Source: Campylobacterota bacterium
GTDB lineage: Bacteria > Campylobacterota > Campylobacteria > Campylobacterales > Sulfurimonadaceae
DNA length: 64,000 nt
NCBI GenBank assembly: GCA_040752835.1
Contig: JBFMGG010000003.1
Location: forward strand, 124,001-188,000
Reading direction: 5' to 3'
Shown here: positions 1 to 64,000 of the stretch, in pieces
How positions within the stretch are numbered: position 1 is the stretch's first letter
How the letters are laid out: each line of letters starts with the position of its first letter
The notes under the pieces: generated by a model
What the model saw: the letters and a program-made list of their open reading frames with translations, nothing else
Told to the model about the DNA's origin: nothing
The model's database searches: none
Position numbers and translations under genes: made by a program

Positions 1-113
1 AGCCCCAAGGTGATCTTTTTCCCCTCCTCGCTTTGCGTGAAAGAGGGAACGGAGTAGATTAATCCGAAAACGGTGGCGACGATCAGAATGATGACGCGGT
101 AATTAAGCTTCAT
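1..113 (-). CDS. secD: SecD, protein-export membrane protein (N-terminal fragment)
   Basis: Only the first 37 codons are inside the window. The reading frame begins MKLNYRVIILIVATVFGLIY, a short basic head followed by one hydrophobic segment, and continues with SVPSF and a polar stretch. This is the usual SecD start, where the first transmembrane helix precedes the large periplasmic domain. SecD with SecF and YajC assists late steps of Sec translocation using the proton motive force. The ATG lies inside the last codons of yajC, an 11-base overlap, so the two are cotranscribed. Identification rests on the short N-terminus plus the yajC-secD order, which is nearly universal. Confidence 0.85.
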   Translation of the reverse strand, partial: MKLNYRVIILIVATVFGLIYSVPSFTQSEEGKKITLG

Positions 114-369
114 CCTCGTACTTTCTGGCTACCGCGTCTTTGACGAGGCGCCCTTCGGTCTCATTGTTGAATTTGACGGCAAAAAAGTTCTCTTCGACTT
201 TTTTGATTTCGACGATCAACCCGCCGCTGGTAACGACTTTATCCCCTTTTTCAAGCGATTCGACCATCTCTTTATGGCGTTTGGCCTGCTGGTTCTGGGG
301 ACGAATGATCACAAAGTACATAATGGCGATCAGAAATACAAACGGGAGGATTTGAACGAGAAATTCCAT
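103..369 (-). CDS. yajC: YajC, Sec translocon auxiliary subunit
   Basis: This 88-residue protein has one N-terminal membrane helix (about residues 3-22) followed by the signature RPQNQQAKRHKEM and a small basic-acidic cytoplasmic domain with the conserved KGDKVVTSGG turn near residues 42-51. That is the complete YajC family pattern at the usual length. YajC binds the SecDF complex in the inner membrane. A good ribosome site, GAAGGAACC at 371-379 on the minus strand, precedes the ATG. It shares a short divergent spacer with lnt, with its own TATAAT box at 399-404. Confidence 0.95.
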   Translation of the reverse strand: MEFLVQILPFVFLIAIMYFVIIRPQNQQAKRHKEMVESLEKGDKVVTSGGLIVEIKKVEENFFAVKFNNETEGRLVKDAVARKYEDEA

Positions 370-398
370 GCGGTTCCTTCATTAATGAAAATTAGCGC

Positions 399-431
399 AT
401 TATACTCAAAAGACATTAACAGCGCTATAAT
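399..431. promoter_or_regulatory. Divergent -10 boxes for yajC (minus) and lnt (plus)
   Basis: The 68-base gap holds TATAAT on the minus strand at 404-399 for yajC and TATAAT on the plus strand at 426-431 for lnt. No good -35 is seen for either, which is common in Campylobacterota. The plus-strand box ends only six bases before the lnt ATG at 438, so transcription should begin at or next to the start codon. Confidence 0.6.
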
Positions 432-437
432 TCTCCC

Positions 438-1655
438 ATGAAATTACGATCCCCCGCCTCTGTCGAGCTCTTATACCTTCCGCTTGCGATCGCCGTGTCG
501 TTCAGCGCCTTCATCTACTTCGAACACTTCGGCCTTACGTCCAGGTTCATCAATACCCTCGCGGGGCTGGCCGCACTGTACGGAATGCTTCACGCTCCGC
601 GCCGGAGCCTCCCCGCGGCAGGCTTTTTCATCGGCCTGGCATGGTGTTACTGGATCGGGTTTAGCTTCCAGTATTACGGGCTGGGATGGGCGCGTGAGCT
701 CGTCGCGCTGGGTTTTGGGATCGTCTATCTCCTCTTTTTCGGTATTCTGGGGCTGAGCTCCCACCCTTTCGTTCGCGCGGCACTCCTTTTCGGCCTCACG
801 TTCGTCTGGCCGATGGATTTCAACTGGATGCAGCCCGAACTGATCTTCGTGGAGAGCTACGTCGGCATTCACAAATGGCAGTTCGCCCTCGTCCTTGCAG
901 CCCTCGCCGCGACGCGGTATTTCGCAAACGCGCGAAAAGCCCTCCCCCTTTTGCTGATCCTCCCCGCGCTTCAGTGGAACTATCCGCGTCCCCCGTTGCC
1001 GGAGCTGAAAATCAAACTCGTCTCTACCGACATCCCGCAGGACTTCAAATGGCAGAACGAACGCCTCTACACGACGGTACAGGAAAACTTCGACGCCATC
1101 GACGAAGCGATCGCGCAAGGATACGATCTCGTCGTCTTGCCCGAATCGGCTTTTCCCCTCTATCTCAACCACCAGGCCGAACTGATCGAAATGCTGCGGG
1201 AGCGTTCCCGCCGTATCGCCATTTTAACGGGGACCCTGCACGAAGAAGACGGCCTCAATTACAACGTCGCCTATTTCTTCGATCAGGGTACGGTACGGGT
1301 TGCGAAGAAAACGATCCTCGTCCCCTTCGGCGAATACATCCCTCTTCCGGGATTCCTGCGCGAATGGGTCAACCGGGAAATTTTCGGGGGAGGAAGCGAT
1401 TTCGTCACCGCCGACAAACCGAGCGATTTTACCCTCAAAGGGGTCCGTTTCCGCAGCGCGATCTGCTACGAAGCGACCCGAGAGGAACTCTATACCCCCG
1501 AAACACGCTATCTCATCGGCATCAGCAACAACGGCTGGTTCAAACCTTCGATCGAACCGACGCTTCAGAATCTGCTGATCCGTTTTTACGCCCGTAAAAA
1601 TACGACGGTGGTCTTTCATGCGGCGAACGGCGGGGGAAGCGGGATAGTTTACTGA
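438..1655 (+). CDS. lnt: Apolipoprotein N-acyltransferase
   Basis: Lnt adds the third acyl chain to the N-terminal cysteine of lipoproteins in the inner membrane, using phospholipid as donor. The first 180 residues are a run of hydrophobic helices. The C-terminal half is a nitrilase-like domain with the catalytic triad visible: Glu236 in VVLPESAF, Lys291 before LVPFGEYIP, and Cys343 in SAICYEATREE. At 405 residues it is much shorter than the E. coli enzyme, and it lacks the last membrane helix, ending just after the nitrilase fold. Short versions are, from memory, usual in this phylum, so I do not read it as truncated. No ribosome site precedes the ATG, in keeping with a leaderless mRNA. Confidence 0.93.
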   Translation: MKLRSPASVELLYLPLAIAVSFSAFIYFEHFGLTSRFINTLAGLAALYGMLHAPRRSLPAAGFFIGLAWCYWIGFSFQYYGLGWARELVALGFGIVYLLFFGILGLSSHPFVRAALLFGLTFVWPMDFNWMQPELIFVESYVGIHKWQFALVLAALAATRYFANARKALPLLLILPALQWNYPRPPLPELKIKLVSTDIPQDFKWQNERLYTTVQENFDAIDEAIAQGYDLVVLPESAFPLYLNHQAELIEMLRERSRRIAILTGTLHEEDGLNYNVAYFFDQGTVRVAKKTILVPFGEYIPLPGFLREWVNREIFGGGSDFVTADKPSDFTLKGVRFRSAICYEATREELYTPETRYLIGISNNGWFKPSIEPTLQNLLIRFYARKNTTVVFHAANGGGSGIVY

Positions 1656-1687
1656 TAGAACATGCTTTCCGGGTAAACCCTTGTAAA

Positions 1688-1713
1688 GCGGCAGGGGCAA
1701 ATCCCCCTGCCGC
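1688..1713. terminator. Bidirectional hairpin between convergent lnt and accC
   Basis: A perfect 10-base-pair stem GCGGCAGGGG / CCCCTGCCGC with a six-base loop lies between the two convergent stop codons. There is no T-run on either side, so it may act as a transcript end stabiliser or a Rho-assisted end rather than a classic intrinsic terminator. Confidence 0.6.
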
Positions 1714-1740
1714 CCCTGTAAGGGAACCGGGGTCAGTGGT

Positions 1741-3198
1741 TTAGTGGCGGACGTTGAGATTGTTGGCTTTGATGACGTTGATGATTCCCTGGATCTGTTT
1801 CATCTTCGCCTCTTCGTCGTCCATGTTGTGGATCGCTTCGAGGTTGAAGGTGCTTAGTTTCGTATCGAGATACCCCGTGTCGAGTTTTCCCTCGACGAAA
1901 TCCTGGTCCCGAACGATCTGACGATGCAGCGGGATGTTGGTCGGTACCCCTTCGATCAAAAATTCATCCAGCGCACGCTGCGCTTTGCGCACCGTGTCTT
2001 CCCACGTCAGTCCCGAGACAATCAGTTTTCCGATCATCGAATCGTAATTGGCGGGGATCTGATAATTGGTGTACGCCATCGAATCGAGACGAACCCCCGG
2101 TCCCCCCGGAGAAAGGTAGTTCGTAATCAGTCCGGGTGAGGGGACGAAATTGTGTTTCGGGTTCTCCGCGTTGATCCGGAATTCAATCGCGTAGCCGCGG
2201 AACTTGATCTCTTCTTGCAAGAATTTGAGTGGATCGCCCTCGGCGATCTGGATCATCCGCTGAATCAGGTCGATCCCGGAGATCGCCTCGGTGACCGGGT
2301 GTTCGACCTGAATCCGGGTATTCATCTCGATGAAATAGAAATTGTCTTCGGCATCGACGAGATATTCGATCGTCCCGACGCTCTCATACCCCAGCTTGAA
2401 CATCGCCTTGGTGGAGACGCGGTAGAGCTCGCGGCGCACTTTCTCGCTCAAACGCGGAGAAGGGGCGATTTCGATCACTTTCTGGTGACGGCGCTGAATC
2501 GAGCAGTCCCGCTCTCCCAGATGAACGACGTTGCCGTATTTGTCGGCCACGATCTGGATCTCGATATGGCGGGGATTTTTGAGATACTTTTCGATGAACA
2601 CTTCGCCGCGTCCGAAAAAGCGCTGCGCTTCCTTGGTCGCCGATTCGTACATCTCTTTGAAATCGGAAGCTTTTTCGACGATACGCATCCCGCGTCCGCC
2701 GCCGCCGAATGCCGCTTTGATAATGACCGGGAATCCGATGTCGGCTGCGATTTTTTCCGCATCGTTGATGTTGTCGATCGGTTCATCCGTACCCGGGAGC
2801 ATCGGGACCCCCACTTCGCGCATCGCGACTTTGGACGCCATTTTGTCCCCGAACAGGGCTACGTGCTCGGGTTTCGGACCGATGAAAACGATCCCGTTGT
2901 CAATACACGCCTGGGCGAACTCGGCACTTTCGGAAAGAAAACCGTAACCGGGATGAATCGCATCGCATTCGGCTTTCTTGGCCAGCGAAATGATCCGCTC
3001 GTAATCGAGATAGGCGGCGACCGGGTCTCCGAGAATCGGGTAACATTCGTCCGCTTTGCGAACCCATACGCCGTTGAGGTCGGACTCGGAAAAGACGACA
3101 ACGCTTTTGATCCCCAGTTCCTTACACGCACGGATAATGCGAAGAGCGATTTCACCGCGGTTGGCGATCAGGATCTTGTTGATTTTTTTGGTACTCAC
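1741..3198 (-). CDS. Biotin carboxylase subunit (AccC or pyruvate carboxylase subunit A)
   Basis: ATP-grasp biotin carboxylase of 485 residues: N-terminal KILIANRGEIALR, the glycine-rich GGGGRGM loop near residues 165-171, and the active-site stretch EMNTRIQVEHPVTE near 291-304. It carboxylates biotin on a carrier protein. I start it at GTG 3198, preceded by GGGAG at the right distance; an upstream ATG at 3243 would add an unlike tail. It carries about 35 extra residues at the C-terminus compared with E. coli AccC. That length is closer to the separate A subunit of two-subunit pyruvate carboxylase, known in Campylobacter as PycA, than to fatty-acid AccC. No biotin carrier or transcarboxylase gene lies beside it, so the choice stays open. 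Confidence 0.9.
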   Translation of the reverse strand: MSTKKINKILIANRGEIALRIIRACKELGIKSVVVFSESDLNGVWVRKADECYPILGDPVAAYLDYERIISLAKKAECDAIHPGYGFLSESAEFAQACIDNGIVFIGPKPEHVALFGDKMASKVAMREVGVPMLPGTDEPIDNINDAEKIAADIGFPVIIKAAFGGGGRGMRIVEKASDFKEMYESATKEAQRFFGRGEVFIEKYLKNPRHIEIQIVADKYGNVVHLGERDCSIQRRHQKVIEIAPSPRLSEKVRRELYRVSTKAMFKLGYESVGTIEYLVDAEDNFYFIEMNTRIQVEHPVTEAISGIDLIQRMIQIAEGDPLKFLQEEIKFRGYAIEFRINAENPKHNFVPSPGLITNYLSPGGPGVRLDSMAYTNYQIPANYDSMIGKLIVSGLTWEDTVRKAQRALDEFLIEGVPTNIPLHRQIVRDQDFVEGKLDTGYLDTKLSTFNLEAIHNMDDEEAKMKQIQGIINVIKANNLNVRH

Positions 3199-3247
3199 GG
3201 AATACTCCCGGTTAAAAATTTTGGACGTGACATGGTAAGGCAAAGTA

Positions 3248-3269
3248 CATCAAAAATGCATCAAAAAAT
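3248..3269. repeat. Two 11-base direct repeats upstream of the KdpDE-like pair
   Basis: CATCAAAAATG at 3248-3258 is followed at once by CATCAAAAAAT at 3259-3269, a repeat period of one helical turn. Direct repeats with this period are the usual binding geometry of OmpR/PhoB-family regulators, and such a regulator is encoded just downstream at 4360-5055. They lie between the divergent carboxylase and kinase genes, so they could serve either. Confidence 0.4.
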
Positions 3270-3307
3270 ACCGTCGCTTTACCCCATTTTCAACAATCGG
3301 ATATACA

Positions 3308-4363
3308 ATGACGTTACCATTCCGCCAAAGTGACTTTATGATGAACCTACTCTACCCGTACCGGCACTATCTGGTCGTCATCGTCCTTTTCGCCGTTATC
3401 ACCGCAGTGTCAAGAATCTTTACCGAACAATTGGAGATGATCAATATTGTCCTGATCCATCTTCTCCCCGTCATTGTCATCGCACTCCGCGGCAGCATGG
3501 CAGCGACGATCGCCGTTACAACTCTTTCGGTCGCGCTCCTGGCACTCTACATTCCGCCGACGCTTAGTTTCGTCGTCCACGACTTCATCTATCTCTGGAG
3601 CTTCGCCATCTTTTATGCCGTAGGTTACATTATCACGGTACAGGCCAGACGGATCCATATCAACAGTATCAAGGAGATCCTTCTCGATACCCTTTCACAT
3701 GATTTGAAAACCCCTCTCGCTTCGATTATGGGAAACGCGACTTTTCTTGTCGAAACCCACACCACCGACCCGGCGGTTCGCTACAAAGCCCTCTCGCAGA
3801 TCATCGAGTCCAGCCGTCGGATGAACCGCCTTATCAGCAATCTTCTCGACAGTGCCCGGCTGCAGCATTCCCGTTCACCGCTCAAAAAAGAGTGGTGCGA
3901 CATGGAAGATCTGGTTGCCATTGCAGTCCGCGAATTCCGCAAAGACGCATGGTTCGAGCGGCTCCGGTGCCGTTTCGACGCCGATCTGCCCCTTTTTTAC
4001 GGCGATGCGGGGCTTTTGGTCCGGCTCTTCGTCAACCTGATGGACAACGCGCTCAAATATTCCGACGAAGACAAACCGATTGCGATCGACATCAAAGCGA
4101 CTTCCCGGGCGTTTTACATCGCTTTTTCCAACGAATGTCCCCCCATCAACGAAGAACATCTCCATCACCTGTTCGATAAGTTTTACCGTGCGGGCAACAG
4201 TGCCGATATTTCGGGAAGCGGAATCGGCCTTTCGATATGTCGGGACATTGCCTTGGCCCATCAGGGGCGTATCCGGGCCTATAACACTCCTAACGGCGTC
4301 AGTTTTGAAGTGACGTTGCCGATACTGCGCCACCCCGAACCTTTCGAAGCGGAGGTTGCATGA
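3308..4363 (+). CDS. Sensor histidine kinase, KdpD C-terminal-half type
   Basis: The N-terminus has four closely spaced membrane helices (about residues 20-110) of the KdpD type (DUF4118). These are followed by a HisKA domain with the phospho-acceptor His131 in LSHDLKTPLAS and an ATPase domain with Asn247 in NLMDNALKYS and the GSGIGLSI loop. The N-terminal KdpD domain with a Walker motif and the USP-like domain are absent, so this is about a third of full KdpD. It overlaps the response-regulator gene by four bases. The start is uncertain: ATG 3308 is given, but ATATACA just before it looks like a -10 box, which would favour ATG 3338 or 3341. No kdpFABC genes are in the window, so a potassium role is only a guess from homology. 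Confidence 0.85.
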   Translation: MTLPFRQSDFMMNLLYPYRHYLVVIVLFAVITAVSRIFTEQLEMINIVLIHLLPVIVIALRGSMAATIAVTTLSVALLALYIPPTLSFVVHDFIYLWSFAIFYAVGYIITVQARRIHINSIKEILLDTLSHDLKTPLASIMGNATFLVETHTTDPAVRYKALSQIIESSRRMNRLISNLLDSARLQHSRSPLKKEWCDMEDLVAIAVREFRKDAWFERLRCRFDADLPLFYGDAGLLVRLFVNLMDNALKYSDEDKPIAIDIKATSRAFYIAFSNECPPINEEHLHHLFDKFYRAGNSADISGSGIGLSICRDIALAHQGRIRAYNTPNGVSFEVTLPILRHPEPFEAEVA

Positions 4364-5055
4364 ATCACCAGCCCCTTGTACTCATCATCGAAGACGACGA
4401 CGCCATCAGCCGTCTGCTTTCCGACTCCCTCCGTCAGAACGGCTACAAAACACTCCTGGCAAAAGACAGGCATACCGCATTGCGCGAATTGCAAACCCGC
4501 AGTCCGGAACTGATACTTTTGGATCTCGGCCTTCCCGACGGAGACGGCAAAGAACTCATTTCCCTCATCCGTAAACACCTTCTTGTCCCCATTATCGTGG
4601 TCTCCGCCCGCAGTGACGAAAAAGAGATCATCGCTTCTCTCGACGCCGGGGCGGACGATTACGTGATCAAGCCTTTTTCCACCCACGAGCTCCTCGCCCG
4701 GGTCCGTTCCACCCAGCGCCGCTTTTTGGGCCTGCACAAATCAGGCAACATCCTGACCTGCAACGAGATCGTCATCGATCTCGAACAGTTCACCGTTTCA
4801 AAAGCGGGTGTGGCGCTCAAACTCACCCGCACCGAATTCAGTCTCCTCAAATATTTCATGCTGCACCCCAATGAAGTGCTTCCCCACACGAAAATTCTCA
4901 AAGAAGTCTGGGGGGTCGGATATCAGCACGAAATGCAATACCTGCGGACCTATGTGAACGCGCTGAGAAAAAAAATAGAAACCGATACGACCGCTCCGGC
5001 GTACATTCAGACCGAACTGGGAATCGGTTACCGTTTCATCTGCGCCTCCGCCTGA
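4360..5055 (+). CDS. OmpR-family response regulator, KdpE-like
   Basis: The 231-residue protein has a receiver domain with the acidic patch EDDD (11-14), phospho-acceptor Asp55 in LILLDLGLPDGDG and the conserved lysine in YVIKPFSTHEL. A winged-helix DNA-binding domain covers about residues 130-230, ending GIGYRF. Among OmpR regulators it reads most like KdpE (LGLPDGDG and the IIVVSAR strand). It is translationally coupled to the upstream kinase through an ATGA overlap, so the two form one two-component system. With kdpABC not in sight the target is unknown; the 11-base repeats at 3248-3269 are a candidate site for autoregulation. Confidence 0.9.
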   Translation: MNHQPLVLIIEDDDAISRLLSDSLRQNGYKTLLAKDRHTALRELQTRSPELILLDLGLPDGDGKELISLIRKHLLVPIIVVSARSDEKEIIASLDAGADDYVIKPFSTHELLARVRSTQRRFLGLHKSGNILTCNEIVIDLEQFTVSKAGVALKLTRTEFSLLKYFMLHPNEVLPHTKILKEVWGVGYQHEMQYLRTYVNALRKKIETDTTAPAYIQTELGIGYRFICASA

Positions 5056-5090
5056 TTCCACACCATCCGAATTAAATTACTAAGGATACT

Positions 5091-5119
5091 TTGGATTTCA
5101 GGATTTTTATGATTATAAT
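5091..5119 (+). promoter_or_regulatory. Promoter for cysK
   Basis: TTGGAT at 5091-5096 and TATAAT at 5114-5119 are separated by exactly 17 bases, followed by the cysK ATG at 5146. This is one of the few complete sigma-70 style promoters in the window. Confidence 0.7.
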
Positions 5120-5145
5120 AGGCAAAAAAACGGGGTTATACGATC

Positions 5146-6069
5146 ATGAACATCGCCGCCAATATCACTGAACTCATCGGCAATACGCCGCTCGTACGTC
5201 TCAACAGCCTCTCCTCGCCCGAGGGGGCGAGCGTGCTCGGCAAATGCGAATTTATGAACCCGACCAGCTCGGTCAAAGACCGTATCGGCTACAACATGAT
5301 CAAAACAGCCATGGAAGCGGGCAAAATCGATGCCGACACCCTCATCATCGAACCCACCAGCGGCAACACGGGGATTGCGCTCGCGTCGATCTGCGCGGCG
5401 CTGGGACTCAAACTCACCCTGACCATGCCCGAGTCGATGTCGATCGAACGGCGGAACCTCCTGCGCGCGCTGGGTGCAAACCTTGTCCTCACCCCGGCGG
5501 CGCAGGGGATGAAAGGGGCGATCGACGAAGCCGACCGCCTCGTCGCCGAAACGGGGAACGCGATCATTTTACAACAGTTCGCCAACCCCGCCAACCCGGC
5601 GATTCACCGTATCACGACGGCTCAGGAGATCTTGCGCGACACTGAGGGAAAAATCGATATTTTCGTCGCGGCGGTCGGCACCGGCGGGACGCTGACGGGA
5701 ACGGGCGAAGCGCTGCGCGAACACCTCCCCAACCTGCAGATCATCGCGGTCGAGCCCCAAGATTCCCCCGTCCTCTCGGGAGGACGCCCCGGACCCCACA
5801 AAATTCAGGGGATCGGAGCGGGATTTGTCCCCGAAGTGCTCAACACCTCCCTCTACGGTGAAGTGATCCGCGTCAGCAACGAAGACGCGATCGCCGCGTC
5901 AAAAGCGCTGGCACGGAACGAGGGGCTTTTGGTAGGGATCTCGGCGGGGGCGAACGTCCATGCCGCATCGCTTGTCGCCGCACGCCCCGAAAACCGGGGC
6001 AAAACGATCGTGACGGTCTTGTGCGATACCGCCGAACGCTATCTCTCCACCCCTCTTTTCGAGGCATAA
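5146..6069 (+). CDS. cysK: Cysteine synthase (O-acetylserine sulfhydrylase)
   Basis: This pyridoxal-phosphate enzyme makes cysteine from O-acetylserine and sulfide. The cofactor lysine is Lys44 in [11 protein letters not shown]. The substrate loop [12 protein letters not shown] near residues 69-80 and the phosphate-binding [10 protein letters not shown] near 177 are both intact. The length, 307 residues, is normal for CysK. Its own promoter lies upstream, and the aminotransferase-fold gene follows after three bases, its ribosome site sitting inside the last cysK codons. Sulfide assimilation fits a sulfur-oxidising host. Confidence 0.96.
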
Positions 6070-6072
6070 GAC

Positions 6073-6642
6073 GTGCTGTTGGAGACGATACGGTGCGAAG
6101 GGGGGGGCGCACTGCATCTTCCCTACCATCAGCATCGGCTCGATACGACCCTGAAAAGCCTCGGGATCGAAGCTTCCTACGATCTTTCGGCTCTGATTTC
6201 GCCTCCGGATGAGCGTGTGTACCGGTGCCGTTTTCTGTACGATGCCGCCTCCGCTTCGATAGAGTTTCATCCATACGCCCTGCGTACGTTCCGATCGCTA
6301 AGACTCATTCATGCCGATACCCTCGAATATCCTTTCAAATACGCCGAACGGAGCTCTCTGGACAAGCTTTTCGAAGAACGCAAAGAGTGCGATGACATCC
6401 TGATCGCCCAAAAAGGGCTCCTTCGGGATACGACAATCGCCAACATAGCGCTCTTCATCGGGGGAAAATGGTTCACCCCGGCACAACCTCTTCTGGAGGG
6501 GACAACCCGTGCGCGCCTGATTGAGCAGGGCTTTCTCATTCCCGCCGAATTGAACGTTGAGGACATCGCAAAGGCAGATAAAATCGCCCTTATGAACGCG
6601 ATGATGGGGTTCGTTGAAGTGGAAAATGGTATAATTGCCTAA
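6073..6642 (+). CDS. Class IV aminotransferase-fold protein, probable aminodeoxychorismate lyase
   Basis: The 189-residue protein has the fold-type IV pattern: the cofactor lysine candidate in FKYAERSSLDKL, then DILIAQKGLLRDTTIANIAL, which parallels the glutamate and phosphate-binding segment of PabC, and LLEGTTRARLIEQ. PabC releases pyruvate to make 4-aminobenzoate for folate. It is shorter than E. coli PabC (about 270) because the N-terminal domain is reduced. It begins with GTG, with GAGG from the end of cysK as ribosome site. No pabA or pabB is nearby, so an amino-acid aminotransferase role is not excluded. Confidence 0.7.
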   Translation: MLLETIRCEGGGALHLPYHQHRLDTTLKSLGIEASYDLSALISPPDERVYRCRFLYDAASASIEFHPYALRTFRSLRLIHADTLEYPFKYAERSSLDKLFEERKECDDILIAQKGLLRDTTIANIALFIGGKWFTPAQPLLEGTTRARLIEQGFLIPAELNVEDIAKADKIALMNAMMGFVEVENGIIA

Positions 6643-6660
6643 AAAAACAGGTCCGTAGTC

Positions 6661-7122
6661 ATGCTGTTCGACATCATCAAAAGCCCATCGTTCGCCCGTC
6701 TCATGGAGACCCATGTACGGGACATGCTCATTTACCTTTTCGAAAACGAGCAGAATTTCGGGATCTTGTGCAAAATCGAACACATCACGTTCGATCCGCC
6801 GCTTCCCAAACACATCAGCGAAGAATTTCGCGCCATGACGCTGTTTTTTCTGGCGGGTTACACGTTTGAAAGCGCGCGGATCGATAACGACGCCCTGATT
6901 TTCGAAGCCGGGTTCGGCCATGAAAACGTCGGCAGTTTCGTCACCGTCCCGCTTCTCTCGATCGTGCAGATCATCATCGACGATACTCCGGCGTTTGTCA
7001 ACCTGTCCCTCCCCTACGAGCAGCAGCCTCTTCCCGAAATCGAGAAAAGCGAAGGGATCCAAAACTCGATGAGCGCGTTTCTCTCCAACCCCGAAAATCA
7101 GAGATTCATCAAGAAAAAATAG
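6661..7122 (+). CDS. SspB-like protein (possible ClpXP adaptor)
   Basis: I recognise this 153-residue protein only by pattern. From about residue 10 it shows the SspB order: an N-terminal helix, strands ending in FDPPLPKHI, a hydrophobic strand MTLFFLAGY, then DALIFEAGFGHENVGSFVTVPL with LLSIVQIII. This resembles the E. coli SspB segment VRFNARFGG followed by VSVPLAAVLAIY. SspB binds the tmRNA tag and delivers tagged chains to ClpXP. The C-terminal tail is polar and ends in a lysine triplet. smpB, whose product starts tagging, lies 5 kb downstream. A TATAAT at 6630-6635, inside the end of the previous gene, could give it its own promoter. The function is inferred, not shown. Confidence 0.5.
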   Translation: MLFDIIKSPSFARLMETHVRDMLIYLFENEQNFGILCKIEHITFDPPLPKHISEEFRAMTLFFLAGYTFESARIDNDALIFEAGFGHENVGSFVTVPLLSIVQIIIDDTPAFVNLSLPYEQQPLPEIEKSEGIQNSMSAFLSNPENQRFIKKK

Positions 7123-7155
7123 TCTTTAAACGCGTTATTGTGCAGAGGATGAAGT

Positions 7156-7204
7156 GCGTTTTACCGCCCGCGTACTTCCCGCAGGGGCAAAACGCGGAAG
7201 TTTT
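7156..7204. terminator. Overlapping hairpins between convergent genes
   Basis: Two alternative stems fit here. GCGTTTT (7156-7162) pairs with AAAACGC (7189-7195). ACTTCCCGC (7174-7182) pairs with GCGGAAGT (7194-7201) with one bulge and is followed by TTT on the plus strand. The second would be a weak intrinsic terminator for the SspB-like gene. The region separates it from the convergent LysR gene. Confidence 0.5.
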
Positions 7205-7211
7205 CGCAGCG

Positions 7212-8111
7212 TTACAGTTTTAATCCCAGGAGATACGTAACGACGTTGTCGATAAACGCGTCGTGCTTACGCTCTTTGCTGTAGGCAATGTAGAATTTGC
7301 GCTTGATCTTGTAGTTTTTGATCCGGGCTTCGAACAGCTTGCCCGCTTCGACCTCATCGGCGATCACGTGACGGGAAATCACCGAAACGACCGGACGCGG
7401 AGTATCTTTGGGCGAGCGCATGATCGTCTCTTTGATCGCGGTCGAGCTGGCGACGACGCCGATGACACTGAAACTCGAACACTCCACACCGATCTCTTCG
7501 AAGACTTCGGAAGTCAGTTTGCGGGTATGTGAATTTTCGTCGCGGCAGATCCAGTCGAACTTGTACATGTCTTCTTTGCGCAGCTGTTTGGGAATCGGCT
7601 GGTTCGAGAAAATGACCAGTTCGTCCTCTTCCCATTCGCGGTAGATCAACCCGTCGCGGAAGACGGGAGATTCGATCAGGGCGATATCGATCTTTTTATC
7701 CAGAAGCTGCTCGATGATCTCGTTCGAAAAGCCGACGCGGATATGGACTTCGTTGTTGATCTTCTCTTTGAGCTGTCCAAGGTAGGAAGGGAGGACGTAG
7801 TTACCGATCGCATACGATGCTCCCACCACGAACGTAAACTCTTTGTTGATGATTTTGAGTACCTCTTTTTCGGAGGTCTGAATCGCTTTTTCGAGTTTGA
7901 TGGCGATCCGGTAGAGGTCTTCTCCCTCTTTGGTGAGCTTGATGCCGTTCTTTTTCCGTTCGACGATCCGGGTATCGAGGTAATCTTCGATGAACTTGAT
8001 CTGCTGCGTGACAGCAGGCTGCGAAATCCCCAGTTTGGCCGATGCTTTTGAAAAACTTTTTTCCCGTACCACGGTCAGGAAAGTCATGAGTTTTGCAAAA
8101 TCTTTTAACAT
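7212..8111 (-). CDS. LysR-family transcriptional regulator
   Basis: The protein is 299 residues, starting MLKDFAKLMTFLTVV at ATG 8111 (an upstream in-frame ATG at 8156 would add 15 unlike residues inside promoter sequence). The helix-turn-helix covers about residues 18-45 with the typical KASAKLGISQPAVTQQI. The rest is the two-lobed effector domain found across the family. The effector is not predictable. It is monocistronic and divergent from uvrD. Two tandem TATTATAAC repeats lie just upstream and may be autoregulatory. Confidence 0.9.
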   Translation of the reverse strand: MLKDFAKLMTFLTVVREKSFSKASAKLGISQPAVTQQIKFIEDYLDTRIVERKKNGIKLTKEGEDLYRIAIKLEKAIQTSEKEVLKIINKEFTFVVGASYAIGNYVLPSYLGQLKEKINNEVHIRVGFSNEIIEQLLDKKIDIALIESPVFRDGLIYREWEEDELVIFSNQPIPKQLRKEDMYKFDWICRDENSHTRKLTSEVFEEIGVECSSFSVIGVVASSTAIKETIMRSPKDTPRPVVSVISRHVIADEVEAGKLFEARIKNYKIKRKFYIAYSKERKHDAFIDNVVTYLLGLKL

Positions 8112-8143
8112 GTAATAATTCCCATAAGTTGAATGAATAGCAG

Positions 8144-8165
8144 TATTATAACCCATTATTATAAC
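8144..8165. repeat. TATTATAAC direct repeats at the LysR promoter
   Basis: TATTATAAC occurs at 8144-8152 and again at 8157-8165, separated by CCAT (period 13). Read on the minus strand each copy contains GTTATAATA, so they look like two overlapping -10 boxes for the LysR gene or a regulator site placed on them. Confidence 0.4.
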
Positions 8166-8234
8166 TATTGCAAGGGGTTTTGTCCCATATTCCCCTCCCA
8201 GTCATTCAAAAGTCAAATAGTAGGAATTTTGGGC

Positions 8235-8240
8235 TATAAT
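8235..8240 (+). promoter_or_regulatory. -10 box for the uvrD-smpB operon
   Basis: GGCTATAATTAA carries TATAAT at 8235-8240, 33 bases before the uvrD ATG. AAGGGT lies in front of the start as ribosome site. No strong -35 is visible. Confidence 0.55.
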
Positions 8241-8273
8241 TAAAATAACTTAAACACAAGGGTAACCCTCGGC

Positions 8274-10322
8274 ATGGAGAAAATTTTCTCGGATCTCAAC
8301 GAAGCGCAACGCCAAGCGGTCGAGCAGATTGACGGTCCGCTGCTGATTTTAGCGGGGGCCGGAAGCGGCAAAACCAAAACGATCACCTCCCGTCTGGCCT
8401 ACCTGCTCGATTGCGTAGGCATCCCTGCGGCCAACACGCTGACTCTCACCTTTACCAACAAAGCGGCCAAAGAGATGCGCGAGAGGGCGATGAACCTCAT
8501 CACCCAGAATTCCTATCCTCCCCTGCTGTGTACGTTCCACAAATTCGGCCTCCTGTTTTTGAAATTCCACATCCACCTGCTTGGACGGGCCAACAACTTC
8601 GTCGTGATCGATACCGACGACAAGAAAAAAATCATCAAAAAAATCAACGCCGACCTCCCCACCGCGCTGATCGCCAGTGAAATCTCCCGCTATAAAAACT
8701 CCCTCATCGATCCGGCCGAAGCCTACGCACAGGCCGAGCTGACCAATTACAAACACATCGCCAAAATCTACGAGGAGTACGAAGCCTACCTCCTCGAAAA
8801 CAATCTCGTCGATTTCGACGACCTGCTGTGCCTGACCTATCGGCTTCTCGACGAGCATCCCGAACTCTGCCGCCAGACGTCGGAAAAGTACCGCTACATC
8901 ATGATCGACGAATACCAGGATACCAACGAACTGCAGCTGCGCATTCTCCAGAAGCTCTGTACGACCCACAACAACCTGTGCGTCGTGGGCGACGACGACC
9001 AGAGCATCTACGGCTGGCGCGGCGCCCATGTGCGCAACATCCTCGAATTCGACCAGGATTTCGAAAACGCGACGGTCATCAAACTGGAACACAACTACCG
9101 TTCGACGCAGCCGATTCTCACCGTCGCCAACGCCCTGATCGAACACAACCGTTCCCGTCTGGGAAAAACCCTCATCGCGACCAAAAGCGGCGGCGATGAG
9201 GTGCAAACCATCACCTCTGGGGATGAGAGCGAAGAGTCCCAGAAAATCGCCAAGGCGATCAAAAAACTGATCGAGGAGGGGGCACGCCCCAGCGAAATCG
9301 CCGTACTCTACCGGATCAACGCGCTGAGCCGTTCGCTCGAAGAGGGGCTTAACCGGGCCGGAATCGCCTACAAGCTCGTCGGCGGCCTGCGCTTCTACGA
9401 CCGCGCCGAGATCAAAGACCTCATCAGCTACCTGCGCGTCGTCACGAACGTCCACGACAACTTTTCGCTGAAACGGATCATCAACAAACCCAAGCGCGGC
9501 CTGGGCAAAGCGACGATCGACAAGATCGAGCTCTCCGCGATGGAAGCGGGCAAATCGATGTTCGAATTCATCGCCACCCTTCCCGATGATCAGCTTGAAG
9601 CCCTCGTACGGAAAAAAAGCGCGCAGGAACTGCGCGATTTCGTTGCCGAGATTACCGAATTGCGCAGGGTGGCCGACGAAGCGATCTACCGTTTCATCGA
9701 TCTGCTTGAAGAACGTTTCAAGATCAAAGAAACTCTCAAGGGGCTCCCCGACGAAGCCGACAAAGTCTCCAACGTCGACGAGTTTTACGGTCTTTTCCGC
9801 GATTACGTCAAACAAAATCCCGAAGCCAGCCTGTCGGAATTTCTCAACGACATTACCCTGCAAAGCGAACAGGATCAGGTGGAGGGAGAGAGCATCTACA
9901 TCATGAGCATCCACGCCTCCAAGGGGCTGGAGTTCGAGCATCTCTTCGTCATCGGCCTCGAAGAGGGATTCCTTCCCCTCATCGGAGACGGCAGCGACCT
10001 TGAAGAGGAACGGCGGCTGGGCTACGTCGCCCTCACCCGCGCCAAAAGCGCGCTGACCCTCTCGAGCGTCAACAGCCGTTTTTACAAAGGCCGCCGAACC
10101 GAGCTGCAGCGCAGCCGTTTCATTAACGAAGCGGGCCTGTGCGAAGGCTCCCTCATCCTCGAAAAAAACACCTCCTACAAAAAAGGGGATCTCGTCCGTC
10201 ACAAAATCTTCGGTGCCGGACGGGTCGAAGGGGTGAGCAAATCGGGACGGGAATTCAAGCTGCTCATCAACTTTGGCGGAAACAAACGCGAAATCCTCGC
10301 TTCGTTCGTGGAGAAGCTCTGA
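8274..10322 (+). CDS. uvrD: ATP-dependent 3'-5' DNA helicase, UvrD/PcrA family
   Basis: This superfamily 1A helicase of 682 residues acts in nucleotide-excision and mismatch repair and removes proteins from DNA. All motifs are present: GAGSGKT (28-34), DEYQDTN near 218, DDDQSIYGWRGA, HNYRST, the SIHASKGLEFEHLFVIGLEEG motif V region, and GYVALTRAK. A C-terminal basic Tudor-like module (about 630-680, KKGDLVRHKIFGAGRV) is the tail that PcrA and UvrD use to bind RNA polymerase, which argues for UvrD/PcrA rather than Rep. It heads the run uvrD-truB-csrA-ispE-smpB. Confidence 0.93.
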   Translation: MEKIFSDLNEAQRQAVEQIDGPLLILAGAGSGKTKTITSRLAYLLDCVGIPAANTLTLTFTNKAAKEMRERAMNLITQNSYPPLLCTFHKFGLLFLKFHIHLLGRANNFVVIDTDDKKKIIKKINADLPTALIASEISRYKNSLIDPAEAYAQAELTNYKHIAKIYEEYEAYLLENNLVDFDDLLCLTYRLLDEHPELCRQTSEKYRYIMIDEYQDTNELQLRILQKLCTTHNNLCVVGDDDQSIYGWRGAHVRNILEFDQDFENATVIKLEHNYRSTQPILTVANALIEHNRSRLGKTLIATKSGGDEVQTITSGDESEESQKIAKAIKKLIEEGARPSEIAVLYRINALSRSLEEGLNRAGIAYKLVGGLRFYDRAEIKDLISYLRVVTNVHDNFSLKRIINKPKRGLGKATIDKIELSAMEAGKSMFEFIATLPDDQLEALVRKKSAQELRDFVAEITELRRVADEAIYRFIDLLEERFKIKETLKGLPDEADKVSNVDEFYGLFRDYVKQNPEASLSEFLNDITLQSEQDQVEGESIYIMSIHASKGLEFEHLFVIGLEEGFLPLIGDGSDLEEERRLGYVALTRAKSALTLSSVNSRFYKGRRTELQRSRFINEAGLCEGSLILEKNTSYKKGDLVRHKIFGAGRVEGVSKSGREFKLLINFGGNKREILASFVEKL

Positions 10323-10323
10323 C

Positions 10324-11145
10324 GTGAACCGCCTCTTCGTCGCCTACAAGCCCTCCGGGATCAGTTCCAATCAGCTTCTGGGAAGGATCAAACGCCGCTA
10401 TAAAGTCAAAAAAGCGGGCTATTCCGGTACCCTTGACCCGTTTGCCAAAGGGGTCCTGATCGTCGCGCTGGGAAATCACGGGCGGCTTTTCCGCTTCCTC
10501 AATAAAACCCCAAAACGCTATCGGGCCACACTGTGGCTGGGGGCGTCCTCCCCGACGCTCGATATCGAAGGGATCGAAACAATCCGCGAAGTCTCCCCGT
10601 TGGACGAGTCCAGGGTCCGCGACGTTCTGCGCTCCATGATCGGGGAACTCACTTATACTCCGCCCAGCTATAGCGCCAAACACGTCGACGGGAAAAGGGC
10701 TTACGAGTGGGCCCGCGAGGGGAAAGAGGTCCGCCTGGATGCCGTCACATCGACGATCCACGACATCAGCCTCGTGCACTATACCCACCCGTTCGTGACG
10801 TTCGAAGCGACCGTTTCGGAAGGGACCTATATCCGCTCGCTCGGCCTTCTGGTTGCCCGCTCACTCGGATGCGACGGCGCCCTAAGCGCCCTCGAACGCC
10901 TTAACGAAGGGCAATTTGTCTTTGAAGGTGAAAAACCTCTGGATATCAAAACCTCCCTCTCTCTTCCGAAAAACCGCTATAATGGCGATACGACTGCCGT
11001 TGCCCTGGGCCAGAAACTCTCTCGGAACGATTTTGAATGTCCCGAGAACGGCACCTACTGGATCGACAACGGCGATACGATTTCGGTCATCGCAATCGAC
11101 GACGACGGTGTCCATTACATTCTAAACAAGGTTGAAGCATGCTGA
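10324..11145 (+). CDS. truB: tRNA pseudouridine-55 synthase
   Basis: TruB modifies U55 in the T-loop of tRNAs. The protein is 273 residues from GTG 10324, one base after the uvrD stop; the N-terminus MNRLFVAYKPSGISSNQ matches the family. The catalytic aspartate is Asp38 in GYSGTLDPFAKGVL. YTPPSYSAKHVDGKRAYEWAR and the EGTYIRSL segment are the other conserved elements. It overlaps csrA by seven bases. Confidence 0.95.
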   Translation: MNRLFVAYKPSGISSNQLLGRIKRRYKVKKAGYSGTLDPFAKGVLIVALGNHGRLFRFLNKTPKRYRATLWLGASSPTLDIEGIETIREVSPLDESRVRDVLRSMIGELTYTPPSYSAKHVDGKRAYEWAREGKEVRLDAVTSTIHDISLVHYTHPFVTFEATVSEGTYIRSLGLLVARSLGCDGALSALERLNEGQFVFEGEKPLDIKTSLSLPKNRYNGDTTAVALGQKLSRNDFECPENGTYWIDNGDTISVIAIDDDGVHYILNKVEAC

Positions 11146-11372
11146 TCCTTTCCCGCAAAGCCGATGAATCCGTCATAATCGCCGATACCATCACCGTTAA
11201 AGTCGTCTCGATCGAAAAAGGGGTCGTCAAACTCGGCATCGACGCCCCCCATAACATCCGGATTCTCCGCAGCGAACTGGTCAAAGCGGTCGAACATTCC
11301 AACAAAGAGGCTTCCTCTGCCGGCAGTGACGAATCGCTGCTTCAGCAACTGGTGCACAAACTCAAATTATGA
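11139..11372 (+). CDS. csrA: Carbon storage regulator CsrA
   Basis: The small RNA-binding regulator, 77 residues, starts MLILSRKADESVIIADTITV, the invariant CsrA start. It is a little longer than the E. coli form at the C-terminus. CsrA dimers bind GGA motifs near ribosome sites and block translation; in Campylobacter and Helicobacter they control flagellin and metabolic genes. The key residues Leu4 and the conserved arginine in HNIRILR are present. Its antagonist FliW is not in this window. It is embedded between truB and ispE with overlaps at both ends, so expression follows the operon. Confidence 0.97.
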   Translation: MLILSRKADESVIIADTITVKVVSIEKGVVKLGIDAPHNIRILRSELVKAVEHSNKEASSAGSDESLLQQLVHKLKL

Positions 11373-12136
11373 TCCGCTATCCCGCTTACGCCAAAGTCAA
11401 CGTTTTTCTCAAAATCACCGGAACGAGAGGAGAATACCATACCCTCACATCCCGTTTCGTCCTCGTCAAAGAGCTTTACGATCTTTTGTGGTTCGAACCC
11501 AAAACGACCCCCGAATTTGAAATCCGGGGAGATTTCGACTGCGACGTCGGCTCGAATACGATCTACAAAGCCTACAAACACCTTCAGAGCGCCACCCGAT
11601 CCAACGCCCTCGGCGTTTTCTTCGAAACGCACGCCGTCCGCGTCGACAAAAGAATCCCCTCGTTCGCAGGCCTCGGCGGAGGGAGTTCCGATGCCGCCAC
11701 GTTCCTGCGCATGTGCAACGATGCCCTGGAGCTGGGGTTATCCAAAGACGAGCTCGCCGAAATCGGAGCCAATGTCGGGGCCGATGTTCCGTTTTTTGTC
11801 TACGGCTACGAAAGCGCCAATGTCAAGGGGATCGGTGAAATCGTCGAGCGCTACGAGGAAGCCGCAATGGCGTTCGACGTCGTCACCCCGGATATCCGCA
11901 TCAGCACCCCGGCCGTGTACCGTTACTACCGGGAGCATCTCTATGCGCCGATCACCCCGGAAGAGGCGCAGCGGCTCGAATCGACCCCTTCGCGCGATAT
12001 TCTCGCGTCCGTGAAGCCCAAAGAGGCCAACGATCTCTACCCCGCCGCACTCGGTTGTTATCCCGAGCTGAGTGAAAAAGAGGGATGGTTCTTTTCGGGG
12101 AGCGGAAGCAGTTTTTTTAAAATCAAGGATGAGTAA
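11369..12136 (+). CDS. ispE: 4-diphosphocytidyl-2-C-methyl-D-erythritol kinase
   Basis: IspE phosphorylates the fourth intermediate of the MEP isoprenoid pathway. This GHMP kinase of 255 residues has N-terminal [10 protein letters not shown], the phosphate loop [10 protein letters not shown] at 101-110, and catalytic Asp139 in GADVPFF. The C-terminal GSGSSFF motif is intact. It begins on the ATGA that ends csrA. It is somewhat shorter than the E. coli enzyme (283), as is usual in this phylum. Confidence 0.95.
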
Positions 12137-12138
12137 CC

Positions 12139-12591
12139 ATGGGTGAAACGATCGCCACCAATAAAAAAGCTTTTTTTGACTACCACATCGAAGAGAAGTT
12201 CGAAGCGGGACTCGAACTGATGGGGAGCGAAGTCAAAGCGATCCGTGCGGGGCGCGTCAACCTCAAAGACGGCTTTGTGAAAATCGTCAAAGGGGAAGCC
12301 TTCGTTTTCAACGTTCACATCGGCCACCTCGAAACGACCCACCGCCATTACGGCCACGAAGAGCGCCGGGCACGCAAACTTCTCCTGCACAAAAAACAGA
12401 TCGACAAAATGTTTAAAGCGGTTGAGAAAGAGGGATTTACCCTGGTTCCGCTCAGCCTCTACTTCAACGACCGCAACATCGCCAAAATGCAGGTGGCGAT
12501 CGTCAAAGGGAAAAAACTTTACGACAAACGCGAAGACCTCAAACAAAAAGACATCAAACGCGATATCGAAAGAGCCCTGAAGGGGGAATGA
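12139..12591 (+). CDS. smpB: SsrA-binding protein SmpB
   Basis: SmpB carries tmRNA into stalled ribosomes. The 150-residue protein has the standard layout: [37 protein letters not shown], then the [10 protein letters not shown] stretch, and a basic C-terminal tail with [16 protein letters not shown] that enters the mRNA channel. It is the last gene of the uvrD run. The tmRNA gene itself is not in the window. Confidence 0.96.
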
Positions 12592-12673
12592 CGCTCGGCA
12601 CGAAACGCTCGTAGAATGGGCGTTCAAACAAAGAATGAAACGGAAGTTTTTCGAAGGAAGAAGAGAAAAGGTG

Positions 12674-12691
12674 CCGCCGAAGAAGCGGCGG
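12674..12691 (-). terminator. Terminator after rplS
   Basis: CCGCCG / CGGCGG with a six-base loop sits five bases beyond the rplS stop. On the minus strand it is followed by CACCTTTTCTCTTC, a broken T-run. It probably ends the ffh-rplS transcript and, on the other strand, separates it from smpB. Confidence 0.6.
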
Positions 12692-12695
12692 AAAA

Positions 12696-13052
12696 TTATT
12701 TGCGGAGTTCTTTAATACGTGCTGCTTTACCGGCAAGGTCACGGAGATAGAACAATTTGGCGCGGCGTACGCGGCCACGGCGAAGAACTTCGATTTTCTC
12801 GAGGCTGTCGCTGTAGATCGGGAAGATACGCTCGATACCGACGCCGTTGGCACCGATTTTACGTACAGTGATGGTTTTGCTGACGCCTTCGCCGCGGACA
12901 GCAATACATACACCTTCGTAGTTTTGAACGCGAGATTTTTCACCTTCTGTAATGGTTACGGCCAAACGAAGGGTATCACCTGCGCGAAAGTCAGGAATTT
13001 CTTTACCGGCGATTTGCGCTTGCTCGAAGCTAGCGATGTACTTATTTTTCAT
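12696..13052 (-). CDS. rplS: 50S ribosomal protein L19
   Basis: L19 lies at the interface of the ribosomal subunits. The 118-residue protein shows [30 protein letters not shown] and the [34 protein letters not shown] core that defines the family. AAGGACAT precedes the ATG. Its start overlaps the end of trmD by 11 bases. It is the last gene of the ribosome-assembly operon. Confidence 0.97.
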
Positions 13053-13737
13053 AAGATGTCCTTATTTTATGCTTTAGAAGCTGCTCCGGCCTGAAGAATT
13101 TTGTTTTGCATTCAGACAGAGACGATTTTAGTGCATGAATTTTACTATGGTTTCCCTTTAAATATTCTGATGGGACAGCCATATTCTCATAAACAGCGGG
13201 TTTTCCAAACGTCGGTGCTTCCAAAAGTGGCGTTTCGAAGCTTTCGTAATCGAGCGATTCGCTGTTTCCGAGTACCCCTTCGAGATTTCGTACGATCGCA
13301 TCGGTCATCACGAGGGAGGGCAGTTCACCCCCTGTGAGGACATAATCGCCTATGCTGAAGATTTCGTCGGCAAAGGTTTCGATCACCCGCTCGTCGATCC
13401 CTTCGTAGCGCCCGCTGACGAAAACGACGTGTCTTTTGGTCGCGAGACGCTTGGCGTCGTTCTGGGTAAACTGCTTTCCGACGGGTGCGGCAAAGATGAC
13501 ATGAGCATCCGAGGGCAGCGTACGCAGCGCATCAAAAAGCGGCTGCGGAACCATCACCATCCCCGCGCCGCCTCCGGCAGCCGTGTCGTCGACTTTGGCA
13601 TGCTTGGACGTGCTGAAATCCCTCGGATTGAGATAGTCCACATCAAACCGTCCCGCCTCGATCGCCCGCTTGAGGATCGAATCCTGGAAGTATCCCTCGA
13701 TCAGGTTGGAAAAGAGCGTAACGTAAGTGAAGCGCAT
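13042..13737 (-). CDS. trmD: tRNA (guanine-37-N1) methyltransferase
   Basis: TrmD methylates G37 next to the anticodon and prevents +1 frameshifts. It is 231 residues from ATG 13737, where ATGA overlaps the rimM stop. The N-terminus [17 protein letters not shown] and the trefoil-knot SAM site [12 protein letters not shown] near residues 125-136 are intact. An in-frame upstream start would run into rimM and is rejected. Confidence 0.95.
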
Positions 13738-14291
13738 CAGGAGGCTTCCAGGAGGTCCAGTCCGCCCCGGACGCGAACCGTTTTGGCCTCCGTGTCGCAT
13801 GCGATGACGTAATGATCGATGTAGGGGATCAGAAACGTCGGGGGAAGCCCCCGTGCCGCGAGCGCCGCATCGGTCGCTACGAGAAGATAGTCCTGCGCGC
13901 CGATCCGCTCGATTTCACGGATCGTGCCCAGGCTCACCTCCCCCTCCGTGACGCTGAGGCCGATCAGGTCGAACCAGAAGAACTCCCCTTCCTCCAGGCC
14001 GCACCGCTCACGGGTTGCTTCTTTGGTCGTAAAAAGCTTCGCGTTGGTCAGGGCTTTGGCCGCTTCGGGAGTGGTGTACCCCTCAAGACGTACGATTTCA
14101 CGCTCCGGATTGTACGATTCGAGCGTAATAACGGTACCGTTTTCAAGGGTAAACGTGGAACCGGCACGGAACTGTTCGGGGAAGTCGGTGTGGAGGTTGA
14201 GTTTCATGTCGCCCTTGAGGCCGACGGTACGGCCCAGGGTGGCGACGTGCAGCCAATCGGAAGAGAGGGTGTTACGAAAGCGGTTCGACAT
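13737..14291 (-). CDS. rimM: Ribosome maturation factor RimM
   Basis: RimM assists assembly of the 30S head and binds S19. The 184-residue protein has an N-terminal barrel with VATLGRTVGLKGDMKLNLHTDFPEQF (about 15-40) and a C-terminal PRC barrel ending FLIPYIDHYVIACD. It lies in the standard position between the KH protein and trmD and overlaps both. The first ten residues could be extra if an internal start were used. Confidence 0.93.
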   Translation of the reverse strand: MSNRFRNTLSSDWLHVATLGRTVGLKGDMKLNLHTDFPEQFRAGSTFTLENGTVITLESYNPEREIVRLEGYTTPEAAKALTNAKLFTTKEATRERCGLEEGEFFWFDLIGLSVTEGEVSLGTIREIERIGAQDYLLVATDAALAARGLPPTFLIPYIDHYVIACDTEAKTVRVRGGLDLLEAS

Positions 14292-14511
14292 TGATGCGGT
14301 AACTTTTTCCGTCTTTGGCCTTGCAGCCCGAGATGACCGTTTTGATCGCGCCGATCATCTTCCCTTCTTTGCCGATGAGTTTGCCCACATCCGCCTGGTT
14401 GGCGTAAAGGACGATCTCGGTTACTTCGTCGCCTTCAAACGACTCTACTCTGATATCTTCAGGATAGGCGGCGATCAGCTTTGCGAATCCCGCGACGAAG
14501 TCGGCTACCAT
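14272..14511 (-). CDS. khpA: KH-domain RNA-binding protein KhpA
   Basis: A 79-residue single KH domain. The RNA-binding loop is GKLIGKEGKMIGAIKTVI, the GxxG signature being GKEG. KhpA with KhpB acts as a global RNA chaperone in Gram-positive bacteria; its role in Campylobacterota is less clear. It is placed between rpsP and rimM as in many bacteria, two bases after rpsP. Confidence 0.9.
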   Translation of the reverse strand: MVADFVAGFAKLIAAYPEDIRVESFEGDEVTEIVLYANQADVGKLIGKEGKMIGAIKTVISGCKAKDGKSYRINVEPLS

Positions 14512-14513
14512 GC

Positions 14514-14744
14514 TTATTTACCGGTAATTTTTTTAACGCGGTCAGACATTTGAGCGCCGACGCTCAGCCAGTAGTTCAGACGCTCTTCGTCGATTTTCGT
14601 CGTGATAGGATCGGTCATCGGGTTGTAGTATCCGATCAGTTCGATCCATCCGCCGTCACGGCGTTTGCGGCTGTCAGTTACCGCGATACGGTAGAAAGGT
14701 TGTTTTTTACGTCCCATACGGGTCAAGCGAATGACGGTTGCCAT
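14514..14744 (-). CDS. rpsP: 30S ribosomal protein S16
   Basis: The 76-residue S16 starts [20 protein letters not shown], with the family core [20 protein letters not shown] choose ATG 14744, which has AAGGAAACACAC in front; a longer frame upstream adds non-family residues. It opens the block that continues with khpA, rimM, trmD and rplS and lies downstream of the attenuator-like region. Confidence 0.97.
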
Positions 14745-14804
14745 GTGTGTTTCCTTGGTGTTAATTTTCACGCTAAAAGTAGCTTAGAAGAGTGTTTTGC
14801 CCAC

Positions 14805-14878
14805 AAAAGCAAAAGAAAAACCTCTAAACCGCTTTGAACGCTAAGCGAGAGGCTTTTCCAAGCCCTTCGCTTAACGTT
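14805..14878 (-). promoter_or_regulatory. Attenuator-like competing hairpins between ffh and rpsP
   Basis: On the minus strand, structure A pairs the arm at 14878-14867 with the arm at 14848-14837 (12 positions, one mismatch) and has an inner GGCTT/AAGCC stem. Structure B pairs CCTCT (14852-14848) and the following CGCTT with AAGCG and AGAGG (14825-14821). B is followed directly by TTTTTCTTTTGCTTTTG (14820-14804), so B is an intrinsic terminator. A and B share the segment 14852-14837 and cannot both form. No clear -10 lies between here and rpsP, so the ribosomal genes may depend on read-through from ffh. Confidence 0.5.
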
Positions 14879-14889
14879 CCCATCGGGGA

Positions 14890-16239
14890 TCAGCGCGGAA
14901 GCTGCATCCCTTTCATCTGCCCCATCATGCTCTGCAGATTCTTCATCCCCTCTTTGCCCGAAAACTTTTTCGCCATTTTCGATGCGTTTTTGAACTGTTT
15001 GAGGATCCGGTTGACTTCGATGATCGACAACCCCGCCCCTTTGGCAAGACGGGCTTTGCGGCTGTTGTTGAGCAGCTCAGGGTCTTCGCGCTCTTTCATC
15101 GTCATCGACGAAACGAGGGCCTTGATCTTTTTGAGCTCGCCGGAGTTTTCCAGATCAAAATCCTTGAGCGCGGAAGCCATGTTCCCCATCCCCGGGATCA
15201 TCCCGATCAGCGATTTCATGCTCCCCATTTTTTTGAGGCTCTCCATCTGCTCGAGGAAGTCATTAAAGTTGAACTCCCCCTTTTTGATCTTTTTGGTCAG
15301 CTGTTTGGCTTTCTTTTCATCGATCACCGAAGCGGTCTTCTCGGCCAGCCCTTCGATGTCTCCCAAGCCCATCAGACGGTTGACGATGCGGTCGGGAAGG
15401 AAAATCTCGAGATCTTCCATCTTCTCCCCGGCACCGATAAAGCGCAGGGGGACCTGGATCTGCGACGCGATGCCCAGGGCCACGCCTCCTCTGGAGTCGC
15501 CGTCGTACTTGGTGAGGATGACACCGTCGATCCCGATTTTCTCGTTGAACGTCGCGGCGGTACGGACGGCATCCTGCCCCGCCAAAGAGTCGGCAACGTA
15601 GAAAATTTCGTGCGGGTTGGCCGCCGCTTTGACTTCGGCAAGTTCCTCCATCAGCGCCTCGTCGATCGCAAGGCGTCCGGCGGTATCGATGAGTACGACG
15701 TCAACAAGCCCTTTACGGGCGTGTTCCATCGCCCCTTTGACCACTTCGACGGGATTTTTCGTCGCATCGTCGGCGTAGAGTTCGACGTCGATCGCGCCGC
15801 ACACCTGCCGCAGCTGCTCGACCGCCGCCAGACGCTGGAGGTCGGCCGCGACGACGAGGACTTTTTTCTTCTGGCGCACTTTGAGCCAGTTCGCCAGCTT
15901 CCCGGTCGTCGTCGTTTTTCCCGATCCTTGCAGACCGGTCATCAAAATGACCGTCGGAGAGACGGGGGCGTAGACGAAACCGCTTTTCCCCGGTACTTCG
16001 AGCAGCGCATGCAGCGACGTACGCAAAGCGTCCAGGAACTGGTCCTTGCCGATTCCGTTTTGCTTGGTCTGGAGTTCGACGGAGTCAATCAGTTCTTTGA
16101 CGACTTTGTGGTGAACATCCGCTTTGAGAAGCGCTTTTTTCAGCTCGCCCAGCGCTTTGGTAAGCGCCTTTTCATCGTCGTGGAAACGGATTTTGCGTAT
16201 GGCCGATGTAAACGATTCTGTCAGCGTGTCGAACACCAA
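14890..16239 (-). CDS. ffh: Signal recognition particle GTPase Ffh
   Basis: Ffh with 4.5S RNA targets nascent membrane proteins to FtsY and SecYEG. In 449 residues it has the N domain (1-85), the GTPase domain with GLQGSGKTTT at 102-111 and DTAGR, TKYDGDSRGG further on, and a methionine-rich M domain from about 300 ending in MMGQMKGM. It is the first gene of the operon with rpsP, khpA, rimM, trmD and rplS. A TATAAT box lies upstream at 16287-16282. Confidence 0.97.
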   Translation of the reverse strand: MVFDTLTESFTSAIRKIRFHDDEKALTKALGELKKALLKADVHHKVVKELIDSVELQTKQNGIGKDQFLDALRTSLHALLEVPGKSGFVYAPVSPTVILMTGLQGSGKTTTTGKLANWLKVRQKKKVLVVAADLQRLAAVEQLRQVCGAIDVELYADDATKNPVEVVKGAMEHARKGLVDVVLIDTAGRLAIDEALMEELAEVKAAANPHEIFYVADSLAGQDAVRTAATFNEKIGIDGVILTKYDGDSRGGVALGIASQIQVPLRFIGAGEKMEDLEIFLPDRIVNRLMGLGDIEGLAEKTASVIDEKKAKQLTKKIKKGEFNFNDFLEQMESLKKMGSMKSLIGMIPGMGNMASALKDFDLENSGELKKIKALVSSMTMKEREDPELLNNSRKARLAKGAGLSIIEVNRILKQFKNASKMAKKFSGKEGMKNLQSMMGQMKGMQLPR

Positions 16240-16281
16240 AAACTCCTGAATGTGACCTCAATAGGGTGTAAAAAGTTTCGA

Positions 16282-16287
16282 ATTATA
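16282..16287 (-). promoter_or_regulatory. -10 box for ffh
   Basis: TATAAT on the minus strand, 43 bases before the ffh ATG. The 83-base gap also holds a small palindrome AGACTTTAGAGTCT (16307-16320) just after the rluD-like stop codon, with no T-run. Confidence 0.55.
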
Positions 16288-16322
16288 CTTAATTTTTGCT
16301 TGATTTAGACTTTAGAGTCTTA

Positions 16323-17057
16323 TCAACTCCCGAAATGGGCGAAAATCGTCGGCTCGGGCGCTTCGAACGTCTGCCCGAGCAGGGTCACCTTTTTCGCATG
16401 AAGCATCACCCGTTTGGAAGGGCGTCCGCCGTAGCTCTCGTCCCCGATGATAGGGTGTTGCGCAAATTTCATGTGCGCGCGTATCTGGTGGGTTCGGCCG
16501 TGATGGATCACGAGCTGTACCTTCGTTTTTTTCGCCGAGACTTCCAGCGGGGTCACCTCGGTGATCGCGGGTTTCCCTTTTTTCGAAACTTTGGTGTAGG
16601 CCTTGTTCCCTTTTTTCTCGGTAAAAAGCGGCTGATCGATCACGAACGGTTCGCTGACGATGCCGTCCACCCAGGCGACGTACTCTTTGTAGACGCGGTC
16701 GCGTTTGAACTCTTGAATCGCTTTGAGGCGGAACTCTTCGTTTTTGACGAGCATGAGCACCCCGCTCGTTTCACGGTCGAGCCGGTGGAGCAGCTGGCTT
16801 CCTTTGAACTGCCGCTCAATTTCATCGGAGTTCATAAACGCCGGTTTGTCGACGACGATCAGATTCCCGTCTTCGAAAATCGGCCGGATTTTTTCGACTT
16901 TCTGGACGATGAAAACGGTTTTTGGGCTGATCTCGCCGCGTGCGATCATTACTTTGGAATTGCCGACGTACACGAGTCCGCGGTCGATGAGCGATTTGGC
17001 TTCGGAGTTCGAGATCCCCTCTTGCTGGGCTAATAGTTTATACGCTTTTTCTTTCAT
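16323..17057 (-). CDS. RNA pseudouridine synthase, RluC/RluD family
   Basis: The 244-residue enzyme has an N-terminal S4-like domain (about 1-55, ISNSEAKSLIDRGLVYVGN), then the catalytic core with Asp94 in HRLDRETSG and HHGRTHQIRAHM. It isomerises uridine in ribosomal or transfer RNA; the exact position is not readable from sequence. It begins on the ATGA ending waaA, and the order with waaA and flgZ is the one I remember from Helicobacter. Confidence 0.9.
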   Translation of the reverse strand: MKEKAYKLLAQQEGISNSEAKSLIDRGLVYVGNSKVMIARGEISPKTVFIVQKVEKIRPIFEDGNLIVVDKPAFMNSDEIERQFKGSQLLHRLDRETSGVLMLVKNEEFRLKAIQEFKRDRVYKEYVAWVDGIVSEPFVIDQPLFTEKKGNKAYTKVSKKGKPAITEVTPLEVSAKKTKVQLVIHHGRTHQIRAHMKFAQHPIIGDESYGGRPSKRVMLHAKKVTLLGQTFEAPEPTIFAHFGS

Positions 17058-18250
17058 GATTCTTTCTCCGTTTTTAAAAACTCTGTAATCCGCGCCAGAT
17101 CGACGCTCCCTTCCACCTGCGAGGGGGGAAGCCTCTCGGCCCGGGTCAATGCCGGGGCGATCTCATCGCGCTCGACGAACTGGACGTGGGAGACGTATTT
17201 GAACAGCTCGCGCTGGTGAAAAATCTCTTTACCCGTAATAATTTTACACCCGAAATATGCGGGTTCGAGCGGGTTATGCCCGCCGATGGGCTCAAACGCG
17301 CCGCCCAGGATCGCCACGTCGCCGATCGCGTACAGGTTGTTCAGTTCCCCCATCGCGTCGACGAGGGTAACGTCCGGGCCGACCGTTTGGGACCGGCTCC
17401 ATCGGTTCAACTCCATCTGCGGCAGCCGCTGCGCGATCAGTTCGGCCACTTTGGCGAACCGTTCGGGATGACGCGGAACGACGATAAGCTTCGCGTCAGG
17501 ATTGCGGCGGCGGTATTCGGCGAACGCATCGAGAATCGCCTCTTCTTCCCCTTCATGGGTACTCCCCGCGACGATTACCGTCCCCTGCGGCTTCGGATAA
17601 ACGGTGGCGGCTTCGATCTTCTGCGCCAGTTTGATGTTCCCGGCCACTTCGACGTTACGCGCGCCCAGGGCGATGAAACGGGCCATGTCCTCGGTGCTCT
17701 GGCAAAAGATCCGGTCGCATTCCCCCAGCAGGCGGCGATAAAACCACCGCATCTTGTAATACTTCGGGAAACTCCGCTCGCTGATGCGCGCGTTCAGCGC
17801 GATCACCCTTGCCCCCCGCTTGTGGGCCAGCCGGAAGAGGAGATACCAGAATTCGGCTTCGAGTACGACAAGCGTTTTGGGGCGTTCGATCCAGAACCAC
17901 AGCCAGAGTTCAAAAGGGAGATAGCGCACCTGGACGGGGTATTTCGATGCCGCCTCGTACCCCGTATGGGTAATGACGCTGATCGCGAGACGTTTTTCCC
18001 CCAGCCGTTCCACCAGCGGGGCGATCGCTTTGGCTTCGCCCAGCGAACAGACGTGGAACCAGATATCGTGCGGTCCGAACGGAGGATTTTTCACGCCGAA
18101 AAACCGTGCCGGAAGCGAATGACGATATTTTTTCTTGAAGGAAAAGAGGATCAGGACCGGAAGGGTGACAGCGTATGCAAACGCTGCCAGCAGGGTATAG
18201 GCTAAATCAAAAAATAGCTTACGCACCGAGAGCGTCGGAAGTCGGTTCAA
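17054..18250 (-). CDS. waaA: 3-deoxy-D-manno-octulosonic acid transferase (KDO transferase)
   Basis: WaaA adds KDO to lipid A precursor in the inner membrane. The protein has one N-terminal membrane anchor (about 12-36), the catalytic glutamate Glu72 in HVCSLGEAKAI, and the C-terminal donor site GGAFEPIGGHNPLEPAYFG. The start is uncertain: TTG 18250 gives 398 residues and overlaps flgZ by 32 bases, GTG 18226 gives 390. Neither has a clear ribosome site, so translational coupling to flgZ is likely. Confidence 0.93.
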   Translation of the reverse strand: MNRLPTLSVRKLFFDLAYTLLAAFAYAVTLPVLILFSFKKKYRHSLPARFFGVKNPPFGPHDIWFHVCSLGEAKAIAPLVERLGEKRLAISVITHTGYEAASKYPVQVRYLPFELWLWFWIERPKTLVVLEAEFWYLLFRLAHKRGARVIALNARISERSFPKYYKMRWFYRRLLGECDRIFCQSTEDMARFIALGARNVEVAGNIKLAQKIEAATVYPKPQGTVIVAGSTHEGEEEAILDAFAEYRRRNPDAKLIVVPRHPERFAKVAELIAQRLPQMELNRWSRSQTVGPDVTLVDAMGELNNLYAIGDVAILGGAFEPIGGHNPLEPAYFGCKIITGKEIFHQRELFKYVSHVQFVERDEIAPALTRAERLPPSQVEGSVDLARITEFLKTEKES

Positions 18251-18944
18251 GGTAAAGGATACGTCCGCAGTGAGGGCACGTCGTAATCTCTTCGCCTTTG
18301 ATGACGTCGGCGTAGATTTTGTCGCTGACCGCCATGAAACATCCCATACACGCCTGGTTGCGTACCGGAACCGCCGTCGTATTTTTCGCCCAGCGGCGGA
18401 TTTTCTGGTAGAACGACAACCCTTTTTGGTTCATCGAAGAAACAAGGGTCTGTTTGCGCGCGAAAACTTCCTTGCGCTCTTCGTCGATCTGGGCCAGCTT
18501 GACGTCGACGTCGGCTTTGACGGTAGCGAGGTTCCCCTCGATCTCGACCGCTTTGGCTTCGAGCTCGTCGATTTTACCCTGTTTGTGATCAATCAGTTTT
18601 TCGAGACGTTCGATCTCCTCGTTGGCAAACGCGACCTGCTCTTTGGCAATCTCTTCTTCGAGCTGGAGCGATTTCATCTCGCGCTCGGTTTTGACTTCGG
18701 CGCTTTTCTTGCCGTTTTCGTCGAGTTTGGCGGAGAGTTCGGCCAGGTGGAGCTCGTTTTTCTGTTTTTTGAGCTGCTCGTCTTTGATCTCTTGTTTCAG
18801 TGCCGAAATCTCGTTGATAATGCCGTTTTTCGTCGCCGTCAGCGCGTCGTACTGAAGGTTGGCTTCTTCGATTTGCGGTTCAAACGCATCGATCTCTTTA
18901 TCGATCTGAGACAATTCAATCAGCTGTTCAAGGTGTTTGTTCAT
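18219..18944 (-). CDS. flgZ: Coiled-coil zinc-ribbon protein, FlgZ (HP0958) family
   Basis: The 241-residue protein has a long charged coiled coil (about residues 5-175) and a C-terminal zinc ribbon with ligands Cys199, Cys202, Cys223 and Cys226 (CMGC, CPHC). This is the DUF164/FlgZ family. In Helicobacter pylori HP0958 stabilises sigma-54 and affects flagellar gene expression, and from memory its gene sits beside waaA and a nif3 gene as here. A role in flagellar gene control is therefore likely; nucleic-acid binding by the ribbon is possible. Confidence 0.85.
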   Translation of the reverse strand: MNKHLEQLIELSQIDKEIDAFEPQIEEANLQYDALTATKNGIINEISALKQEIKDEQLKKQKNELHLAELSAKLDENGKKSAEVKTEREMKSLQLEEEIAKEQVAFANEEIERLEKLIDHKQGKIDELEAKAVEIEGNLATVKADVDVKLAQIDEERKEVFARKQTLVSSMNQKGLSFYQKIRRWAKNTTAVPVRNQACMGCFMAVSDKIYADVIKGEEITTCPHCGRILYLEPTSDALGA

Positions 18945-18983
18945 AAGGTTCCTTTTTGGAATTACACGATTACCTAATATGGG

Positions 18984-19706
18984 TTACAGATAGGTGAAGG
19001 GGTTTTTCGATGGCGAAATTATAACACTCAATCCTAATTTTTCCAAATGGGGGGCCAAAACCTCCCCGAAATAGCGCTCGCTCTCGTAGTGCCCGATATC
19101 GAGCATCGAAAGCCCCAGCGTTTTGGCTTCCATCGCGTCGTGGTACTTGATGTCGCCGGTGAGAAAACAATCGGCCTGTATATTGCGCATCAGTGAAGCC
19201 CCCGATCCCGTCACCAGAGCGCAGGTCGTGATACGGTCGTGGCACCGGACTCCCCGGATGTGCGGCAGCCCCAGCGCCGTTTTGACTTTCTGGGCGAACG
19301 TGTCGTACGCTTCGTCGATTCCGAGGTAGGCGACGAAGCCCTCTTTGGCGATGATGGGATACCCCAGCACCTGCGTCGCGACGTAATCGTTGAGATGCGT
19401 CTGGTCGAAATTGGTGTGCATCGCGATGTTGGCGATGTTTTTGCGGATCATCGGGGCGAGAATCTTGGCCGGGTACTGATTGAACTGCAGCTGTTTGAGT
19501 CCCCCGAAGATCAGCGGATGATGGGTGATGAGCAGCGTGTTGTGCGGGATCGTCTCAAGAAGCTCTTCGTCGATGTCGATGGAGAGGACCACCGTCGACA
19601 CCTCCTGCGAAAAATCGCCGACGAGAAGCCCCGAGTTGTCCCATCCTTCCTGCATGACGAAAGGGGAAAGCGCATCGAGGCTGGCGTAAATATCGCGTAC
19701 CGTCAT
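18984..19706 (-). CDS. Nif3-like dinuclear metal-centre protein
   Basis: The protein has 240 residues from ATG 19706 (MTVRDIYASLDALSPF). Family features are GWDNSGLLVGD, the metal ligand motif LLITHHPLIFGG near residues 63-74, HTNFDQ near 97, and GxGAS near 172. The Nif3/YbgI family folds into a hexameric ring with two metals; its substrate remains unsettled despite the GTP cyclohydrolase label often used. It overlaps the upstream NYN gene by four bases. Confidence 0.88.
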   Translation of the reverse strand: MTVRDIYASLDALSPFVMQEGWDNSGLLVGDFSQEVSTVVLSIDIDEELLETIPHNTLLITHHPLIFGGLKQLQFNQYPAKILAPMIRKNIANIAMHTNFDQTHLNDYVATQVLGYPIIAKEGFVAYLGIDEAYDTFAQKVKTALGLPHIRGVRCHDRITTCALVTGSGASLMRNIQADCFLTGDIKYHDAMEAKTLGLSMLDIGHYESERYFGEVLAPHLEKLGLSVIISPSKNPFTYL

Positions 19707-20440
19707 TTTTTGGGGTTCCTTTCGGGCCGCTTGACGCGGATGTAGATCTGGGATTTGGAAAACGGGTCGGACGCTTTGAATTCGAAAATTTTGAGTCCGA
19801 TGATCAGGTCCACCAGTTTTTTGTAGCCGTACGTCCGGGGATCGAATTCGGGCGATTTGTTGATGAGTTTTTGCCCCACGCTCCCCAGATTCGACCATCC
19901 CGCTTCGTCGGCGGTATCTTCCACCGCGTTGCGCACCAGTGAGAGAAGCGCTTTATCGTCGGTCTTGATTTTCGGGACGGAGGGCTCTTTGTGGTTTTGG
20001 GCACGGCGAAGGTTTTCGGTGAAAATAAACTTGTCGCATACCCCGATAAATGCTTTGGGTGTTTTCTGTTCCCCGAAACCGTACACTTTGACACCCGATT
20101 CGCGGATGCGGCTGGCAAGACGGGTGAAATCGCTGTCGCTGGAGACGATGCAAAAGCCGTCGAAATTTTTCGTGTACAGTAGATCCATGGCGTCAATGAT
20201 CATCGCACTGTCGGTCGCGTTTTTGCCGCTGGTGTAGGCAAACTGCTGAATCGGCTGCAAGCCGTATTCGAGCAGCGCGCTTTTCCAGCTTTTGAGCTGG
20301 CTGTCGGTCCAGTCGCCGTAAATCCGCTTGACGCTCGCGATACCCAGCGCGGCAATCTCATCGAGCAGCCCCTCGATCGTCGAGGGTTGGGAGTTGTCGG
20401 CGTCGATGAGAACGGCAAGCCGAGGCTGATGGTCGGTCAT
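19703..20440 (-). CDS. NYN-domain RNase-like protein with C-terminal LOTUS/OST-HTH domain
   Basis: The 245-residue protein has an N-terminal NYN (PIN-like) domain with the acidic cluster LIDADN (Asp13, Asp15), Asp77 in KNATDSAM and SSDSDFTRLA (Asp102, Asp104). These would bind the catalytic metal. Residues about 160-230 (LLSLVRNAVE to KKLVDLIIGLKIFE) read as an OST-HTH/LOTUS domain, which binds RNA. The fusion points to RNA cleavage or processing. The target is unknown. It is coupled to the TPR gene and nif3 by four-base overlaps. Confidence 0.85.
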   Translation of the reverse strand: MTDHQPRLAVLIDADNSQPSTIEGLLDEIAALGIASVKRIYGDWTDSQLKSWKSALLEYGLQPIQQFAYTSGKNATDSAMIIDAMDLLYTKNFDGFCIVSSDSDFTRLASRIRESGVKVYGFGEQKTPKAFIGVCDKFIFTENLRRAQNHKEPSVPKIKTDDKALLSLVRNAVEDTADEAGWSNLGSVGQKLINKSPEFDPRTYGYKKLVDLIIGLKIFEFKASDPFSKSQIYIRVKRPERNPKK

Positions 20441-21024
20441 GACTGACGCTCCAGTTCCGCCAACGCCTCACGGGCCTGTGGGAGATCGCCGCCAAGTTCC
20501 AACGCCTTTTCGTAGTGGGCGCGGGCCTCGTCGATGCGGTTCATGTCCACCAGGAGATTGGCATAGTTATAGTGGGTCTGCGCGTAATCGGGATCGATCG
20601 CGAGCGCTTTTCGGTAATGCTCTTCGGAGCGTTCGTACACCCCTTCACCGCGGTAAAGCGACGCGATCGCGTTGTGGGTCAAATCGTCGTTGCCGTCGAT
20701 TTCGAGCGAACGCTCGTAAAGCCGGATCCCGCGATGGACATCCCCGCTTTTGGCGGTGACGAAAGCGAGCTTGTTGATCGTTTCGACGTTCCCTCCCTCC
20801 AGTGCGTAGGCCTCTTCGAGGAGGCGTTTGGCCTTTTCGACGTCCCCCGCTTCGTAAGCCGCATCGGCTTCATCGACGAGGGCGGCGGGGGAAGGAGCCA
20901 CGGGGGTAGGCGCAGAAGGGTTCCCCGCCGAAGGGGCGGCGGAATCCAGTTCGTGCACGTGGCGGTAGATCTGGTATGCGAAAAAAAGTGTCGCCGCCAA
21001 CATTAAAATCTGAAATAAACTCAT
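20437..21024 (-). CDS. Membrane-anchored TPR protein
   Basis: The 195-residue protein has an N-terminal membrane helix (about 3-20), a proline- and alanine-rich linker (30-52), then three to four tetratricopeptide repeats from 53 to 190. Clear units are ADAAYEAGDVEKAKRLLEEAY, AIASLYRGEGVYERSEEHYRKAL and YANLLVDMNRIDEARAHYEKAL. Such proteins act as scaffolds. No specific function can be assigned. A TATAAT box on the minus strand near 21058 lies between it and ppk1. Confidence 0.85.
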   Translation of the reverse strand: MSLFQILMLAATLFFAYQIYRHVHELDSAAPSAGNPSAPTPVAPSPAALVDEADAAYEAGDVEKAKRLLEEAYALEGGNVETINKLAFVTAKSGDVHRGIRLYERSLEIDGNDDLTHNAIASLYRGEGVYERSEEHYRKALAIDPDYAQTHYNYANLLVDMNRIDEARAHYEKALELGGDLPQAREALAELERQS

Positions 21025-21093
21025 AGACGTTCCTCGTTTGTAACCATAAGTGTATTATAATCCTGGTAAACTTAACACTATAACGGTAAAAAC

Positions 21094-23193
21094 ATGCCTA
21101 GCAACTTTAAAGACCCATCGCTTTATATCAACCGCGAGCTTTCGTGGCTGCAGTTCAACACCCGCGTCCTCAAACAGGCGCAGGACGAATCGCTCCCGTT
21201 GCTTGAGCGGCTTAAATTTCTCGCCATCTACGGCACCAATCTCGACGAATTCTACATGATCCGCGTCGCGGGTCTGAAAAAACTTTTCAGCGCCGGGGTC
21301 AACGTTTCGGGAGCCGACCGGCTCACCCCGCTGCAACAGCTGCGCGAAATCCGCACCTACCTTCACGAAGAGCAAAAAGTGGTCGAACACTGCCTGCAGG
21401 GGATCATGAAAGAGCTCGAAAAAGAGGGGATTTTTTTCAAACCTTACAAAGAGCTCACCCCGGAGCAGCGCAAGTATCTCGACAAATATTTTCACGAAAA
21501 CATCTATCCCGTTGTTATCCCCATCGCAATCGACGCAACCCACCCCTTCCCCCATCTCAACAACCTGGGCTTCGGGCAGATCGTCAAGCTGCGCGACAAG
21601 GATGACCCGAGCATCGAGCGCTACGGCCTGATCCGTATTCCCCGCGTACTGCCGCGCTTCGTCGATATCAACAACCGGATCTACGTTCCGATCGGGAGCA
21701 TCACCGCCGAACACATCGAAGACCTTTTCCCCGGTTACGAGCTGATCAAATTCGCCGCGTTCCGCGTCACCCGCAACGCCGACATCGCGATCGAGGAAGA
21801 GGAAGCCGACGACATCATGGAGATCCTCGAAGAGGGGCTCAAACTCCGTAAAAAAGGGGAACTGGTCCGGCTGGAACTGAGCGTTCACGCCGATGATGAC
21901 CTGCAAAACTTTTTCAACCGTCACGCCAACGTCTACAAAGACGACATCTACCGTTTCCAGACCTATCTCAATCTCGCCAGCTTCTGGCAGGTCGTCGGAA
22001 ACAAGGATTTCGCCCACCTCACCGCGCCGACCTTCAAGCCGCGCAACCTCCCGCCGCTCGATACCGACGAAAGCCTCTACGCGACGCTGGACAAACAAGA
22101 CCTGCTCCTTTTTCACCCTTTCGAGAGTTTCGAGCCGGTCGTTCGCCTGATCCAGACGGCGGCTAAAGATCCCGACGTCGTCTCGATCAAAATGACCCTC
22201 TACCGTTCGGGGTCCAATTCCCCGATCGTCAACGCCCTTATCGGTGCGGCCGAATCGGGCAAACAGGTCACCGTCATGGTCGAGCTCAAAGCCCGTTTCG
22301 ACGAAGAGAACAACCTCCACTGGGCCAAAGCGCTCGAAAATGCCGGAGCCCACGTCATTTACGGGATTACAGGATTCAAGGTACACGCCAAAGCAGCCCT
22401 CATCACCCGCCGCATCGACGGCAAACTCAAGCAGTACGCCCATATCGGCACCGGAAACTACAACCCCTCCACGGCGACGATCTACACCGACATCAGCTAC
22501 ATGACCAGCAACGATGCGATCACTCACGACATGACGCGGTTTTTCCACTTTCTGACCGGGTTCAGCAAAAAAGGGAAATTGAGCGAACTCTACATGGCGC
22601 CGACGCAGATCAAACCGAAAATCCTCTCGCTCATCCAAAACGAAACACGGATGGGGAGCGAAGGGGTCATCATCGCAAAAATGAACGCCCTCGTCGACGA
22701 AGACATCATCAAAGCCCTTTACAAAGCCTCTCAGGCAGGGGTAAAAATCGATCTCATCATCCGGGGGATCTGTTGTCTGCGTCCGGGGATACCCGGGGTC
22801 AGCGACAACATCCGTGTCACCTCCATCATCGGAAAATACCTCGAACACGCCCGAATCTATTACTTCAAACACTCGACGCCGCAAACCTATATCGCCAGTG
22901 CCGATTGGATGCCGCGCAACCTGCTGCGCCGTATCGAGCTGCTCACCCCGATCCAGGGCGAAGAGCTCTCGGCGAAGCTGATCCAGATCCTGCAGCTGCA
23001 GAGTTCGGACAACATGCTCTCGCACGAACTCCAGACCGACGGAAACTACATCAAAGTCAAACACGAGCCCCACAACGCGATCGACAGCCATAAAATCGTC
23101 GAAAACCACACCAGCAAAGTTCACAGTTCGGTCAAAAAACATACGCCCAATTTCGTCCAGCAGTTGACGACCCGTTTGTTCAAAGAGAGTTAA
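21094..23193 (+). CDS. ppk1: Polyphosphate kinase 1
   Basis: PPK1 makes inorganic polyphosphate from ATP. The 699-residue enzyme shows the family start YINRELSWLQFNTRVL, the two histidine motifs with His431 (FKVHAKAALI, the phosphorylated residue by analogy with E. coli) and His450 (HIGTGNYNPST), and basic C-terminal segments with DWMPRNLLRR. Length is standard. A TATAAC box at 21079-21084 lies just nine bases before the ATG, so the leader is very short. In Campylobacter polyphosphate affects stress survival and motility. Confidence 0.96.
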   Translation: MPSNFKDPSLYINRELSWLQFNTRVLKQAQDESLPLLERLKFLAIYGTNLDEFYMIRVAGLKKLFSAGVNVSGADRLTPLQQLREIRTYLHEEQKVVEHCLQGIMKELEKEGIFFKPYKELTPEQRKYLDKYFHENIYPVVIPIAIDATHPFPHLNNLGFGQIVKLRDKDDPSIERYGLIRIPRVLPRFVDINNRIYVPIGSITAEHIEDLFPGYELIKFAAFRVTRNADIAIEEEEADDIMEILEEGLKLRKKGELVRLELSVHADDDLQNFFNRHANVYKDDIYRFQTYLNLASFWQVVGNKDFAHLTAPTFKPRNLPPLDTDESLYATLDKQDLLLFHPFESFEPVVRLIQTAAKDPDVVSIKMTLYRSGSNSPIVNALIGAAESGKQVTVMVELKARFDEENNLHWAKALENAGAHVIYGITGFKVHAKAALITRRIDGKLKQYAHIGTGNYNPSTATIYTDISYMTSNDAITHDMTRFFHFLTGFSKKGKLSELYMAPTQIKPKILSLIQNETRMGSEGVIIAKMNALVDEDIIKALYKASQAGVKIDLIIRGICCLRPGIPGVSDNIRVTSIIGKYLEHARIYYFKHSTPQTYIASADWMPRNLLRRIELLTPIQGEELSAKLIQILQLQSSDNMLSHELQTDGNYIKVKHEPHNAIDSHKIVENHTSKVHSSVKKHTPNFVQQLTTRLFKES

Positions 23194-23204
23194 AGGATAT
23201 TTTC

Positions 23205-23741
23205 ATGATCAGCAATTATCTCCATTACACCCCCGCGATGAAAGAACGGGTATGGATCGCCCCTTCCGCCGACGTGATCGGCCGCGTCGAGATGGGCGAA
23301 GACGTCAGTATCTGGTTCGGATGCGTCGTGCGCGGCGACGTCCACTACATCAAAATCGGGGACCGGAGCAACATCCAGGACCTGAGCATGGTCCACGTTA
23401 CCCATCACAAAAAAGAGGATGCCTCAGACGGCTATCCGACCATTATCGGCAACGACGTCACGGTCGGGCACCGCGTCATGCTGCACGGCTGTACGATCGA
23501 AGACGCCTGCCTCATCGGGATGAGCGCTACGATTCTCGACGGTGCGGTAATCGGTAAGGAATCGATCGTCGGCGCGGGGGCACTGGTGACCAAAAACAAA
23601 GTGTTCCCTCCCCGCTCGCTCATCATGGGCAGCCCCGCCAAAGTGGTGCGGGAACTAAGCGACGAGGAGGTCGCCGAGCTCTACGCGTCGGCCCGCCGCT
23701 ACGTCAGTTTCAAAGAAAACTACCGCGCGCCGAATGTCTGA
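23205..23741 (+). CDS. Gamma carbonic anhydrase-family protein
   Basis: The 178-residue left-handed beta helix has repeated hexapeptide units. The candidate zinc histidines are in VHVTHHKK and GHRVMLHGC, which matches the YrdA/CaiE branch of gamma carbonic anhydrases. The activity of this branch is often undetectable, so bicarbonate chemistry is possible but unproven. AAAGGATATTTTC provides a strong ribosome site. It overlaps the following gene by eight bases. Confidence 0.9.
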   Translation: MISNYLHYTPAMKERVWIAPSADVIGRVEMGEDVSIWFGCVVRGDVHYIKIGDRSNIQDLSMVHVTHHKKEDASDGYPTIIGNDVTVGHRVMLHGCTIEDACLIGMSATILDGAVIGKESIVGAGALVTKNKVFPPRSLIMGSPAKVVRELSDEEVAELYASARRYVSFKENYRAPNV

Positions 23742-24357
23742 TTTCAATCTGGTCGTCGCCGCCGACATCCTGGGGATCACGGCATTTGCCCTCAGCGGTT
23801 TTCTCGTCGGAGTCCGGAACAACCTCGATCTGCTGGGGATCATCATTGCCGCTTCACTCACCGCACTGGGGGGCGGAGTGGTACGCGACGTCATCCTCGA
23901 CCGCACCCCGTTCGCATTCAACGAATACTATCCGGCCATCACGGTCATCGCGACGATCGCGTTTGCGTTTGTCTTCCGCCTCTATCACCGCGAGCAGATC
24001 GAACGCCAATGGCTCTTCGTCATCAGCGATACGATCGGTCTGGTGGCGTTCAGCATTACCGGAGCCCTGCTGGCGATCCAGGCCGACTTCAACTTTTTCG
24101 GGGTGATGATCCTCAGCTTCCTCACGGCCGTGGGGGGAGGCGTACTGCGCGATACGATGATCAACCAGGTCCCTTCCGTCCTTATCAGCGATTTTTACGG
24201 CTCCATCGCCCTGATCGTCTCGATCCTGCTGCTACTGCTCGCAGCGTTCGATGCACTCAATACGCCCGGTGTTGCGGTCGTCGCGACGGTGGCGGTAGGG
24301 CTGCGCCTGCTGGCCTATACCAAACAATGGCATCTTCCGACACTGGAGCGACGATGA
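23734..24357 (+). CDS. TRIC-type (YadS/UPF0126) membrane protein
   Basis: The 207-residue protein has about seven membrane helices in two repeats, each carrying the TRIC signature GGG(V)xRD: GGGVVRDVILDRTPF near residue 47 and GGGVLRDTMINQVPS near 132. Bacterial TRIC homologues are trimeric monovalent-cation channels. Some family members have been linked to glycine transport in the literature as I recall it. It overlaps both neighbours and is coupled to mtgA through ATGA. Confidence 0.88.
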   Translation: MSDFNLVVAADILGITAFALSGFLVGVRNNLDLLGIIIAASLTALGGGVVRDVILDRTPFAFNEYYPAITVIATIAFAFVFRLYHREQIERQWLFVISDTIGLVAFSITGALLAIQADFNFFGVMILSFLTAVGGGVLRDTMINQVPSVLISDFYGSIALIVSILLLLLAAFDALNTPGVAVVATVAVGLRLLAYTKQWHLPTLERR

Positions 24358-25229
24358 ACAAAAACCTCCTCAAAAAAGTTCTGCTGCTGCTGGCAGCGGG
24401 CGGTATCATCGATATCGGACGCTACGCCTTTTATCCCGACGTTTCGGACCTCAAAGAGGAGCGTCCCGTTCCGACGGCGTTCATGGAGTACCGTCAGGAC
24501 AAGTGGGCCGAAGAGAACCGAGACCGGGAGCTGCAACACAAATGGGTCAGCCTTTCACAGATCTCTCCCAACGTGCTCAAAGCGGTTCTGATCGCCGAAG
24601 ACGATAAATTCTGGAACCATGACGGATTCGATGTAGGAGGGATGGAGCAGGCGATTGAACGGAGTCTTGAAAAAGGGACCATTGCGGGGGGCAGCACCAT
24701 CAGCCAGCAGCTCTCGAAAAACCTCTATCTCTCTCCCAGCAAAAATCCGGTTCGCAAACTCAAAGAGGCGATCCTCACGTGGCGGATCGAAAACACCCTC
24801 TCCAAACGCCGCATCCTTGAAATCTATCTCAACGTCGCCGAATGGGGAGACGGCATATTCGGGATCGAAGCGGCGGCGCGCCATTATTACGGCAAAAGCG
24901 CCAAACACCTCAGCGGACGGGAGGCGGCGCGGTTGGCCGCAGTACTCCCCAACCCGCTCAAATACGATCCAACGGGGAACCAGAAATACGTCAAAAACCG
25001 CGCCCGCATCATCTACAAGATCATGCAGCGCCGGGGCGTCGTGATCCCCGCATACGAGGAAGTGATGACTCCGCCCAAAGAAGCCTCCGAACCGCTCATG
25101 GAATCGCGCGAGGATAACGGCAGCGTCCTTGAACTGTTCGGAACTCCCGGGCAAAACGTACCCGAAACCCCCGATCAGCCCTCCGCTTCAGAGCAAACCG
25201 GCGAATCGAACGCCTCTTCTCCCTTCTAA
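24354..25229 (+). CDS. mtgA: Monofunctional biosynthetic peptidoglycan transglycosylase
   Basis: MtgA polymerises glycan strands from lipid II. I start it at ATG 24354, giving 291 residues with one N-terminal membrane anchor (8-28). The glycosyltransferase-51 motifs are present: catalytic Glu82 in IAEDDKFWNHDGFD, GGSTISQQLSKNLYL, and EIYLNVAEWG. A low-complexity tail of about 45 residues rich in Pro, Ser and Glu follows the domain. No transpeptidase domain exists. It ends four bases from the convergent nhaA stop. Confidence 0.93.
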   Translation: MNKNLLKKVLLLLAAGGIIDIGRYAFYPDVSDLKEERPVPTAFMEYRQDKWAEENRDRELQHKWVSLSQISPNVLKAVLIAEDDKFWNHDGFDVGGMEQAIERSLEKGTIAGGSTISQQLSKNLYLSPSKNPVRKLKEAILTWRIENTLSKRRILEIYLNVAEWGDGIFGIEAAARHYYGKSAKHLSGREAARLAAVLPNPLKYDPTGNQKYVKNRARIIYKIMQRRGVVIPAYEEVMTPPKEASEPLMESREDNGSVLELFGTPGQNVPETPDQPSASEQTGESNASSPF

Positions 25230-25233
25230 AGGG

Positions 25234-26406
25234 TTAAGCGTTTCGGGAACGGATGACGCGCCGTAAAAACGCGTACCCCAAAACGCCCGAGAAAAACGAT
25301 CCGAGCAAAATCCCCAGCCGTTCGTCGCATACTCCCGCGCCGCAGGCTCTGGCGTCTTCGAATGCCAAAGAACCGATAAACAGCGACATCGTAAAACCAA
25401 TCCCGCTCAAAATCGATACCCCGTACAGCCGCTTCCAGTCGACGCCCGCGGGCAAACTCCCAAAACCCATCCGTACCGCCAGATAACTGAAGAGAAAAAC
25501 ACCGATCTGTTTACCGAAAAAAAGCCCCAATGCGATCCCCAGCGTCACTTCATCGAAAAAATCGCTTGCCGACACTCCCGCAAAAGCGATACCCGTATTC
25601 GCAAACGCAAAGAGCGGAAGGATGACAAAACTCACCGGGACGTGCAGCGAATGTTCCAACGCATGAAAAGACGCCTGGTTGTTTTTCAAAGGGATCAGCA
25701 GCCCCAGGATTACCCCCGCGAGGGTCGCATGGACCCCCGACTTCAGCACGGCGATCCACAAAACGGTTCCAACTAAAATATACGCGGCATTATTCACGAC
25801 TCCCCGGACGTTCATCGTGATCAGAACGGCAATCATCGCTGCAGCGATGAACAGGGAAATCGCCGAAAGATCGGACGTATAAAAAAGGGCGATGATAACA
25901 ATAGCTCCCAAATCGTCGATGATTGCCAGCGCAAGCAAAAACAGTTTCAGCCCTTTGGGAACGCGGTTTCCCAACAACGTGAGAATCCCCAGCGCAAACG
26001 CGATATCGGTCGCCGAAGGGATCGCCCACCCCTGCAACGCCGTGGGATTGTCCCAGTTGAACCACGCATAAATGGCCGAAGGGACCATCATCCCTCCCAG
26101 CGCCGCGAAAGCCGGGACGGCTATCGCTTTTGGATCGCGCAGCGAGCCCTCGAGGGTTTCCCGTTTGATCTCCAGCCCCACCATAAAGAAAAATACGGCC
26201 ATCAGACCGTCGTTGATCCACAACAATAACGGTTTGGCAATGACGAAAGAACCGACACTCACAACGACCGGAAGAGATGTAAGGGAGGAATAAAGCGAGT
26301 GCATCGGACTGTTGGCCATCATCATCGCCAATGCGGTGGCAACCACCAGCAAAATACCCGTCGCCGAATCGAGTTTCAAAAAATTCAATAACGGTGAACG
26401 GAGCAT
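25234..26406 (-). CDS. nhaA: Na+/H+ antiporter NhaA
   Basis: NhaA exchanges sodium for protons across the inner membrane, giving salt and alkali tolerance. The protein has 390 residues from ATG 26406, which has AAGGAAAGAT in front. It has about twelve helices. The transport aspartates lie in PSATDIAFALGIL and AIIDDLGAIVIIALFY (about residues 130 and 161). The N-terminal LKLDSATGILLVVATALAM is typical. A TATAAC sits upstream at about 26445. Confidence 0.95.
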   Translation of the reverse strand: MLRSPLLNFLKLDSATGILLVVATALAMMMANSPMHSLYSSLTSLPVVVSVGSFVIAKPLLLWINDGLMAVFFFMVGLEIKRETLEGSLRDPKAIAVPAFAALGGMMVPSAIYAWFNWDNPTALQGWAIPSATDIAFALGILTLLGNRVPKGLKLFLLALAIIDDLGAIVIIALFYTSDLSAISLFIAAAMIAVLITMNVRGVVNNAAYILVGTVLWIAVLKSGVHATLAGVILGLLIPLKNNQASFHALEHSLHVPVSFVILPLFAFANTGIAFAGVSASDFFDEVTLGIALGLFFGKQIGVFLFSYLAVRMGFGSLPAGVDWKRLYGVSILSGIGFTMSLFIGSLAFEDARACGAGVCDERLGILLGSFFSGVLGYAFLRRVIRSRNA

Positions 26407-26575
26407 ATCTTTCCTTTGTAGCAAAAGCGTTTTTTTCAGGATTGTTATAAAAATGAAGAAAACCGGAACCGTGCTGCTTTCGGACCGGTCAGGAGAACGA
26501 TACGGCTGAAATACCGCTGCTTTGTTCTTAAGCCTTATGATAAATCAGTTTGGTAAACCGACGGACAACCGACCC

Positions 26576-27823
26576 TCATTCCTGCGGCTTTGCGATACGC
26601 CCAAGGACCCACCAGCCGAGCGCCGAAGCGATCGCGATCAGGTAAGATGGGGCATAGGGATCGGCACTGAATTCGCTGATCGACGTCATCACCGCCGGCG
26701 TGATCCCCCCGACGATTCCCGCCGCGCTTCCGAGGATCACGGCCGTAAAGGAGGCCCGGTACCCGTGGTGCGGAAGGGCTTTGACGGTGGCGGCGAAAAT
26801 GGGTGCCTGGAACGCGCACAGCAATGCGACCAGCAGCGTGGTCCCCGCCATCGCTCCCCAGTACCCTCCGACGCTCATCGCATAAAAAAGCGGGAAAACG
26901 CCCAGCGCGAGCCCCAGCGCCGCGTAACGCATCACCCGCAGCGAACCGAAACGGTCGGCTACCATCGCCATGAGCGGGATAAAAACCACCCCGATCACGA
27001 TGGAGAGGGTATTGATCTCGCCCGATTGTGCTTTACTGAGGCCGGCGCTTTTCTCCAGCCAAATCGGAAGGTAGACGAAAACGGTGTAATAAAAAACCCA
27101 GATTGCCGACGCGACGGAGAGAAACTGCCAGAATTCACGCCGGTGATGACGTACGATGGCAACGATCGGAACCGCTTTGTCGTGGGGCGGTTCGTAGTCG
27201 TCGGTCAGATTGCGGCGAAGATAAAGCCCCGCCGCGGCAATTACGATGCTGACCCAAAACGGGACTCTCCATCCCCATTCCATCATCGTCTCTTCGCCCA
27301 GTTGCCACAGTAGCAACCCGCAAAAACCCGATCCCAGCGCCATTCCGATTTTCGCCCCGACCGAAACGAAAGAGCCGTAAAGGTTCTGCCGCCCGGGGGA
27401 AGACTGTTCGACAAGGTAGACGATGGAGCTGGCGTATTCGCCCCCTACCGAGAGGCCCTGGATCATCCGAAGCGCCACAAGCAGGATCGGCGCGGCGATC
27501 CCGATCTGGGCATACGTGGGGAGAAATCCGATCAAAAAGGTGGGAAGCGCCATCAGGGCGAGCGAACTCATCAGTGCAAAACGCCGTCCGATTCGGTCCC
27601 CGATATGGCCGAAAACCAAGGCCCCCGCCGGACGCATCACCATCCCCGCCGCGAAAGCGCCGAACGATCCCAACAGTGACAAAAACGGATCGCTCGAAGG
27701 GAAAAAAAGCTGCCCCATCATCACGGCCAGAAAACCGATCAACGCGAAGTCGTAGTATTCGATGACGTTGCCGATGATCCCCGCGGCAATGATTTTGTGC
27801 TTGGGCCGGATCAAACGATCCAC
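26576..27823 (-). CDS. MFS transporter, metabolite/H+ symporter (MHS) family
   Basis: The 415-residue permease has twelve predicted helices. Features of the MHS branch (ProP, KgtP, ShiA) are NVIEYYDFALIGF in helix 1, GALVFGHIGDRIGRRFAL after helix 2 and RMIQGLSVGGEYASSIVYLVEQSS in helix 4. The substrate could be a carboxylate, betaine or proline; sequence alone does not decide. It starts with GTG inside the last codons of mnmA (13-base overlap), so it is coexpressed with a tRNA-modification enzyme, an odd partner. About 170 bases without a gene follow it to nhaA; they hold only the nhaA leader. Confidence 0.88.
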   Translation of the reverse strand: MDRLIRPKHKIIAAGIIGNVIEYYDFALIGFLAVMMGQLFFPSSDPFLSLLGSFGAFAAGMVMRPAGALVFGHIGDRIGRRFALMSSLALMALPTFLIGFLPTYAQIGIAAPILLVALRMIQGLSVGGEYASSIVYLVEQSSPGRQNLYGSFVSVGAKIGMALGSGFCGLLLWQLGEETMMEWGWRVPFWVSIVIAAAGLYLRRNLTDDYEPPHDKAVPIVAIVRHHRREFWQFLSVASAIWVFYYTVFVYLPIWLEKSAGLSKAQSGEINTLSIVIGVVFIPLMAMVADRFGSLRVMRYAALGLALGVFPLFYAMSVGGYWGAMAGTTLLVALLCAFQAPIFAATVKALPHHGYRASFTAVILGSAAGIVGGITPAVMTSISEFSADPYAPSYLIAIASALGWWVLGRIAKPQE

Positions 27824-28833
27824 CCGCCGCCGAGCAGTTTGTCGCCGTCGTAAAAGACCCCTGCCTGTCCCGAAGCGACCCCCAGAACCGGTTCGGCCAG
27901 TTCGACTTTGGCACGGTTTCCTTCCACTTTCACGTGGCAGGGAACCGATTTGGTACGGTAGCGGAGCTTGACTTCGCAGTCAAATTCCCGGCGTTCGTCA
28001 AAAAGATTGACGTTTTCAAGCTCCACGTAACGGCATTCGAGCGCTTCGCGCGGCCCGACGACGATCTGGTTGGTTTCAGGACGGATCGCAACCACAAAAT
28101 GGGGATCGTGGGCGCCGTGGACGGTGAAACCCTTGCGCTTGCCGATCGTGTAGTGCATGTACCCTTTGTGTTTGCCCACGACGTTACCCGAGAGGTCCAG
28201 CACCTCCCCCTCGCGGTCGACCTCCACGTACGGTTTCAACACGTCCATATAGGTGGTTTCGACGAAGCATATCTCGCTCGATTCCCCCTGAGCGGCGAAG
28301 GATTCAAGCCCCGGAACCGATGCGGCGTACGCTTTGATGTCGGCTTTGTGGCGTTCTCCCAGCGGAAATAAAAGCCTCGGCACCAGCGCAGGATCGATGT
28401 AGAAAAGAAAATAGCTCTGGTCTTTGGTATCGTCGCTCGCCTGAAGCAGGTATTTTCCGTCATGGCGAATGTAATGGCCCGTCGCGACGTAGTCGGCTCC
28501 GACCTCATCGGCAAACGCCACCATGGCGCCAAATTTGATATTGCGGTTGCATAGCGCGCAGGGGTTGGGCGTTTTCCCCTCTTTATAAGTTTCGATAAAA
28601 GGGGTAAACACTTTTTCGTTGAATTTCTCCTGCAAATCGAGAATATGCAGTTTCACCCCCGCAAAATCGGCCGCTTTCTGCGCGCGTGCCTGGTGAATCT
28701 CGTGATAGCCGGGTTTGGAGTGCAGCTTCATGTACACTCCTTCCACTTCATACCCCTGCTCTTTGAGCAAAAGGGTCGAAACGGTTGAATCGACGCCGCC
28801 GCTCATCCCGATCAGCACTTTTTTGCGTTTCAT
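27811..28833 (-). CDS. mnmA: tRNA 2-thiouridylase MnmA
   Basis: MnmA puts sulfur on U34 of Lys, Glu and Gln tRNAs. The protein has 340 residues with the PP-loop GMSGGVDS at 9-16, the catalytic cysteines in NPCALCNRNIKF (near 92) and SEICFVE (near 187), and the C-terminal barrel YTIGKRKGF. It is joined to the upstream LOG-family gene by TGATG and overlaps the MFS gene downstream. Confidence 0.95.
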   Translation of the reverse strand: MKRKKVLIGMSGGVDSTVSTLLLKEQGYEVEGVYMKLHSKPGYHEIHQARAQKAADFAGVKLHILDLQEKFNEKVFTPFIETYKEGKTPNPCALCNRNIKFGAMVAFADEVGADYVATGHYIRHDGKYLLQASDDTKDQSYFLFYIDPALVPRLLFPLGERHKADIKAYAASVPGLESFAAQGESSEICFVETTYMDVLKPYVEVDREGEVLDLSGNVVGKHKGYMHYTIGKRKGFTVHGAHDPHFVVAIRPETNQIVVGPREALECRYVELENVNLFDERREFDCEVKLRYRTKSVPCHVKVEGNRAKVELAEPVLGVASGQAGVFYDGDKLLGGGWIV

Positions 28834-29615
28834 CAGAATTCTGTCTCCTCGATCGGATGTTTGTCGGTCATGTACGACGAAAGGGTCTCGTAGTATTTGG
28901 TGTGGTCAAGCCCCTGCTCTTCGAGCGATATCATCTGGGCGATCATCGATTTTTCGATTTCGGTCACGACGTAGTGCAGATCGTCGGTAAGGGTGAAAAA
29001 TCCCAGGTCGGCCTCGTCGATCATCCCCTCGGCCAGCAGGCGTGTGCGGATGAATTCCATCAGCGGCGCGTAAAAGTCGGTCCCGATCACGAAAAGTTTG
29101 ACTCCCGTCACCTTACGGGTCTGAATCAGGGTCAACGCCTCGAACATCTCATCGAGCGTTCCGAATCCCCCCGGAAAGATGACGTATGCCATCGAGTATT
29201 TGACGAGCATCACCTTGCGGGAGAAAAAATAATCGAATTGCCGCCCTTTTGTGATGTAGGGATTGGGCTGCTGCTCTTCGGGGAGTTCGATGTTCAATCC
29301 GATCGATTCGACCTCTTCGTAATCGTACGCACCGCGATTCGCCGCTTCCATGACGCCCGGACCGCCCCCGGTAATGACGTTGTAGCCGCGGGAACCGAGC
29401 ATACCGGAGAGCTGAACCGCCTGCCGGTAATAGGGGTGATTCTCGTCCACCCGCGCACTCCCGAAAATCGTTACCGAGGGGCCAAGGTCTCCGAGCTCGT
29501 CGAACCCCTGCACGAAATCGGCGATAATTTTAAAGACGCTCCAGACGTCGGCGGACTTGATGTCCTGGACGTATTTTCGGCACGCCTCTTTTTTTCCGTT
29601 TCTTCTGCGGCCCAT
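28833..29615 (-). CDS. LOG-family (TIGR00730) nucleotide-processing protein
   Basis: The 260-residue Rossmann-fold protein has SARVDENHPYYRQA, GGGPGVMEAANRGA and the catalytic PGGFGTLDEMFE motif. LOG enzymes remove ribose 5-phosphate from nucleotides; some make cytokinins, others are PpnN-type nucleotidases. An N-terminal extension of about 45 residues precedes the core, as in the longer bacterial branch. It lies one base after fliY in the other direction of reading order, so it is probably the continuation of the flagellar transcript. Confidence 0.88.
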   Translation of the reverse strand: MGRRRNGKKEACRKYVQDIKSADVWSVFKIIADFVQGFDELGDLGPSVTIFGSARVDENHPYYRQAVQLSGMLGSRGYNVITGGGPGVMEAANRGAYDYEEVESIGLNIELPEEQQPNPYITKGRQFDYFFSRKVMLVKYSMAYVIFPGGFGTLDEMFEALTLIQTRKVTGVKLFVIGTDFYAPLMEFIRTRLLAEGMIDEADLGFFTLTDDLHYVVTEIEKSMIAQMISLEEQGLDHTKYYETLSSYMTDKHPIEETEF

Positions 29616-29616
29616 A

Positions 29617-30501
29617 TCACCCTTTCAATTTGTTCAGACGGTCCCGTTTGGTTCCGATCGACGTTACCTGGACGCCGAAGTTTCCGTCCACGATCACCAC
29701 TTCCCCCTGTGCGATGACGTTGTCATCGACCAGGATATCGAGAGGGTCATTGGCGAGCTGGTTGAGTTCGATGACCGAACCGATGTCCATGCTCAAAACG
29801 TCTTTAAGCAGCATTTTCTTCTTTCCGATCCGCACCCGTACCGGGAGTTTGACGTCCATGATGAGCGAAATGTTTTTCATTTCGTTCTCTTCGAGCTTGA
29901 CCGCACGCTCTTCGGCGGGGGCATCAAAAATTCCGGCGCCTTTGGATGACGAGGCCGATCCGGGCGCACTGCTCTGTGCCGGTGCGGAAGGGCCGCTGAG
30001 AGCATCGTTGATCGCCGAATCGATCGCGAACATCATCAACGATTCGATGGTTCCCAGCGAAAACGTAAAGACGAACATTTTGGCGTAGCGGTCCAGGTGC
30101 ACTTCCCCGTTTTCGGGGATGAATTCCGCTTTTTCCGGCTTGATCGTAAACTTGGGAAGCTCTTTTTGCGATCCCAACGTCGTACTCATCGCCCCGACGA
30201 TGTTGGAAACGATCTCTTTGACCGCATCCATATCCTCGTCCGACATCGTGTCCTGCCCCTCGCCGTCGCCGCCGAGCATCATGTCCCCCAGCGCCGTCGC
30301 CAGCTGCGGCGGCATCATAACGATCCCTTTTCCTGACGCGTCGCCGGTGAAACTGACGTGCACCAATGCGATCGGAGGGATGACGTTGGAGACGATCGAA
30401 ATGTCTTCGGCCTCTTTGAGGGCGATTCTGGGTGTCTGCCCCGTCAGCCCCTCGATCGTCGCAACCGCTTCCTGGGCATATATTCCGGCAAAATCACTCA
30501 T
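29617..30501 (-). CDS. fliY: Flagellar motor switch protein FliY (FliN domain)
   Basis: The 294-residue protein starts MSDFAGIYAQEAV at ATG 30501, preceded by AGGAGGAAGA. Residues about 1-165 are CheC-like, with EIVSNIVGAMSTTL. A linker rich in Ala and Ser follows, and the last 80 residues are the FliN/SpoA domain (LMDVKLPVRVRIGKKKMLLKDVLSM). In C. jejuni the homologue forms part of the C-ring. Only one ExxN-type motif is evident in the CheC-like part, so phosphatase activity is uncertain. It overlaps fliM by eight bases. Confidence 0.93.
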   Translation of the reverse strand: MSDFAGIYAQEAVATIEGLTGQTPRIALKEAEDISIVSNVIPPIALVHVSFTGDASGKGIVMMPPQLATALGDMMLGGDGEGQDTMSDEDMDAVKEIVSNIVGAMSTTLGSQKELPKFTIKPEKAEFIPENGEVHLDRYAKMFVFTFSLGTIESLMMFAIDSAINDALSGPSAPAQSSAPGSASSSKGAGIFDAPAEERAVKLEENEMKNISLIMDVKLPVRVRIGKKKMLLKDVLSMDIGSVIELNQLANDPLDILVDDNVIAQGEVVIVDGNFGVQVTSIGTKRDRLNKLKG

Positions 30502-31591
30502 CTTCTTCCTCCTCATCCTCTAATGGCCCGCGGATAATGTCCTTGACCCCGCTGATCCGTTCTTTGCGTTTGACTTCAAACTCTTTAAGCGCCCGTTTAA
30601 CGGCATCTTTTTCGGTGTCGATGACCGAGGTGACCTGAACCGATTTTCGGAACCGGCGAAGCCCCATCTGTCCCGTGAAACGCTCTTTGCCGTCCACGCT
30701 CACCTGAACCATGTCGTCGGCGGGGACGTTGAGACGAATAATGTCCCCTTCTTTGAGATCGAGCAGTTCGTTCAGGCTCAGTTCCGCCGTCCCGAGATTG
30801 ACGTCCACATTGACGTGCGCCCCCCCAAGCAGCACCTGCAGCTCCTGGTTCCGGCTTTTTTTCGAACTGGTCTCGTTGAGCATCAGGTCGCGGCTGGCGA
30901 GTTTGGGGAGAATCGGTTCAAGTGCGATGACCGGATAACAGATGTTCATCATCCCCGAACTGTGCCCGATAATGATCTCCATGACGACCATGACGACGAT
31001 TTCGTTCTGCGCGACGATCTGGACGACATTGGGACTCGATTCTTTCGATTCCACCTGAGGGTAGAGATCGGTGACCGGTCCCCACGCTTCGCGCAGGGTT
31101 CCCATCATCACCCGCAAAATCGTCTCGAACAAGGAGAGCTCGATGTCGGAAAACTCGCGGTTCGTCTCGAACGGTTCCCCTTTTCCCCCCAGGATGCGGT
31201 CGAGCATCGGGAACGCAATCGAAGGGTTGATCTCCAAAACCCCGTTTCCTTCCAGCGGCTTCATCGAAAAGACGTTGAAGCTCGTGGGGTTGGGAAGCGA
31301 CATCAAAAACTCCCCGTACGTCATCTGGTCGACCGAATGGAGCTGAATCTCGACGATCGAACGCATGATCGCCGAAATCTGCGATGCGATGGAGCGGGCC
31401 ATCTTGTCATGGATACCCCGGAAGGCGCGCAGCTGCTCTTTCGAAACCCGGTTGGGACGTTTGAAATCGTACAGGGTGATCTGGCGCTGGGGGAAAAGGG
31501 TCTCTTCCCCCGCGTCCAGCGCCGCATCCCCCTCGTCGTCGACAACGTCGAGGAGGGCGTCGATCTCTTCTTGCGACAGAATGTCAGCCAT
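30494..31591 (-). CDS. fliM: Flagellar motor switch protein FliM
   Basis: FliM binds phosphorylated CheY and sets rotation direction. In 365 residues it has the N-terminal CheY-binding peptide ILSQEEIDALL (4-14), the middle domain, and a C-terminal SpoA domain near 250-340 (LGTAELSLNELLDLKEGDIIRL). The C-terminus is a strongly acidic run of Glu and Asp. GGAGG from the last fliA codons is its ribosome site. Confidence 0.96.
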   Translation of the reverse strand: MADILSQEEIDALLDVVDDEGDAALDAGEETLFPQRQITLYDFKRPNRVSKEQLRAFRGIHDKMARSIASQISAIMRSIVEIQLHSVDQMTYGEFLMSLPNPTSFNVFSMKPLEGNGVLEINPSIAFPMLDRILGGKGEPFETNREFSDIELSLFETILRVMMGTLREAWGPVTDLYPQVESKESSPNVVQIVAQNEIVVMVVMEIIIGHSSGMMNICYPVIALEPILPKLASRDLMLNETSSKKSRNQELQVLLGGAHVNVDVNLGTAELSLNELLDLKEGDIIRLNVPADDMVQVSVDGKERFTGQMGLRRFRKSVQVTSVIDTEKDAVKRALKEFEVKRKERISGVKDIIRGPLEDEEEEDE

Positions 31592-32283
31592 TATCGTCCT
31601 CCTACCGCGTCTTTGATCCGTCGGATCACCGATTTATGAATCTGCGAAATGCGCGATTCGGTGATGTTGACGATCTCACTGATCTCTTTGAGGGTCAGTT
31701 CCTCGAAATAATAGAGCTGGATGATCATCTGCTCGCGTTCGTCAAAGCCCATCAAAACCTCTTTAATCGCCTCGATCAGATCCTCATGCTCGATCCGTTC
31801 CAGCACCCCTTCTTGCTCGGGAGTCCCCAGCTGGTCGTCCAGCGGCAGGACCGTATAAATGTCCGAAGCGATACGGGCTTCGTGAATTTTTTCCTCCTCG
31901 ACGCCGAGCATACGGGAGAGTTCCGCATCGCTGGGCTCTTCGTCGTGATCAGCCAGATACAATTCTATCGCATTATCGATGTCTTTGATCAGGCGACGGC
32001 TGGATCGGCTCACCATATCGAGCGATCGGAGGTAGTCGAGCATCGCCCCGTACACCCGCGTTTTGGCGTATCCCCAGAACGAATCGTTCTGCGAATCGTC
32101 GTAGCGACGGGCGAGTTTTACAAGCTCTTCGGTCCCGATCGCGCACAGGTCCATGTAATCGATCGAACTGGGGAGCCGTTCTTTGAGCCGGAACGACATT
32201 GCCTTCACCGCCGGAAGATACTGGATTGCCAGCTGGTCTTCCTTGTGTTTGAGATTTTCGGTGTAGGCGTTGGCTCCGCTCAT
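31591..32283 (-). CDS. fliA: Flagellar sigma factor sigma-28 (FliA)
   Basis: FliA directs transcription of late flagellar genes. The 230-residue protein has sigma region 2 (YMDLCAIGTEELVKLARRYD, WGYAKTRVYGAMLDYLRSLD), region 3 (SRMLGVEEEKIHEAR) and region 4 with LTLKEISEIVNITESRISQIHKS. The gene starts on ATGA with the upstream membrane protein and is followed at once by fliM. Its antagonist FlgM is not in the window. Confidence 0.97.
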   Translation of the reverse strand: MSGANAYTENLKHKEDQLAIQYLPAVKAMSFRLKERLPSSIDYMDLCAIGTEELVKLARRYDDSQNDSFWGYAKTRVYGAMLDYLRSLDMVSRSSRRLIKDIDNAIELYLADHDEEPSDAELSRMLGVEEEKIHEARIASDIYTVLPLDDQLGTPEQEGVLERIEHEDLIEAIKEVLMGFDEREQMIIQLYYFEELTLKEISEIVNITESRISQIHKSVIRRIKDAVGGR

Positions 32284-32603
32284 GAGGAACTCCGGGGGTT
32301 CTCGTCGAGCAGTTCGGCTTTATTGGCGTAGAACGCGTCGATAAACTGTTCGCGCTTATTGATCTCGCGGACGAAGAAATCGAGGTTGTGCTCGTGCGAA
32401 TGTTTGGGGAACGAGCTGGGCTTGATCCCCAGCGCCTGGAAATAAAGTCCGACGACCAGGTGGGCGAACAGGTAGAAAAAGAGGCTCACCATGATTACGA
32501 ATCCCAAAAACTCTTCCGCGTTTTCTGATTTGATGATCCCAAAAACAATGCCGATAAAAAAGCCCTGTGCCGTTATGAAAGAGACAAAATTCGAGCCCCG
32601 CAT
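32280..32603 (-). CDS. Small membrane protein between flhG and fliA
   Basis: The 107-residue protein has two membrane helices (about 10-27 and 33-55) and a polar cytoplasmic C-terminal half with KREQFIDAFYANKAELLDENP. I do not recognise a domain. A similar two-helix protein sits in this spot in Campylobacter (Cj0062c) as far as I recall, so it is a conserved but uncharacterised member of the flagellar block. AAGGATAAAAAGAA gives it a good ribosome site, and it overlaps fliA by four bases. Confidence 0.8.
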   Translation of the reverse strand: MRGSNFVSFITAQGFFIGIVFGIIKSENAEEFLGFVIMVSLFFYLFAHLVVGLYFQALGIKPSSFPKHSHEHNLDFFVREINKREQFIDAFYANKAELLDENPRSSS

Positions 32604-32669
32604 TTCTTTTTATCCTTGCTTCGGTATCTGTTCAAAAGAGACGGCCGCAACCGACGTGCGCCCCGTGGA

Positions 32670-33542
32670 TTAAAAATGGTCCATAAGCCGTTTGAACAAC
32701 CCGCCCAAACCGCTCTCTTTGGGGTCAACTAGCACATTCCGTTCCAATTTTCTCGCAATCCGCTTGACGATCATCTCCAGTTCACCCGTCGGGGTCGCCG
32801 TCGGAAAATCGCGGGCGAATAGAGCCCGTTTTTTGACGCTCGTCGAAATCTTCGGATCGTTCGACACCTGCCCCAGGTAGTTGAGCCGGAGCGAAGGTCC
32901 GATGTTGGCCTGTGCGACCTTGTTGATCTTCTCGAACAGCGCCTCGGCCTCTTTGGCGCTGCGCACCTGGTTCATGATCACGTTGATCTCCTCGCGCAGG
33001 CGCGAGGTGACCTTGATCGTCGCGTACGCGTCGGTAATCGCCGCCGGATCGGGGACCGTGACAACGATGACATCGTCGCACGCCCGCAAAAAGAGCTGGA
33101 TGTGTTCGCCGATCCCCGCCCCCGTATCGATGATCATAACGTCGAGGTCCTCCAGCACTTCGGCTTCGTCCATGAAACGCTCGAACAGCCCGCCCGAAGC
33201 GTACTTGAAAATCTCTTCGCCGCTTTCGCCGGGGATCAGAACCAGATTTTTCTCGATCGGGACGAGGATATCGGCAACCCCCGCTTCTCCTTTGAGAACA
33301 TGGAGAATGTTCTTCTGGATTTTGACGTTGAACATCACGTCCAGGTTCGCCAACCCGATATCGGCGTCGAAAATCCCGACTTTGAGACCGTATTTGGCCA
33401 TTAGATAGGCCATGTTCGAGCTGATCGTACTTTTTCCGACCCCGCCCTTGCCGCTGGTGATCGCGATGAAACGGGTTTTTTTGGCGGTGGGCCTGCGGTT
33501 CTGACTCACCAGCGCTTCGAGTTTCGCGGCCTGATGGATCAT
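32670..33542 (-). CDS. flhG: Flagellar number regulator FlhG (MinD-like ATPase)
   Basis: FlhG limits flagellar number by stimulating the FlhF GTPase. In 290 residues the deviant Walker A is TSGKGGVGKST (29-39), with DADIGLANLDVMF and DTGAGIGEHIQLF further on. The N-terminal HQAAKLEALV resembles the activator helix (DQAxxLR) that touches FlhF. A C-terminal amphipathic helix, LGGLFKRLMDHF, would hold it on the membrane. It overlaps flhF by four bases. Confidence 0.95.
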   Translation of the reverse strand: MIHQAAKLEALVSQNRRPTAKKTRFIAITSGKGGVGKSTISSNMAYLMAKYGLKVGIFDADIGLANLDVMFNVKIQKNILHVLKGEAGVADILVPIEKNLVLIPGESGEEIFKYASGGLFERFMDEAEVLEDLDVMIIDTGAGIGEHIQLFLRACDDVIVVTVPDPAAITDAYATIKVTSRLREEINVIMNQVRSAKEAEALFEKINKVAQANIGPSLRLNYLGQVSNDPKISTSVKKRALFARDFPTATPTGELEMIVKRIARKLERNVLVDPKESGLGGLFKRLMDHF

Positions 33543-34804
33543 GCGGTCGCCCCTTTACGGAAGCCGTGCAGCAGGCAATCGACCAAAAAGTCGCTGGTCG
33601 CGACCACAAGGTCTTCGGGAACTTCCTGTCCGACCGAAAAATAGCTTACCGGCACCTTCGTCTCATACACCAGCGAAAAGATGTTCCCGAAACCGCGCGT
33701 TTCATCCAGCTTGGTGAACATCATCGTATCGATCCCCAGCGGCGCGAAATTGTCGTACGTCGCTTTGAGGTCTTCGTATTTGATCGAACTGGGCATGACC
33801 AGCACGACGTCGACGCTGTATTCGGTGTCGTTGGCGCGGAGGCACTCGTAGATCTTTTCGATTTTTCCCTTGTCGTAGGGCGACGAGCCCATCGTGTCGA
33901 TCAGGATGTAATCGCTGTAACGGAGCGCGTTGAGCGCATTCGAAAACTCCGGCGGGTCCACGACCGTTTCGATCCCCAGTTTCATCATCCGGGCGTACTG
34001 CATCAGCTGCTCGACCGCCCCGATCCGGTAGGTATCGAGGACCACCAGCCCCACTTTGTACTTTTTCTCGAGCAGATACGAAAAACGGGCGGCAAGCTTC
34101 GCGATCGACGTGGTTTTTCCCACCCCGGTGGGGCCCACGAGCATAATCACTTTTTTCGCTCCGCTTTTGGGGGCGCTTTCCAACCGAACCGGGACCATTT
34201 TGCGCAGCAGTACCTGGAAATAGCGTTTCACCGTTTCGGAGCTCTCCCGCATTTTGGAGGGCATATGCTCGAGGGTGAGCTGCATAATCTGGTCAAGGTG
34301 ATTCTGGTCCATCCCGCTCTCGCGGGCGAGACGATAGATTTCGGCGAACTCGGGGGGAATGGCGTTCTGCAGCCGCGGTGCTTTCTCATCCCAGAACATG
34401 TTCTGGATCAGCTTCACCTTGTCGCCGAGTTTTTCGATCTCGTCCTTGATCCGCCGGATGTCTTCGGTCTCCACGGCGGGCGCTTTGCGGGCGGCCGGTT
34501 TCTCTTCTTCGGTCACTTCGGCAATTTTCGAAATCTGCTTGGCCGCTTCGGAGATGTTGTAGAGAACGTCGCTGCTTTTTTGGGCAAGAGGACGCTGCTT
34601 GGTGAGCGGTTCTTCGATTTTGGGCTTGGCTTTGGGAACGTTGCCCTCCTCGACACCGACGACAATCTCGTACAGCGCGCTCTTGCCGAGCGACTTTTTC
34701 TGTATTTCACGGGTCTCGATGAGCATCGCCTCTTCGCCCACTTCCAACTGCGCTTTTTTAAGCGCCTCGGCAGGGGTGGAACCGCTAAATGTCAAGATTT
34801 TCAT
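33539..34804 (-). CDS. flhF: Flagellar placement GTPase FlhF
   Basis: This SRP-type GTPase sets the polar site of the flagellum. The 421 residues comprise the basic N-terminal B domain (MKILTFSGSTPAEALKKAQ), a charged middle, and an NG domain with GPTGVGKTTS near residue 222, DTYRIGAVEQL, DTMGSS and TKLDETRGFGN. It overlaps folK by 20 bases upstream and flhG downstream. Confidence 0.95.
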   Translation of the reverse strand: MKILTFSGSTPAEALKKAQLEVGEEAMLIETREIQKKSLGKSALYEIVVGVEEGNVPKAKPKIEEPLTKQRPLAQKSSDVLYNISEAAKQISKIAEVTEEEKPAARKAPAVETEDIRRIKDEIEKLGDKVKLIQNMFWDEKAPRLQNAIPPEFAEIYRLARESGMDQNHLDQIMQLTLEHMPSKMRESSETVKRYFQVLLRKMVPVRLESAPKSGAKKVIMLVGPTGVGKTTSIAKLAARFSYLLEKKYKVGLVVLDTYRIGAVEQLMQYARMMKLGIETVVDPPEFSNALNALRYSDYILIDTMGSSPYDKGKIEKIYECLRANDTEYSVDVVLVMPSSIKYEDLKATYDNFAPLGIDTMMFTKLDETRGFGNIFSLVYETKVPVSYFSVGQEVPEDLVVATSDFLVDCLLHGFRKGATA

Positions 34805-35315
34805 ATCGTCTCCGTAGAGTTTTTCCTGGCGAAGGCAGGCTTCGCAAAGGGATCAGCACGCTCAATCGTTCACTCCAGTGGGGGTGGGGAATAATCAACT
34901 CTTTGTATTGTACCACCCGATCCTCAAAAAACAGAATATCCAGATCGAGCGTCCGGGGCGCGTTGGGAAAACTGCGCGTCCTCCCGAACCGTTTTTCGAA
35001 CCGCCACACGAGCCGCAGCAGCGCCCGGGGCTGCAACGACGTCGCGATCTCGATGACGGTATTGTCAAAATCGCGCTGTTGCGCGTACCCGAAGGGCGGA
35101 TTACGCAAAATTGCTCCCGTCCGCGTTACCCGCACCTGCGGGGAGCGTCCCAGCGCCACGCGCAGCCGCTCGATCCGCCGGAGGGTGTCTCCGATGTTGC
35201 CGCCGACCCCGATCAGGGCGCGGTGGCGATACCCCCCGCCATTCCCGAAACGCCGGGGAAACGTGGGGGTCACATAGACGGAGTGACGGGAATCAAGCCG
35301 ACGGCACAGGCGCAT
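34785..35315 (-). CDS. folK: 7,8-dihydro-6-hydroxymethylpterin pyrophosphokinase
   Basis: FolK activates the pterin for folate synthesis. The 176-residue protein contains LIGVGGNIGDTLRRIE near 35, PRTLDLDILFF near 120, and IPHPHWSERLSVLIPL. About 30 extra arginine-rich residues precede the usual start ([13 protein letters not shown]), which is longer than the family norm. The first ATG is kept because it is joined to the aroQ stop by TGATG. It sits inside the flagellar transcript, as in Campylobacter. Confidence 0.92.
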   Translation of the reverse strand: MRLCRRLDSRHSVYVTPTFPRRFGNGGGYRHRALIGVGGNIGDTLRRIERLRVALGRSPQVRVTRTGAILRNPPFGYAQQRDFDNTVIEIATSLQPRALLRLVWRFEKRFGRTRSFPNAPRTLDLDILFFEDRVVQYKELIIPHPHWSERLSVLIPLRSLPSPGKTLRRRYENLDI

Positions 35316-35800
35316 CAGGCTTCTGCCGTCTCCTGCGGTTGCTGCTGTGCCTGACGCAGCGCGTTGATTTCACCGAGGATCTGCATCATCCCCACCATCG
35401 CGAGATGGTATCCGAACGGGCCGAAACCGATCACCGACGAGGTGCAAACCGGCGCCGTCATGCTTTTCTGGCGGAACTCCTCGCGGCGATAGATGTTGCT
35501 GATGTGCACTTCGATCGTCGGCAGGTTCACCGCGGCGATGGCGTCACGGATCGCGATCGACGTGTGGGTGTAGGCGGCGGGGTTGATAATGATTCCGTCC
35601 GCATCCCCGTAACATTCCTGAATACGGTCGACCAGCTCGCCCTCGAGATTGCTTTGATAAAATTCGATCTCGATCCCGTTTTGCACGGCAACCTCTTTCA
35701 TCTGCGCATGGATCTGTTCCAGACGCATCGGACCGTAGACCGACTGTTCCCGAACTCCCAGCATATTGAGGTTTGGCCCCTGGATTACGACTATTTTCAT
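35315..35800 (-). CDS. aroQ: 3-dehydroquinate dehydratase, type II
   Basis: AroQ catalyses the third step of the shikimate pathway. The 161-residue protein has the type II start [20 protein letters not shown] with catalytic Tyr near 22, the [15 protein letters not shown] motif near 76-90 with the active-site histidine, and [20 protein letters not shown] precedes the ATG. It has its own promoter (35835-35862) and leads the folK-flhF-flhG-fliA-fliM-fliY run. Confidence 0.96.
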
Positions 35801-35834
35801 TGACTGACCTTTTGTTCTCTTTTTTTAGGGGTAG

Positions 35835-35862
35835 ATTATAAAGGGTTCTACTTTATAAGCAA
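35835..35862 (-). promoter_or_regulatory. aroQ/flagellar-block promoter with internal palindrome
   Basis: On the minus strand TTGCTT (35862-35857) and TATAAT (35840-35835) are 16 bases apart. The spacer and part of the -10 form an inverted repeat TTATAAAG-N7-CTTTATAA (35836-35858, eight perfect pairs). It is too AT-rich and lacks a T-run to be a terminator for the diguanylate cyclase gene, so it looks like an operator. Confidence 0.55.
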
Positions 35863-37158
35863 CTAAATCGCCGGGGAGTCCGCGTATTCGACCCGGTTTC
35901 GTCCGTTTGCCTTGGCCCGGTAAAGCGCTTCGTCGGCACGGTGCAAAAGGCTCTCCTGGGTGTCTCCGGGAGCGAAGAGCGCCACCCCGAACGATCCGCT
36001 TACCCGCCCCACTTCGGCGATCGGACTTTGTTCGATGACGCCGCGCAGTTTTTCGGCGGTGTAGAGCGCACTCTCGCGGTCGACGTCGGGGAGAAGGCAG
36101 ACGAATTCCTCGCCTCCCCAACGTGCCAGGATGTCGCCGGTGCGGACCGTATCGGAGAGGAGGTGGGCAATCTCGACGAGCACGCGGTCTCCGGCGGGAT
36201 GACCGTAGGTATCGTTGATCCGTTTGAAATGGTCGATGTCGGCGATAATCAGCGCGAACGAGTGTTTCTCGTTCCAGCAACGGCGCTGGATCATGTTCTC
36301 GATCACTTCGTTGAACTTGTTACGGTTGAACAGTTTGGTCAACGGGTCGGTGATGGAGAGGAGCTCGATCCGTTTTTTGTCGCTAATGTCGTGGAAAATA
36401 ACCGTGTGGCGCAGCGGTTCCTCATCGAGGATGGGGGTGAGCACCGCATCAAGCCACACCGTCTCTCCCCCCTTGCGGGTCGCATTGATCTCGCCCGACC
36501 ACCGTTTCTGAGCGTCCACCGCCTTGCGGAACATCTGCGGATCGGAATCGGCAACCCCGTCGCTGAAGATCCGGTTGAGTGCTTTTCCGACCACCTCCTC
36601 TTCGGTGCAGCCGAAAAACTCCAAGAATGCCGACGTCGCCTCGAGTACGGTGCAGTTTTCATCGATTTTGACGATCAGCAGGTTCGCGTCGATGATCATC
36701 TGGTCGCGGTGGAGCTCGGCGTTGAGCTCGGCGATCTGACGCATCTGGGACTGGAGTGTCAGTTTCAGTTCGTGCAGGTCGCTGATGTCGTAGATCGACA
36801 CCATGACCGACGATTCGGCGGGAATGTAGGGGGAGATGGTCACCTGCAGCTGCATGTTCCGCAGCAGGGAGGTCGTGATCTTCGTGCGGGGAATCTCGAT
36901 AAAGCGGTTCTGAAGCGACGCGTCGTAAAACGTGGGCGACTCGAGCCGCAACGTCGTGCGGATCTTGCGGGAGAGAACCTTGTAATCGATCTGGGGGTAA
37001 AAATCACGGAGGTTCTTGCCGACGATCTCGGACGCGGGGATCGAAGTATTGATCTCGAGCCATTTGTTCCAGTAGCGGACGTCGTAGTTTTCGTCGATGA
37101 TGAAAACACCGATTTCGAGCGCATCGAGAAGGACGTTCGGGTAGGGGATCACTTGCAT
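35863..37158 (-). CDS. Diguanylate cyclase with two PAS-like domains
   Basis: The 431-residue protein makes cyclic di-GMP. A first PAS-like domain covers about residues 5-125, a second 150-262 ending VIFHDISDKKR, and the GGDEF domain 265-425. The active site is GGEEF at 348-352, preceded at the right distance by the inhibitory-site motif RTGD (339-342), so it should be catalytic and product-inhibited. There is no membrane helix. It is the third gene after a CheY-like regulator and CheC, joined to cheC by overlap. Confidence 0.93.
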   Translation of the reverse strand: MQVIPYPNVLLDALEIGVFIIDENYDVRYWNKWLEINTSIPASEIVGKNLRDFYPQIDYKVLSRKIRTTLRLESPTFYDASLQNRFIEIPRTKITTSLLRNMQLQVTISPYIPAESSVMVSIYDISDLHELKLTLQSQMRQIAELNAELHRDQMIIDANLLIVKIDENCTVLEATSAFLEFFGCTEEEVVGKALNRIFSDGVADSDPQMFRKAVDAQKRWSGEINATRKGGETVWLDAVLTPILDEEPLRHTVIFHDISDKKRIELLSITDPLTKLFNRNKFNEVIENMIQRRCWNEKHSFALIIADIDHFKRINDTYGHPAGDRVLVEIAHLLSDTVRTGDILARWGGEEFVCLLPDVDRESALYTAEKLRGVIEQSPIAEVGRVSGSFGVALFAPGDTQESLLHRADEALYRAKANGRNRVEYADSPAI

Positions 37159-37775
37159 CAGGCAAACAGCTCCTCGAGTTTACGGTCGATCAGCTCTTTG
37201 AGACGGAGAATCATCTCCCCTTTGGTGAGGATGAAAATATGGCCGCTGATCTGCTGGTTCTCAAATTCCATCTGGGTACTGATGATGATAATGCGGTGAT
37301 AATTGAGGCGGTCTTCGGGGCTGATCAGATCGTTGCCTTCGACCACTTCAGTGGAAGGGACGAAAAACTGTACCCGGGTGTTGAGTTCCTCGGTCAGGCG
37401 GCTGATCATGGTCGCGCTGAGAATGTTGGTCAATTCGATCACCGCATCGAGGATATCTCCCTGCGAGGGGGTACCGATGTCATAGAGATGATGGCCCAGG
37501 TTGAGGGCCGAGGATTCGGAAATGACAAACAAAAACTCGCCGCTGAACGTCCCTCCGAAAAGCTGTTTGGTAACATAGCTGCGCTGGTCGGCGGGAACGG
37601 TCCGGTGGAGGTAGCCGTGCAGCCCTTCCATATCGCTGATCATGATGTCGGGGATATGCATTTTCCCGAATGCCTGCAATAAATCGGCGATGCTGGCGGT
37701 GGCATTCCCCATCGCGATGTTCATCAACTCCCGAAGGATGTCGAGGTGATCTTCTGAAAATCCGTTTTGGTCCAT
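37158..37775 (-). CDS. CheC-type chemotaxis phosphatase
   Basis: The 205-residue protein shows the two CheC phosphatase helices: DILRELMNIAMGNA (Glu16, Asn19) and DAVIELTNILSA (Glu114, Asn117), each with the ExxN pair that acts on phospho-CheY. Both sites look intact. The gene lies 10 bases after the CheY-like gene and is joined to the diguanylate cyclase gene, so it likely dephosphorylates that receiver. CheC with no CheD nearby is notable. Confidence 0.85.
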   Translation of the reverse strand: MDQNGFSEDHLDILRELMNIAMGNATASIADLLQAFGKMHIPDIMISDMEGLHGYLHRTVPADQRSYVTKQLFGGTFSGEFLFVISESSALNLGHHLYDIGTPSQGDILDAVIELTNILSATMISRLTEELNTRVQFFVPSTEVVEGNDLISPEDRLNYHRIIIISTQMEFENQQISGHIFILTKGEMILRLKELIDRKLEELFA

Positions 37776-37785
37776 GCGTCCTCTT

Positions 37786-38145
37786 TTAAATGGAGAGCTG
37801 TTCGAAAATTGACGTCATTTTGTCGCTCGTAATGGGTTTGGGCACCATCGCCTTGGCCCCGAGTTCCATGACCAGAGCCTGTGCCTGGCTTTGGATATCG
37901 GCCGAAACGATCACGACCTGTGCTTTCGGATTGAGCGCCATGATCTCGCGTAGTGCCTGGTATCCGTCCATCACGGGCATCGTGAGATCGAGGAAAACGA
38001 TATCGGGGGCATGCTCTTTGAACAGTTCCAGAGCCACCAAACCGTTTTCCGCCTCGAGGATCTGGGCCCCGGGTTCCACCTCTTTGAGGGTTTTGATCAG
38101 GAACAATCGGGCTACTTTGGAATCATCGACGGCCAGTATTTTCAC
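37786..38145 (-). CDS. Single-domain response regulator, CheY-like
   Basis: The 119-residue receiver starts at GTG 38145, which has AAAGAGGAAAC in front. The acidic pair Asp7-Asp8, phospho-acceptor Asp53 in IVFLDLTMPVMDGY, and the lysine in VPKPIT are present. There is no output domain. It is followed by CheC and a diguanylate cyclase, suggesting a phospho-relay into cyclic di-GMP or motor control. A longer frame upstream (ATG 38190) lacks a ribosome site. Confidence 0.9.
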   Translation of the reverse strand: MKILAVDDSKVARLFLIKTLKEVEPGAQILEAENGLVALELFKEHAPDIVFLDLTMPVMDGYQALREIMALNPKAQVVIVSADIQSQAQALVMELGAKAMVPKPITSDKMTSIFEQLSI

Positions 38146-38154
38146 GTTTCCTCT

Positions 38155-38233
38155 TTTCGTTGCATCGCCACCGTCTCCCTTTCGTCGCATCGGACGATTA
38201 AGTTCTGCGTCGGCGGTATTTGATACGATTATA
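38155..38233 (-). promoter_or_regulatory. Promoter and leader of the CheY-CheC-diguanylate cyclase operon
   Basis: TATAAT on the minus strand at 38233-38228 gives a leader of about 75 bases. The leader holds the 12-mer GATGCGACGAAA (38191-38180) and GATGCAACGAAA (38166-38155), 25 bases apart, each followed by a GGA-containing purine run. The second run is the ribosome site. The 156-base gap also contains TATACT for the divergent deaminase gene near 38261. Confidence 0.45.
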
Positions 38234-38301
38234 GCGCAGAACCCTTTAAACCATTTTGCTTTATACTTTTCGCGTTCATACCATTCCCGAAAAGGCCTTA
38301 C

Positions 38302-39516
38302 GTGCACATTTTACTCTGCGATGCCGTTTTCACCGACGGAACCCTTTACCGCGACCACGGGGTCGTTTTTGAGCAGAGCGTTATCGCGCTCAAACCCAAC
38401 AGCGAACTCCGCAGCGAATACGGCGCGGCATGCACCGAACTCGGGGAGGGATCGGTTCTCCTTCCGGGACTTGTCAACCCCCACGTCCACCTGGAGTTTT
38501 CCGCCAACCGCTCGACGCTGACCTACGGGGGGTTCATGCCCTGGCTTCAAAGCGTGATCGCCAATCGCGACGAACTGATCGGCGACTGCGGCGAAGCGTG
38601 CATGGACGAGGCGGTAGCGCTGATGCTGCGCAACGGTATCACGGCCTTCGGAGCGGTCAGTTCGTACGGTTTCGATCTGGATGCGTGTGTGCGCGCCCCG
38701 CAAAAGGTCGTCTACTTCAACGAACTGATCGGTTCGGACCCCGCAATGGCGGATGCCCTTTATGCGAATTTTCAGGAACGTCTTTTCGCTTCGCAATCGA
38801 CGGCAAGAAGAGGTTTTTTCCCCTCCGTGGCGATCCATTCTCCCTATTCCGTTCACCCCGTCCTGATCCGCAAAGCGCTCGATTATGCCAGAGCCCACCG
38901 CCTGCGGGTCACGGCCCATTTCATGGAAAGCCCCGCCGAACGCGAATGGCTCGATCAAAATGACGGCGATTTCAAGCCTTTTTTCGAAAACTTCCTCCGC
39001 CAGAGCCGCGCGGCCAACACTCCCGAGGCGTTCTTGGAATGTTTTGAGGGCTGCCCCACCCTCTTTACCCATGCGGTTCAGGCCAACGATGCCGAGCTCT
39101 CCCGGATCGCCGCGGGCAGGCACACCCTGATCCACTGCCCGGTCTCCAACCGCCTTCTGGGCAACGGGGCGCTCGATCTGGAGCGGCTGGAGCGGCTGGG
39201 GATACGGTGGGTGTGCGGAACCGACGGGTTGAGTTCGAACTACACCCTCGATCTGTTCGAAGAGATGAAAACGGCACTCTTCATGCACCCGCAGCGCGAC
39301 CTGCTCGATCTGGCCTACCGTCTGTGGGACGCGTCGACACGGAACGCCGCCGATGCGCTGGGGCTCAAATGTGGTACAATCTCCGAAGGTTACGATGCCG
39401 ATCTGCTCGTCGCGCGGATCGACTACCCGGTGAACGATCAGCTCCCGCTGCATCTGCTGCTGCGCCGCCCGACGATCGAATCGGTCTACATCGAAGGAAA
39501 TAAAGTCAAAGGATAA
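38302..39516 (+). CDS. mqnF: Aminofutalosine deaminase-family hydrolase
   Basis: This amidohydrolase of 404 residues fits the futalosine route to menaquinone. Metal and catalytic motifs are LLPGLVNPHVHLEF (HxH near 60), HSPYSVHPVL, HFMESPAEREW, FTHAVQAN and CGTDGLSSNY with the terminal aspartate. It starts at GTG 38302 with AAAGGCC upstream. In Campylobacter the homologue is next to sppA, as here. A related guanine or cytosine deaminase activity cannot be excluded from sequence alone. Confidence 0.8.
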   Translation: MHILLCDAVFTDGTLYRDHGVVFEQSVIALKPNSELRSEYGAACTELGEGSVLLPGLVNPHVHLEFSANRSTLTYGGFMPWLQSVIANRDELIGDCGEACMDEAVALMLRNGITAFGAVSSYGFDLDACVRAPQKVVYFNELIGSDPAMADALYANFQERLFASQSTARRGFFPSVAIHSPYSVHPVLIRKALDYARAHRLRVTAHFMESPAEREWLDQNDGDFKPFFENFLRQSRAANTPEAFLECFEGCPTLFTHAVQANDAELSRIAAGRHTLIHCPVSNRLLGNGALDLERLERLGIRWVCGTDGLSSNYTLDLFEEMKTALFMHPQRDLLDLAYRLWDASTRNAADALGLKCGTISEGYDADLLVARIDYPVNDQLPLHLLLRRPTIESVYIEGNKVKG

Positions 39517-39521
39517 CGCGA

Positions 39522-40391
39522 ATGGAACGGATCAAAACCGTCATCGAAAAAATCGGCGCACTGATCGTCTTTATCCAGAACCATTTCAAGGCGACCCTGC
39601 TGGTCCTCTTCGTCGTATGGCTTCTGATCCCCTCGGACGAGGAGACAATCGCCGCGCACAACCTCGAAAAAATCGTCCTCACCGGCCCCATCCTCGAAGC
39701 GGCTCCCATCCTTGAACAGCTCGAAGAGGTGCAGGAAAACCCCGACGTGCGTGGAGTACTGTTTTGCATCGATTCTCCCGGCGGCGCGGTTGCCCCTTCG
39801 GTCGAAATCGCCTACGCGATCAAACGCCTGCGCTCAGCCAAACCCGTCGTCGTCTACGCCTCGGGGATGATGGCCAGCGGAGGGTATTACGCGGGGATCT
39901 GGGGAAATGAGATCATCGCCAATCCCGGCAGTATGATCGGCTCGATCGGGGTGATCATCGAAGGGGCCGACATCTCGGGGCTGATGGAAAAAGTGGGAGT
40001 CAAAACCCAGGTGGTCCACGCGGGAAGCTACAAGCAGGTCGGAACGTTCGACCGGGCGTGGAAACCCCACGAAAAAGCCGAACTCGACAAAGTCATCACC
40101 GGGACGTACGATATGTTCGTGCGCGACGTCGCCCGCGCACGCCGCCTTGACCCGCACCAAAGCGGAACTTACGCCGACGCCCACATTTTCACCGCGGCAC
40201 AGGCGCAGAAAGTGGGGCTCGTCGATAAGCTGGGCGTGGAGTACGACGCCAAGAAACGGCTCGCCGAACTGGCCAAAGTAAGCGATCCCGTCTGGAACCG
40301 CGAAGACCCGATGGAGAAATTTTTCAAACGGTTTGCCGTCGAGGGTGCCGCGACGGCGTACACGTGGTTTCCCGCTCTTACCCTGAAATAG
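39522..40391 (+). CDS. sppA: Signal peptide peptidase SppA (S49 family)
   Basis: SppA degrades cleaved signal peptides in the membrane. The short form (289 residues) has one membrane anchor near 22-36, the lysine-containing segment, and the serine motif MMASGGYYAGIWGNEIIANPGSMIGSIGVI. GSYKQVGTFDRAW is also typical. AAAGGATAACGCG overlaps the mqnF stop as ribosome site. Its 3' end overlaps the convergent xseA gene by 14 bases. Confidence 0.92.
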   Translation: MERIKTVIEKIGALIVFIQNHFKATLLVLFVVWLLIPSDEETIAAHNLEKIVLTGPILEAAPILEQLEEVQENPDVRGVLFCIDSPGGAVAPSVEIAYAIKRLRSAKPVVVYASGMMASGGYYAGIWGNEIIANPGSMIGSIGVIIEGADISGLMEKVGVKTQVVHAGSYKQVGTFDRAWKPHEKAELDKVITGTYDMFVRDVARARRLDPHQSGTYADAHIFTAAQAQKVGLVDKLGVEYDAKKRLAELAKVSDPVWNREDPMEKFFKRFAVEGAATAYTWFPALTLK

Positions 40392-41637
40392 GGCGCGATT
40401 CGATCACCTCGGCGCGGACAACGCGCCGGTCGTTCATCGCCTCGAAACGCTCACCGATGCCCAGGGCGTCGAGATCGACCACTTTTCCTTCCCGTGTGAT
40501 CTGGGCAAAACCGCTTTTGTTTTTGTGTTTGGGATGCTGAGCCTCGTAGGCGTTTGTCATCTGAACGATCATACTCTGCTTTTCCCGCAGGCGCTGAAGG
40601 ATTTCGCGCTCGAACCGTTCTTTGAGCGTCGGCAGTTCCTGAACCCCCGATCGCAGTTTTTGCGCGATCTGCATCCCGAAACGTTTTGTCAGTTCGGCGA
40701 CGGCCTCTTTTTGGAGCGCCAGACGGTGCTCGATCCCGTGGCGTTTAAATGCCTCTTGCATCATGTGCAGTTGCTCACGTTTGCGTTCGAGCCGCTGGGA
40801 GATCAGATGGAAAGCGCCGTAGCGCATTTCGTCGATCGTCTGAAAGAGTTCGTTTCGATCGGGCAGCAGCATCTGCATCGCCGCGCTTGGGGTCGGCGCG
40901 CGCAGGTCCGCGACATAGTCGCTGATGACCCAGTCGATCTCGTGTCCGACCGCGGAAACGACGGGAGTCTGCATCGCGTAGATCGCGTCGGCGACAATCT
41001 CTTCGTTAAACGGCCACAAATCTTCGATACTCCCGCCTCCGCGCGCGGCAACGACGGCATCGGCTCCCAGCGTATCGGCGTACCGCAGCGCTCCGGCAAT
41101 CTGGGCCGCGGCACGCTCCCCCTGTACCAGAACGTCCAGGACGATAAGCCGTACCAGCGGCCAGCGATGGACGCTCACCCGCTGCATGTCCTGAAGCGCG
41201 GCTCCGGTTGCGGAGGTGACCAAAACAATCGTCCGGGGAAATTTGGGAAAACTTTTTTTCCGTTCGGTGTCGAAATACCCCTTGGCCTCGAGACGCTGTT
41301 TGAGCTGCTCGAACGCGACCGAGAGCGCACCCTGCCCGTAAGGTTCCGCACCGAAGCAGTTGATCTGGTATTCTCCCCGGGGCTTGTAAAGCGACAGGGC
41401 ACCGTGGATCACGACCCGCGCCCCCTCTTCGAGGCGGAATTTGAGCCGAGAGGCGTTGCCCCGGAACATCACGCATTTGATGGAGGATTCGGCGTCTTTG
41501 AGGGTGAAATAGATGTGTCCGCTGCCGTGGTGGGTGATGCGGGAGAGTTCCCCTTCCACGCTAACGTATTCGAACGAGGTTTCGAGCAGCGTTTTGATCT
41601 GTTCGTTGAGCGAAGAGACGCTGAGGGCGGGGGTCAT
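40378..41637 (-). CDS. xseA: Exodeoxyribonuclease VII large subunit
   Basis: XseA with XseB degrades single-stranded DNA. In 419 residues it has the OB-fold domain (about 1-100, SVEGELSRITHHGSGHIYFTLKD) and the catalytic core with VTSATGAALQDM, RGGGSIEDLWPFNEE and SAVGHEIDWVISDYVADLRAPTPSAA, followed by a coiled-coil region. It is the last gene of the long minus-strand run and overlaps the ubiE stop. The small subunit gene is not here. Confidence 0.95.
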   Translation of the reverse strand: MTPALSVSSLNEQIKTLLETSFEYVSVEGELSRITHHGSGHIYFTLKDAESSIKCVMFRGNASRLKFRLEEGARVVIHGALSLYKPRGEYQINCFGAEPYGQGALSVAFEQLKQRLEAKGYFDTERKKSFPKFPRTIVLVTSATGAALQDMQRVSVHRWPLVRLIVLDVLVQGERAAAQIAGALRYADTLGADAVVAARGGGSIEDLWPFNEEIVADAIYAMQTPVVSAVGHEIDWVISDYVADLRAPTPSAAMQMLLPDRNELFQTIDEMRYGAFHLISQRLERKREQLHMMQEAFKRHGIEHRLALQKEAVAELTKRFGMQIAQKLRSGVQELPTLKERFEREILQRLREKQSMIVQMTNAYEAQHPKHKNKSGFAQITREGKVVDLDALGIGERFEAMNDRRVVRAEVIESRPISG

Positions 41638-42347
41638 TTTTTGCGGGCGATCAGCAGTGTGGAGATGTCCATCGAGAAGCTTTTGGCGTAGAGCATCTCG
41701 AACCCCGCCGCTTCCAGTTCCTGCGTCATTTTGCCGACGGTGAGAAACCCTTCGATCGAGTCGGGAAGGTAGCGGTACGCTTCGTAGTTCTTCGAGATCA
41801 GCCCGCCGACTCGCGGGAGGACGTTGTTCATGTACCAGTCACGGATTTTTCCCAGTACCGAAGGGTTCTCGTTTTTCATGAATTCCAGAATCACGACGAG
41901 CCCCCCCGGCTTGAGGACGCGGTTGAATTCATCCAGTGCTTTTTCACGCTCGACGACGTTTCGGATGCCGTAAGAGATACTGATGATGTCGGCCGAAGTG
42001 TCGTTTCGCGGAATGGCGGTCGCCGGGGCGATCGTAAACGCCAGATCGGGAAACTTTTCCCGTCCGACACCGACCATCCCCTCGCTCGGATCGACGCCGA
42101 CGATTTCACCGACACCGACGCCCGCTTTTTGGGCGCGGCGTTGCCAGTATCCCATCATGTCCCCCGTGCCGCAGGCGACGTCGACGATCGCGTCGAGACG
42201 CTTGGAGGGGCAATACCCGTATGCCAGATCGCATGCCTTGCGCCGCCAGAATGTATCGACTCCCATGCTGAGGACGCGGTTCGCGGTATCGTACGTGGGC
42301 GCGATGTCATTGAACATCGAGACAATTTTTTCTTGCTTGGTCATCAC
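41634..42347 (-). CDS. ubiE: Demethylmenaquinone methyltransferase (UbiE/MenG)
   Basis: The SAM-dependent enzyme makes menaquinone from demethylmenaquinone. In 237 residues it has FNDIAPTYDTANRVLSMG, the SAM loop VDVACGTGDMM near 53-63, GVDPSEGMV, and ISYGIRNVVEREKALDE. All are diagnostic for the family. Together with the deaminase at 38.3 kb this fits a menaquinone-based respiratory chain. It overlaps both neighbours by four bases. Confidence 0.95.
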   Translation of the reverse strand: MMTKQEKIVSMFNDIAPTYDTANRVLSMGVDTFWRRKACDLAYGYCPSKRLDAIVDVACGTGDMMGYWQRRAQKAGVGVGEIVGVDPSEGMVGVGREKFPDLAFTIAPATAIPRNDTSADIISISYGIRNVVEREKALDEFNRVLKPGGLVVILEFMKNENPSVLGKIRDWYMNNVLPRVGGLISKNYEAYRYLPDSIEGFLTVGKMTQELEAAGFEMLYAKSFSMDISTLLIARKK

Positions 42348-43369
42348 TCAGGCTTCTTTCGTATGGTTTTCATCCAAAGGCGTATATCGTCAGGGATTGT
42401 AGCGTGCAGTACCTCAAACTCCTCTGTAACGCTTCGCATTCCGACCGATCCGCCCCCCGATCTTGGGGCAATGTAACTCAGATACCAGTCACAATGCGGT
42501 GCACACGCGGCCATCATACCCGCGCCCCCCTCGATCATCACGAGGCGGTAGTCGCGGATCCTCTCCAGCGTAGACTCGATGTAAACCTTCCGGCCACTGA
42601 CGCTAAACAGGGGGATCGAGGGGTCAAAATCGCCCCCGCGCGAGTAGATCAGTACATCCGGGGCGCGGCCGCCGACCATCCGGGCATCGAGGGTCGGTCG
42701 GTCACAGCGTACCGTGTTGCCGCCGATGACCAGCAGATCGCATTTGTCTCGAAGATCGTGTACGTGGGTACGTGAACCATAGGAGCTGATGATGCCGCCG
42801 TCTACGGTACCGTCGAGTCTCTGGGCCCATTTGAAAAATGCAAACGTCCCGTTCTGCCACCGCGAAAACGGTTCCAGCAACGCTTTGCCTTCCTCTTCCA
42901 TCACCCCCGCAGTGCATGCGATTCCCGAATCCGTCAGTATCCGGGCTCCCCCCGCGGCTGCGGGGTTGGGATCCTTGCAGGCGATGTCGACGCGTTTGAT
43001 CCCCAGGTCGCGGATCAGCATCGCGCACGAAGGGGTTTTACCGCTGTGGGAACACGGCTCGAGCGTCACGGCCATGGAAACGTCGTGAAAAATACCGTTG
43101 TGGTGCGTCCGGAGGTAATCGTGGAGGAGATGCGCGTCGTCGCACTCCGCGATGTCCGTATCGCCGCTGAGGCGGGTATACGCATCGCGCAGGGCGTAGA
43201 CTTCCGCATGGGGGCCGCCCGCTTTTTTGTGGGCACCGACCGAGAGGATCTCGCCCGAGGGGCCGATACAGACGGCACCGACGGCGGGGTTGGGAAAAGT
43301 GAGCAACTGATATTCCCACGCCGCATCGAGCGCGAGTCGCATCGGGTGGGCGGGGAGTGAGCGTTCCAT
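42344..43369 (-). CDS. ribD: Bifunctional riboflavin deaminase-reductase
   Basis: RibD performs two early steps of riboflavin synthesis. The 341-residue protein has a deaminase half (about 10-145) with zinc ligands in GGPHAEVYAL and EPCSHSGKTPSC, and a reductase half with GTFAFFKWAQRLDGTV and VMIEGGAGMMAA. ATG 43369 is joined to the rimP stop by TAATG; GTG 43375 is possible but less likely. The deaminase part has an insert of roughly 25 residues (TRLSGDTDIAECDDAHLLHD) after the HAE motif. Confidence 0.93.
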   Translation of the reverse strand: MERSLPAHPMRLALDAAWEYQLLTFPNPAVGAVCIGPSGEILSVGAHKKAGGPHAEVYALRDAYTRLSGDTDIAECDDAHLLHDYLRTHHNGIFHDVSMAVTLEPCSHSGKTPSCAMLIRDLGIKRVDIACKDPNPAAAGGARILTDSGIACTAGVMEEEGKALLEPFSRWQNGTFAFFKWAQRLDGTVDGGIISSYGSRTHVHDLRDKCDLLVIGGNTVRCDRPTLDARMVGGRAPDVLIYSRGGDFDPSIPLFSVSGRKVYIESTLERIRDYRLVMIEGGAGMMAACAPHCDWYLSYIAPRSGGGSVGMRSVTEEFEVLHATIPDDIRLWMKTIRKKPE

Positions 43370-43797
43370 TACCACTCGAAGTAGGTTTTGGCCTTGCTGA
43401 TGGAGCGGAAAGGGATCTTTTTCTCCCCTTCAGCGGTCTGAAGAAGAATCTCTTCGCCTTCGACGGCGGAGAGTTCCCCTTCGTACTTCTCTTTTTCCAT
43501 GGTCGAGAGGACTACTTTTTCGCCGATCGAACGTTTGAAGTGTTCCAGCGTCTTGAGTTTACGCTCAATCCCCGGAGAACTCACTTCAAGGCGGTACTCT
43601 CCGCCGACCGGAGGCGTGACGTCGAGCAGGGGCGAAATCAGGTGGGTCGCTTCGACGCACTGATCGAGGTTGACCCCGCCGGGCGCCGTGACGCTGACGC
43701 GGAAAATCGTGTGTCCGTTTTCATTCAGGATCGCCGTATCGTACAGGGAAAGCCCGATCGATTCGACCATTTTTTGGATATCGGTTTCGAGACTCAT
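43369..43797 (-). CDS. rimP: Ribosome maturation factor RimP
   Basis: RimP aids 30S assembly. The 142-residue protein shows the N-terminal alpha-beta domain with GGVNLDQCVEATHLISPLLD and YRLEVSSPGIERKLKTLEHF, then a small C-terminal SH3-like domain. It sits between rbfA and ribD, overlapping both. Confidence 0.93.
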   Translation of the reverse strand: MSLETDIQKMVESIGLSLYDTAILNENGHTIFRVSVTAPGGVNLDQCVEATHLISPLLDVTPPVGGEYRLEVSSPGIERKLKTLEHFKRSIGEKVVLSTMEKEKYEGELSAVEGEEILLQTAEGEKKIPFRSISKAKTYFEW

Positions 43798-44153
43798 TCT
43801 TTCTTCTCCTTGGCGATCTGGGCGAACAGCGCTTCGATTTTTTTGCTTCTTTCGAGCGTATCGTCAAAGACGAACGCCAGCTTCGGCGAACGGAACCACC
43901 CCTGCTCGCGCATGCAGTACTCTTCGATCAGGGGGCGTGCTTTTTCGAGGAGCTTGAGGAAAACACGCTGCTCTTCGGGAGAAAAAACGCTCGGGTCAAG
44001 ATAGACCTTGGCGTCACTTCGCCCTTTGGAACACTGAACGTCGACGACGTCGACTTCGCGCAGCCGCTCGTCGGAGAGTTGCGAAATCGCCTCGGGAATC
44101 AGCTCTTTGAGAACCGATTCGGTCCGTTTGAGTTTGATTTCTGCGGGTGTCAC
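43794..44153 (-). CDS. rbfA: Ribosome-binding factor A
   Basis: RbfA is a late 30S assembly factor with a KH-like fold. The protein is 119 residues. Visible features are an N-terminal [18 protein letters not shown] helix, the [20 protein letters not shown] strands and the C-terminal [16 protein letters not shown], which is the typical end of the family. It overlaps infB and rimP by four bases each. Confidence 0.93.
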
Positions 44154-46675
44154 AGCGTTACTTTCGTCTCAATTTTCGTGAAAGTTTCGATAACGTCGCC
44201 AACGCGGACGTCGGTGTATCCGTCAAGTACGACACCGCAGTCGAATCCTTTGGCGACCTCTTTGACGTCGTCTTTGAAACGTTTGAGCGACGTCAGGTCG
44301 CCTTCGTGGATCACGACGCCTTCGCGGATTACGCGGACCATTCCGCCGCGTACGAGTTTACCGTCCACAACGACACAACCCGCGACGGTGCCCCCTTTGG
44401 GCAGCGGGAACGTATCACGCACTTCGGCCTGACCGGTATTCTCTTCGCGGAATTTCGGAGCCATCATGCCCGTCAGCATCGCCGTAATGTCGTCGATCAG
44501 CTGATAAATGATCGAATAGGTCTTGATGTTGACGCCCATCTGTTTGGCCATCGCGTTCACGTTTCCGGTCGGTCGTACATTGAATCCGATCAGGACGCAG
44601 TTTTCACTGTTGTTGACCAGCGCGACGTCGTTTTCGGTGATACCGCCCACGCCGCTGGAAATGACGTCGACTTTGACCTCTTCGTTACGCAGTTCGGCGA
44701 GCGAGTTCTTGATCGCTTCGAGTGAGCCGTGAACGTCGGTTTTGAGGACCACCTTAAGCGCTTTGAGGCGCCCTTCGGCGATCAGCGAGGTGAGTTCGTC
44801 CAGCGTCGTTTTCGTACTGTGCGAGAGTTCGCGGTGACGGTCGTATTCGTAGCGTTTCTGAGCGTATTCGCGCGCTTCTTTGTCGCTTGGCATCGCCAGC
44901 ATGATCTCGCCTGAAGGGGGAACTTCGTTGAGACCGACGACAACGGCCGTTTCGCTCGGTCCGATTTTTTTGAGCTGCGCCTTGCGGTCGTTGATCAGGG
45001 CCCGTACCCGTCCGAATGCACTTCCGCAGACGATGTTGTCTCCGACGCTGAGGGTACCGTTTTGGACGATGACCGTCGCGACCGGACCGCGTCCTTTTTC
45101 GAGGGTACTTTCGACGACGACCGCTTTGGCCATCGCTTTGGGGTTGGCGCGCAGTTCCATCACTTCGGCCTGCAGCAAAATCGCTTCGAGCAGCTCGTCG
45201 ATCCCCGTCATCGCTTTGGCCGATACGCCGACAAATTCAACGTCTCCGCCCCACTCGACGGGATTCAGTCCCAGTTCGGCCATCTGTGCTTTGACCATGT
45301 CGGGGTTGGCGCCGGGTTTGTCCATTTTGTTGACCGCTACGATCACCGGAACGTTTGCCTCTTTGGCGTGTTTGACCGATTCGCGCGTCTGCGGTTTCAC
45401 CCCGTCATCCGCCGCAACGACGATGACGATGATGTCGGTCAGCTGCGCCCCGCGTGAACGCATCGCGCTGAACGCTTCGTGCCCCGGGGTATCGAGGAAC
45501 GTGATAAGCTTGCCGTGCTGCTCGACCGAGTAAGCCCCGATGTGCTGCGTAATCCCTCCCGCTTCGCCGGCGGCGACGCGGGCGTTGCGGATCGCGTCGA
45601 GGAGTGAGGTTTTACCGTGGTCGACATGCCCCATGATGGTAATGACCGGCGGGCGTTCTTCCATTCCCGCTTCGTCTTCGGCCGCGATCTCTTCGTACGC
45701 CTCTTCGAGGTTGAAAGCGTCCTTGGGATCGATCGTCGTCACTTCGACGCCGAATTCGCTGGCAAGGATCTCGATCTCGTCTTTTCCGAGGAAGTCGTTT
45801 TTCGTGACCATCATTCCGAGGTTGAAAAGAATTTTGATCACTTCGGCCAGAGGCTGCCGGATCTTTTCGGCGAACTCGTATACACGGATGTCTTCGGGGA
45901 TTTCGACGTGCGTGACCGCTTCTTCTTCTTTGCTCTCTTTGGTGTATTTTTTACGGGCTTCCCGCGCTACCTGGCGGGGTCTGTTTTTGTTCGCACCCTG
46001 TTTTTTGCCCGAATTGCGCCCGATCGGTTTTTTCTCTTTGGGTTTTTGCGGCTCTTCTTCGGGTTCGACTTTCGCGTTCAGGTCGCTGAAATCGAGCAAT
46101 ACGACCTGCTCGTCCTCGTAGTCCATCGACACGTCGGAGATATCGCCGCCGAAGATGTCGAGCTTGACACCCTGCTCTTTTTTCTGCACGGGGGCCGCGC
46201 TTTGGGCTTTTTTGGCACGTTTGGCCTCAAGCTCGCGCTGGGCTTCGGGGCTCAGCTTGCCGTACTGCGAAACGGCGGCCGCGCGCTCTTCACGCTGGAT
46301 GGCCTGGATCTCTTCTTCACTGGGACGCTTTTTCTTGACGATTTTGAGGCCCGAACGTTTCTGAGGCTCGGCTTCTTCCGCCGGAGCCGATTCGGCGGCC
46401 GTTTCTTCAACCGTCTTGGGTGCCGGGGTCTCTTCTGCTACCGCAGCCGCCGGCGCTTCTTCGGCCGGAGTCGGTTTCGCCGGGGATTTGGATGCGGCGC
46501 TCTCCGCAGACGCCCCGCTCATGATATAGTTCATGATCTGCTCGGCCTCTTCGATCGAAACCGAACTCGAAGCGGTTTTGACGTTCAACCCCATTGCGGC
46601 GGCTTTGTCCACGACCTCCTTGGAATTGATACCAAGTTCCTTGGCGATTTCATGAACTCTGACTTTATCCATCAT
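44150..46675 (-). CDS. infB: Translation initiation factor IF-2
   Basis: IF-2 delivers initiator tRNA to the ribosome. In 841 residues it has an N-terminal IF2N module ([21 protein letters not shown]), a low-complexity charged region (about 55-250), a second IF2N-like module ([22 protein letters not shown]), the GTPase domain with [19 protein letters not shown] and NKMDK, and the C-terminal beta barrels. Two adjacent ATG codons (46675, 46672) could start it. It overlaps ylxR by 11 bases. Confidence 0.97.
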
Positions 46676-46919
46676 TAACGATGATCTCCTTTAACCGATT
46701 CATTAGCATCTCCGTTCCGCCGTGTTTGCACTGGCGGGCCAGCTGGCCCGGAGTTTTTTTATGGTGGGTGCACGAAGGGCAGAGGTAAAAACTTCTCCCT
46801 TCACCGCCGTAGGGTTCGAGCGAACCTTCCCGGCATTGTAGACGCAAGAGAGCCGACTGCGCGAAACGTTCGCGGCACACTACGCACATACGTACGGGCT
46901 GATGTAACTTTTGCGCCAT
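46665..46919 (-). CDS. ylxR: YlxR-family RNA-binding protein (DUF448)
   Basis: The 84-residue basic protein starts [21 protein letters not shown], the DUF448 motif, and has a second Cys pair in [20 protein letters not shown], so it may bind zinc. YlxR usually precedes infB and has been linked to RNase P in other bacteria. ATG 46919 is preferred; TTG 46928 lies too close to the purine-rich AAAGAAAG. Confidence 0.88.
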
Positions 46920-46939
46920 TATAGCCAATACTTTCTTTA

Positions 46940-47821
46940 TTAACGCTCGACGATCAGTCCGTCGTTGTCAAAGCTGAGAATTTTCACCTCAAAATCGGTA
47001 AATTCGGCTTTGAATTTCTGGGCCAGGGATTCTGCGTCCTGATCGTAGACCATATTGAAAAAGGTCGAACCGCTCCCCGAAAGGGTCGACATCAGCGCCC
47101 CGTTGTCGTACGCCATCTTCTGTACCGCGAACAGCTCGGGGAGCATCTTCATCCGTACTTTCTGATGAAACCGGTCCTGGGTCGCAAGACGGAGCATTTC
47201 CCAGTCCTCGTTGAAAAACGCCCCCACCGTCACGGCCGTATGGGAGAGGTTGAAAACGGCGTTTTCCTTGCTGTACGAACGGGGCAGCGTGGTACGGGAC
47301 TTGGCCGTCGAGATCGGTTTGTTGGGGATGACGACGACCGCTTTGAGATAGTCGGGGAGATGTTTTTGCTGCGAAAAGACTTTCTGTTTTTCGACCATCG
47401 CCGCATTGAAGCCCCCCATCACGGCGGGAGTGATGTTGTCGGGATGGCTTTCGTACACAAGGGCGTGGTTGAGGATGCGGCGTTTGGAGACTTTCACTCC
47501 GGCCGCCTCGTGGGCGCAGCTGATCGCGCTGACGATCACGGCCGAAGAGCTACCCAGCCCGCGCGACATCGGAATCTGGTTGTAAAACGTGAATTTGAAA
47601 TTCTGCCGTTTCTGGGTAAGACGGCGGTAGTGTTCGTTAAAAATGCTCACGAACAGATTGTTCCCTTTGAGACGGGGGTTGTTCTCCCCTTCCCCTTTGA
47701 TCGAAACGGCGAAAAAGCGGGAAGGGACGAGTTCGACCTGGTTACGCAGATCGACGGCAAGTCCCAGCGAATCGAATCCGGGTCCAAGGTTGGCACTGGT
47801 GGCAGGTACGCTGACGAACAA
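46940..47821 (-). CDS. thrB: Homoserine kinase (GHMP family)
   Basis: ThrB phosphorylates homoserine on the way to threonine. In 293 residues it has [19 protein letters not shown] at the start, the phosphate loop [16 protein letters not shown] near 84-99, [13 protein letters not shown] and the C-terminal LSGSGSTFF. All family motifs are intact. It lies between tsaB and ylxR with short spacers. Confidence 0.95.
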
Positions 47822-47830
47822 ATACTTTCC

Positions 47831-48283
47831 TTATCCTACGGCATCAATCCCGTAATAGGGGAGATTGTCCGTGTCAAAATTTTTTGCGTCGATCCGCTTC
47901 GGTAGGGAAAAAACTCCGCAATCGGGAGATTCGAGCGGTTCTAGCGTAATCGTTGAGCTATTTTTAACAAAATAGAGCTTTCCAACTGCTTTGATGGGGC
48001 GGTTTTCGTTGAAAAAAAACGCATCCGTCGCCAAAAGGGGGATATTTTTGACGATGCTGAGGGTTTTGAGGAACAGATAGCTCACCTTGATCCCCATGAA
48101 ACTCCCCGGTCCTTTGGCGTAGATGAGGGTGCGAAAACGGTAGCGTTCCAGCAGCGGCTCGAAAATCTCGGCCAACACCTCCGAACTCATCCCCTCGCTG
48201 CGGATCTCCTCGACCAGGACACCGTTTTCATAGATGCCGACGAGAACGGGCGAAGAGAGCGCGACGATCAGCGCATCATGCAT
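47831..48283 (-). CDS. tsaB: Short TsaB-like protein (tRNA t6A synthesis partner)
   Basis: The 150-residue protein starts at ATG 48283, eight bases inside lpxC. The segment FRTLIYAKGPGSFMGIKVSYLFLKTLSI parallels the GPGSFTGIRIG signature of TsaB, which binds TsaD for threonylcarbamoyl-adenosine synthesis. It is much shorter than E. coli TsaB (231) and the N-terminal motif is degenerate. The C-terminal half of the fold is missing or changed. The place between lpxC and thrB matches the Campylobacter order I remember. Confidence 0.75.
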   Translation of the reverse strand: MHDALIVALSSPVLVGIYENGVLVEEIRSEGMSSEVLAEIFEPLLERYRFRTLIYAKGPGSFMGIKVSYLFLKTLSIVKNIPLLATDAFFFNENRPIKAVGKLYFVKNSSTITLEPLESPDCGVFSLPKRIDAKNFDTDNLPYYGIDAVG

Positions 48284-49160
48284 ACGCTTTGGCCAGCTCT
48301 TTCGATTCGACCGACGAGAGTTCGACGATCTCGTAGTTGGCAGGATCTTTGAGCAGCGCCAGGGTGAGTTTGTGGTTGAGATCGTGGCTCCCCGCAAACG
48401 CTTCGTAGTTCCCGATAAAATTCATCCCGATCAGCGACATGTCGCCGATCGCGTCGAGGATCTTGTGACGGACGAATTCGTCCCCGAAGCGGAGCCCTTC
48501 GGGGTTGAGCACTTTTTTGTCGTCGAGAACGACGGCGTTCTCCAAACTTCCCCCCAGCGCCAGACCGACCGAGCGGAGGTACTGCACCTCGTGAACGAAG
48601 CCGAATGTCCGGGCCCGCGCGATCTCGTTTTTGTAATTCTCTTTGGTGAATTTCAGCACGTAGCTCTGACGGTCGATGACAGGATGGGAAAATTTGATCG
48701 TAAAATCGTAATTCATGTCGTTCGAGGGGATCAGCTTGACGTACTTATCCCCTTCCTGAACACTCACCTCTTTTTTGATACGCAGGATCTTCTTGGGGAT
48801 GTCCTGCTGTACGACACCGGCCTCATCGAGCAGCATGCAGTAGCTGACCGAAGAGCCGTCCATCACGGGGACTTCGTCCGCATCGACGATGATGCGGAGG
48901 TTGTCGATCCCGTAGGCGTAGATCGCCGAGAGCATGTGCTCGATCGTCGAAATCGTCACCCCTTCGCGCCCGATGACGGTCGCCATTTTCGTATCGACGA
49001 CGTTGGAAGGTTCCAGGGGAATCGTGACCCCCGCGTCGCTGCGGTAAAAAACGATACCGCTGTTTGGGGCCAGCGGCTCCAGTCGCAGCCGTACCGGGGA
49101 GCCTTTGTGCAAACCGATCCCGACCAGTTCGACACTTTTTCCTATCGTAGTTTGCATCAT
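48276..49160 (-). CDS. lpxC: UDP-3-O-acyl-N-acetylglucosamine deacetylase
   Basis: LpxC is the committed step of lipid A synthesis, a zinc hydrolase. The 294-residue protein shows TTIGKSVELVGIGLHKG, the zinc histidine in ISTIEHMLSAIYAYGIDN near 80, VMDGSS, and the C-terminal KILDAIGDMSLIG and GSHDLNHKL with further metal ligands. The start is ATG 49160 (an adjacent ATG follows). AAGGA precedes it. A separate promoter with a strongly structured leader is visible upstream. Confidence 0.96.
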   Translation of the reverse strand: MMQTTIGKSVELVGIGLHKGSPVRLRLEPLAPNSGIVFYRSDAGVTIPLEPSNVVDTKMATVIGREGVTISTIEHMLSAIYAYGIDNLRIIVDADEVPVMDGSSVSYCMLLDEAGVVQQDIPKKILRIKKEVSVQEGDKYVKLIPSNDMNYDFTIKFSHPVIDRQSYVLKFTKENYKNEIARARTFGFVHEVQYLRSVGLALGGSLENAVVLDDKKVLNPEGLRFGDEFVRHKILDAIGDMSLIGMNFIGNYEAFAGSHDLNHKLTLALLKDPANYEIVELSSVESKELAKAYA

Positions 49161-49196
49161 GGTCTGTTTTCCTTCTCTCGGACGGGCCGATCCTGC

Positions 49197-49243
49197 GGGG
49201 GGCGGGCAGGCCACCCCCCCTTTGTTGTTCTACCGGAATTATA
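49197..49243 (-). promoter_or_regulatory. lpxC promoter and GC-rich leader hairpin
   Basis: TATAAT on the minus strand at 49243-49238 would start a leader of about 70 bases. Within it GGGGGGG (49220-49214) can pair with CCCCCC (49202-49197) around an 11-base loop. There is no T-run after the stem. The hairpin ends about 28 bases before the ribosome site. Confidence 0.5.
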
Positions 49244-49249
49244 CCGTGT

Positions 49250-50620
49250 TTACTGCTGGTTGATGATGAGCTTCGCGTTTTCGATGACGCTGGTGATGTT
49301 GTCGTAGATCCACTTCGCGTCCATCCACTCTTCGGGACGTACTTCGATCCCCTGGACGAGGATTCCGAAATGGAGGTGGTCCCCCATTGCGTAACCGCTG
49401 AGACCCGATTTGGCGATCTCCTGCCCCGCTTTGGCGATGTCGCCTTCCTGGATGTGGACGTCCGAACAGTGGCCGTAGAGGGTGTAAAGGCCGAATCCGT
49501 GGTCGATGATGGGCAGGTTCCCGTAAATCCCGTTCATCTGCGAGAAGACGACGTTACCCCCGTTGGACGCGTTAATCTGCCCCATCTGCACGCTCGCAAG
49601 ATCGAGCCCCATGTGGTACGCCTGGGAGAAATTCTTTTTCTCTTTGTAGCTGTAGATGCGGTGGTCCCCGAAATCGGCGACTTTCTGCCCGTTTGGCATC
49701 GGATAAAACGGCTGCGGGCTGAAATCGGTAATCATCGCGTTCGACACTTTCGACGTAACCCGGTGGATGATTTTTTCGTTGTTCGCCCGGACCGTTTCGT
49801 TGATGATCTTGAACTGCTCGAGCCGATCGTCCACCCCGGCGGTCTCTTCGTATTCGTTCGCCAGTTCGGCGATTTTACCGTCAAGGAAAGCGTCGCTGAG
49901 CTCGATGTTCGAAACGCGGTAGACGTGATCTTTCAGCCGCAGGGGGACGGAGCTTTTCGTTTCGTTTCCGGCACGGTCGCGGGCGACGACGGTTGCGCTG
50001 AACGTGCTTTGCTGGACCGGCCACGCCAGCAGGGAGGCGTAATACCCCTCTTTCATGAAAGGCTGGGCGATAAACGTCTTGCCGTAGTTGGTCTGGATCT
50101 TCAGGCTTTCCATGTGCGGATCGGTCGCCTTGAAAATGACGATCGCCGATCCCCCTTTTTGGATCTTGTAGGAGTGCGCGACGATGGAGAGGACCGGGCG
50201 GCGCTGATCGATGACGAGGGTCCGCTCTTCTTTGAGCGTATTACCCATAAAAAGGCCCCAGAGGCTTCGGTCAGTCGCTTCGATCGTCAGGGTAACCGAC
50301 TGTGCCTCGACCCGGCGGACCCCTTTTGGCGGAAGAATTTCAAACGTTCTTTTCGATTCGGCGGCCGGCGTATTCTCCTCGGTCACGACCCACTCTTCGT
50401 GCGGCGTGGAGATCGTCGCTTTGAACGATTTGAGTCCGCTGGCGTCCTCTACGGTCACGTGCATCGGCTCTTTGAAATTCCAGTAGCCCTCATGGCTGAC
50501 GGTGATTTTCGGATCCTCGCGTTCAAACATCGGTGAAAACGCCATGAATCCGATCGCCCCGATTACTGCGGCGGCAATCACCCATCCCAAAAATCCAGAA
50601 TTTCTTCGGCCTCTTCTCAC
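49250..50620 (-). CDS. M23-family peptidoglycan endopeptidase, membrane-anchored
   Basis: The 456-residue protein starts with GTG 50620 (AAAAGGAGATGCA upstream). One N-terminal membrane helix (about 10-29) is followed by a large periplasmic part of beta structure. The C-terminal LytM/M23 domain (about 330-435) has the zinc motifs YHMGLDLAS and GDHLHFG, so it should be active. Relatives in Helicobacter (Csd family) trim cross-links and shape the cell. The place before lpxC matches Campylobacter Cj0131 as I recall it. It overlaps the DHH gene by four bases. Confidence 0.88.
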   Translation of the reverse strand: MRRGRRNSGFLGWVIAAAVIGAIGFMAFSPMFEREDPKITVSHEGYWNFKEPMHVTVEDASGLKSFKATISTPHEEWVVTEENTPAAESKRTFEILPPKGVRRVEAQSVTLTIEATDRSLWGLFMGNTLKEERTLVIDQRRPVLSIVAHSYKIQKGGSAIVIFKATDPHMESLKIQTNYGKTFIAQPFMKEGYYASLLAWPVQQSTFSATVVARDRAGNETKSSVPLRLKDHVYRVSNIELSDAFLDGKIAELANEYEETAGVDDRLEQFKIINETVRANNEKIIHRVTSKVSNAMITDFSPQPFYPMPNGQKVADFGDHRIYSYKEKKNFSQAYHMGLDLASVQMGQINASNGGNVVFSQMNGIYGNLPIIDHGFGLYTLYGHCSDVHIQEGDIAKAGQEIAKSGLSGYAMGDHLHFGILVQGIEVRPEEWMDAKWIYDNITSVIENAKLIINQQ

Positions 50621-51549
50621 TGCATCTCCTTTTGTATCATCATCGTTATCTCTTTGACGAGCGCGTGGACGTCGTCGTGTTCAACCTTCGCTCCGGCCCG
50701 GTGTTTATGCCCGCCGCCGCCGAAATTTTCCATAATCCTCGCGGCATCGATTCCGCCCGTCGTCCGCAGCGAAAGCTTGATGCCGCCCCCCGGGCGTTCG
50801 ACGTGCATCAGCGAGGCGCGGACATGCCGCATCCCCAGCGCTTCGTCGAGCACCGGTTTGCACTCCGCGACCGTGGCTCCCGTATCGGCCAAAAGTGCCG
50901 CATCCACACCGAAAACCGCAAGCGCACCGTCGAGGTAAAGGCGCATCGCTTTGAGCATCTTCCCTTTTGAGCGGAGCGACGCGAGCGAATTGCGCCCGTA
51001 AAGCCATTCGACGCATAACGCGTGGTCGGCACCCAGCCCGATGAGACGGTGGGCCATCTCGAAGGTCCTGGCGTCGCATCCGGGCGATCGGAAACATTTC
51101 GAATCGTCCACAAGACCCGCATAAAGCGAAAGCGCCATTTTACCATTGATTTTTAACCCGTTGGCAACAAAAAAATCGTAAACGGTCTGGGTGGTACTGA
51201 TCGCATCGGTATCCAGAAAATTGTGGGTCCCGAAAAAATCGTTGCTGCGATGGTGGTCGAAGTTGATCAGCGGCAATTCCCGCTCTATCCCCAGACGCCC
51301 GTAGCTTCCGCAGTCGAAGCTGATCATGCAGTCCGCATCTTCGGGGAAACGGTCGGTCACTTTCTCAAACCACGGCAGAAACGCCAGCTTAGGGTCAATC
51401 TCGGCCGAAGCGCAAAAAAGGGTGATTTTTTTGTTCAGGCGCAGCAGGTAGGAATAAAACGCGCTCGCCGACCCGAGCGAATCGGCATCGGGGTTTTTGT
51501 GGGCGATGAGAACGATGTGTCGCGAAGACTCGATCAGTTCGTGCGCCAT
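50617..51549 (-). CDS. DHH/DHHA1 phosphoesterase (NrnA-like)
   Basis: In 310 residues the DHH motifs are clear: HKNPDADSLGSA near 17, FDCGSYGRLG, and NFDHHRSNDFFG near 96, followed by DHHA1 with ENFGGGGHKHRAGA near 273-286. NrnA enzymes degrade very short RNAs and pAp, and some cut pGpG, the breakdown product of cyclic di-GMP. A strong ribosome site AGGAGGGGGGAGAT precedes the ATG. It heads the run down to xseA. Confidence 0.9.
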   Translation of the reverse strand: MAHELIESSRHIVLIAHKNPDADSLGSASAFYSYLLRLNKKITLFCASAEIDPKLAFLPWFEKVTDRFPEDADCMISFDCGSYGRLGIERELPLINFDHHRSNDFFGTHNFLDTDAISTTQTVYDFFVANGLKINGKMALSLYAGLVDDSKCFRSPGCDARTFEMAHRLIGLGADHALCVEWLYGRNSLASLRSKGKMLKAMRLYLDGALAVFGVDAALLADTGATVAECKPVLDEALGMRHVRASLMHVERPGGGIKLSLRTTGGIDAARIMENFGGGGHKHRAGAKVEHDDVHALVKEITMMIQKEMQ

Positions 51550-51633
51550 ATCTCCCCCCTCCTCGTGAAAATGGGGGCGATTATACCATGCTTTGGGACA
51601 ATCCGTGCCGCCCCGATGGTCAATATTTCATCA

Positions 51634-52536
51634 TTATTCCGCAGCGCTCTCAAGAACCGCTTCGAAATCTTTCTGCGCCTGCATGAGTGCCGCTTTGGCT
51701 TCGGCGTCTTCGACACGCGCGCTGCTCATCCAGTTGTAAACGCCGGGGAATCCCATCACGATCTCGTCGGCGTCTTTTTTCTTGTACACCATCAGGGTAC
51801 ACGGAGCGAAGGCGGCCGCTTCGGGACGCGTTTTGGCGACGGTGTAGATCACTTTTAGCTTGCAGATCGAATAGGTGTCGTAAAAATGGAACGGGCTCTC
51901 TTCACCCAGGGCGAAGTTGTAGTCGGTGAAGTTCGACATGACGAATCCCGCGGGTTTGAGGCCGTCTTCGATCATCATTTCGGTCGCTTCCTTGTCGCTC
52001 GTCCAGCTCTCGGCGCTGCTCGCTTTGACGTAACGGCTGAGCAACGGCCCCGAAGCGGGGAGCGAATTCTCGCTTGCGCGTACTTTGGCGTTCGGGAGCG
52101 CTTTTTTAAGCGCGGAGAGGACCTCTTTTTCGATCAGGGCGAATTCGGGAGCGTCGAACCCGGCGATCTTTTTCATCGCATCCGCGGTCAACACCGATAC
52201 GTGGAGGTTTTTGTCCCCGTTGCGCTGGTAAATCCCAAATCCCATCGGAACGAAAATCCCGGCGTCGGGATGGGCTTTAACCAGCGTCGCGGCATGATTT
52301 TTGTGGTAGGCCGTCAGCAGATTGAACACCGAAAAATCGCTCTGCTGGAACTGGATTTTGAACGGGCCGTTCATCTCGGTGTTGGCCGAAATGACGAAAC
52401 CGGCGTTCTCGAGCCCTTTTTCGATCACCGCAGGGGTGATTTTCCCCTCCGCGTTGGGTACGTCGAAAAGGTGGAAATCCCCACCGAACAAGGCTGCGGC
52501 GCTCAGCGCCACGGCAAACAGATATTTTTTAAACAT
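51634..52536 (-). CDS. Exported protein with two DUF302-like domains
   Basis: The 300-residue protein has an N-terminal signal peptide (MFKKYLFAVALSAAALFGG). Two similar halves follow: residues 25-150, with FKIQFQQSDFSVFNLLTAYHKNHAATLVKAHPDAGIFVPMGF in pieces, and 170-290, with NFALGEESPFHFYDTYSICKLKVIYTVAKTRPEAAAFAPCTL in pieces. Each ends in a hydrophobic strand and a small helix, as in DUF302 proteins. The function is unknown. It closes the gene run behind soxB, so a periplasmic role in sulfur metabolism is suggested only by position. Confidence 0.7.
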   Translation of the reverse strand: MFKKYLFAVALSAAALFGGDFHLFDVPNAEGKITPAVIEKGLENAGFVISANTEMNGPFKIQFQQSDFSVFNLLTAYHKNHAATLVKAHPDAGIFVPMGFGIYQRNGDKNLHVSVLTADAMKKIAGFDAPEFALIEKEVLSALKKALPNAKVRASENSLPASGPLLSRYVKASSAESWTSDKEATEMMIEDGLKPAGFVMSNFTDYNFALGEESPFHFYDTYSICKLKVIYTVAKTRPEAAAFAPCTLMVYKKKDADEIVMGFPGVYNWMSSARVEDAEAKAALMQAQKDFEAVLESAAE

Positions 52537-52547
52537 GATCTTTCTCC

Positions 52548-52982
52548 TTAGGGTTGAATGTAAAAGGCGCCTTCGGTTGCGCGCTCGATCACTTCGGCGA
52601 TCCCGGCCGAAACGATTTCGACATCCTCGATGAGGGCCGATGCGCGAATTTTTTTTGTCTCCATCGTATTGCCGCAGGCGACGAATTCGACGCCGTACTG
52701 CTGCAGCGCACGTACCCGCACGGCGATCTCTTTTTCGCTCTTGAGAAGCGTGCGGATGCCGTGGTAATAGGCGACCACCCGCAGGTGTATTTTTTCGGGG
52801 CCGTAGAATTTGAGGACGTTGTTGGCCGTGCTGAGGGCATGATGGATCGATTCATCATCCCCATGACTGATCCCCATGACCACTTCGCGCGGTTTGTCGA
52901 TGGAAGGTTCCGGCTGAGCGAAACGGACGTCGCCGAACGCCAGCGTACAGCAAATCACCCCCCAAAGCAGCACCGTTTTCAT
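52548..52982 (-). CDS. Exported DsrE/DsrF-like protein
   Basis: The 144-residue protein starts at ATG 52982 with a signal-like head MKTVLLWGVICCTLAFGDV. The rest is DsrE-like: EVVMGISHGDDESIHHALSTANN, a middle strand LRVVAYYHG, and VEFVACGNTM with Cys103 where DsrE-like sulfurtransferases hold persulfide. Most characterised DsrE proteins are cytoplasmic; a signal peptide would put this one in the periplasm beside the Sox proteins. It is joined to the SoxH-like gene by TGATG. Confidence 0.75.
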   Translation of the reverse strand: MKTVLLWGVICCTLAFGDVRFAQPEPSIDKPREVVMGISHGDDESIHHALSTANNVLKFYGPEKIHLRVVAYYHGIRTLLKSEKEIAVRVRALQQYGVEFVACGNTMETKKIRASALIEDVEIVSAGIAEVIERATEGAFYIQP

Positions 52983-53890
52983 CACTCCCACTCCAGTACG
53001 CGATAGGAGGCTTCGACGTTCTGACGGTGCGTCCCTTCGTAGAGTTTGTATTTTTTGTAGTCGTCCATGGTCACTTTTTTGACCGTCTCGTCAATCCCCA
53101 GCCCCTCACCGATCGCGGCGCGGATTTCGTTACGCATCTGCGTAAAATAGTCCCGTGTCATCGCCGCTGCCTCTTTGTCGGTTCGGTTTCCGTGCCCGCC
53201 GATCACGTGGACGGCCCCCAACTTCTCCAGATCCTCCAGCGCTTCGAGCCAGCCGTTGATGTCGCCGCCGCGCACCGATGGGAGACGGTCGTTAAAAACC
53301 AGATCGGCCGCTATCAGCACTTTGGATTTCGGCAAAAAGACCACCATGTCTTTCGCCGTATGGGCTTTGCGTTTGGCGATTTTCAGCTCCACCGTTTGGT
53401 TTCCGACCTTCAGCGTCGTATCGGCGTTGATCATCTCGGTCGGCATGGTCGGTTTCGTTTTAGCGTATGCCTCGGGAGAGATATAGGTTTGCATTCGGGT
53501 AGGCTCGCTCATATCGGCATTTACCTTGAAATCGTCCGAACCCAAAACTCTAACTCCCTGTTCGGTAAAGAAGTTGTTTCCCAGCCAGTGGTCGTCGTGG
53601 ATATGCGTATTGATCACGAGTTTGACCGGAAGCGGTTTGATTTTTTGCATCGCGTTGTAGGCCGAGCGGGCATACGCGTAGGAGGGGCCGGTGTCGACGA
53701 CGACATACCCTTCCCCCGCATCGATGTAACAGCTGTTGACGATGTTGCCGTTGTTGGTTTTATCCATAATTTCGGGTTTCCCGAAAAAACAGTGAACGTC
53801 CGATGTGACCCGTACCGGCTTGAGCGCGTAATCATACGCACTCAAACTCGTGACGGCCAGCAATAAAGTTCCCAACAACGCTTTCATCAT
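52982..53890 (-). CDS. Periplasmic metallo-beta-lactamase-fold hydrolase, SoxH-like
   Basis: The 302-residue protein has a signal peptide (MMKALLGTLLLAVTSLSA). The metal site is HIHDDH at 96-101, with later ligands in KRKAHTAKDMVVF, ADLVFND and VIGGHGNRTD. This is the glyoxalase II-like group that includes SoxH in sox clusters of other bacteria. Its reaction is unknown; SoxH is dispensable for thiosulfate oxidation in Paracoccus as I recall. It lies eight bases after the porin gene. Confidence 0.82.
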   Translation of the reverse strand: MMKALLGTLLLAVTSLSAYDYALKPVRVTSDVHCFFGKPEIMDKTNNGNIVNSCYIDAGEGYVVVDTGPSYAYARSAYNAMQKIKPLPVKLVINTHIHDDHWLGNNFFTEQGVRVLGSDDFKVNADMSEPTRMQTYISPEAYAKTKPTMPTEMINADTTLKVGNQTVELKIAKRKAHTAKDMVVFLPKSKVLIAADLVFNDRLPSVRGGDINGWLEALEDLEKLGAVHVIGGHGNRTDKEAAAMTRDYFTQMRNEIRAAIGEGLGIDETVKKVTMDDYKKYKLYEGTHRQNVEASYRVLEWE

Positions 53891-53897
53891 TCAGCCT

Positions 53898-55394
53898 TTA
53901 GAAGAGGTAGTTAACTTCGAAACGGTATTCGTTATACGAGTTGTAATCGGTTGTGGCCTGAACGGTTTGACTGGTATAGCCATTATCCGCGTTTACAATC
54001 CCCATACGGAATTTGAATTCGGTGTTCGGAAGTTCTTTAAACGTTTTCCACAGATCGACCATCAAGATATTGCGGTCAGTAAATGTAGACGTAAATGCTT
54101 TGTTCTCGTCAAAATTCATATCTTCGTATGCAACCATCGCTTTAAAGCCCGGGACCAGGCCAGCTTTTCCAAAGTCGTAATCAGCACGAAGCATCCAGTT
54201 TTTGGTGTTTGCGATCCAGTCAACCTGAGCCATCAAACGAGTGTATCCCCCCGTCGGGAATCCGCGCCATGGAGCGATGATATCCGCATCATTTGCAATC
54301 TCTGAATAACCTGCTGTCATTGTAAGCGGTCCGCCGTTTAGTACGAGGCGTCCCATGATGATGCTACCGTCAACACTGTCCCCGGTAGTATAGCCTCTTG
54401 AAGCCGCATTCGCCGCAGTTACCGCACCACTTAAAGATGCACCGCCGATTTTACCGGCGCCGTCATCCATCTGTTTCAGGTAACGAATACCCGGAGTTAG
54501 TTTCCACGTATCATTCAATTTGATCTGGTAGTTCGCTTCGGCGATCGCCGTGTTAAAGAAACCGTTCAGATCGACATATTCAAAATCAAGCTTCAGATTC
54601 GGAATCGATTTGTTCGATGCTGTGACAAGAACCATCTCTGGATCGACGTCACCGTTTCCACGTGCACGGATATTGGCAGGAGTCAGACCCTTATGGACAC
54701 CCGAATCGTCGTTTTCGTTGTATTTTTGATATGCGATGATGCTATGGAACGTCTGGTGGTCACGAAGTTTTTGCTCCATAATGTATCCCGCTCGTACTGT
54801 TGTATCCGGAATATCTTTATTTTCGATAACAGCCGCTTCGAATGTGTTCGGGATCATTTTGGTATCATTCGTTGCCAACATGATGCTATCAATTCCTTGA
54901 CGACCTACTTTCACGTTCGTTTTGCCGTTTTTGTATTCCAAATAGGCTTCGGCAAAATTCCCCATTGCTCCTTCACTGCCGTCTGCACGGGTATGATAGG
55001 TATCTTTACCGGCTTTACCGTAGTTAGTCGTCCCTGAACCTAAAGTATTATCGTTGTGCATCGGAACCGTACCGTAGAATCCTGCCGTTGCGCCGAAACC
55101 GTGGAAATAGCCGGTCTTATAAATGAGGCTGCCCCCCAGACCCCACATATTGTTGTCCTGGACGGCAGAGTTTTCGTTTTCCCAATCCCACCAAAACATG
55201 TTCGAACGGAGACGTCCGTATACTTCGCCTTCGGTGAACATTTCGGTGATTGAGTTTACCTCGCCAGGAACCTTGGTGTACTCCACCTGCATACTTGGTT
55301 TGATATCACGATCTTCGCTTTTAAGGGCATACGCCGACGTAGAAAGTACGCAGACCGCTGCGGCTGCGATACTAAGATTAACCAATTTCATCAT
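53898..55394 (-). CDS. Outer-membrane porin of Campylobacterota OprD-like type
   Basis: The 498-residue protein has a signal peptide (MMKLVNLSIAAAAVCVLSTSAYA), amphipathic beta strands throughout and a C-terminal FEVNYLF ending in phenylalanine, the outer-membrane insertion signal. Segments such as VKVGRQGIDSIMLATNDTKMIPN in part and AEVYGRLRSN-like loops fit this porin group. Its composition is visibly more AT-rich than the flanking sox genes, with codons typical of high expression. Its place within the sox run suggests uptake of sulfur substrate or nutrient supply under sox control. Confidence 0.8.
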   Translation of the reverse strand: MMKLVNLSIAAAAVCVLSTSAYALKSEDRDIKPSMQVEYTKVPGEVNSITEMFTEGEVYGRLRSNMFWWDWENENSAVQDNNMWGLGGSLIYKTGYFHGFGATAGFYGTVPMHNDNTLGSGTTNYGKAGKDTYHTRADGSEGAMGNFAEAYLEYKNGKTNVKVGRQGIDSIMLATNDTKMIPNTFEAAVIENKDIPDTTVRAGYIMEQKLRDHQTFHSIIAYQKYNENDDSGVHKGLTPANIRARGNGDVDPEMVLVTASNKSIPNLKLDFEYVDLNGFFNTAIAEANYQIKLNDTWKLTPGIRYLKQMDDGAGKIGGASLSGAVTAANAASRGYTTGDSVDGSIIMGRLVLNGGPLTMTAGYSEIANDADIIAPWRGFPTGGYTRLMAQVDWIANTKNWMLRADYDFGKAGLVPGFKAMVAYEDMNFDENKAFTSTFTDRNILMVDLWKTFKELPNTEFKFRMGIVNADNGYTSQTVQATTDYNSYNEYRFEVNYLF

Positions 55395-55431
55395 TCACTC
55401 CTTAAGTTGATAGATTACAGAAAGAGTGCTG

Positions 55432-57198
55432 TTAGCACCCTTTCGAGCCTTTTTTCGGACACCCACAGTTATAATCCATAATACGGACGTTGCTGTTGCC
55501 GCTGATGTTGAGTGTTTTCTGACGGCGGATGTACTCTGCCGTCACATCGTACACGGGACGGGTAAGCTGATCTCTCAGATTACGTCCCGCATTTTGCAGA
55601 TTGCCCCCCCAGGAAGAGACTTTATAGGTCTTGCCATCGTCAAGCGCCTTGCCCCCTACCATGAGATTGCTGATCCGTTTGCCGCTCTCGGCCCCGATTT
55701 TGATGTCGTACGTCACGTTGCCCAGACGGCTCATGTCGCCGCCTTGCTGATAGAGCGGGTTGGCGTTGAACACGTTGTCGGCGATGTCTTCGAGAAGGGT
55801 GCGGATCTGTTTTCCCCCCAGCTCGAACGTATAAACGTTCGGATAGGTGATCCCCGTCATCTCATAGACGTTGTCCATTGTGATCGGATCGCCGCCCAAA
55901 ACGGTCGTCCCCCAGCGGTATCCGGGGGTGAACGAAATGTCCGAATCCATCGCGGAGAGGATGGCGTCGTTGATCAGTTCGTCGAACGTCGAATGGAACG
56001 TATCGCGTTTGTAGAGGGTGTTTTTGGTCACCCCCAGAATCTCGCCGAACTCACGGTCGTAAGGCTTGTACCATTTCGCGATCAGCGCATCCCCTTCGGG
56101 ATCGGCGGGGATCAGGTTCGAAGCGACGGGGATGAGTTTGTACTCGTACCCTTTGACCTTGTGGTTCTGGATGTCGATGTCCAGGCGCCCGACGTATTTG
56201 CCGTGGCTTCCCGCGATCACGATCACCGTACCGTTAATGACCGTCGGACGCGGCGAAGGATCGTGCGTATGGCCGCTGAGGATGAAATCGATCCCCTTGA
56301 CCTGGCGCGCAACCTCCTGGTCGACGCTGAAGCCGTCATGCGATAGGACGACGACGCAGTCGACTTTTTCCTCTTTACGGAGCTTGTCGACGTACTGCTG
56401 CAGCGTATCGAGGCGCAGACCGAAGCTCCACCCCTGCGTAAACTCTTTGGGGTTCGCCGTCGAGGTAAACGGGAACGACTGCCCGATAATGCCGATCTTG
56501 GCACCGCCGCGTTCCATCACCGTGTAGGGTTCGAAAATCAGTTCTTCGAAATCGTCGGCAAACGAATCGTCCCCGATGATGTTCTGGGAGATGAATTTGG
56601 CGTTGAGCTTTTCGATCAGTTCTTTGACCCGCTGTTTGCCGTACGTAAACTCCCAGTGACCGACCATGACGTCGACCCCCAGATAGTTCTGCGCGTCGAC
56701 GATCGCCTCGCCCTGCGTTTTAAGCGCAACGCCGGTCCCCTGCCAGGTATCCCCTGAATCAAGGAGGAGGACGTTGTCCGCGCCGCGCTCTTTTTTGATG
56801 TGGTTGATGAGGGTTTTCATGTGCGAAATCCCCCCCATTTTCCCGAACTTGTGCGCAAGCGCGTCGAAGTTCATGTAGGTATCGAAATAGGCGTCCAGGG
56901 TTTTCCCCTTCATCCCGTAATAATTCAGAAACGACTCCCCGCACAAAAAGCCCGGGGTCCCGGTGAGGTTCGGCGCCGAAATCAGCGTTGAGGGCTCTCG
57001 CCAGTACAGCGGTTTGATGTGGGCGTGCATATCGCAGATATGCAGCAGCGTCACGTTCCCGCGCGCTTTGAAATCGTAAATATCCTTGAGGGTCACCTCA
57101 TCGGCACGTTTGGTGCTAGAAGCCGCCGATGCCGCAGCCGGAAGCCCAAGCCCCAGTGCCGCGGCAATCTGGAAAAAATCTCTTCGTGACAGATCCAT
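55432..57198 (-). CDS. soxB: Thiosulfohydrolase SoxB
   Basis: SoxB releases sulfate from the thiosulfonate on SoxY. The 588-residue enzyme has a Tat signal with RRDFF at 5-9, the metal motif CDMHAHI (Asp56, His58), SGDTWQG, GHWEFTYG (the SoxB form of the GNHE motif), SHDGFS and SGHTHD. All manganese ligands appear present. It follows soxA by 11 bases. SoxB marks periplasmic thiosulfate oxidation. Confidence 0.97.
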   Translation of the reverse strand: MDLSRRDFFQIAAALGLGLPAAASAASSTKRADEVTLKDIYDFKARGNVTLLHICDMHAHIKPLYWREPSTLISAPNLTGTPGFLCGESFLNYYGMKGKTLDAYFDTYMNFDALAHKFGKMGGISHMKTLINHIKKERGADNVLLLDSGDTWQGTGVALKTQGEAIVDAQNYLGVDVMVGHWEFTYGKQRVKELIEKLNAKFISQNIIGDDSFADDFEELIFEPYTVMERGGAKIGIIGQSFPFTSTANPKEFTQGWSFGLRLDTLQQYVDKLRKEEKVDCVVVLSHDGFSVDQEVARQVKGIDFILSGHTHDPSPRPTVINGTVIVIAGSHGKYVGRLDIDIQNHKVKGYEYKLIPVASNLIPADPEGDALIAKWYKPYDREFGEILGVTKNTLYKRDTFHSTFDELINDAILSAMDSDISFTPGYRWGTTVLGGDPITMDNVYEMTGITYPNVYTFELGGKQIRTLLEDIADNVFNANPLYQQGGDMSRLGNVTYDIKIGAESGKRISNLMVGGKALDDGKTYKVSSWGGNLQNAGRNLRDQLTRPVYDVTAEYIRRQKTLNISGNSNVRIMDYNCGCPKKGSKGC

Positions 57199-57209
57199 GA
57201 CGATACCTT

Positions 57210-57983
57210 TTAACGTTTCACGCTCGGGATGCTGATCGCGTTCCCTTTGGTTTTGTTGGTGACGTACACCTCCAGTGCGACCATTTCACGCGATCCCAGA
57301 GGAATTTCCGCGAGAAGGGCATTTTTCATACACTGCTGCATCCGTTTGTCGAGCGTAACCATCTGACTCTGCGTCATACGGTATGCCGGCCACGTTCCCG
57401 CGGCTGCGGTCTCTTTGGCTCCGAGATCCGGTAGCGGCTGCATCCGCAGACGCGATCCGACGATGTCCGCACTGTGGCAGCTGTTGCACGAAAGGCCACG
57501 GCCGCCGCGGCGTTCTTCAAATACCTGCTGCCCGAGCTTGTGCATCTCGGCCATGTGTTTGTTCGCTTTGACGTCGATGGAGGTTTTTTGCCCGTTTGCC
57601 AAAGATTTGACGTACGCGGACATTTTCACCATCTCTTTGCTCTCCAGTTTGGGAACCGGTTTGCCTGCGGCCATCGCCGCCATCTGGATCGACTGGGCGA
57701 TCGTGACGACTTTTTTGGCCGAATCCAGATAACGGGGGAACCCCGCAAGGTATTTGGGAAGGTCTTTTTCCTTGACTCCCAGCATTTTGGCGTAGCTTGC
57801 CGTTCCGATCAGGTCGGAAAAAAGCTGCTCGCCCTCAGCCACGTCCATTTCCGCCGGGTTGCTCTCGAGCAGTTCGGCGTACATCGCCTTGTCGGCGTCG
57901 CTCATACTCAGTTTCTCTTCGGCCTGCAGTGCGCCGCACAGTACCGCCGACAGTGCCAGGGCACACAAAGTTACGCTACGCAT
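57210..57983 (-). CDS. soxA: Sulfur-oxidising cytochrome SoxA
   Basis: SoxA forms the SoxXA complex that attaches thiosulfate to SoxY. In 257 residues it has a signal peptide (about 1-21), one heme-binding motif CNSCH at 166-170, and the cysteine ligand Cys218 in MQQCMKNA that carries persulfide. Only one CxxCH is present, so it is the mono-heme type. It follows soxZ by three bases. Confidence 0.95.
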   Translation of the reverse strand: MRSVTLCALALSAVLCGALQAEEKLSMSDADKAMYAELLESNPAEMDVAEGEQLFSDLIGTASYAKMLGVKEKDLPKYLAGFPRYLDSAKKVVTIAQSIQMAAMAAGKPVPKLESKEMVKMSAYVKSLANGQKTSIDVKANKHMAEMHKLGQQVFEERRGGRGLSCNSCHSADIVGSRLRMQPLPDLGAKETAAAGTWPAYRMTQSQMVTLDKRMQQCMKNALLAEIPLGSREMVALEVYVTNKTKGNAISIPSVKR

Positions 57984-57986
57984 GCT

Positions 57987-58313
57987 TTATCCTTTGGGAG
58001 TAATTTTCGCGGTACTCTCGACGCTTTGCCCTTTGTTATCTTTGGCGATAACTTTCAGCGTCCCCTCACCCGGGACTTTGAAGCTGATGCTCATCAACGG
58101 GTTGACCGACAGTGATTCCCAGATCACCATTTTCGTAACGAGCTGGTCGTTGAACATGAATTTGACTTCGTCGATGTAGTGCGCGGGGATCAGCTGGCCG
58201 CTGTCTTTGTCTTTACGCATCCCCGTTTCCATCGGATGCATCGCCATGAAATCGATTTTGACGATTTCGCCTGCTTTGTAATCTTTGGGTTTGATTTTGA
58301 TCAGTGTTTTCAT
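57987..58313 (-). CDS. soxZ: Sulfur carrier complex protein SoxZ
   Basis: The 108-residue protein has the immunoglobulin-like SoxZ pattern: AGEIVKIDFMAMHPMETGMRKD, HYIDEVKFMFNDQLV, SVNPLMSISFKVPGEG and IAKDNKGQ. No signal peptide is present, as is usual, because SoxZ leaves the cell bound to SoxY through Tat. It lies between soxY and soxA. Confidence 0.95.
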   Translation of the reverse strand: MKTLIKIKPKDYKAGEIVKIDFMAMHPMETGMRKDKDSGQLIPAHYIDEVKFMFNDQLVTKMVIWESLSVNPLMSISFKVPGEGTLKVIAKDNKGQSVESTAKITPKG

Positions 58314-58363
58314 TGCGGTATTCCTTATTCGTTTTTCTTGTACTCGTTATTCGCGGTTATCGA

Positions 58364-58834
58364 TCAACCGCACCCGCCGATGGTCACTTTGACGTTTTGT
58401 TTCGCCGTAAGGAACGTTCCGTCGCTCATTTCCGCGATCGCAACGACGTCCTGCGTTCCGCCGAGTTTGACACGGGTTCCGAAAAACGCTTCGCCGTTTG
58501 CCGGGGTGAGGTAGATGTTCGCGCAGCGGACGTTACCGTTTTTCGACGCGAGGACGTGGATCGCCTTGACGTAATCTTTCTGGGTCATCGGGCTCTCAAC
58601 CGTCACTTTCACCGGCACGACCGCACCGTTTTCGGCGATCTCGGGAGCTTCCATTTTTACTTTTGCCGAAGCAACAAGGGGTTTTCCGCCGGTAATGGCG
58701 GCAACCGCCGTGTTATAGTTCATTTCATTCGGGCCTGCGGGGCGTTTTTCCTCCGCGGCCGATGCGATGTGCGGCAGAACCGCGGCACACGCCGCGGCTA
58801 CTCCGAAACCTTTTAAAAATGATCTGCGTTGCAT
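58364..58834 (-). CDS. soxY: Sulfur carrier SoxY
   Basis: SoxY holds the sulfur intermediate covalently. In 156 residues it has a Tat signal (RRSFLKGFGVAA), the beta-sandwich body and the C-terminal swinging arm GGCG with Cys155. All features needed for function are visible. It follows soxX by 18 bases and precedes soxZ by 50. Confidence 0.96.
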   Translation of the reverse strand: MQRRSFLKGFGVAAACAAVLPHIASAAEEKRPAGPNEMNYNTAVAAITGGKPLVASAKVKMEAPEIAENGAVVPVKVTVESPMTQKDYVKAIHVLASKNGNVRCANIYLTPANGEAFFGTRVKLGGTQDVVAIAEMSDGTFLTAKQNVKVTIGGCG

Positions 58835-58852
58835 TGTGTATTCTCCTTGATG

Positions 58853-59374
58853 TTATTTTTTGACAGCCATGATATACGATGAAAGATCGCACACTTCGCG
58901 CTCGTTCATCAGACCGTTGGTGAGGTTTACCGTCATGTGCGTTTTCGCGTTGTCGATACGGGGATCGGCGATTTTCTGGTAAACGAACTGGGCGTTACGG
59001 ACGCCGCTGTTGACATACAGTTCTTTGTAATTGGTCAAATCCGGACCGATGTTTCCGTATCCGACGGCACCCTCGATGTTGTGACAGGCGACACAGTTGC
59101 CCATTTGTTTCTCTTTACCGTTGGGTAAAGTACGGCTGAGCCCTTCGGGGGGATTCTCTTTCGCGTCTTTGCCGTTGAGGTTGTGGAAAATGTATTTTCC
59201 GCGTGCAATCGCTGCGGGATCGTTACTGATGCACCCTTCGGGCATCACATAGGCTTTCGCCGCCGGTAGCGCGTCTTTTTTGAGTATTGCCGTCGCGTCG
59301 GGACTTTCAATCGCCTGCGACAGATCGGCGGCACTCAACAGCGTCGCGAATCCGAGCATCATCACTTTTCGCAT
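58853..59374 (-). CDS. soxX: Sulfur-oxidising cytochrome SoxX
   Basis: The 173-residue cytochrome c partner of SoxA starts at ATG 59374 with AAGGAGAGCCC in front; an in-frame upstream start is rejected because it would lie in the promoter. There is a signal peptide (about 1-20), the heme motif CVACH at 94-98, and a downstream methionine-containing segment (HMTVNLTNGLM) for the distal ligand. It is the first gene of the sox run. Confidence 0.93.
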   Translation of the reverse strand: MRKVMMLGFATLLSAADLSQAIESPDATAILKKDALPAAKAYVMPEGCISNDPAAIARGKYIFHNLNGKDAKENPPEGLSRTLPNGKEKQMGNCVACHNIEGAVGYGNIGPDLTNYKELYVNSGVRNAQFVYQKIADPRIDNAKTHMTVNLTNGLMNEREVCDLSSYIMAVKK

Positions 59375-59408
59375 GGGCTCTCCTTGATCTTTTGTATGTT
59401 CAGGGAGC

Positions 59409-59443
59409 ATTGTAAAGAAGCTGTGTAAAATTTGTGTAAAAAA
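59409..59443 (-). promoter_or_regulatory. sox promoter with 11-base direct repeats
   Basis: Minus-strand TACAAT at 59414-59409 serves as -10, 35 bases before the soxX ATG. Read on the plus strand, TGTGTAAAA occurs at 59422-59430 and 59433-59441, and a weaker TTGTAAAG at 59410-59417 continues the 11-base phase. The two good copies cover the -35 position, the placement used by OmpR/PhoB activators. The gene for an OmpR-family regulator lies 1.2 kb upstream in the same orientation. Confidence 0.6.
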
Positions 59444-59452
59444 ACGGAAAAA

Positions 59453-60619
59453 TCAGTCGGGCAGATAAAGAGGAGGGGTGAAACGATACGAAAAGGTACT
59501 CCCTTTTCCGTAGACCGAATCGATGGAGAGCTCGATCCCGGCTTTGTCGACGATCGATTTGACGATGTTGAGCCCGATCCCGAAGCCCCCCTTGTCCTTG
59601 TTTTCGCGGTAGTAGCGTTCGAAAATCCGCTCCACGTCTTCGATCCCGATCCCTTTGTCCCGGAAACGCATCGCGCACCCCTCGCCCGTCCGTTCCAGAA
59701 TCACGTCGATGGTTCCCCCCTCGTGGGAATACTTGATCGCGTTGGAGAGGTTGTTGTCGATGATCCGCTGCAACTGGGTCGGATTGAAAAAGATCCGGAC
59801 CCCCTCCTCGATCCGGGGAAGAATGGTGATGTTTTTGAGTGCGGCCACTTCGACGAAATAGTCGCACCGTTCCTGCAGATAACCGCTCAGATCGATCATG
59901 TCGTATTCGAACGAGAGGCGTTCGTTCTTGATCAGGTAATCCATGTCGTTGTAGAGCGTGGCAAGCGTTTTCGTCGCCGCCTTGATCCTCTGGAGATATT
60001 TGTTCGGCGGGTTGGAACGGTTGTAGAGGTCGATGTTGACGTTGATGATGGCCAGCGGCGTGTTGATCTCGTGCATCGAATCTTTGATGAAGCGGTCCAG
60101 CCGTTCGTTCAGCCGCTGAAACGGCAGGGCGAACCGGTCGAGAAAAAAAAGCGAGAGTACAAAGATGAGCGCCGCGATGGAGAAGAGGATCATCACAACA
60201 TCCTGATAAATGTGGACGTAGGAGAGTTCACCCCGCAAAACGAGATACGTCGCGTCAAAGTAGCGTCTCTCCGGGAGCGGAACGATCAGGTAGGCGTATC
60301 CTTCCCGTATGTGGTACCCCGCTTCCTGAAACTCGATGGGGGTTTTGATGAGGGTGAAAATCGGATTGAAATGGACGTCGTAAAGCCCCGACTGAAACGA
60401 GCGGAAACGGGGGTATTCGAAAACGCTCTGCTCTTTGGGATCGAACTCCTCCATCGCCCGCAAAATGAGGTGGGACTGGCGCTTGAGCTTGTGCTCGTAC
60501 TGGATTTCGTGCACGTATTTCATATAGGTGACGTACACGTAGGTCGGTACCAGCATCAGTACCGCCACGAGCATCGTATACAAAAAAGCGTTTTTGATCG
60601 CGTAACGGTTATCGTTCAA
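59453..60619 (-). CDS. Sensor histidine kinase next to sox
   Basis: The 388-residue kinase starts at TTG 60619, overlapping the regulator gene by 11 bases, with GGGG upstream as ribosome site. Two membrane helices (12-32 and 141-160) bracket a periplasmic domain of about 105 residues with no recognised family. The HisKA site is His183 in DSMHEINTPLAIIN, the N box is NNLSNAIKYS (289-298), and GFGIGLNIV and GKGSTFSYRF complete the ATPase. It stands 79 bases upstream of soxX. Control of sox is inferred from position. Confidence 0.88.
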   Translation of the reverse strand: MNDNRYAIKNAFLYTMLVAVLMLVPTYVYVTYMKYVHEIQYEHKLKRQSHLILRAMEEFDPKEQSVFEYPRFRSFQSGLYDVHFNPIFTLIKTPIEFQEAGYHIREGYAYLIVPLPERRYFDATYLVLRGELSYVHIYQDVVMILFSIAALIFVLSLFFLDRFALPFQRLNERLDRFIKDSMHEINTPLAIINVNIDLYNRSNPPNKYLQRIKAATKTLATLYNDMDYLIKNERLSFEYDMIDLSGYLQERCDYFVEVAALKNITILPRIEEGVRIFFNPTQLQRIIDNNLSNAIKYSHEGGTIDVILERTGEGCAMRFRDKGIGIEDVERIFERYYRENKDKGGFGIGLNIVKSIVDKAGIELSIDSVYGKGSTFSYRFTPPLYLPD

Positions 60620-61262
60620 GGATGTACCCCAGTCCGCGACGGTTTTGGATGATGTCGATCGGCAGTTTTTTGCGCAGGTTGTTGATCTGGACGCGGATGT
60701 TGGCGGGATCGACGTACTCGCCCCATATCTCGTCCTGGAACATCTCGACGGAGACAACCTGATTGGTGTGCTTGAGCAGCACCGAAAAGATCTCTTTTTC
60801 GGTTTTGGAGAGGGCGATACTCTCCCCGTTGTGGGTCAGGGTGAAATTTTCGGTATCGTAGACGAGGCCGCCCCCGAAATCGATGACGTTTTCCCCCTGG
60901 TGATAATAACTTTTGAGCGCGTGCATGATCCGCAGCTGCAACTCGGTGAGATCGAACGGTTTGCGGATGTAATCGCAGCATCCCGATTTGTACCCCTCCT
61001 GCAAATCCGAGACGTTGACCATCGAGGTAAGAAAAATCGCGGGGGTCTTATTCCCCTCTTTGCGCAGCGTCCGCAACAGCGAGAACCCGTCGATTCCCGG
61101 AACGTTGACGTCGAGCAGATACAGATCGTAGTGGGTCTCGTAAATCGCGTCGTAGGCTTTTTCACCGTTAGCAAAGCCGTCAACCTCGAATCCCATCTCT
61201 TCGAGAAATTCGGTAATGCTGACGCGCAGCATGTATTCGTCTTCGAGCAGCAACACTTTCAT
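60609..61262 (-). CDS. OmpR-family response regulator next to sox
   Basis: In 217 residues the receiver domain has Glu7-Asp8-Glu9, phospho-acceptor Asp51 in LYLLDVNVPGIDGF and Lys101 in YIRKPFDLTEL. The winged-helix domain (about 125-217) ends RRGLGYILER. It is joined to the upstream Cache-like gene by ATGA and to the kinase gene by overlap, so all three are made together. Direct repeats with 11-base spacing in the sox promoter are a likely target. Confidence 0.92.
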   Translation of the reverse strand: MKVLLLEDEYMLRVSITEFLEEMGFEVDGFANGEKAYDAIYETHYDLYLLDVNVPGIDGFSLLRTLRKEGNKTPAIFLTSMVNVSDLQEGYKSGCCDYIRKPFDLTELQLRIMHALKSYYHQGENVIDFGGGLVYDTENFTLTHNGESIALSKTEKEIFSVLLKHTNQVVSVEMFQDEIWGEYVDPANIRVQINNLRKKLPIDIIQNRRGLGYILER

Positions 61263-62389
61263 CGTATCTCTCCTTTGATCTCTTTGCTCACTTTATAATC
61301 GAGCATGATCCCGATCAGTTCCTCTTTTGAATAGGCGTTCAAACGCTCCCTCGCCTCTTCCAGAAACAGTTCTCGGTCTTCCGCCGGAACCACGTCTTTG
61401 AGATAGAGCAGCTCTTTGTCGTAGCTGCTCTGGAATTGCGCGTTATCAAAGGTCTTTTTCGTCATGACGTCGTAGAGCTCGTTGCGGGTGAGGTGGATCA
61501 AAAACGAAATATCCTCCTCATCCGAATGGGCATAGGTCGAAATCTGTTTGGGGGTGAGCGAAAAGACAAACGCCCCGATCGTCTCTCCCGAACCGTTTTT
61601 CATCGGTTCGTAAAACAGGTAGCGCCCCCCGCTGTAAAGTACCCGGGCATGACGGAGCGCCTTGAAATCGATCCCCTCGAGGAGCTTGAGATCGCTTTGG
61701 GTATATTTTGGGTTGGCCAGAATGTACTCTTTGCCGATGGCGGGGTTTTCCTGCATAAAGACGGCGGTATTGAAAAAACGGTCTTCCATCAGGATGTAGA
61801 GATCGATCCCAAGCCGTTCGAAATACTCTTCGGTCGTTTCAAAAAACGAAACGACTTCGACAAACCCGATCATCTTCTCCGCATGATACACCGGAACCGT
61901 TGCTTTTACCCCCAGTTTACGCCCCACTTCGATCGCGGAACGGGGCTTTTTATGGTTTTGGAAATAGAGGAGATCGGGACGGTGAAAATCGAGCGGCATC
62001 CCCGCATACGAATTGTCCCAGCTGCGGGCAAAAATCACGTAATCGGCGGTGATGACCTGCGATCGGATCAGCGCGTCGGTGTAGAGTTTGATCGACTCCA
62101 TCACCTCCGAGAGAATCTCGAATCCCCGGTCTTCGTCTTCTTGTTCGAGTGCGTCGCTGAGTGCGGTGTTCTGGCTTAAAATGAGCGCATAGCGCAGCGC
62201 CGAGGAACGCTCTTTCTCGAGCTGGTTTTCCAGTGCCAGTGAGAGCTGATCGCTCAGGCGTTCGAGCGTCTGCGACGTCACTTTTTTCTCCAGGTACCAA
62301 AACACCCCGCCCAAAACGACCATGATCGCCAAAAAGACGGCGGCAATCACCCTTTTATCGGCAAACAGGCGTACGATTCGGTCCATCAT
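61259..62389 (-). CDS. Membrane-anchored Cache-like sensor without output domain
   Basis: The 376-residue protein has a single N-terminal membrane helix (about 13-32). The rest, some 340 residues, would be periplasmic. Residues about 40-290 look like a double Cache domain: a long helix LEKKVTSQTLERLSDQLSLAL (in part), YVIFARSWDNSY, ATVPVYHAEKMIGFVEVVSFF and GETIGAFVFSL. No second membrane helix, HAMP, kinase, GGDEF or methyl-accepting part is seen. A helical tail of 80 residues follows. It starts three bases after flhB and is coupled to the regulator and kinase genes, so it may be an accessory sensor for that pair. Confidence 0.75.
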   Translation of the reverse strand: MMDRIVRLFADKRVIAAVFLAIMVVLGGVFWYLEKKVTSQTLERLSDQLSLALENQLEKERSSALRYALILSQNTALSDALEQEDEDRGFEILSEVMESIKLYTDALIRSQVITADYVIFARSWDNSYAGMPLDFHRPDLLYFQNHKKPRSAIEVGRKLGVKATVPVYHAEKMIGFVEVVSFFETTEEYFERLGIDLYILMEDRFFNTAVFMQENPAIGKEYILANPKYTQSDLKLLEGIDFKALRHARVLYSGGRYLFYEPMKNGSGETIGAFVFSLTPKQISTYAHSDEEDISFLIHLTRNELYDVMTKKTFDNAQFQSSYDKELLYLKDVVPAEDRELFLEEARERLNAYSKEELIGIMLDYKVSKEIKGEIR

Positions 62390-62392
62390 CCC

Positions 62393-63454
62393 CTACCCCT
62401 TGCGCTTCTTGCCCATTTTGTAGACGTATGCCAACACTTCGGCCACCGCGGCGAACAGCATCTCGGGGATCGGGCGGTCGATGTCGACCTCTTTGTAAAG
62501 CGATCTTGCCAGCGGCGGATTCTGCACGATGTGCACCCCGTTTTCACGGGCGATCTTTTTGATCTGGATCGCGATGTTGTCCACCCCTTTGGCGACGACG
62601 ACGGGGGCGTGGTGTTTGGTTTCGTCGTAGACGATGGCGACGGCGTAATGGGTGGGATTGGTGATGACGACATCGGCGGTGGGGACGGCGGCCATCATCC
62701 GCTTGCGCGCCGCCTGGAACTGGATCTGGCGGATTTTGGCCTTGACGTGCGGATCCCCTTCCATGTTTTTCATTTCGTCTTTTATCTCCTGCTTCGACAT
62801 TTTGAGTTTGTCGAAGTATTGCTTGCGGGTCAGGAACAAATCGGCGATCGCGTAGACGAAAATAATGATGAGCATGACCGATGCGAGGACGATCGCCTTG
62901 TCCCGCAGCCAGGAGAGCTGGTCGCCGAGCGAGAAGAGCGCGACGGTAGGCAGTTCCTGGATGTAGTACCAGAAAAACAAAAACCCTATCCCCATGGCAG
63001 TCATGGATTTGAGGGTAATCTTGATCGATTCCATCAGTTTGTGCAGGGTAAAAAGATTCGCAAACCCTTTGATCGGATCGAGCTTGGAAAAATTGGGAAA
63101 CAGCGGCTTGGTCGTAAAATTGAATCCGAACTGAATGACGTTGCCGGCAACCCCGGCAATGGCGACGATGAGGCTGATCGGAAGGGCCATGATCAAAAAT
63201 TCCCGAAACGTGATCACCGCCATGTCCATCAACAGTTCCCGGTCGATTTCGCGCGTCATCAGCGAGAGGTAGTACCGCGAAAGGTCCAGCACCCTCTCGG
63301 CAATAAAGTTGAACATCATCAGCAATCCCAGGATTGCCATGAACAAAGCGACGACGCCGACGATGTCCTGACTTTTGGCGACGTTCCCCTCGGCCCGGGC
63401 GTCGGAGAGTTTCTTGGCGGTGGGGTCTTCGGTTTTTTCCATATCGTCTGCCAT
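62393..63454 (-). CDS. flhB: Flagellar type III secretion protein FlhB
   Basis: FlhB is part of the export gate and switches substrate class by self-cleavage. The 353-residue protein has four membrane helices (about 31-50, 85-108, 150-170, 185-207) and a cytoplasmic domain with the cleavage motif NPTH at 266-269. GGAGGGACAGGTC precedes the ATG. It is followed by the Cache-like gene with only three bases between, an unexpected partner. Confidence 0.96.
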   Translation of the reverse strand: MADDMEKTEDPTAKKLSDARAEGNVAKSQDIVGVVALFMAILGLLMMFNFIAERVLDLSRYYLSLMTREIDRELLMDMAVITFREFLIMALPISLIVAIAGVAGNVIQFGFNFTTKPLFPNFSKLDPIKGFANLFTLHKLMESIKITLKSMTAMGIGFLFFWYYIQELPTVALFSLGDQLSWLRDKAIVLASVMLIIIFVYAIADLFLTRKQYFDKLKMSKQEIKDEMKNMEGDPHVKAKIRQIQFQAARKRMMAAVPTADVVITNPTHYAVAIVYDETKHHAPVVVAKGVDNIAIQIKKIARENGVHIVQNPPLARSLYKEVDIDRPIPEMLFAAVAEVLAYVYKMGKKRKG

Positions 63455-63495
63455 GACCTGTCCCTCCCGCTTTTAACTGCCCCTTTGCCGGAGGC

Positions 63496-64000
<505 letters not shown>

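Follow-up and report, generated by a model that had tools for sequence, protein, structure and literature searches.

The window, i.e. the whole stretch of 64,000 nucleotides that was analysed, carries on its minus strand a run of genes leading from flhB to a Cache protein, an OmpR-type response regulator and a histidine kinase, and on to soxX and soxYZAB (Table 1). The Cache and regulator genes overlap by 4 bp, the regulator and kinase genes by 11 bp, and 78 bp separate the stop codon of the kinase from the ATG of soxX. An earlier note on this DNA had described a Cache-like protein with one helix and no output domain, an OmpR regulator and a kinase, overlapping each other and ending 79 bases before soxX. 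ORF coordinates and Pfam searches confirm this arrangement and the proximity to soxX; only the figure of 79 has to be corrected. The genome is Sulfuricurvum-like, its best named matches being mostly Sulfuricurvum.

Table 1. Genes and predicted promoter elements of the locus from flhB to soxB
Feature	Position	Strand	Evidence or remark
flhB	62393-63454	-	precedes the Cache gene
dCache_3 protein, 376 aa, membrane-anchored, without output domain	61259..62389	-	Pfam dCache_3 3.5e-13; AF2 pLDDT 83.5
OmpR/PhoB-type response regulator, 217 aa, winged helix	60609..61262	-	Response_reg 3.1e-25, Trans_reg_C 4.5e-14; invariant D51, K101
Sensor histidine kinase, 388 aa, TTG start within the end of the regulator gene	59453..60619	-	HisKA 4.4e-7, HATPase_c 1.6e-21; AF2 pLDDT 85
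Predicted regulator box TTTTACACAAATTTTACA, two 7-bp direct repeats, 11-bp period, at -35 position	59424..59441	-	no second exact match in the window; at most 1 mismatch in 88/90 soxX promoters
Predicted -10 hexamer TACAAT, 9 nt 3' of the box	59409..59414	-	TANNNT at precisely this spacing in 82/88 loci
soxX, first gene of soxXYZAB, predicted target; ATG at 59374	58853..59374	-	TIGR04485 2.5e-22
soxY, soxZ, soxA, soxB	55432..58834	-	SoxA TIGR04484 5.9e-63; SoxB TIGR04486 2.5e-247; SoxY TIGR04488, SoxZ PF08770

The Cache protein, the regulator and the kinase

The regulator belongs to the OmpR/PhoB family, with Response_reg and Trans_reg_C both above cut-off and D51 and K101 invariant. These were the only domains found in the Pfam search; an AAA+ domain was not among them, and the protein is therefore not of the TspR/NtrC type. 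HisKA (HEINTPL) and HATPase_c, both above cut-off, place the kinase in the HisKA class. H183 and residues of the N-, G1- and G2-boxes are invariant, the G2 motif reading GGFGIGL. Two transmembrane helices of the kinase enclose a small, conserved periplasmic domain of about 100 residues.

The Cache protein matches dCache_3 (PF14827) with 50.1 bits against a cut-off of 25.7, over profile positions 3-232 of 239. It consists of an N-terminal transmembrane helix, a two-module periplasmic domain (residues ~40-285) and a C-terminal tail (~292-376). The hydrophobic helix (residues about 14-33) is the single one, a second transmembrane helix being absent, and in the Pfam profile search neither an output domain nor any other domain besides dCache_3 is recognisable. 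A survey of Cache domains assigns most dCache_3 domains (811 of 883) to kinases, chemoreceptors and the GCD class, where they are joined to an output (PMC4822843); the present one stands free. The AlphaFold2 model shows a double Cache domain and a poorly defined C-terminal tail. In fold comparisons its membrane-distal module matches CitA, a citrate sensor (Z 17.1, rmsd 1.6 over 122 residues), and the model as a whole the double Cache fold of DctB (Z 14.7, rmsd 4.6 over 207 residues); by sequence profile, no solved structures were found for this Cache family.

In the distal module of the sox-linked proteins Q111, R122, W124, G130, R137, D139, P149 and P166 are invariant and R157 and K162 nearly so. 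Most of these residues recur in Cache proteins linked to TsdA and psr genes and, in part, in a chemoreceptor (see below). Judged from the fold match, they may line a ligand pocket, and the conserved Arg and Lys residues (R122, R137, R157 and K162, with W124) would suit a small anion. Given this positive charge and the gene contexts, the simplest candidate ligand is a sulfur oxyanion, e.g. thiosulfate.

The DNA box and the soxX promoter

In the gap between kinase and soxX, TGTGTAAAA is present twice with an 11-bp period. Its coding-strand form TTTTACACAAATTTTACA, at 59424-59441, has no second exact match in the window, where 0.22 matches are expected even if two mismatches are allowed. Exact TTTTACRN4TTTTACA sites number four in the 2.13-Mb genome, the soxX site included, and the reversed control pattern has none. 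When two mismatches were allowed, the genome gave 61 sites and the control 63; such sites being indistinguishable from background, only exact and one-mismatch sites were used.

Among 90 soxX loci left after removal of near-duplicates, the pattern TTTACR-N5-TTTACA (repeat TTTTACA-N4-TTTTACA) is found exactly before soxX in 79 and with at most one mismatch in 88, as compared to 0% and 0.5% of dinucleotide shuffles. These shuffles and the reversed-pattern control rule out AT-rich noise as the origin of the repeat. A TANNNT hexamer starts exactly 9 nt past the box in 82 of the 88 loci, and apart from the box no -35 hexamer is conserved. The promoters thus show what defines a class II site, namely direct repeats of 11-bp period at a fixed distance to the -10 and without a separate -35. 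Of the two loci that miss the box, L037 has suffered an insertion and carries an exact box just upstream of it. The other, L092 in genome G290, has no triple next to its sox genes, and its best site has two mismatches; a search of G290 at E 1e-10 gave no Cache homologue, and regulators there do not exceed 41% identity. The box remains beside soxX even in loci in which 1-3 kb of intervening genes separate the kinase from soxX (e.g. L053, L061, L068, L072, L090). The sox-linked loci have no exact box before the Cache gene; since the triple itself lacks an exact upstream box, there is no sign of autoregulation.

The earlier note had reported the two repeats over the -35 site and had made its reading depend on their conservation upstream of soxX orthologues. 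The repeats, their period and their conservation at a fixed distance to the -10 are all borne out. They do lie in the -35 region; the box stands in for a -35 element and does not overlie a separate one. As far as sequence can tell, the architecture is that of an OmpR/PhoB-family activator site, and binding by the regulator is predicted. The pho box of PhoB likewise consists of two 7-bp direct repeats with a 4-bp A/T spacer and an 11-bp period, lies about 10 bp upstream of the -10 and replaces the -35 as a class II activator site. The repeat architecture is the same in both, whereas half-site and signal differ, and PhoB works without a lone Cache protein. The DccR box of Campylobacter jejuni is TTCAC-N6-TTCAC.

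Linkage of the triple to sox genes in relatives

We searched 299 genomes of the order, 55 of which encode a Sulfurimonas-type SoxB (at least 57% identical to the present SoxB). The regulator was counted as present at 48% identity or more, and genome counts were tallied by hand. The regulator is present in 54 of the 55 genomes with Sulfurimonas-type SoxB versus 19 of the 244 others, which rules out that the triple is close to sox by chance. A distant class of SoxB (39-44% identity) shows no linkage to the regulator. About 50 loci from several families show one conserved gene order (Cache, regulator, kinase, soxX, Y, Z, A, B), in some with genes inserted before soxX.

A second set of 80 loci came from genomes with organism names, among them Sulfuricurvum, Sulfurimonas and Hydrogenimonas, and overlaps in part with the organisms of the first set. 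It was collected with the regulator as query, the alignment of the Cache proteins being too divergent for this. Here the Cache gene adjoins the regulator gene in 76/76 testable loci and the kinase gene does so in 74/74, so that the Cache protein, like the helper of a three-component system, is encoded next to its putative partners at every testable locus. At 63 of 67 testable loci no more than 2.5 kb separate the kinase from the soxX that follows. Of the four exceptions, two have soxX some 3 kb downstream in the same contig, and the other two have no soxX on the available sequence. The triple thus occurs at the sox loci of relatives and not mostly elsewhere; the opposite result would have spoken against the earlier note.

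Joint divergence was measured as pairwise distances over 38 loci, with partial correlation given the SoxB distance. Cache and kinase distances correlate with r 0.93, or 0.77 given SoxB; the corresponding partial values are 0.63 for regulator and kinase, 0.56 for SoxX and SoxA and 0.07 for Cache protein and SoxX. Such joint divergence of Cache protein and kinase could reflect partnership, although block transfer of the three genes would show the same pattern.

Sister triples and predicted regulon

The three-gene set is also found outside the sox context, beside TsdA-like, psr-like or multihaem cytochrome genes. Type 2 triples (regulator about 55% identical) are surrounded by genes of multihaem cytochromes whose CXXCH motifs are doubled, with a sox-type box 60-95 bp before the cytochrome genes; the type 2 Cache proteins have lost part of the Arg-rich motif. 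As this subfamily combines the same box with a partly lost motif and no clear link to sulfur, the signal may be broader. In type 3 the regulator is about 40% identical and the Cache protein, of about 280-320 aa, is without the C-terminal tail. The neighbours are TsdA-like dihaem cytochromes in most loci examined and otherwise a molybdopterin/FeS/NrfD operon of the psr/phs kind. These TsdA- and psr-linked Cache proteins have the Arg-rich motif in common with the sox-linked ones.

The recognition helix is near-identical among regulators that share the box, and differs in the TsdA type (ADIRMCIKKIRDK in type 3 versus PANIRVQINNLRKK). In promoters of tsdA the 11-bp repeat has diverged and reads, for example, GTTACG or TTGACG. 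A strict pattern for this repeat is present in 11/17 tsdA promoters versus 1.4% of mononucleotide shuffles, a weaker result than that for sox because the pattern was composed after the promoters had been viewed. By these comparisons the box appears to change together with the recognition helix of the regulator across subfamilies.

A scan of 21 genomes of the genus for TTTTACRN4TTTTACA gave 28 sites versus 7 for the reversed control. Most sites lie before soxX, five before orthologues of one chemoreceptor and three before a DsrE-like protein; the present genome has the box before both a dCache_3 chemoreceptor and a DsrE-like gene. The extended pattern of box and -10 gave 42 sites in 61 genomes of the family versus one control site. 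The box-linked chemoreceptor combines dCache_3 (E 8.7e-27) with HAMP, MCPsignal and CZB domains; within the genome it is the protein most closely related to the Cache protein. In relatives the box also precedes Sulf_transp (PF04143) genes, which encode near-identical proteins in four genomes of three genera (three confirmed by Pfam). Three of these four genomes were searched again, and all three have the Cache-regulator pair. A SoxH-like metallohydrolase gene beside the kinase in L090 and L091 also has the box. Some other sites, before unrelated genes, may be chance matches. The idea that the box also controls a further sox cluster (soxCDYZ) was set aside, as SoxY and SoxZ each have just one match in the present genome.

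Discussion

We consider it likely that the locus encodes a three-part signalling system for sulfur oxidation, in which a detached Cache antenna and a two-component system activate sox, the signal probably being a sulfur oxyanion. The single helix would anchor the Cache protein, and its periplasmic double Cache domain would bind a small anion, thiosulfate or another sulfur oxyanion. Because it is without an output domain, the Cache protein is most likely a detached antenna, which would contact the periplasmic or transmembrane part of the kinase. The kinase would then phosphorylate the OmpR-type regulator, two TTTTACA half-sites would be bound by it head-to-tail, and the bound regulator would recruit RNA polymerase to a promoter with a -10 and without a -35, i.e. 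by PhoB-like class II activation, so that soxXYZAB is switched on. The earlier note had suggested that a sulfur or redox signal reaches the kinase through the Cache protein; for a sulfur signal, the joint divergence and the gene contexts strengthen this still tentative suggestion.

The nature of the signal and the role of the Cache protein are open to other readings. It is rather unlikely, in our judgement, that regulator and kinase control sox in response to respiration or redox state, sensed as the flow of electrons through c-type cytochromes of the periplasm, and not to a sulfur compound. The type 2 triples, with the same box before multihaem cytochromes, argue for such a signal, as does the redox nature of the Sox, TsdA and Psr enzymes, all of them tied to periplasmic electron transport. 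However, the non-sox sites in genomes of the sox type include Sulf_transp, DsrE-like and chemoreceptor genes, and it is the multihaem subfamily that diverges in the Arg/Lys motif which in the Cache module is conserved and suited to an anion. YycH and YycI tune WalK, and the Cache protein might similarly do no more than damp or tune a kinase that senses through its own periplasmic domain. The conservation of that domain between the kinase helices fits this reading, which we hold to be unlikely, since it is the Cache protein that shows pocket-like conservation, and its gene is present at all testable named loci. That the Cache gene is a co-transcribed bystander with another function, e.g. a remnant chemoreceptor, would agree with the missing output domain, but we regard it as very improbable: the gene adjoins the regulator throughout the named loci, its product diverges with the kinase even more closely than the regulator does, and the same arrangement recurs in the triples linked to TsdA, psr and cytochrome genes.

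The direction of control is read from the position of the box, which points to activation. As the box covers the -35 region, the regulator might instead repress sox by covering the promoter. This is quite improbable, given that no -35 hexamer is conserved besides the box and that a constant distance of 9 nt between box and -10 agrees with an activator that replaces the -35.

Beyond the likely three-part control of sox, the sister triples and the predicted regulon allow a wider and more tentative reading, namely that Campylobacterota possess a modular family of three-part sensors. One anion-binding dCache_3 module might be used twice per regulon, as kinase antenna and in the chemoreceptor under the same box, so that expression and swimming would be tuned to one sulfur ligand; regulator and box would have diverged together as copies became wired to sox, TsdA, psr-like or multihaem genes. 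This would be a clear case of a sensory domain common to gene control and taxis.

Sulfurimonas, Sulfuricurvum and their relatives are major sulfur oxidizers at vents and redoxclines. In the open-access papers searched, no sensor is described for the switch to thiosulfate oxidation in this group. A kinase, a regulator, a candidate sensor, an exact predicted operator and a predicted regulon can now be named, all of them testable, and the Cache protein is a candidate biosensor part of possibly new ligand specificity. The earlier note knew of no three-part sox sensor described in Campylobacterota, and this holds for the open-access papers searched; an earlier description elsewhere is possible. No sox regulator appears in the passages found in a review on respiratory regulation in Campylobacterota (PMC6682613). 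For Arcobacter butzleri, the genome paper lists three two-component pairs that have one more sensor or regulator gene beside them, without giving a function (PMC2147049).

Separate periplasmic helpers are known from LuxP-LuxQ and TorT-TorS-TorR, where a soluble binding protein brings the ligand to the kinase; in the present triple the helper is a membrane-anchored dCache_3 protein. In Acidithiobacillus caldus, the two-component system TspS/TspR is encoded directly upstream of soxXYZA-hyp-soxB and has been proposed as thiosulfate sensor and sox activator (PMC6335251). The position of two-component genes beside a sox cluster is shared with the present locus. TspR, however, is sigma54-dependent with the upstream activator sequence TGTCCCAAATGGGACA (PMC6335251), whereas the present regulator is of the OmpR/PhoB type, its box is an 11-bp direct repeat at -35, and a separate Cache protein is added. 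RsrS/RsrR of A. caldus, an EnvZ/OmpR-like system for periplasmic thiosulfate and tetrathionate metabolism that controls tetH and tqo, shares the OmpR-like regulator, but RsrR has a different binding sequence, and no Cache partner is described in that review (PMC6335251). SoxR of Alphaproteobacteria, an ArsR-type sulfane-sulfur repressor of sox genes, likewise controls sox, although it is unrelated as a protein to the present regulator (PMC10451225).

Box sites and related triples beyond the sox promoter

The box that precedes soxX (TTTTACA-N4-TTTTACA, the predicted regulator site) recurs elsewhere in the window's own genome (G000) and in relatives. It precedes Sulf_transp genes in four genomes belonging to three genera. 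The dCache_3 chemoreceptor gene of G000 has the box in common with soxX, and the box is likewise present at orthologues of this chemoreceptor elsewhere in the genus. The DsrE-like protein encoded next to a further exact copy has 152 amino acids and is probably exported. Since a -10 element at the usual spacing (9 nt downstream) is absent from the box before the PAS-GGDEF-EAL gene, this gene is a weak candidate target.

One to three box copies are found per multihaem cytochrome cluster with a type-2 triple. Most promoters of the TsdA-like genes beside type-3 triples contain a diverged 11-bp repeat. Behind the psr/phs-like operon, the three genes of the triple stand in an altered order.

Box-associated genes and triples (C5 to C7, contigs of G000; L numbers, fetched loci)
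Feature	Location	Remarks
Chemoreceptor box	G000:C5:98771-98788; gene region L138:4772-6968	dCache_3, HAMP, MCPsignal, CZB
DsrE-like gene box, exact	G000:C6:176282-176299 (L139)	gene directly downstream
PAS-GGDEF-EAL gene	G000:C7:188050 (L140)	exact box 153 bp upstream
Sulf_transp genes (PF04143, YeeE/YedE-like)	L310, L314, L317, L318	box upstream
Type-2 Cache-regulator-kinase triples	L094, L096, L099, L100, L103, L112	within multihaem cytochrome clusters
TsdA-like dihaem cytochrome genes	L113, L115, L119, L120, L122, L125, L127	adjoining type-3 triples
psr/phs-like molybdopterin/FeS/NrfD operon	L118, L131	regulator, kinase, Cache genes after operon

The sox locus and its flanks

Because the Cache gene starts 3 bp past the flhB stop (window 62389-62393), the triple may receive read-through from the flhB operon in the window's genus; most other genera lack flhB at this position. 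G000 has one soxY and one soxZ match and therefore no second soxYZ pair. At one relative's locus (L037), an insertion of about 300 bp with inverted-repeat character separates the box from soxX. In the window, genes for a porin resembling OprD and a metallohydrolase resembling SoxH come after soxXYZAB (52982-57198).
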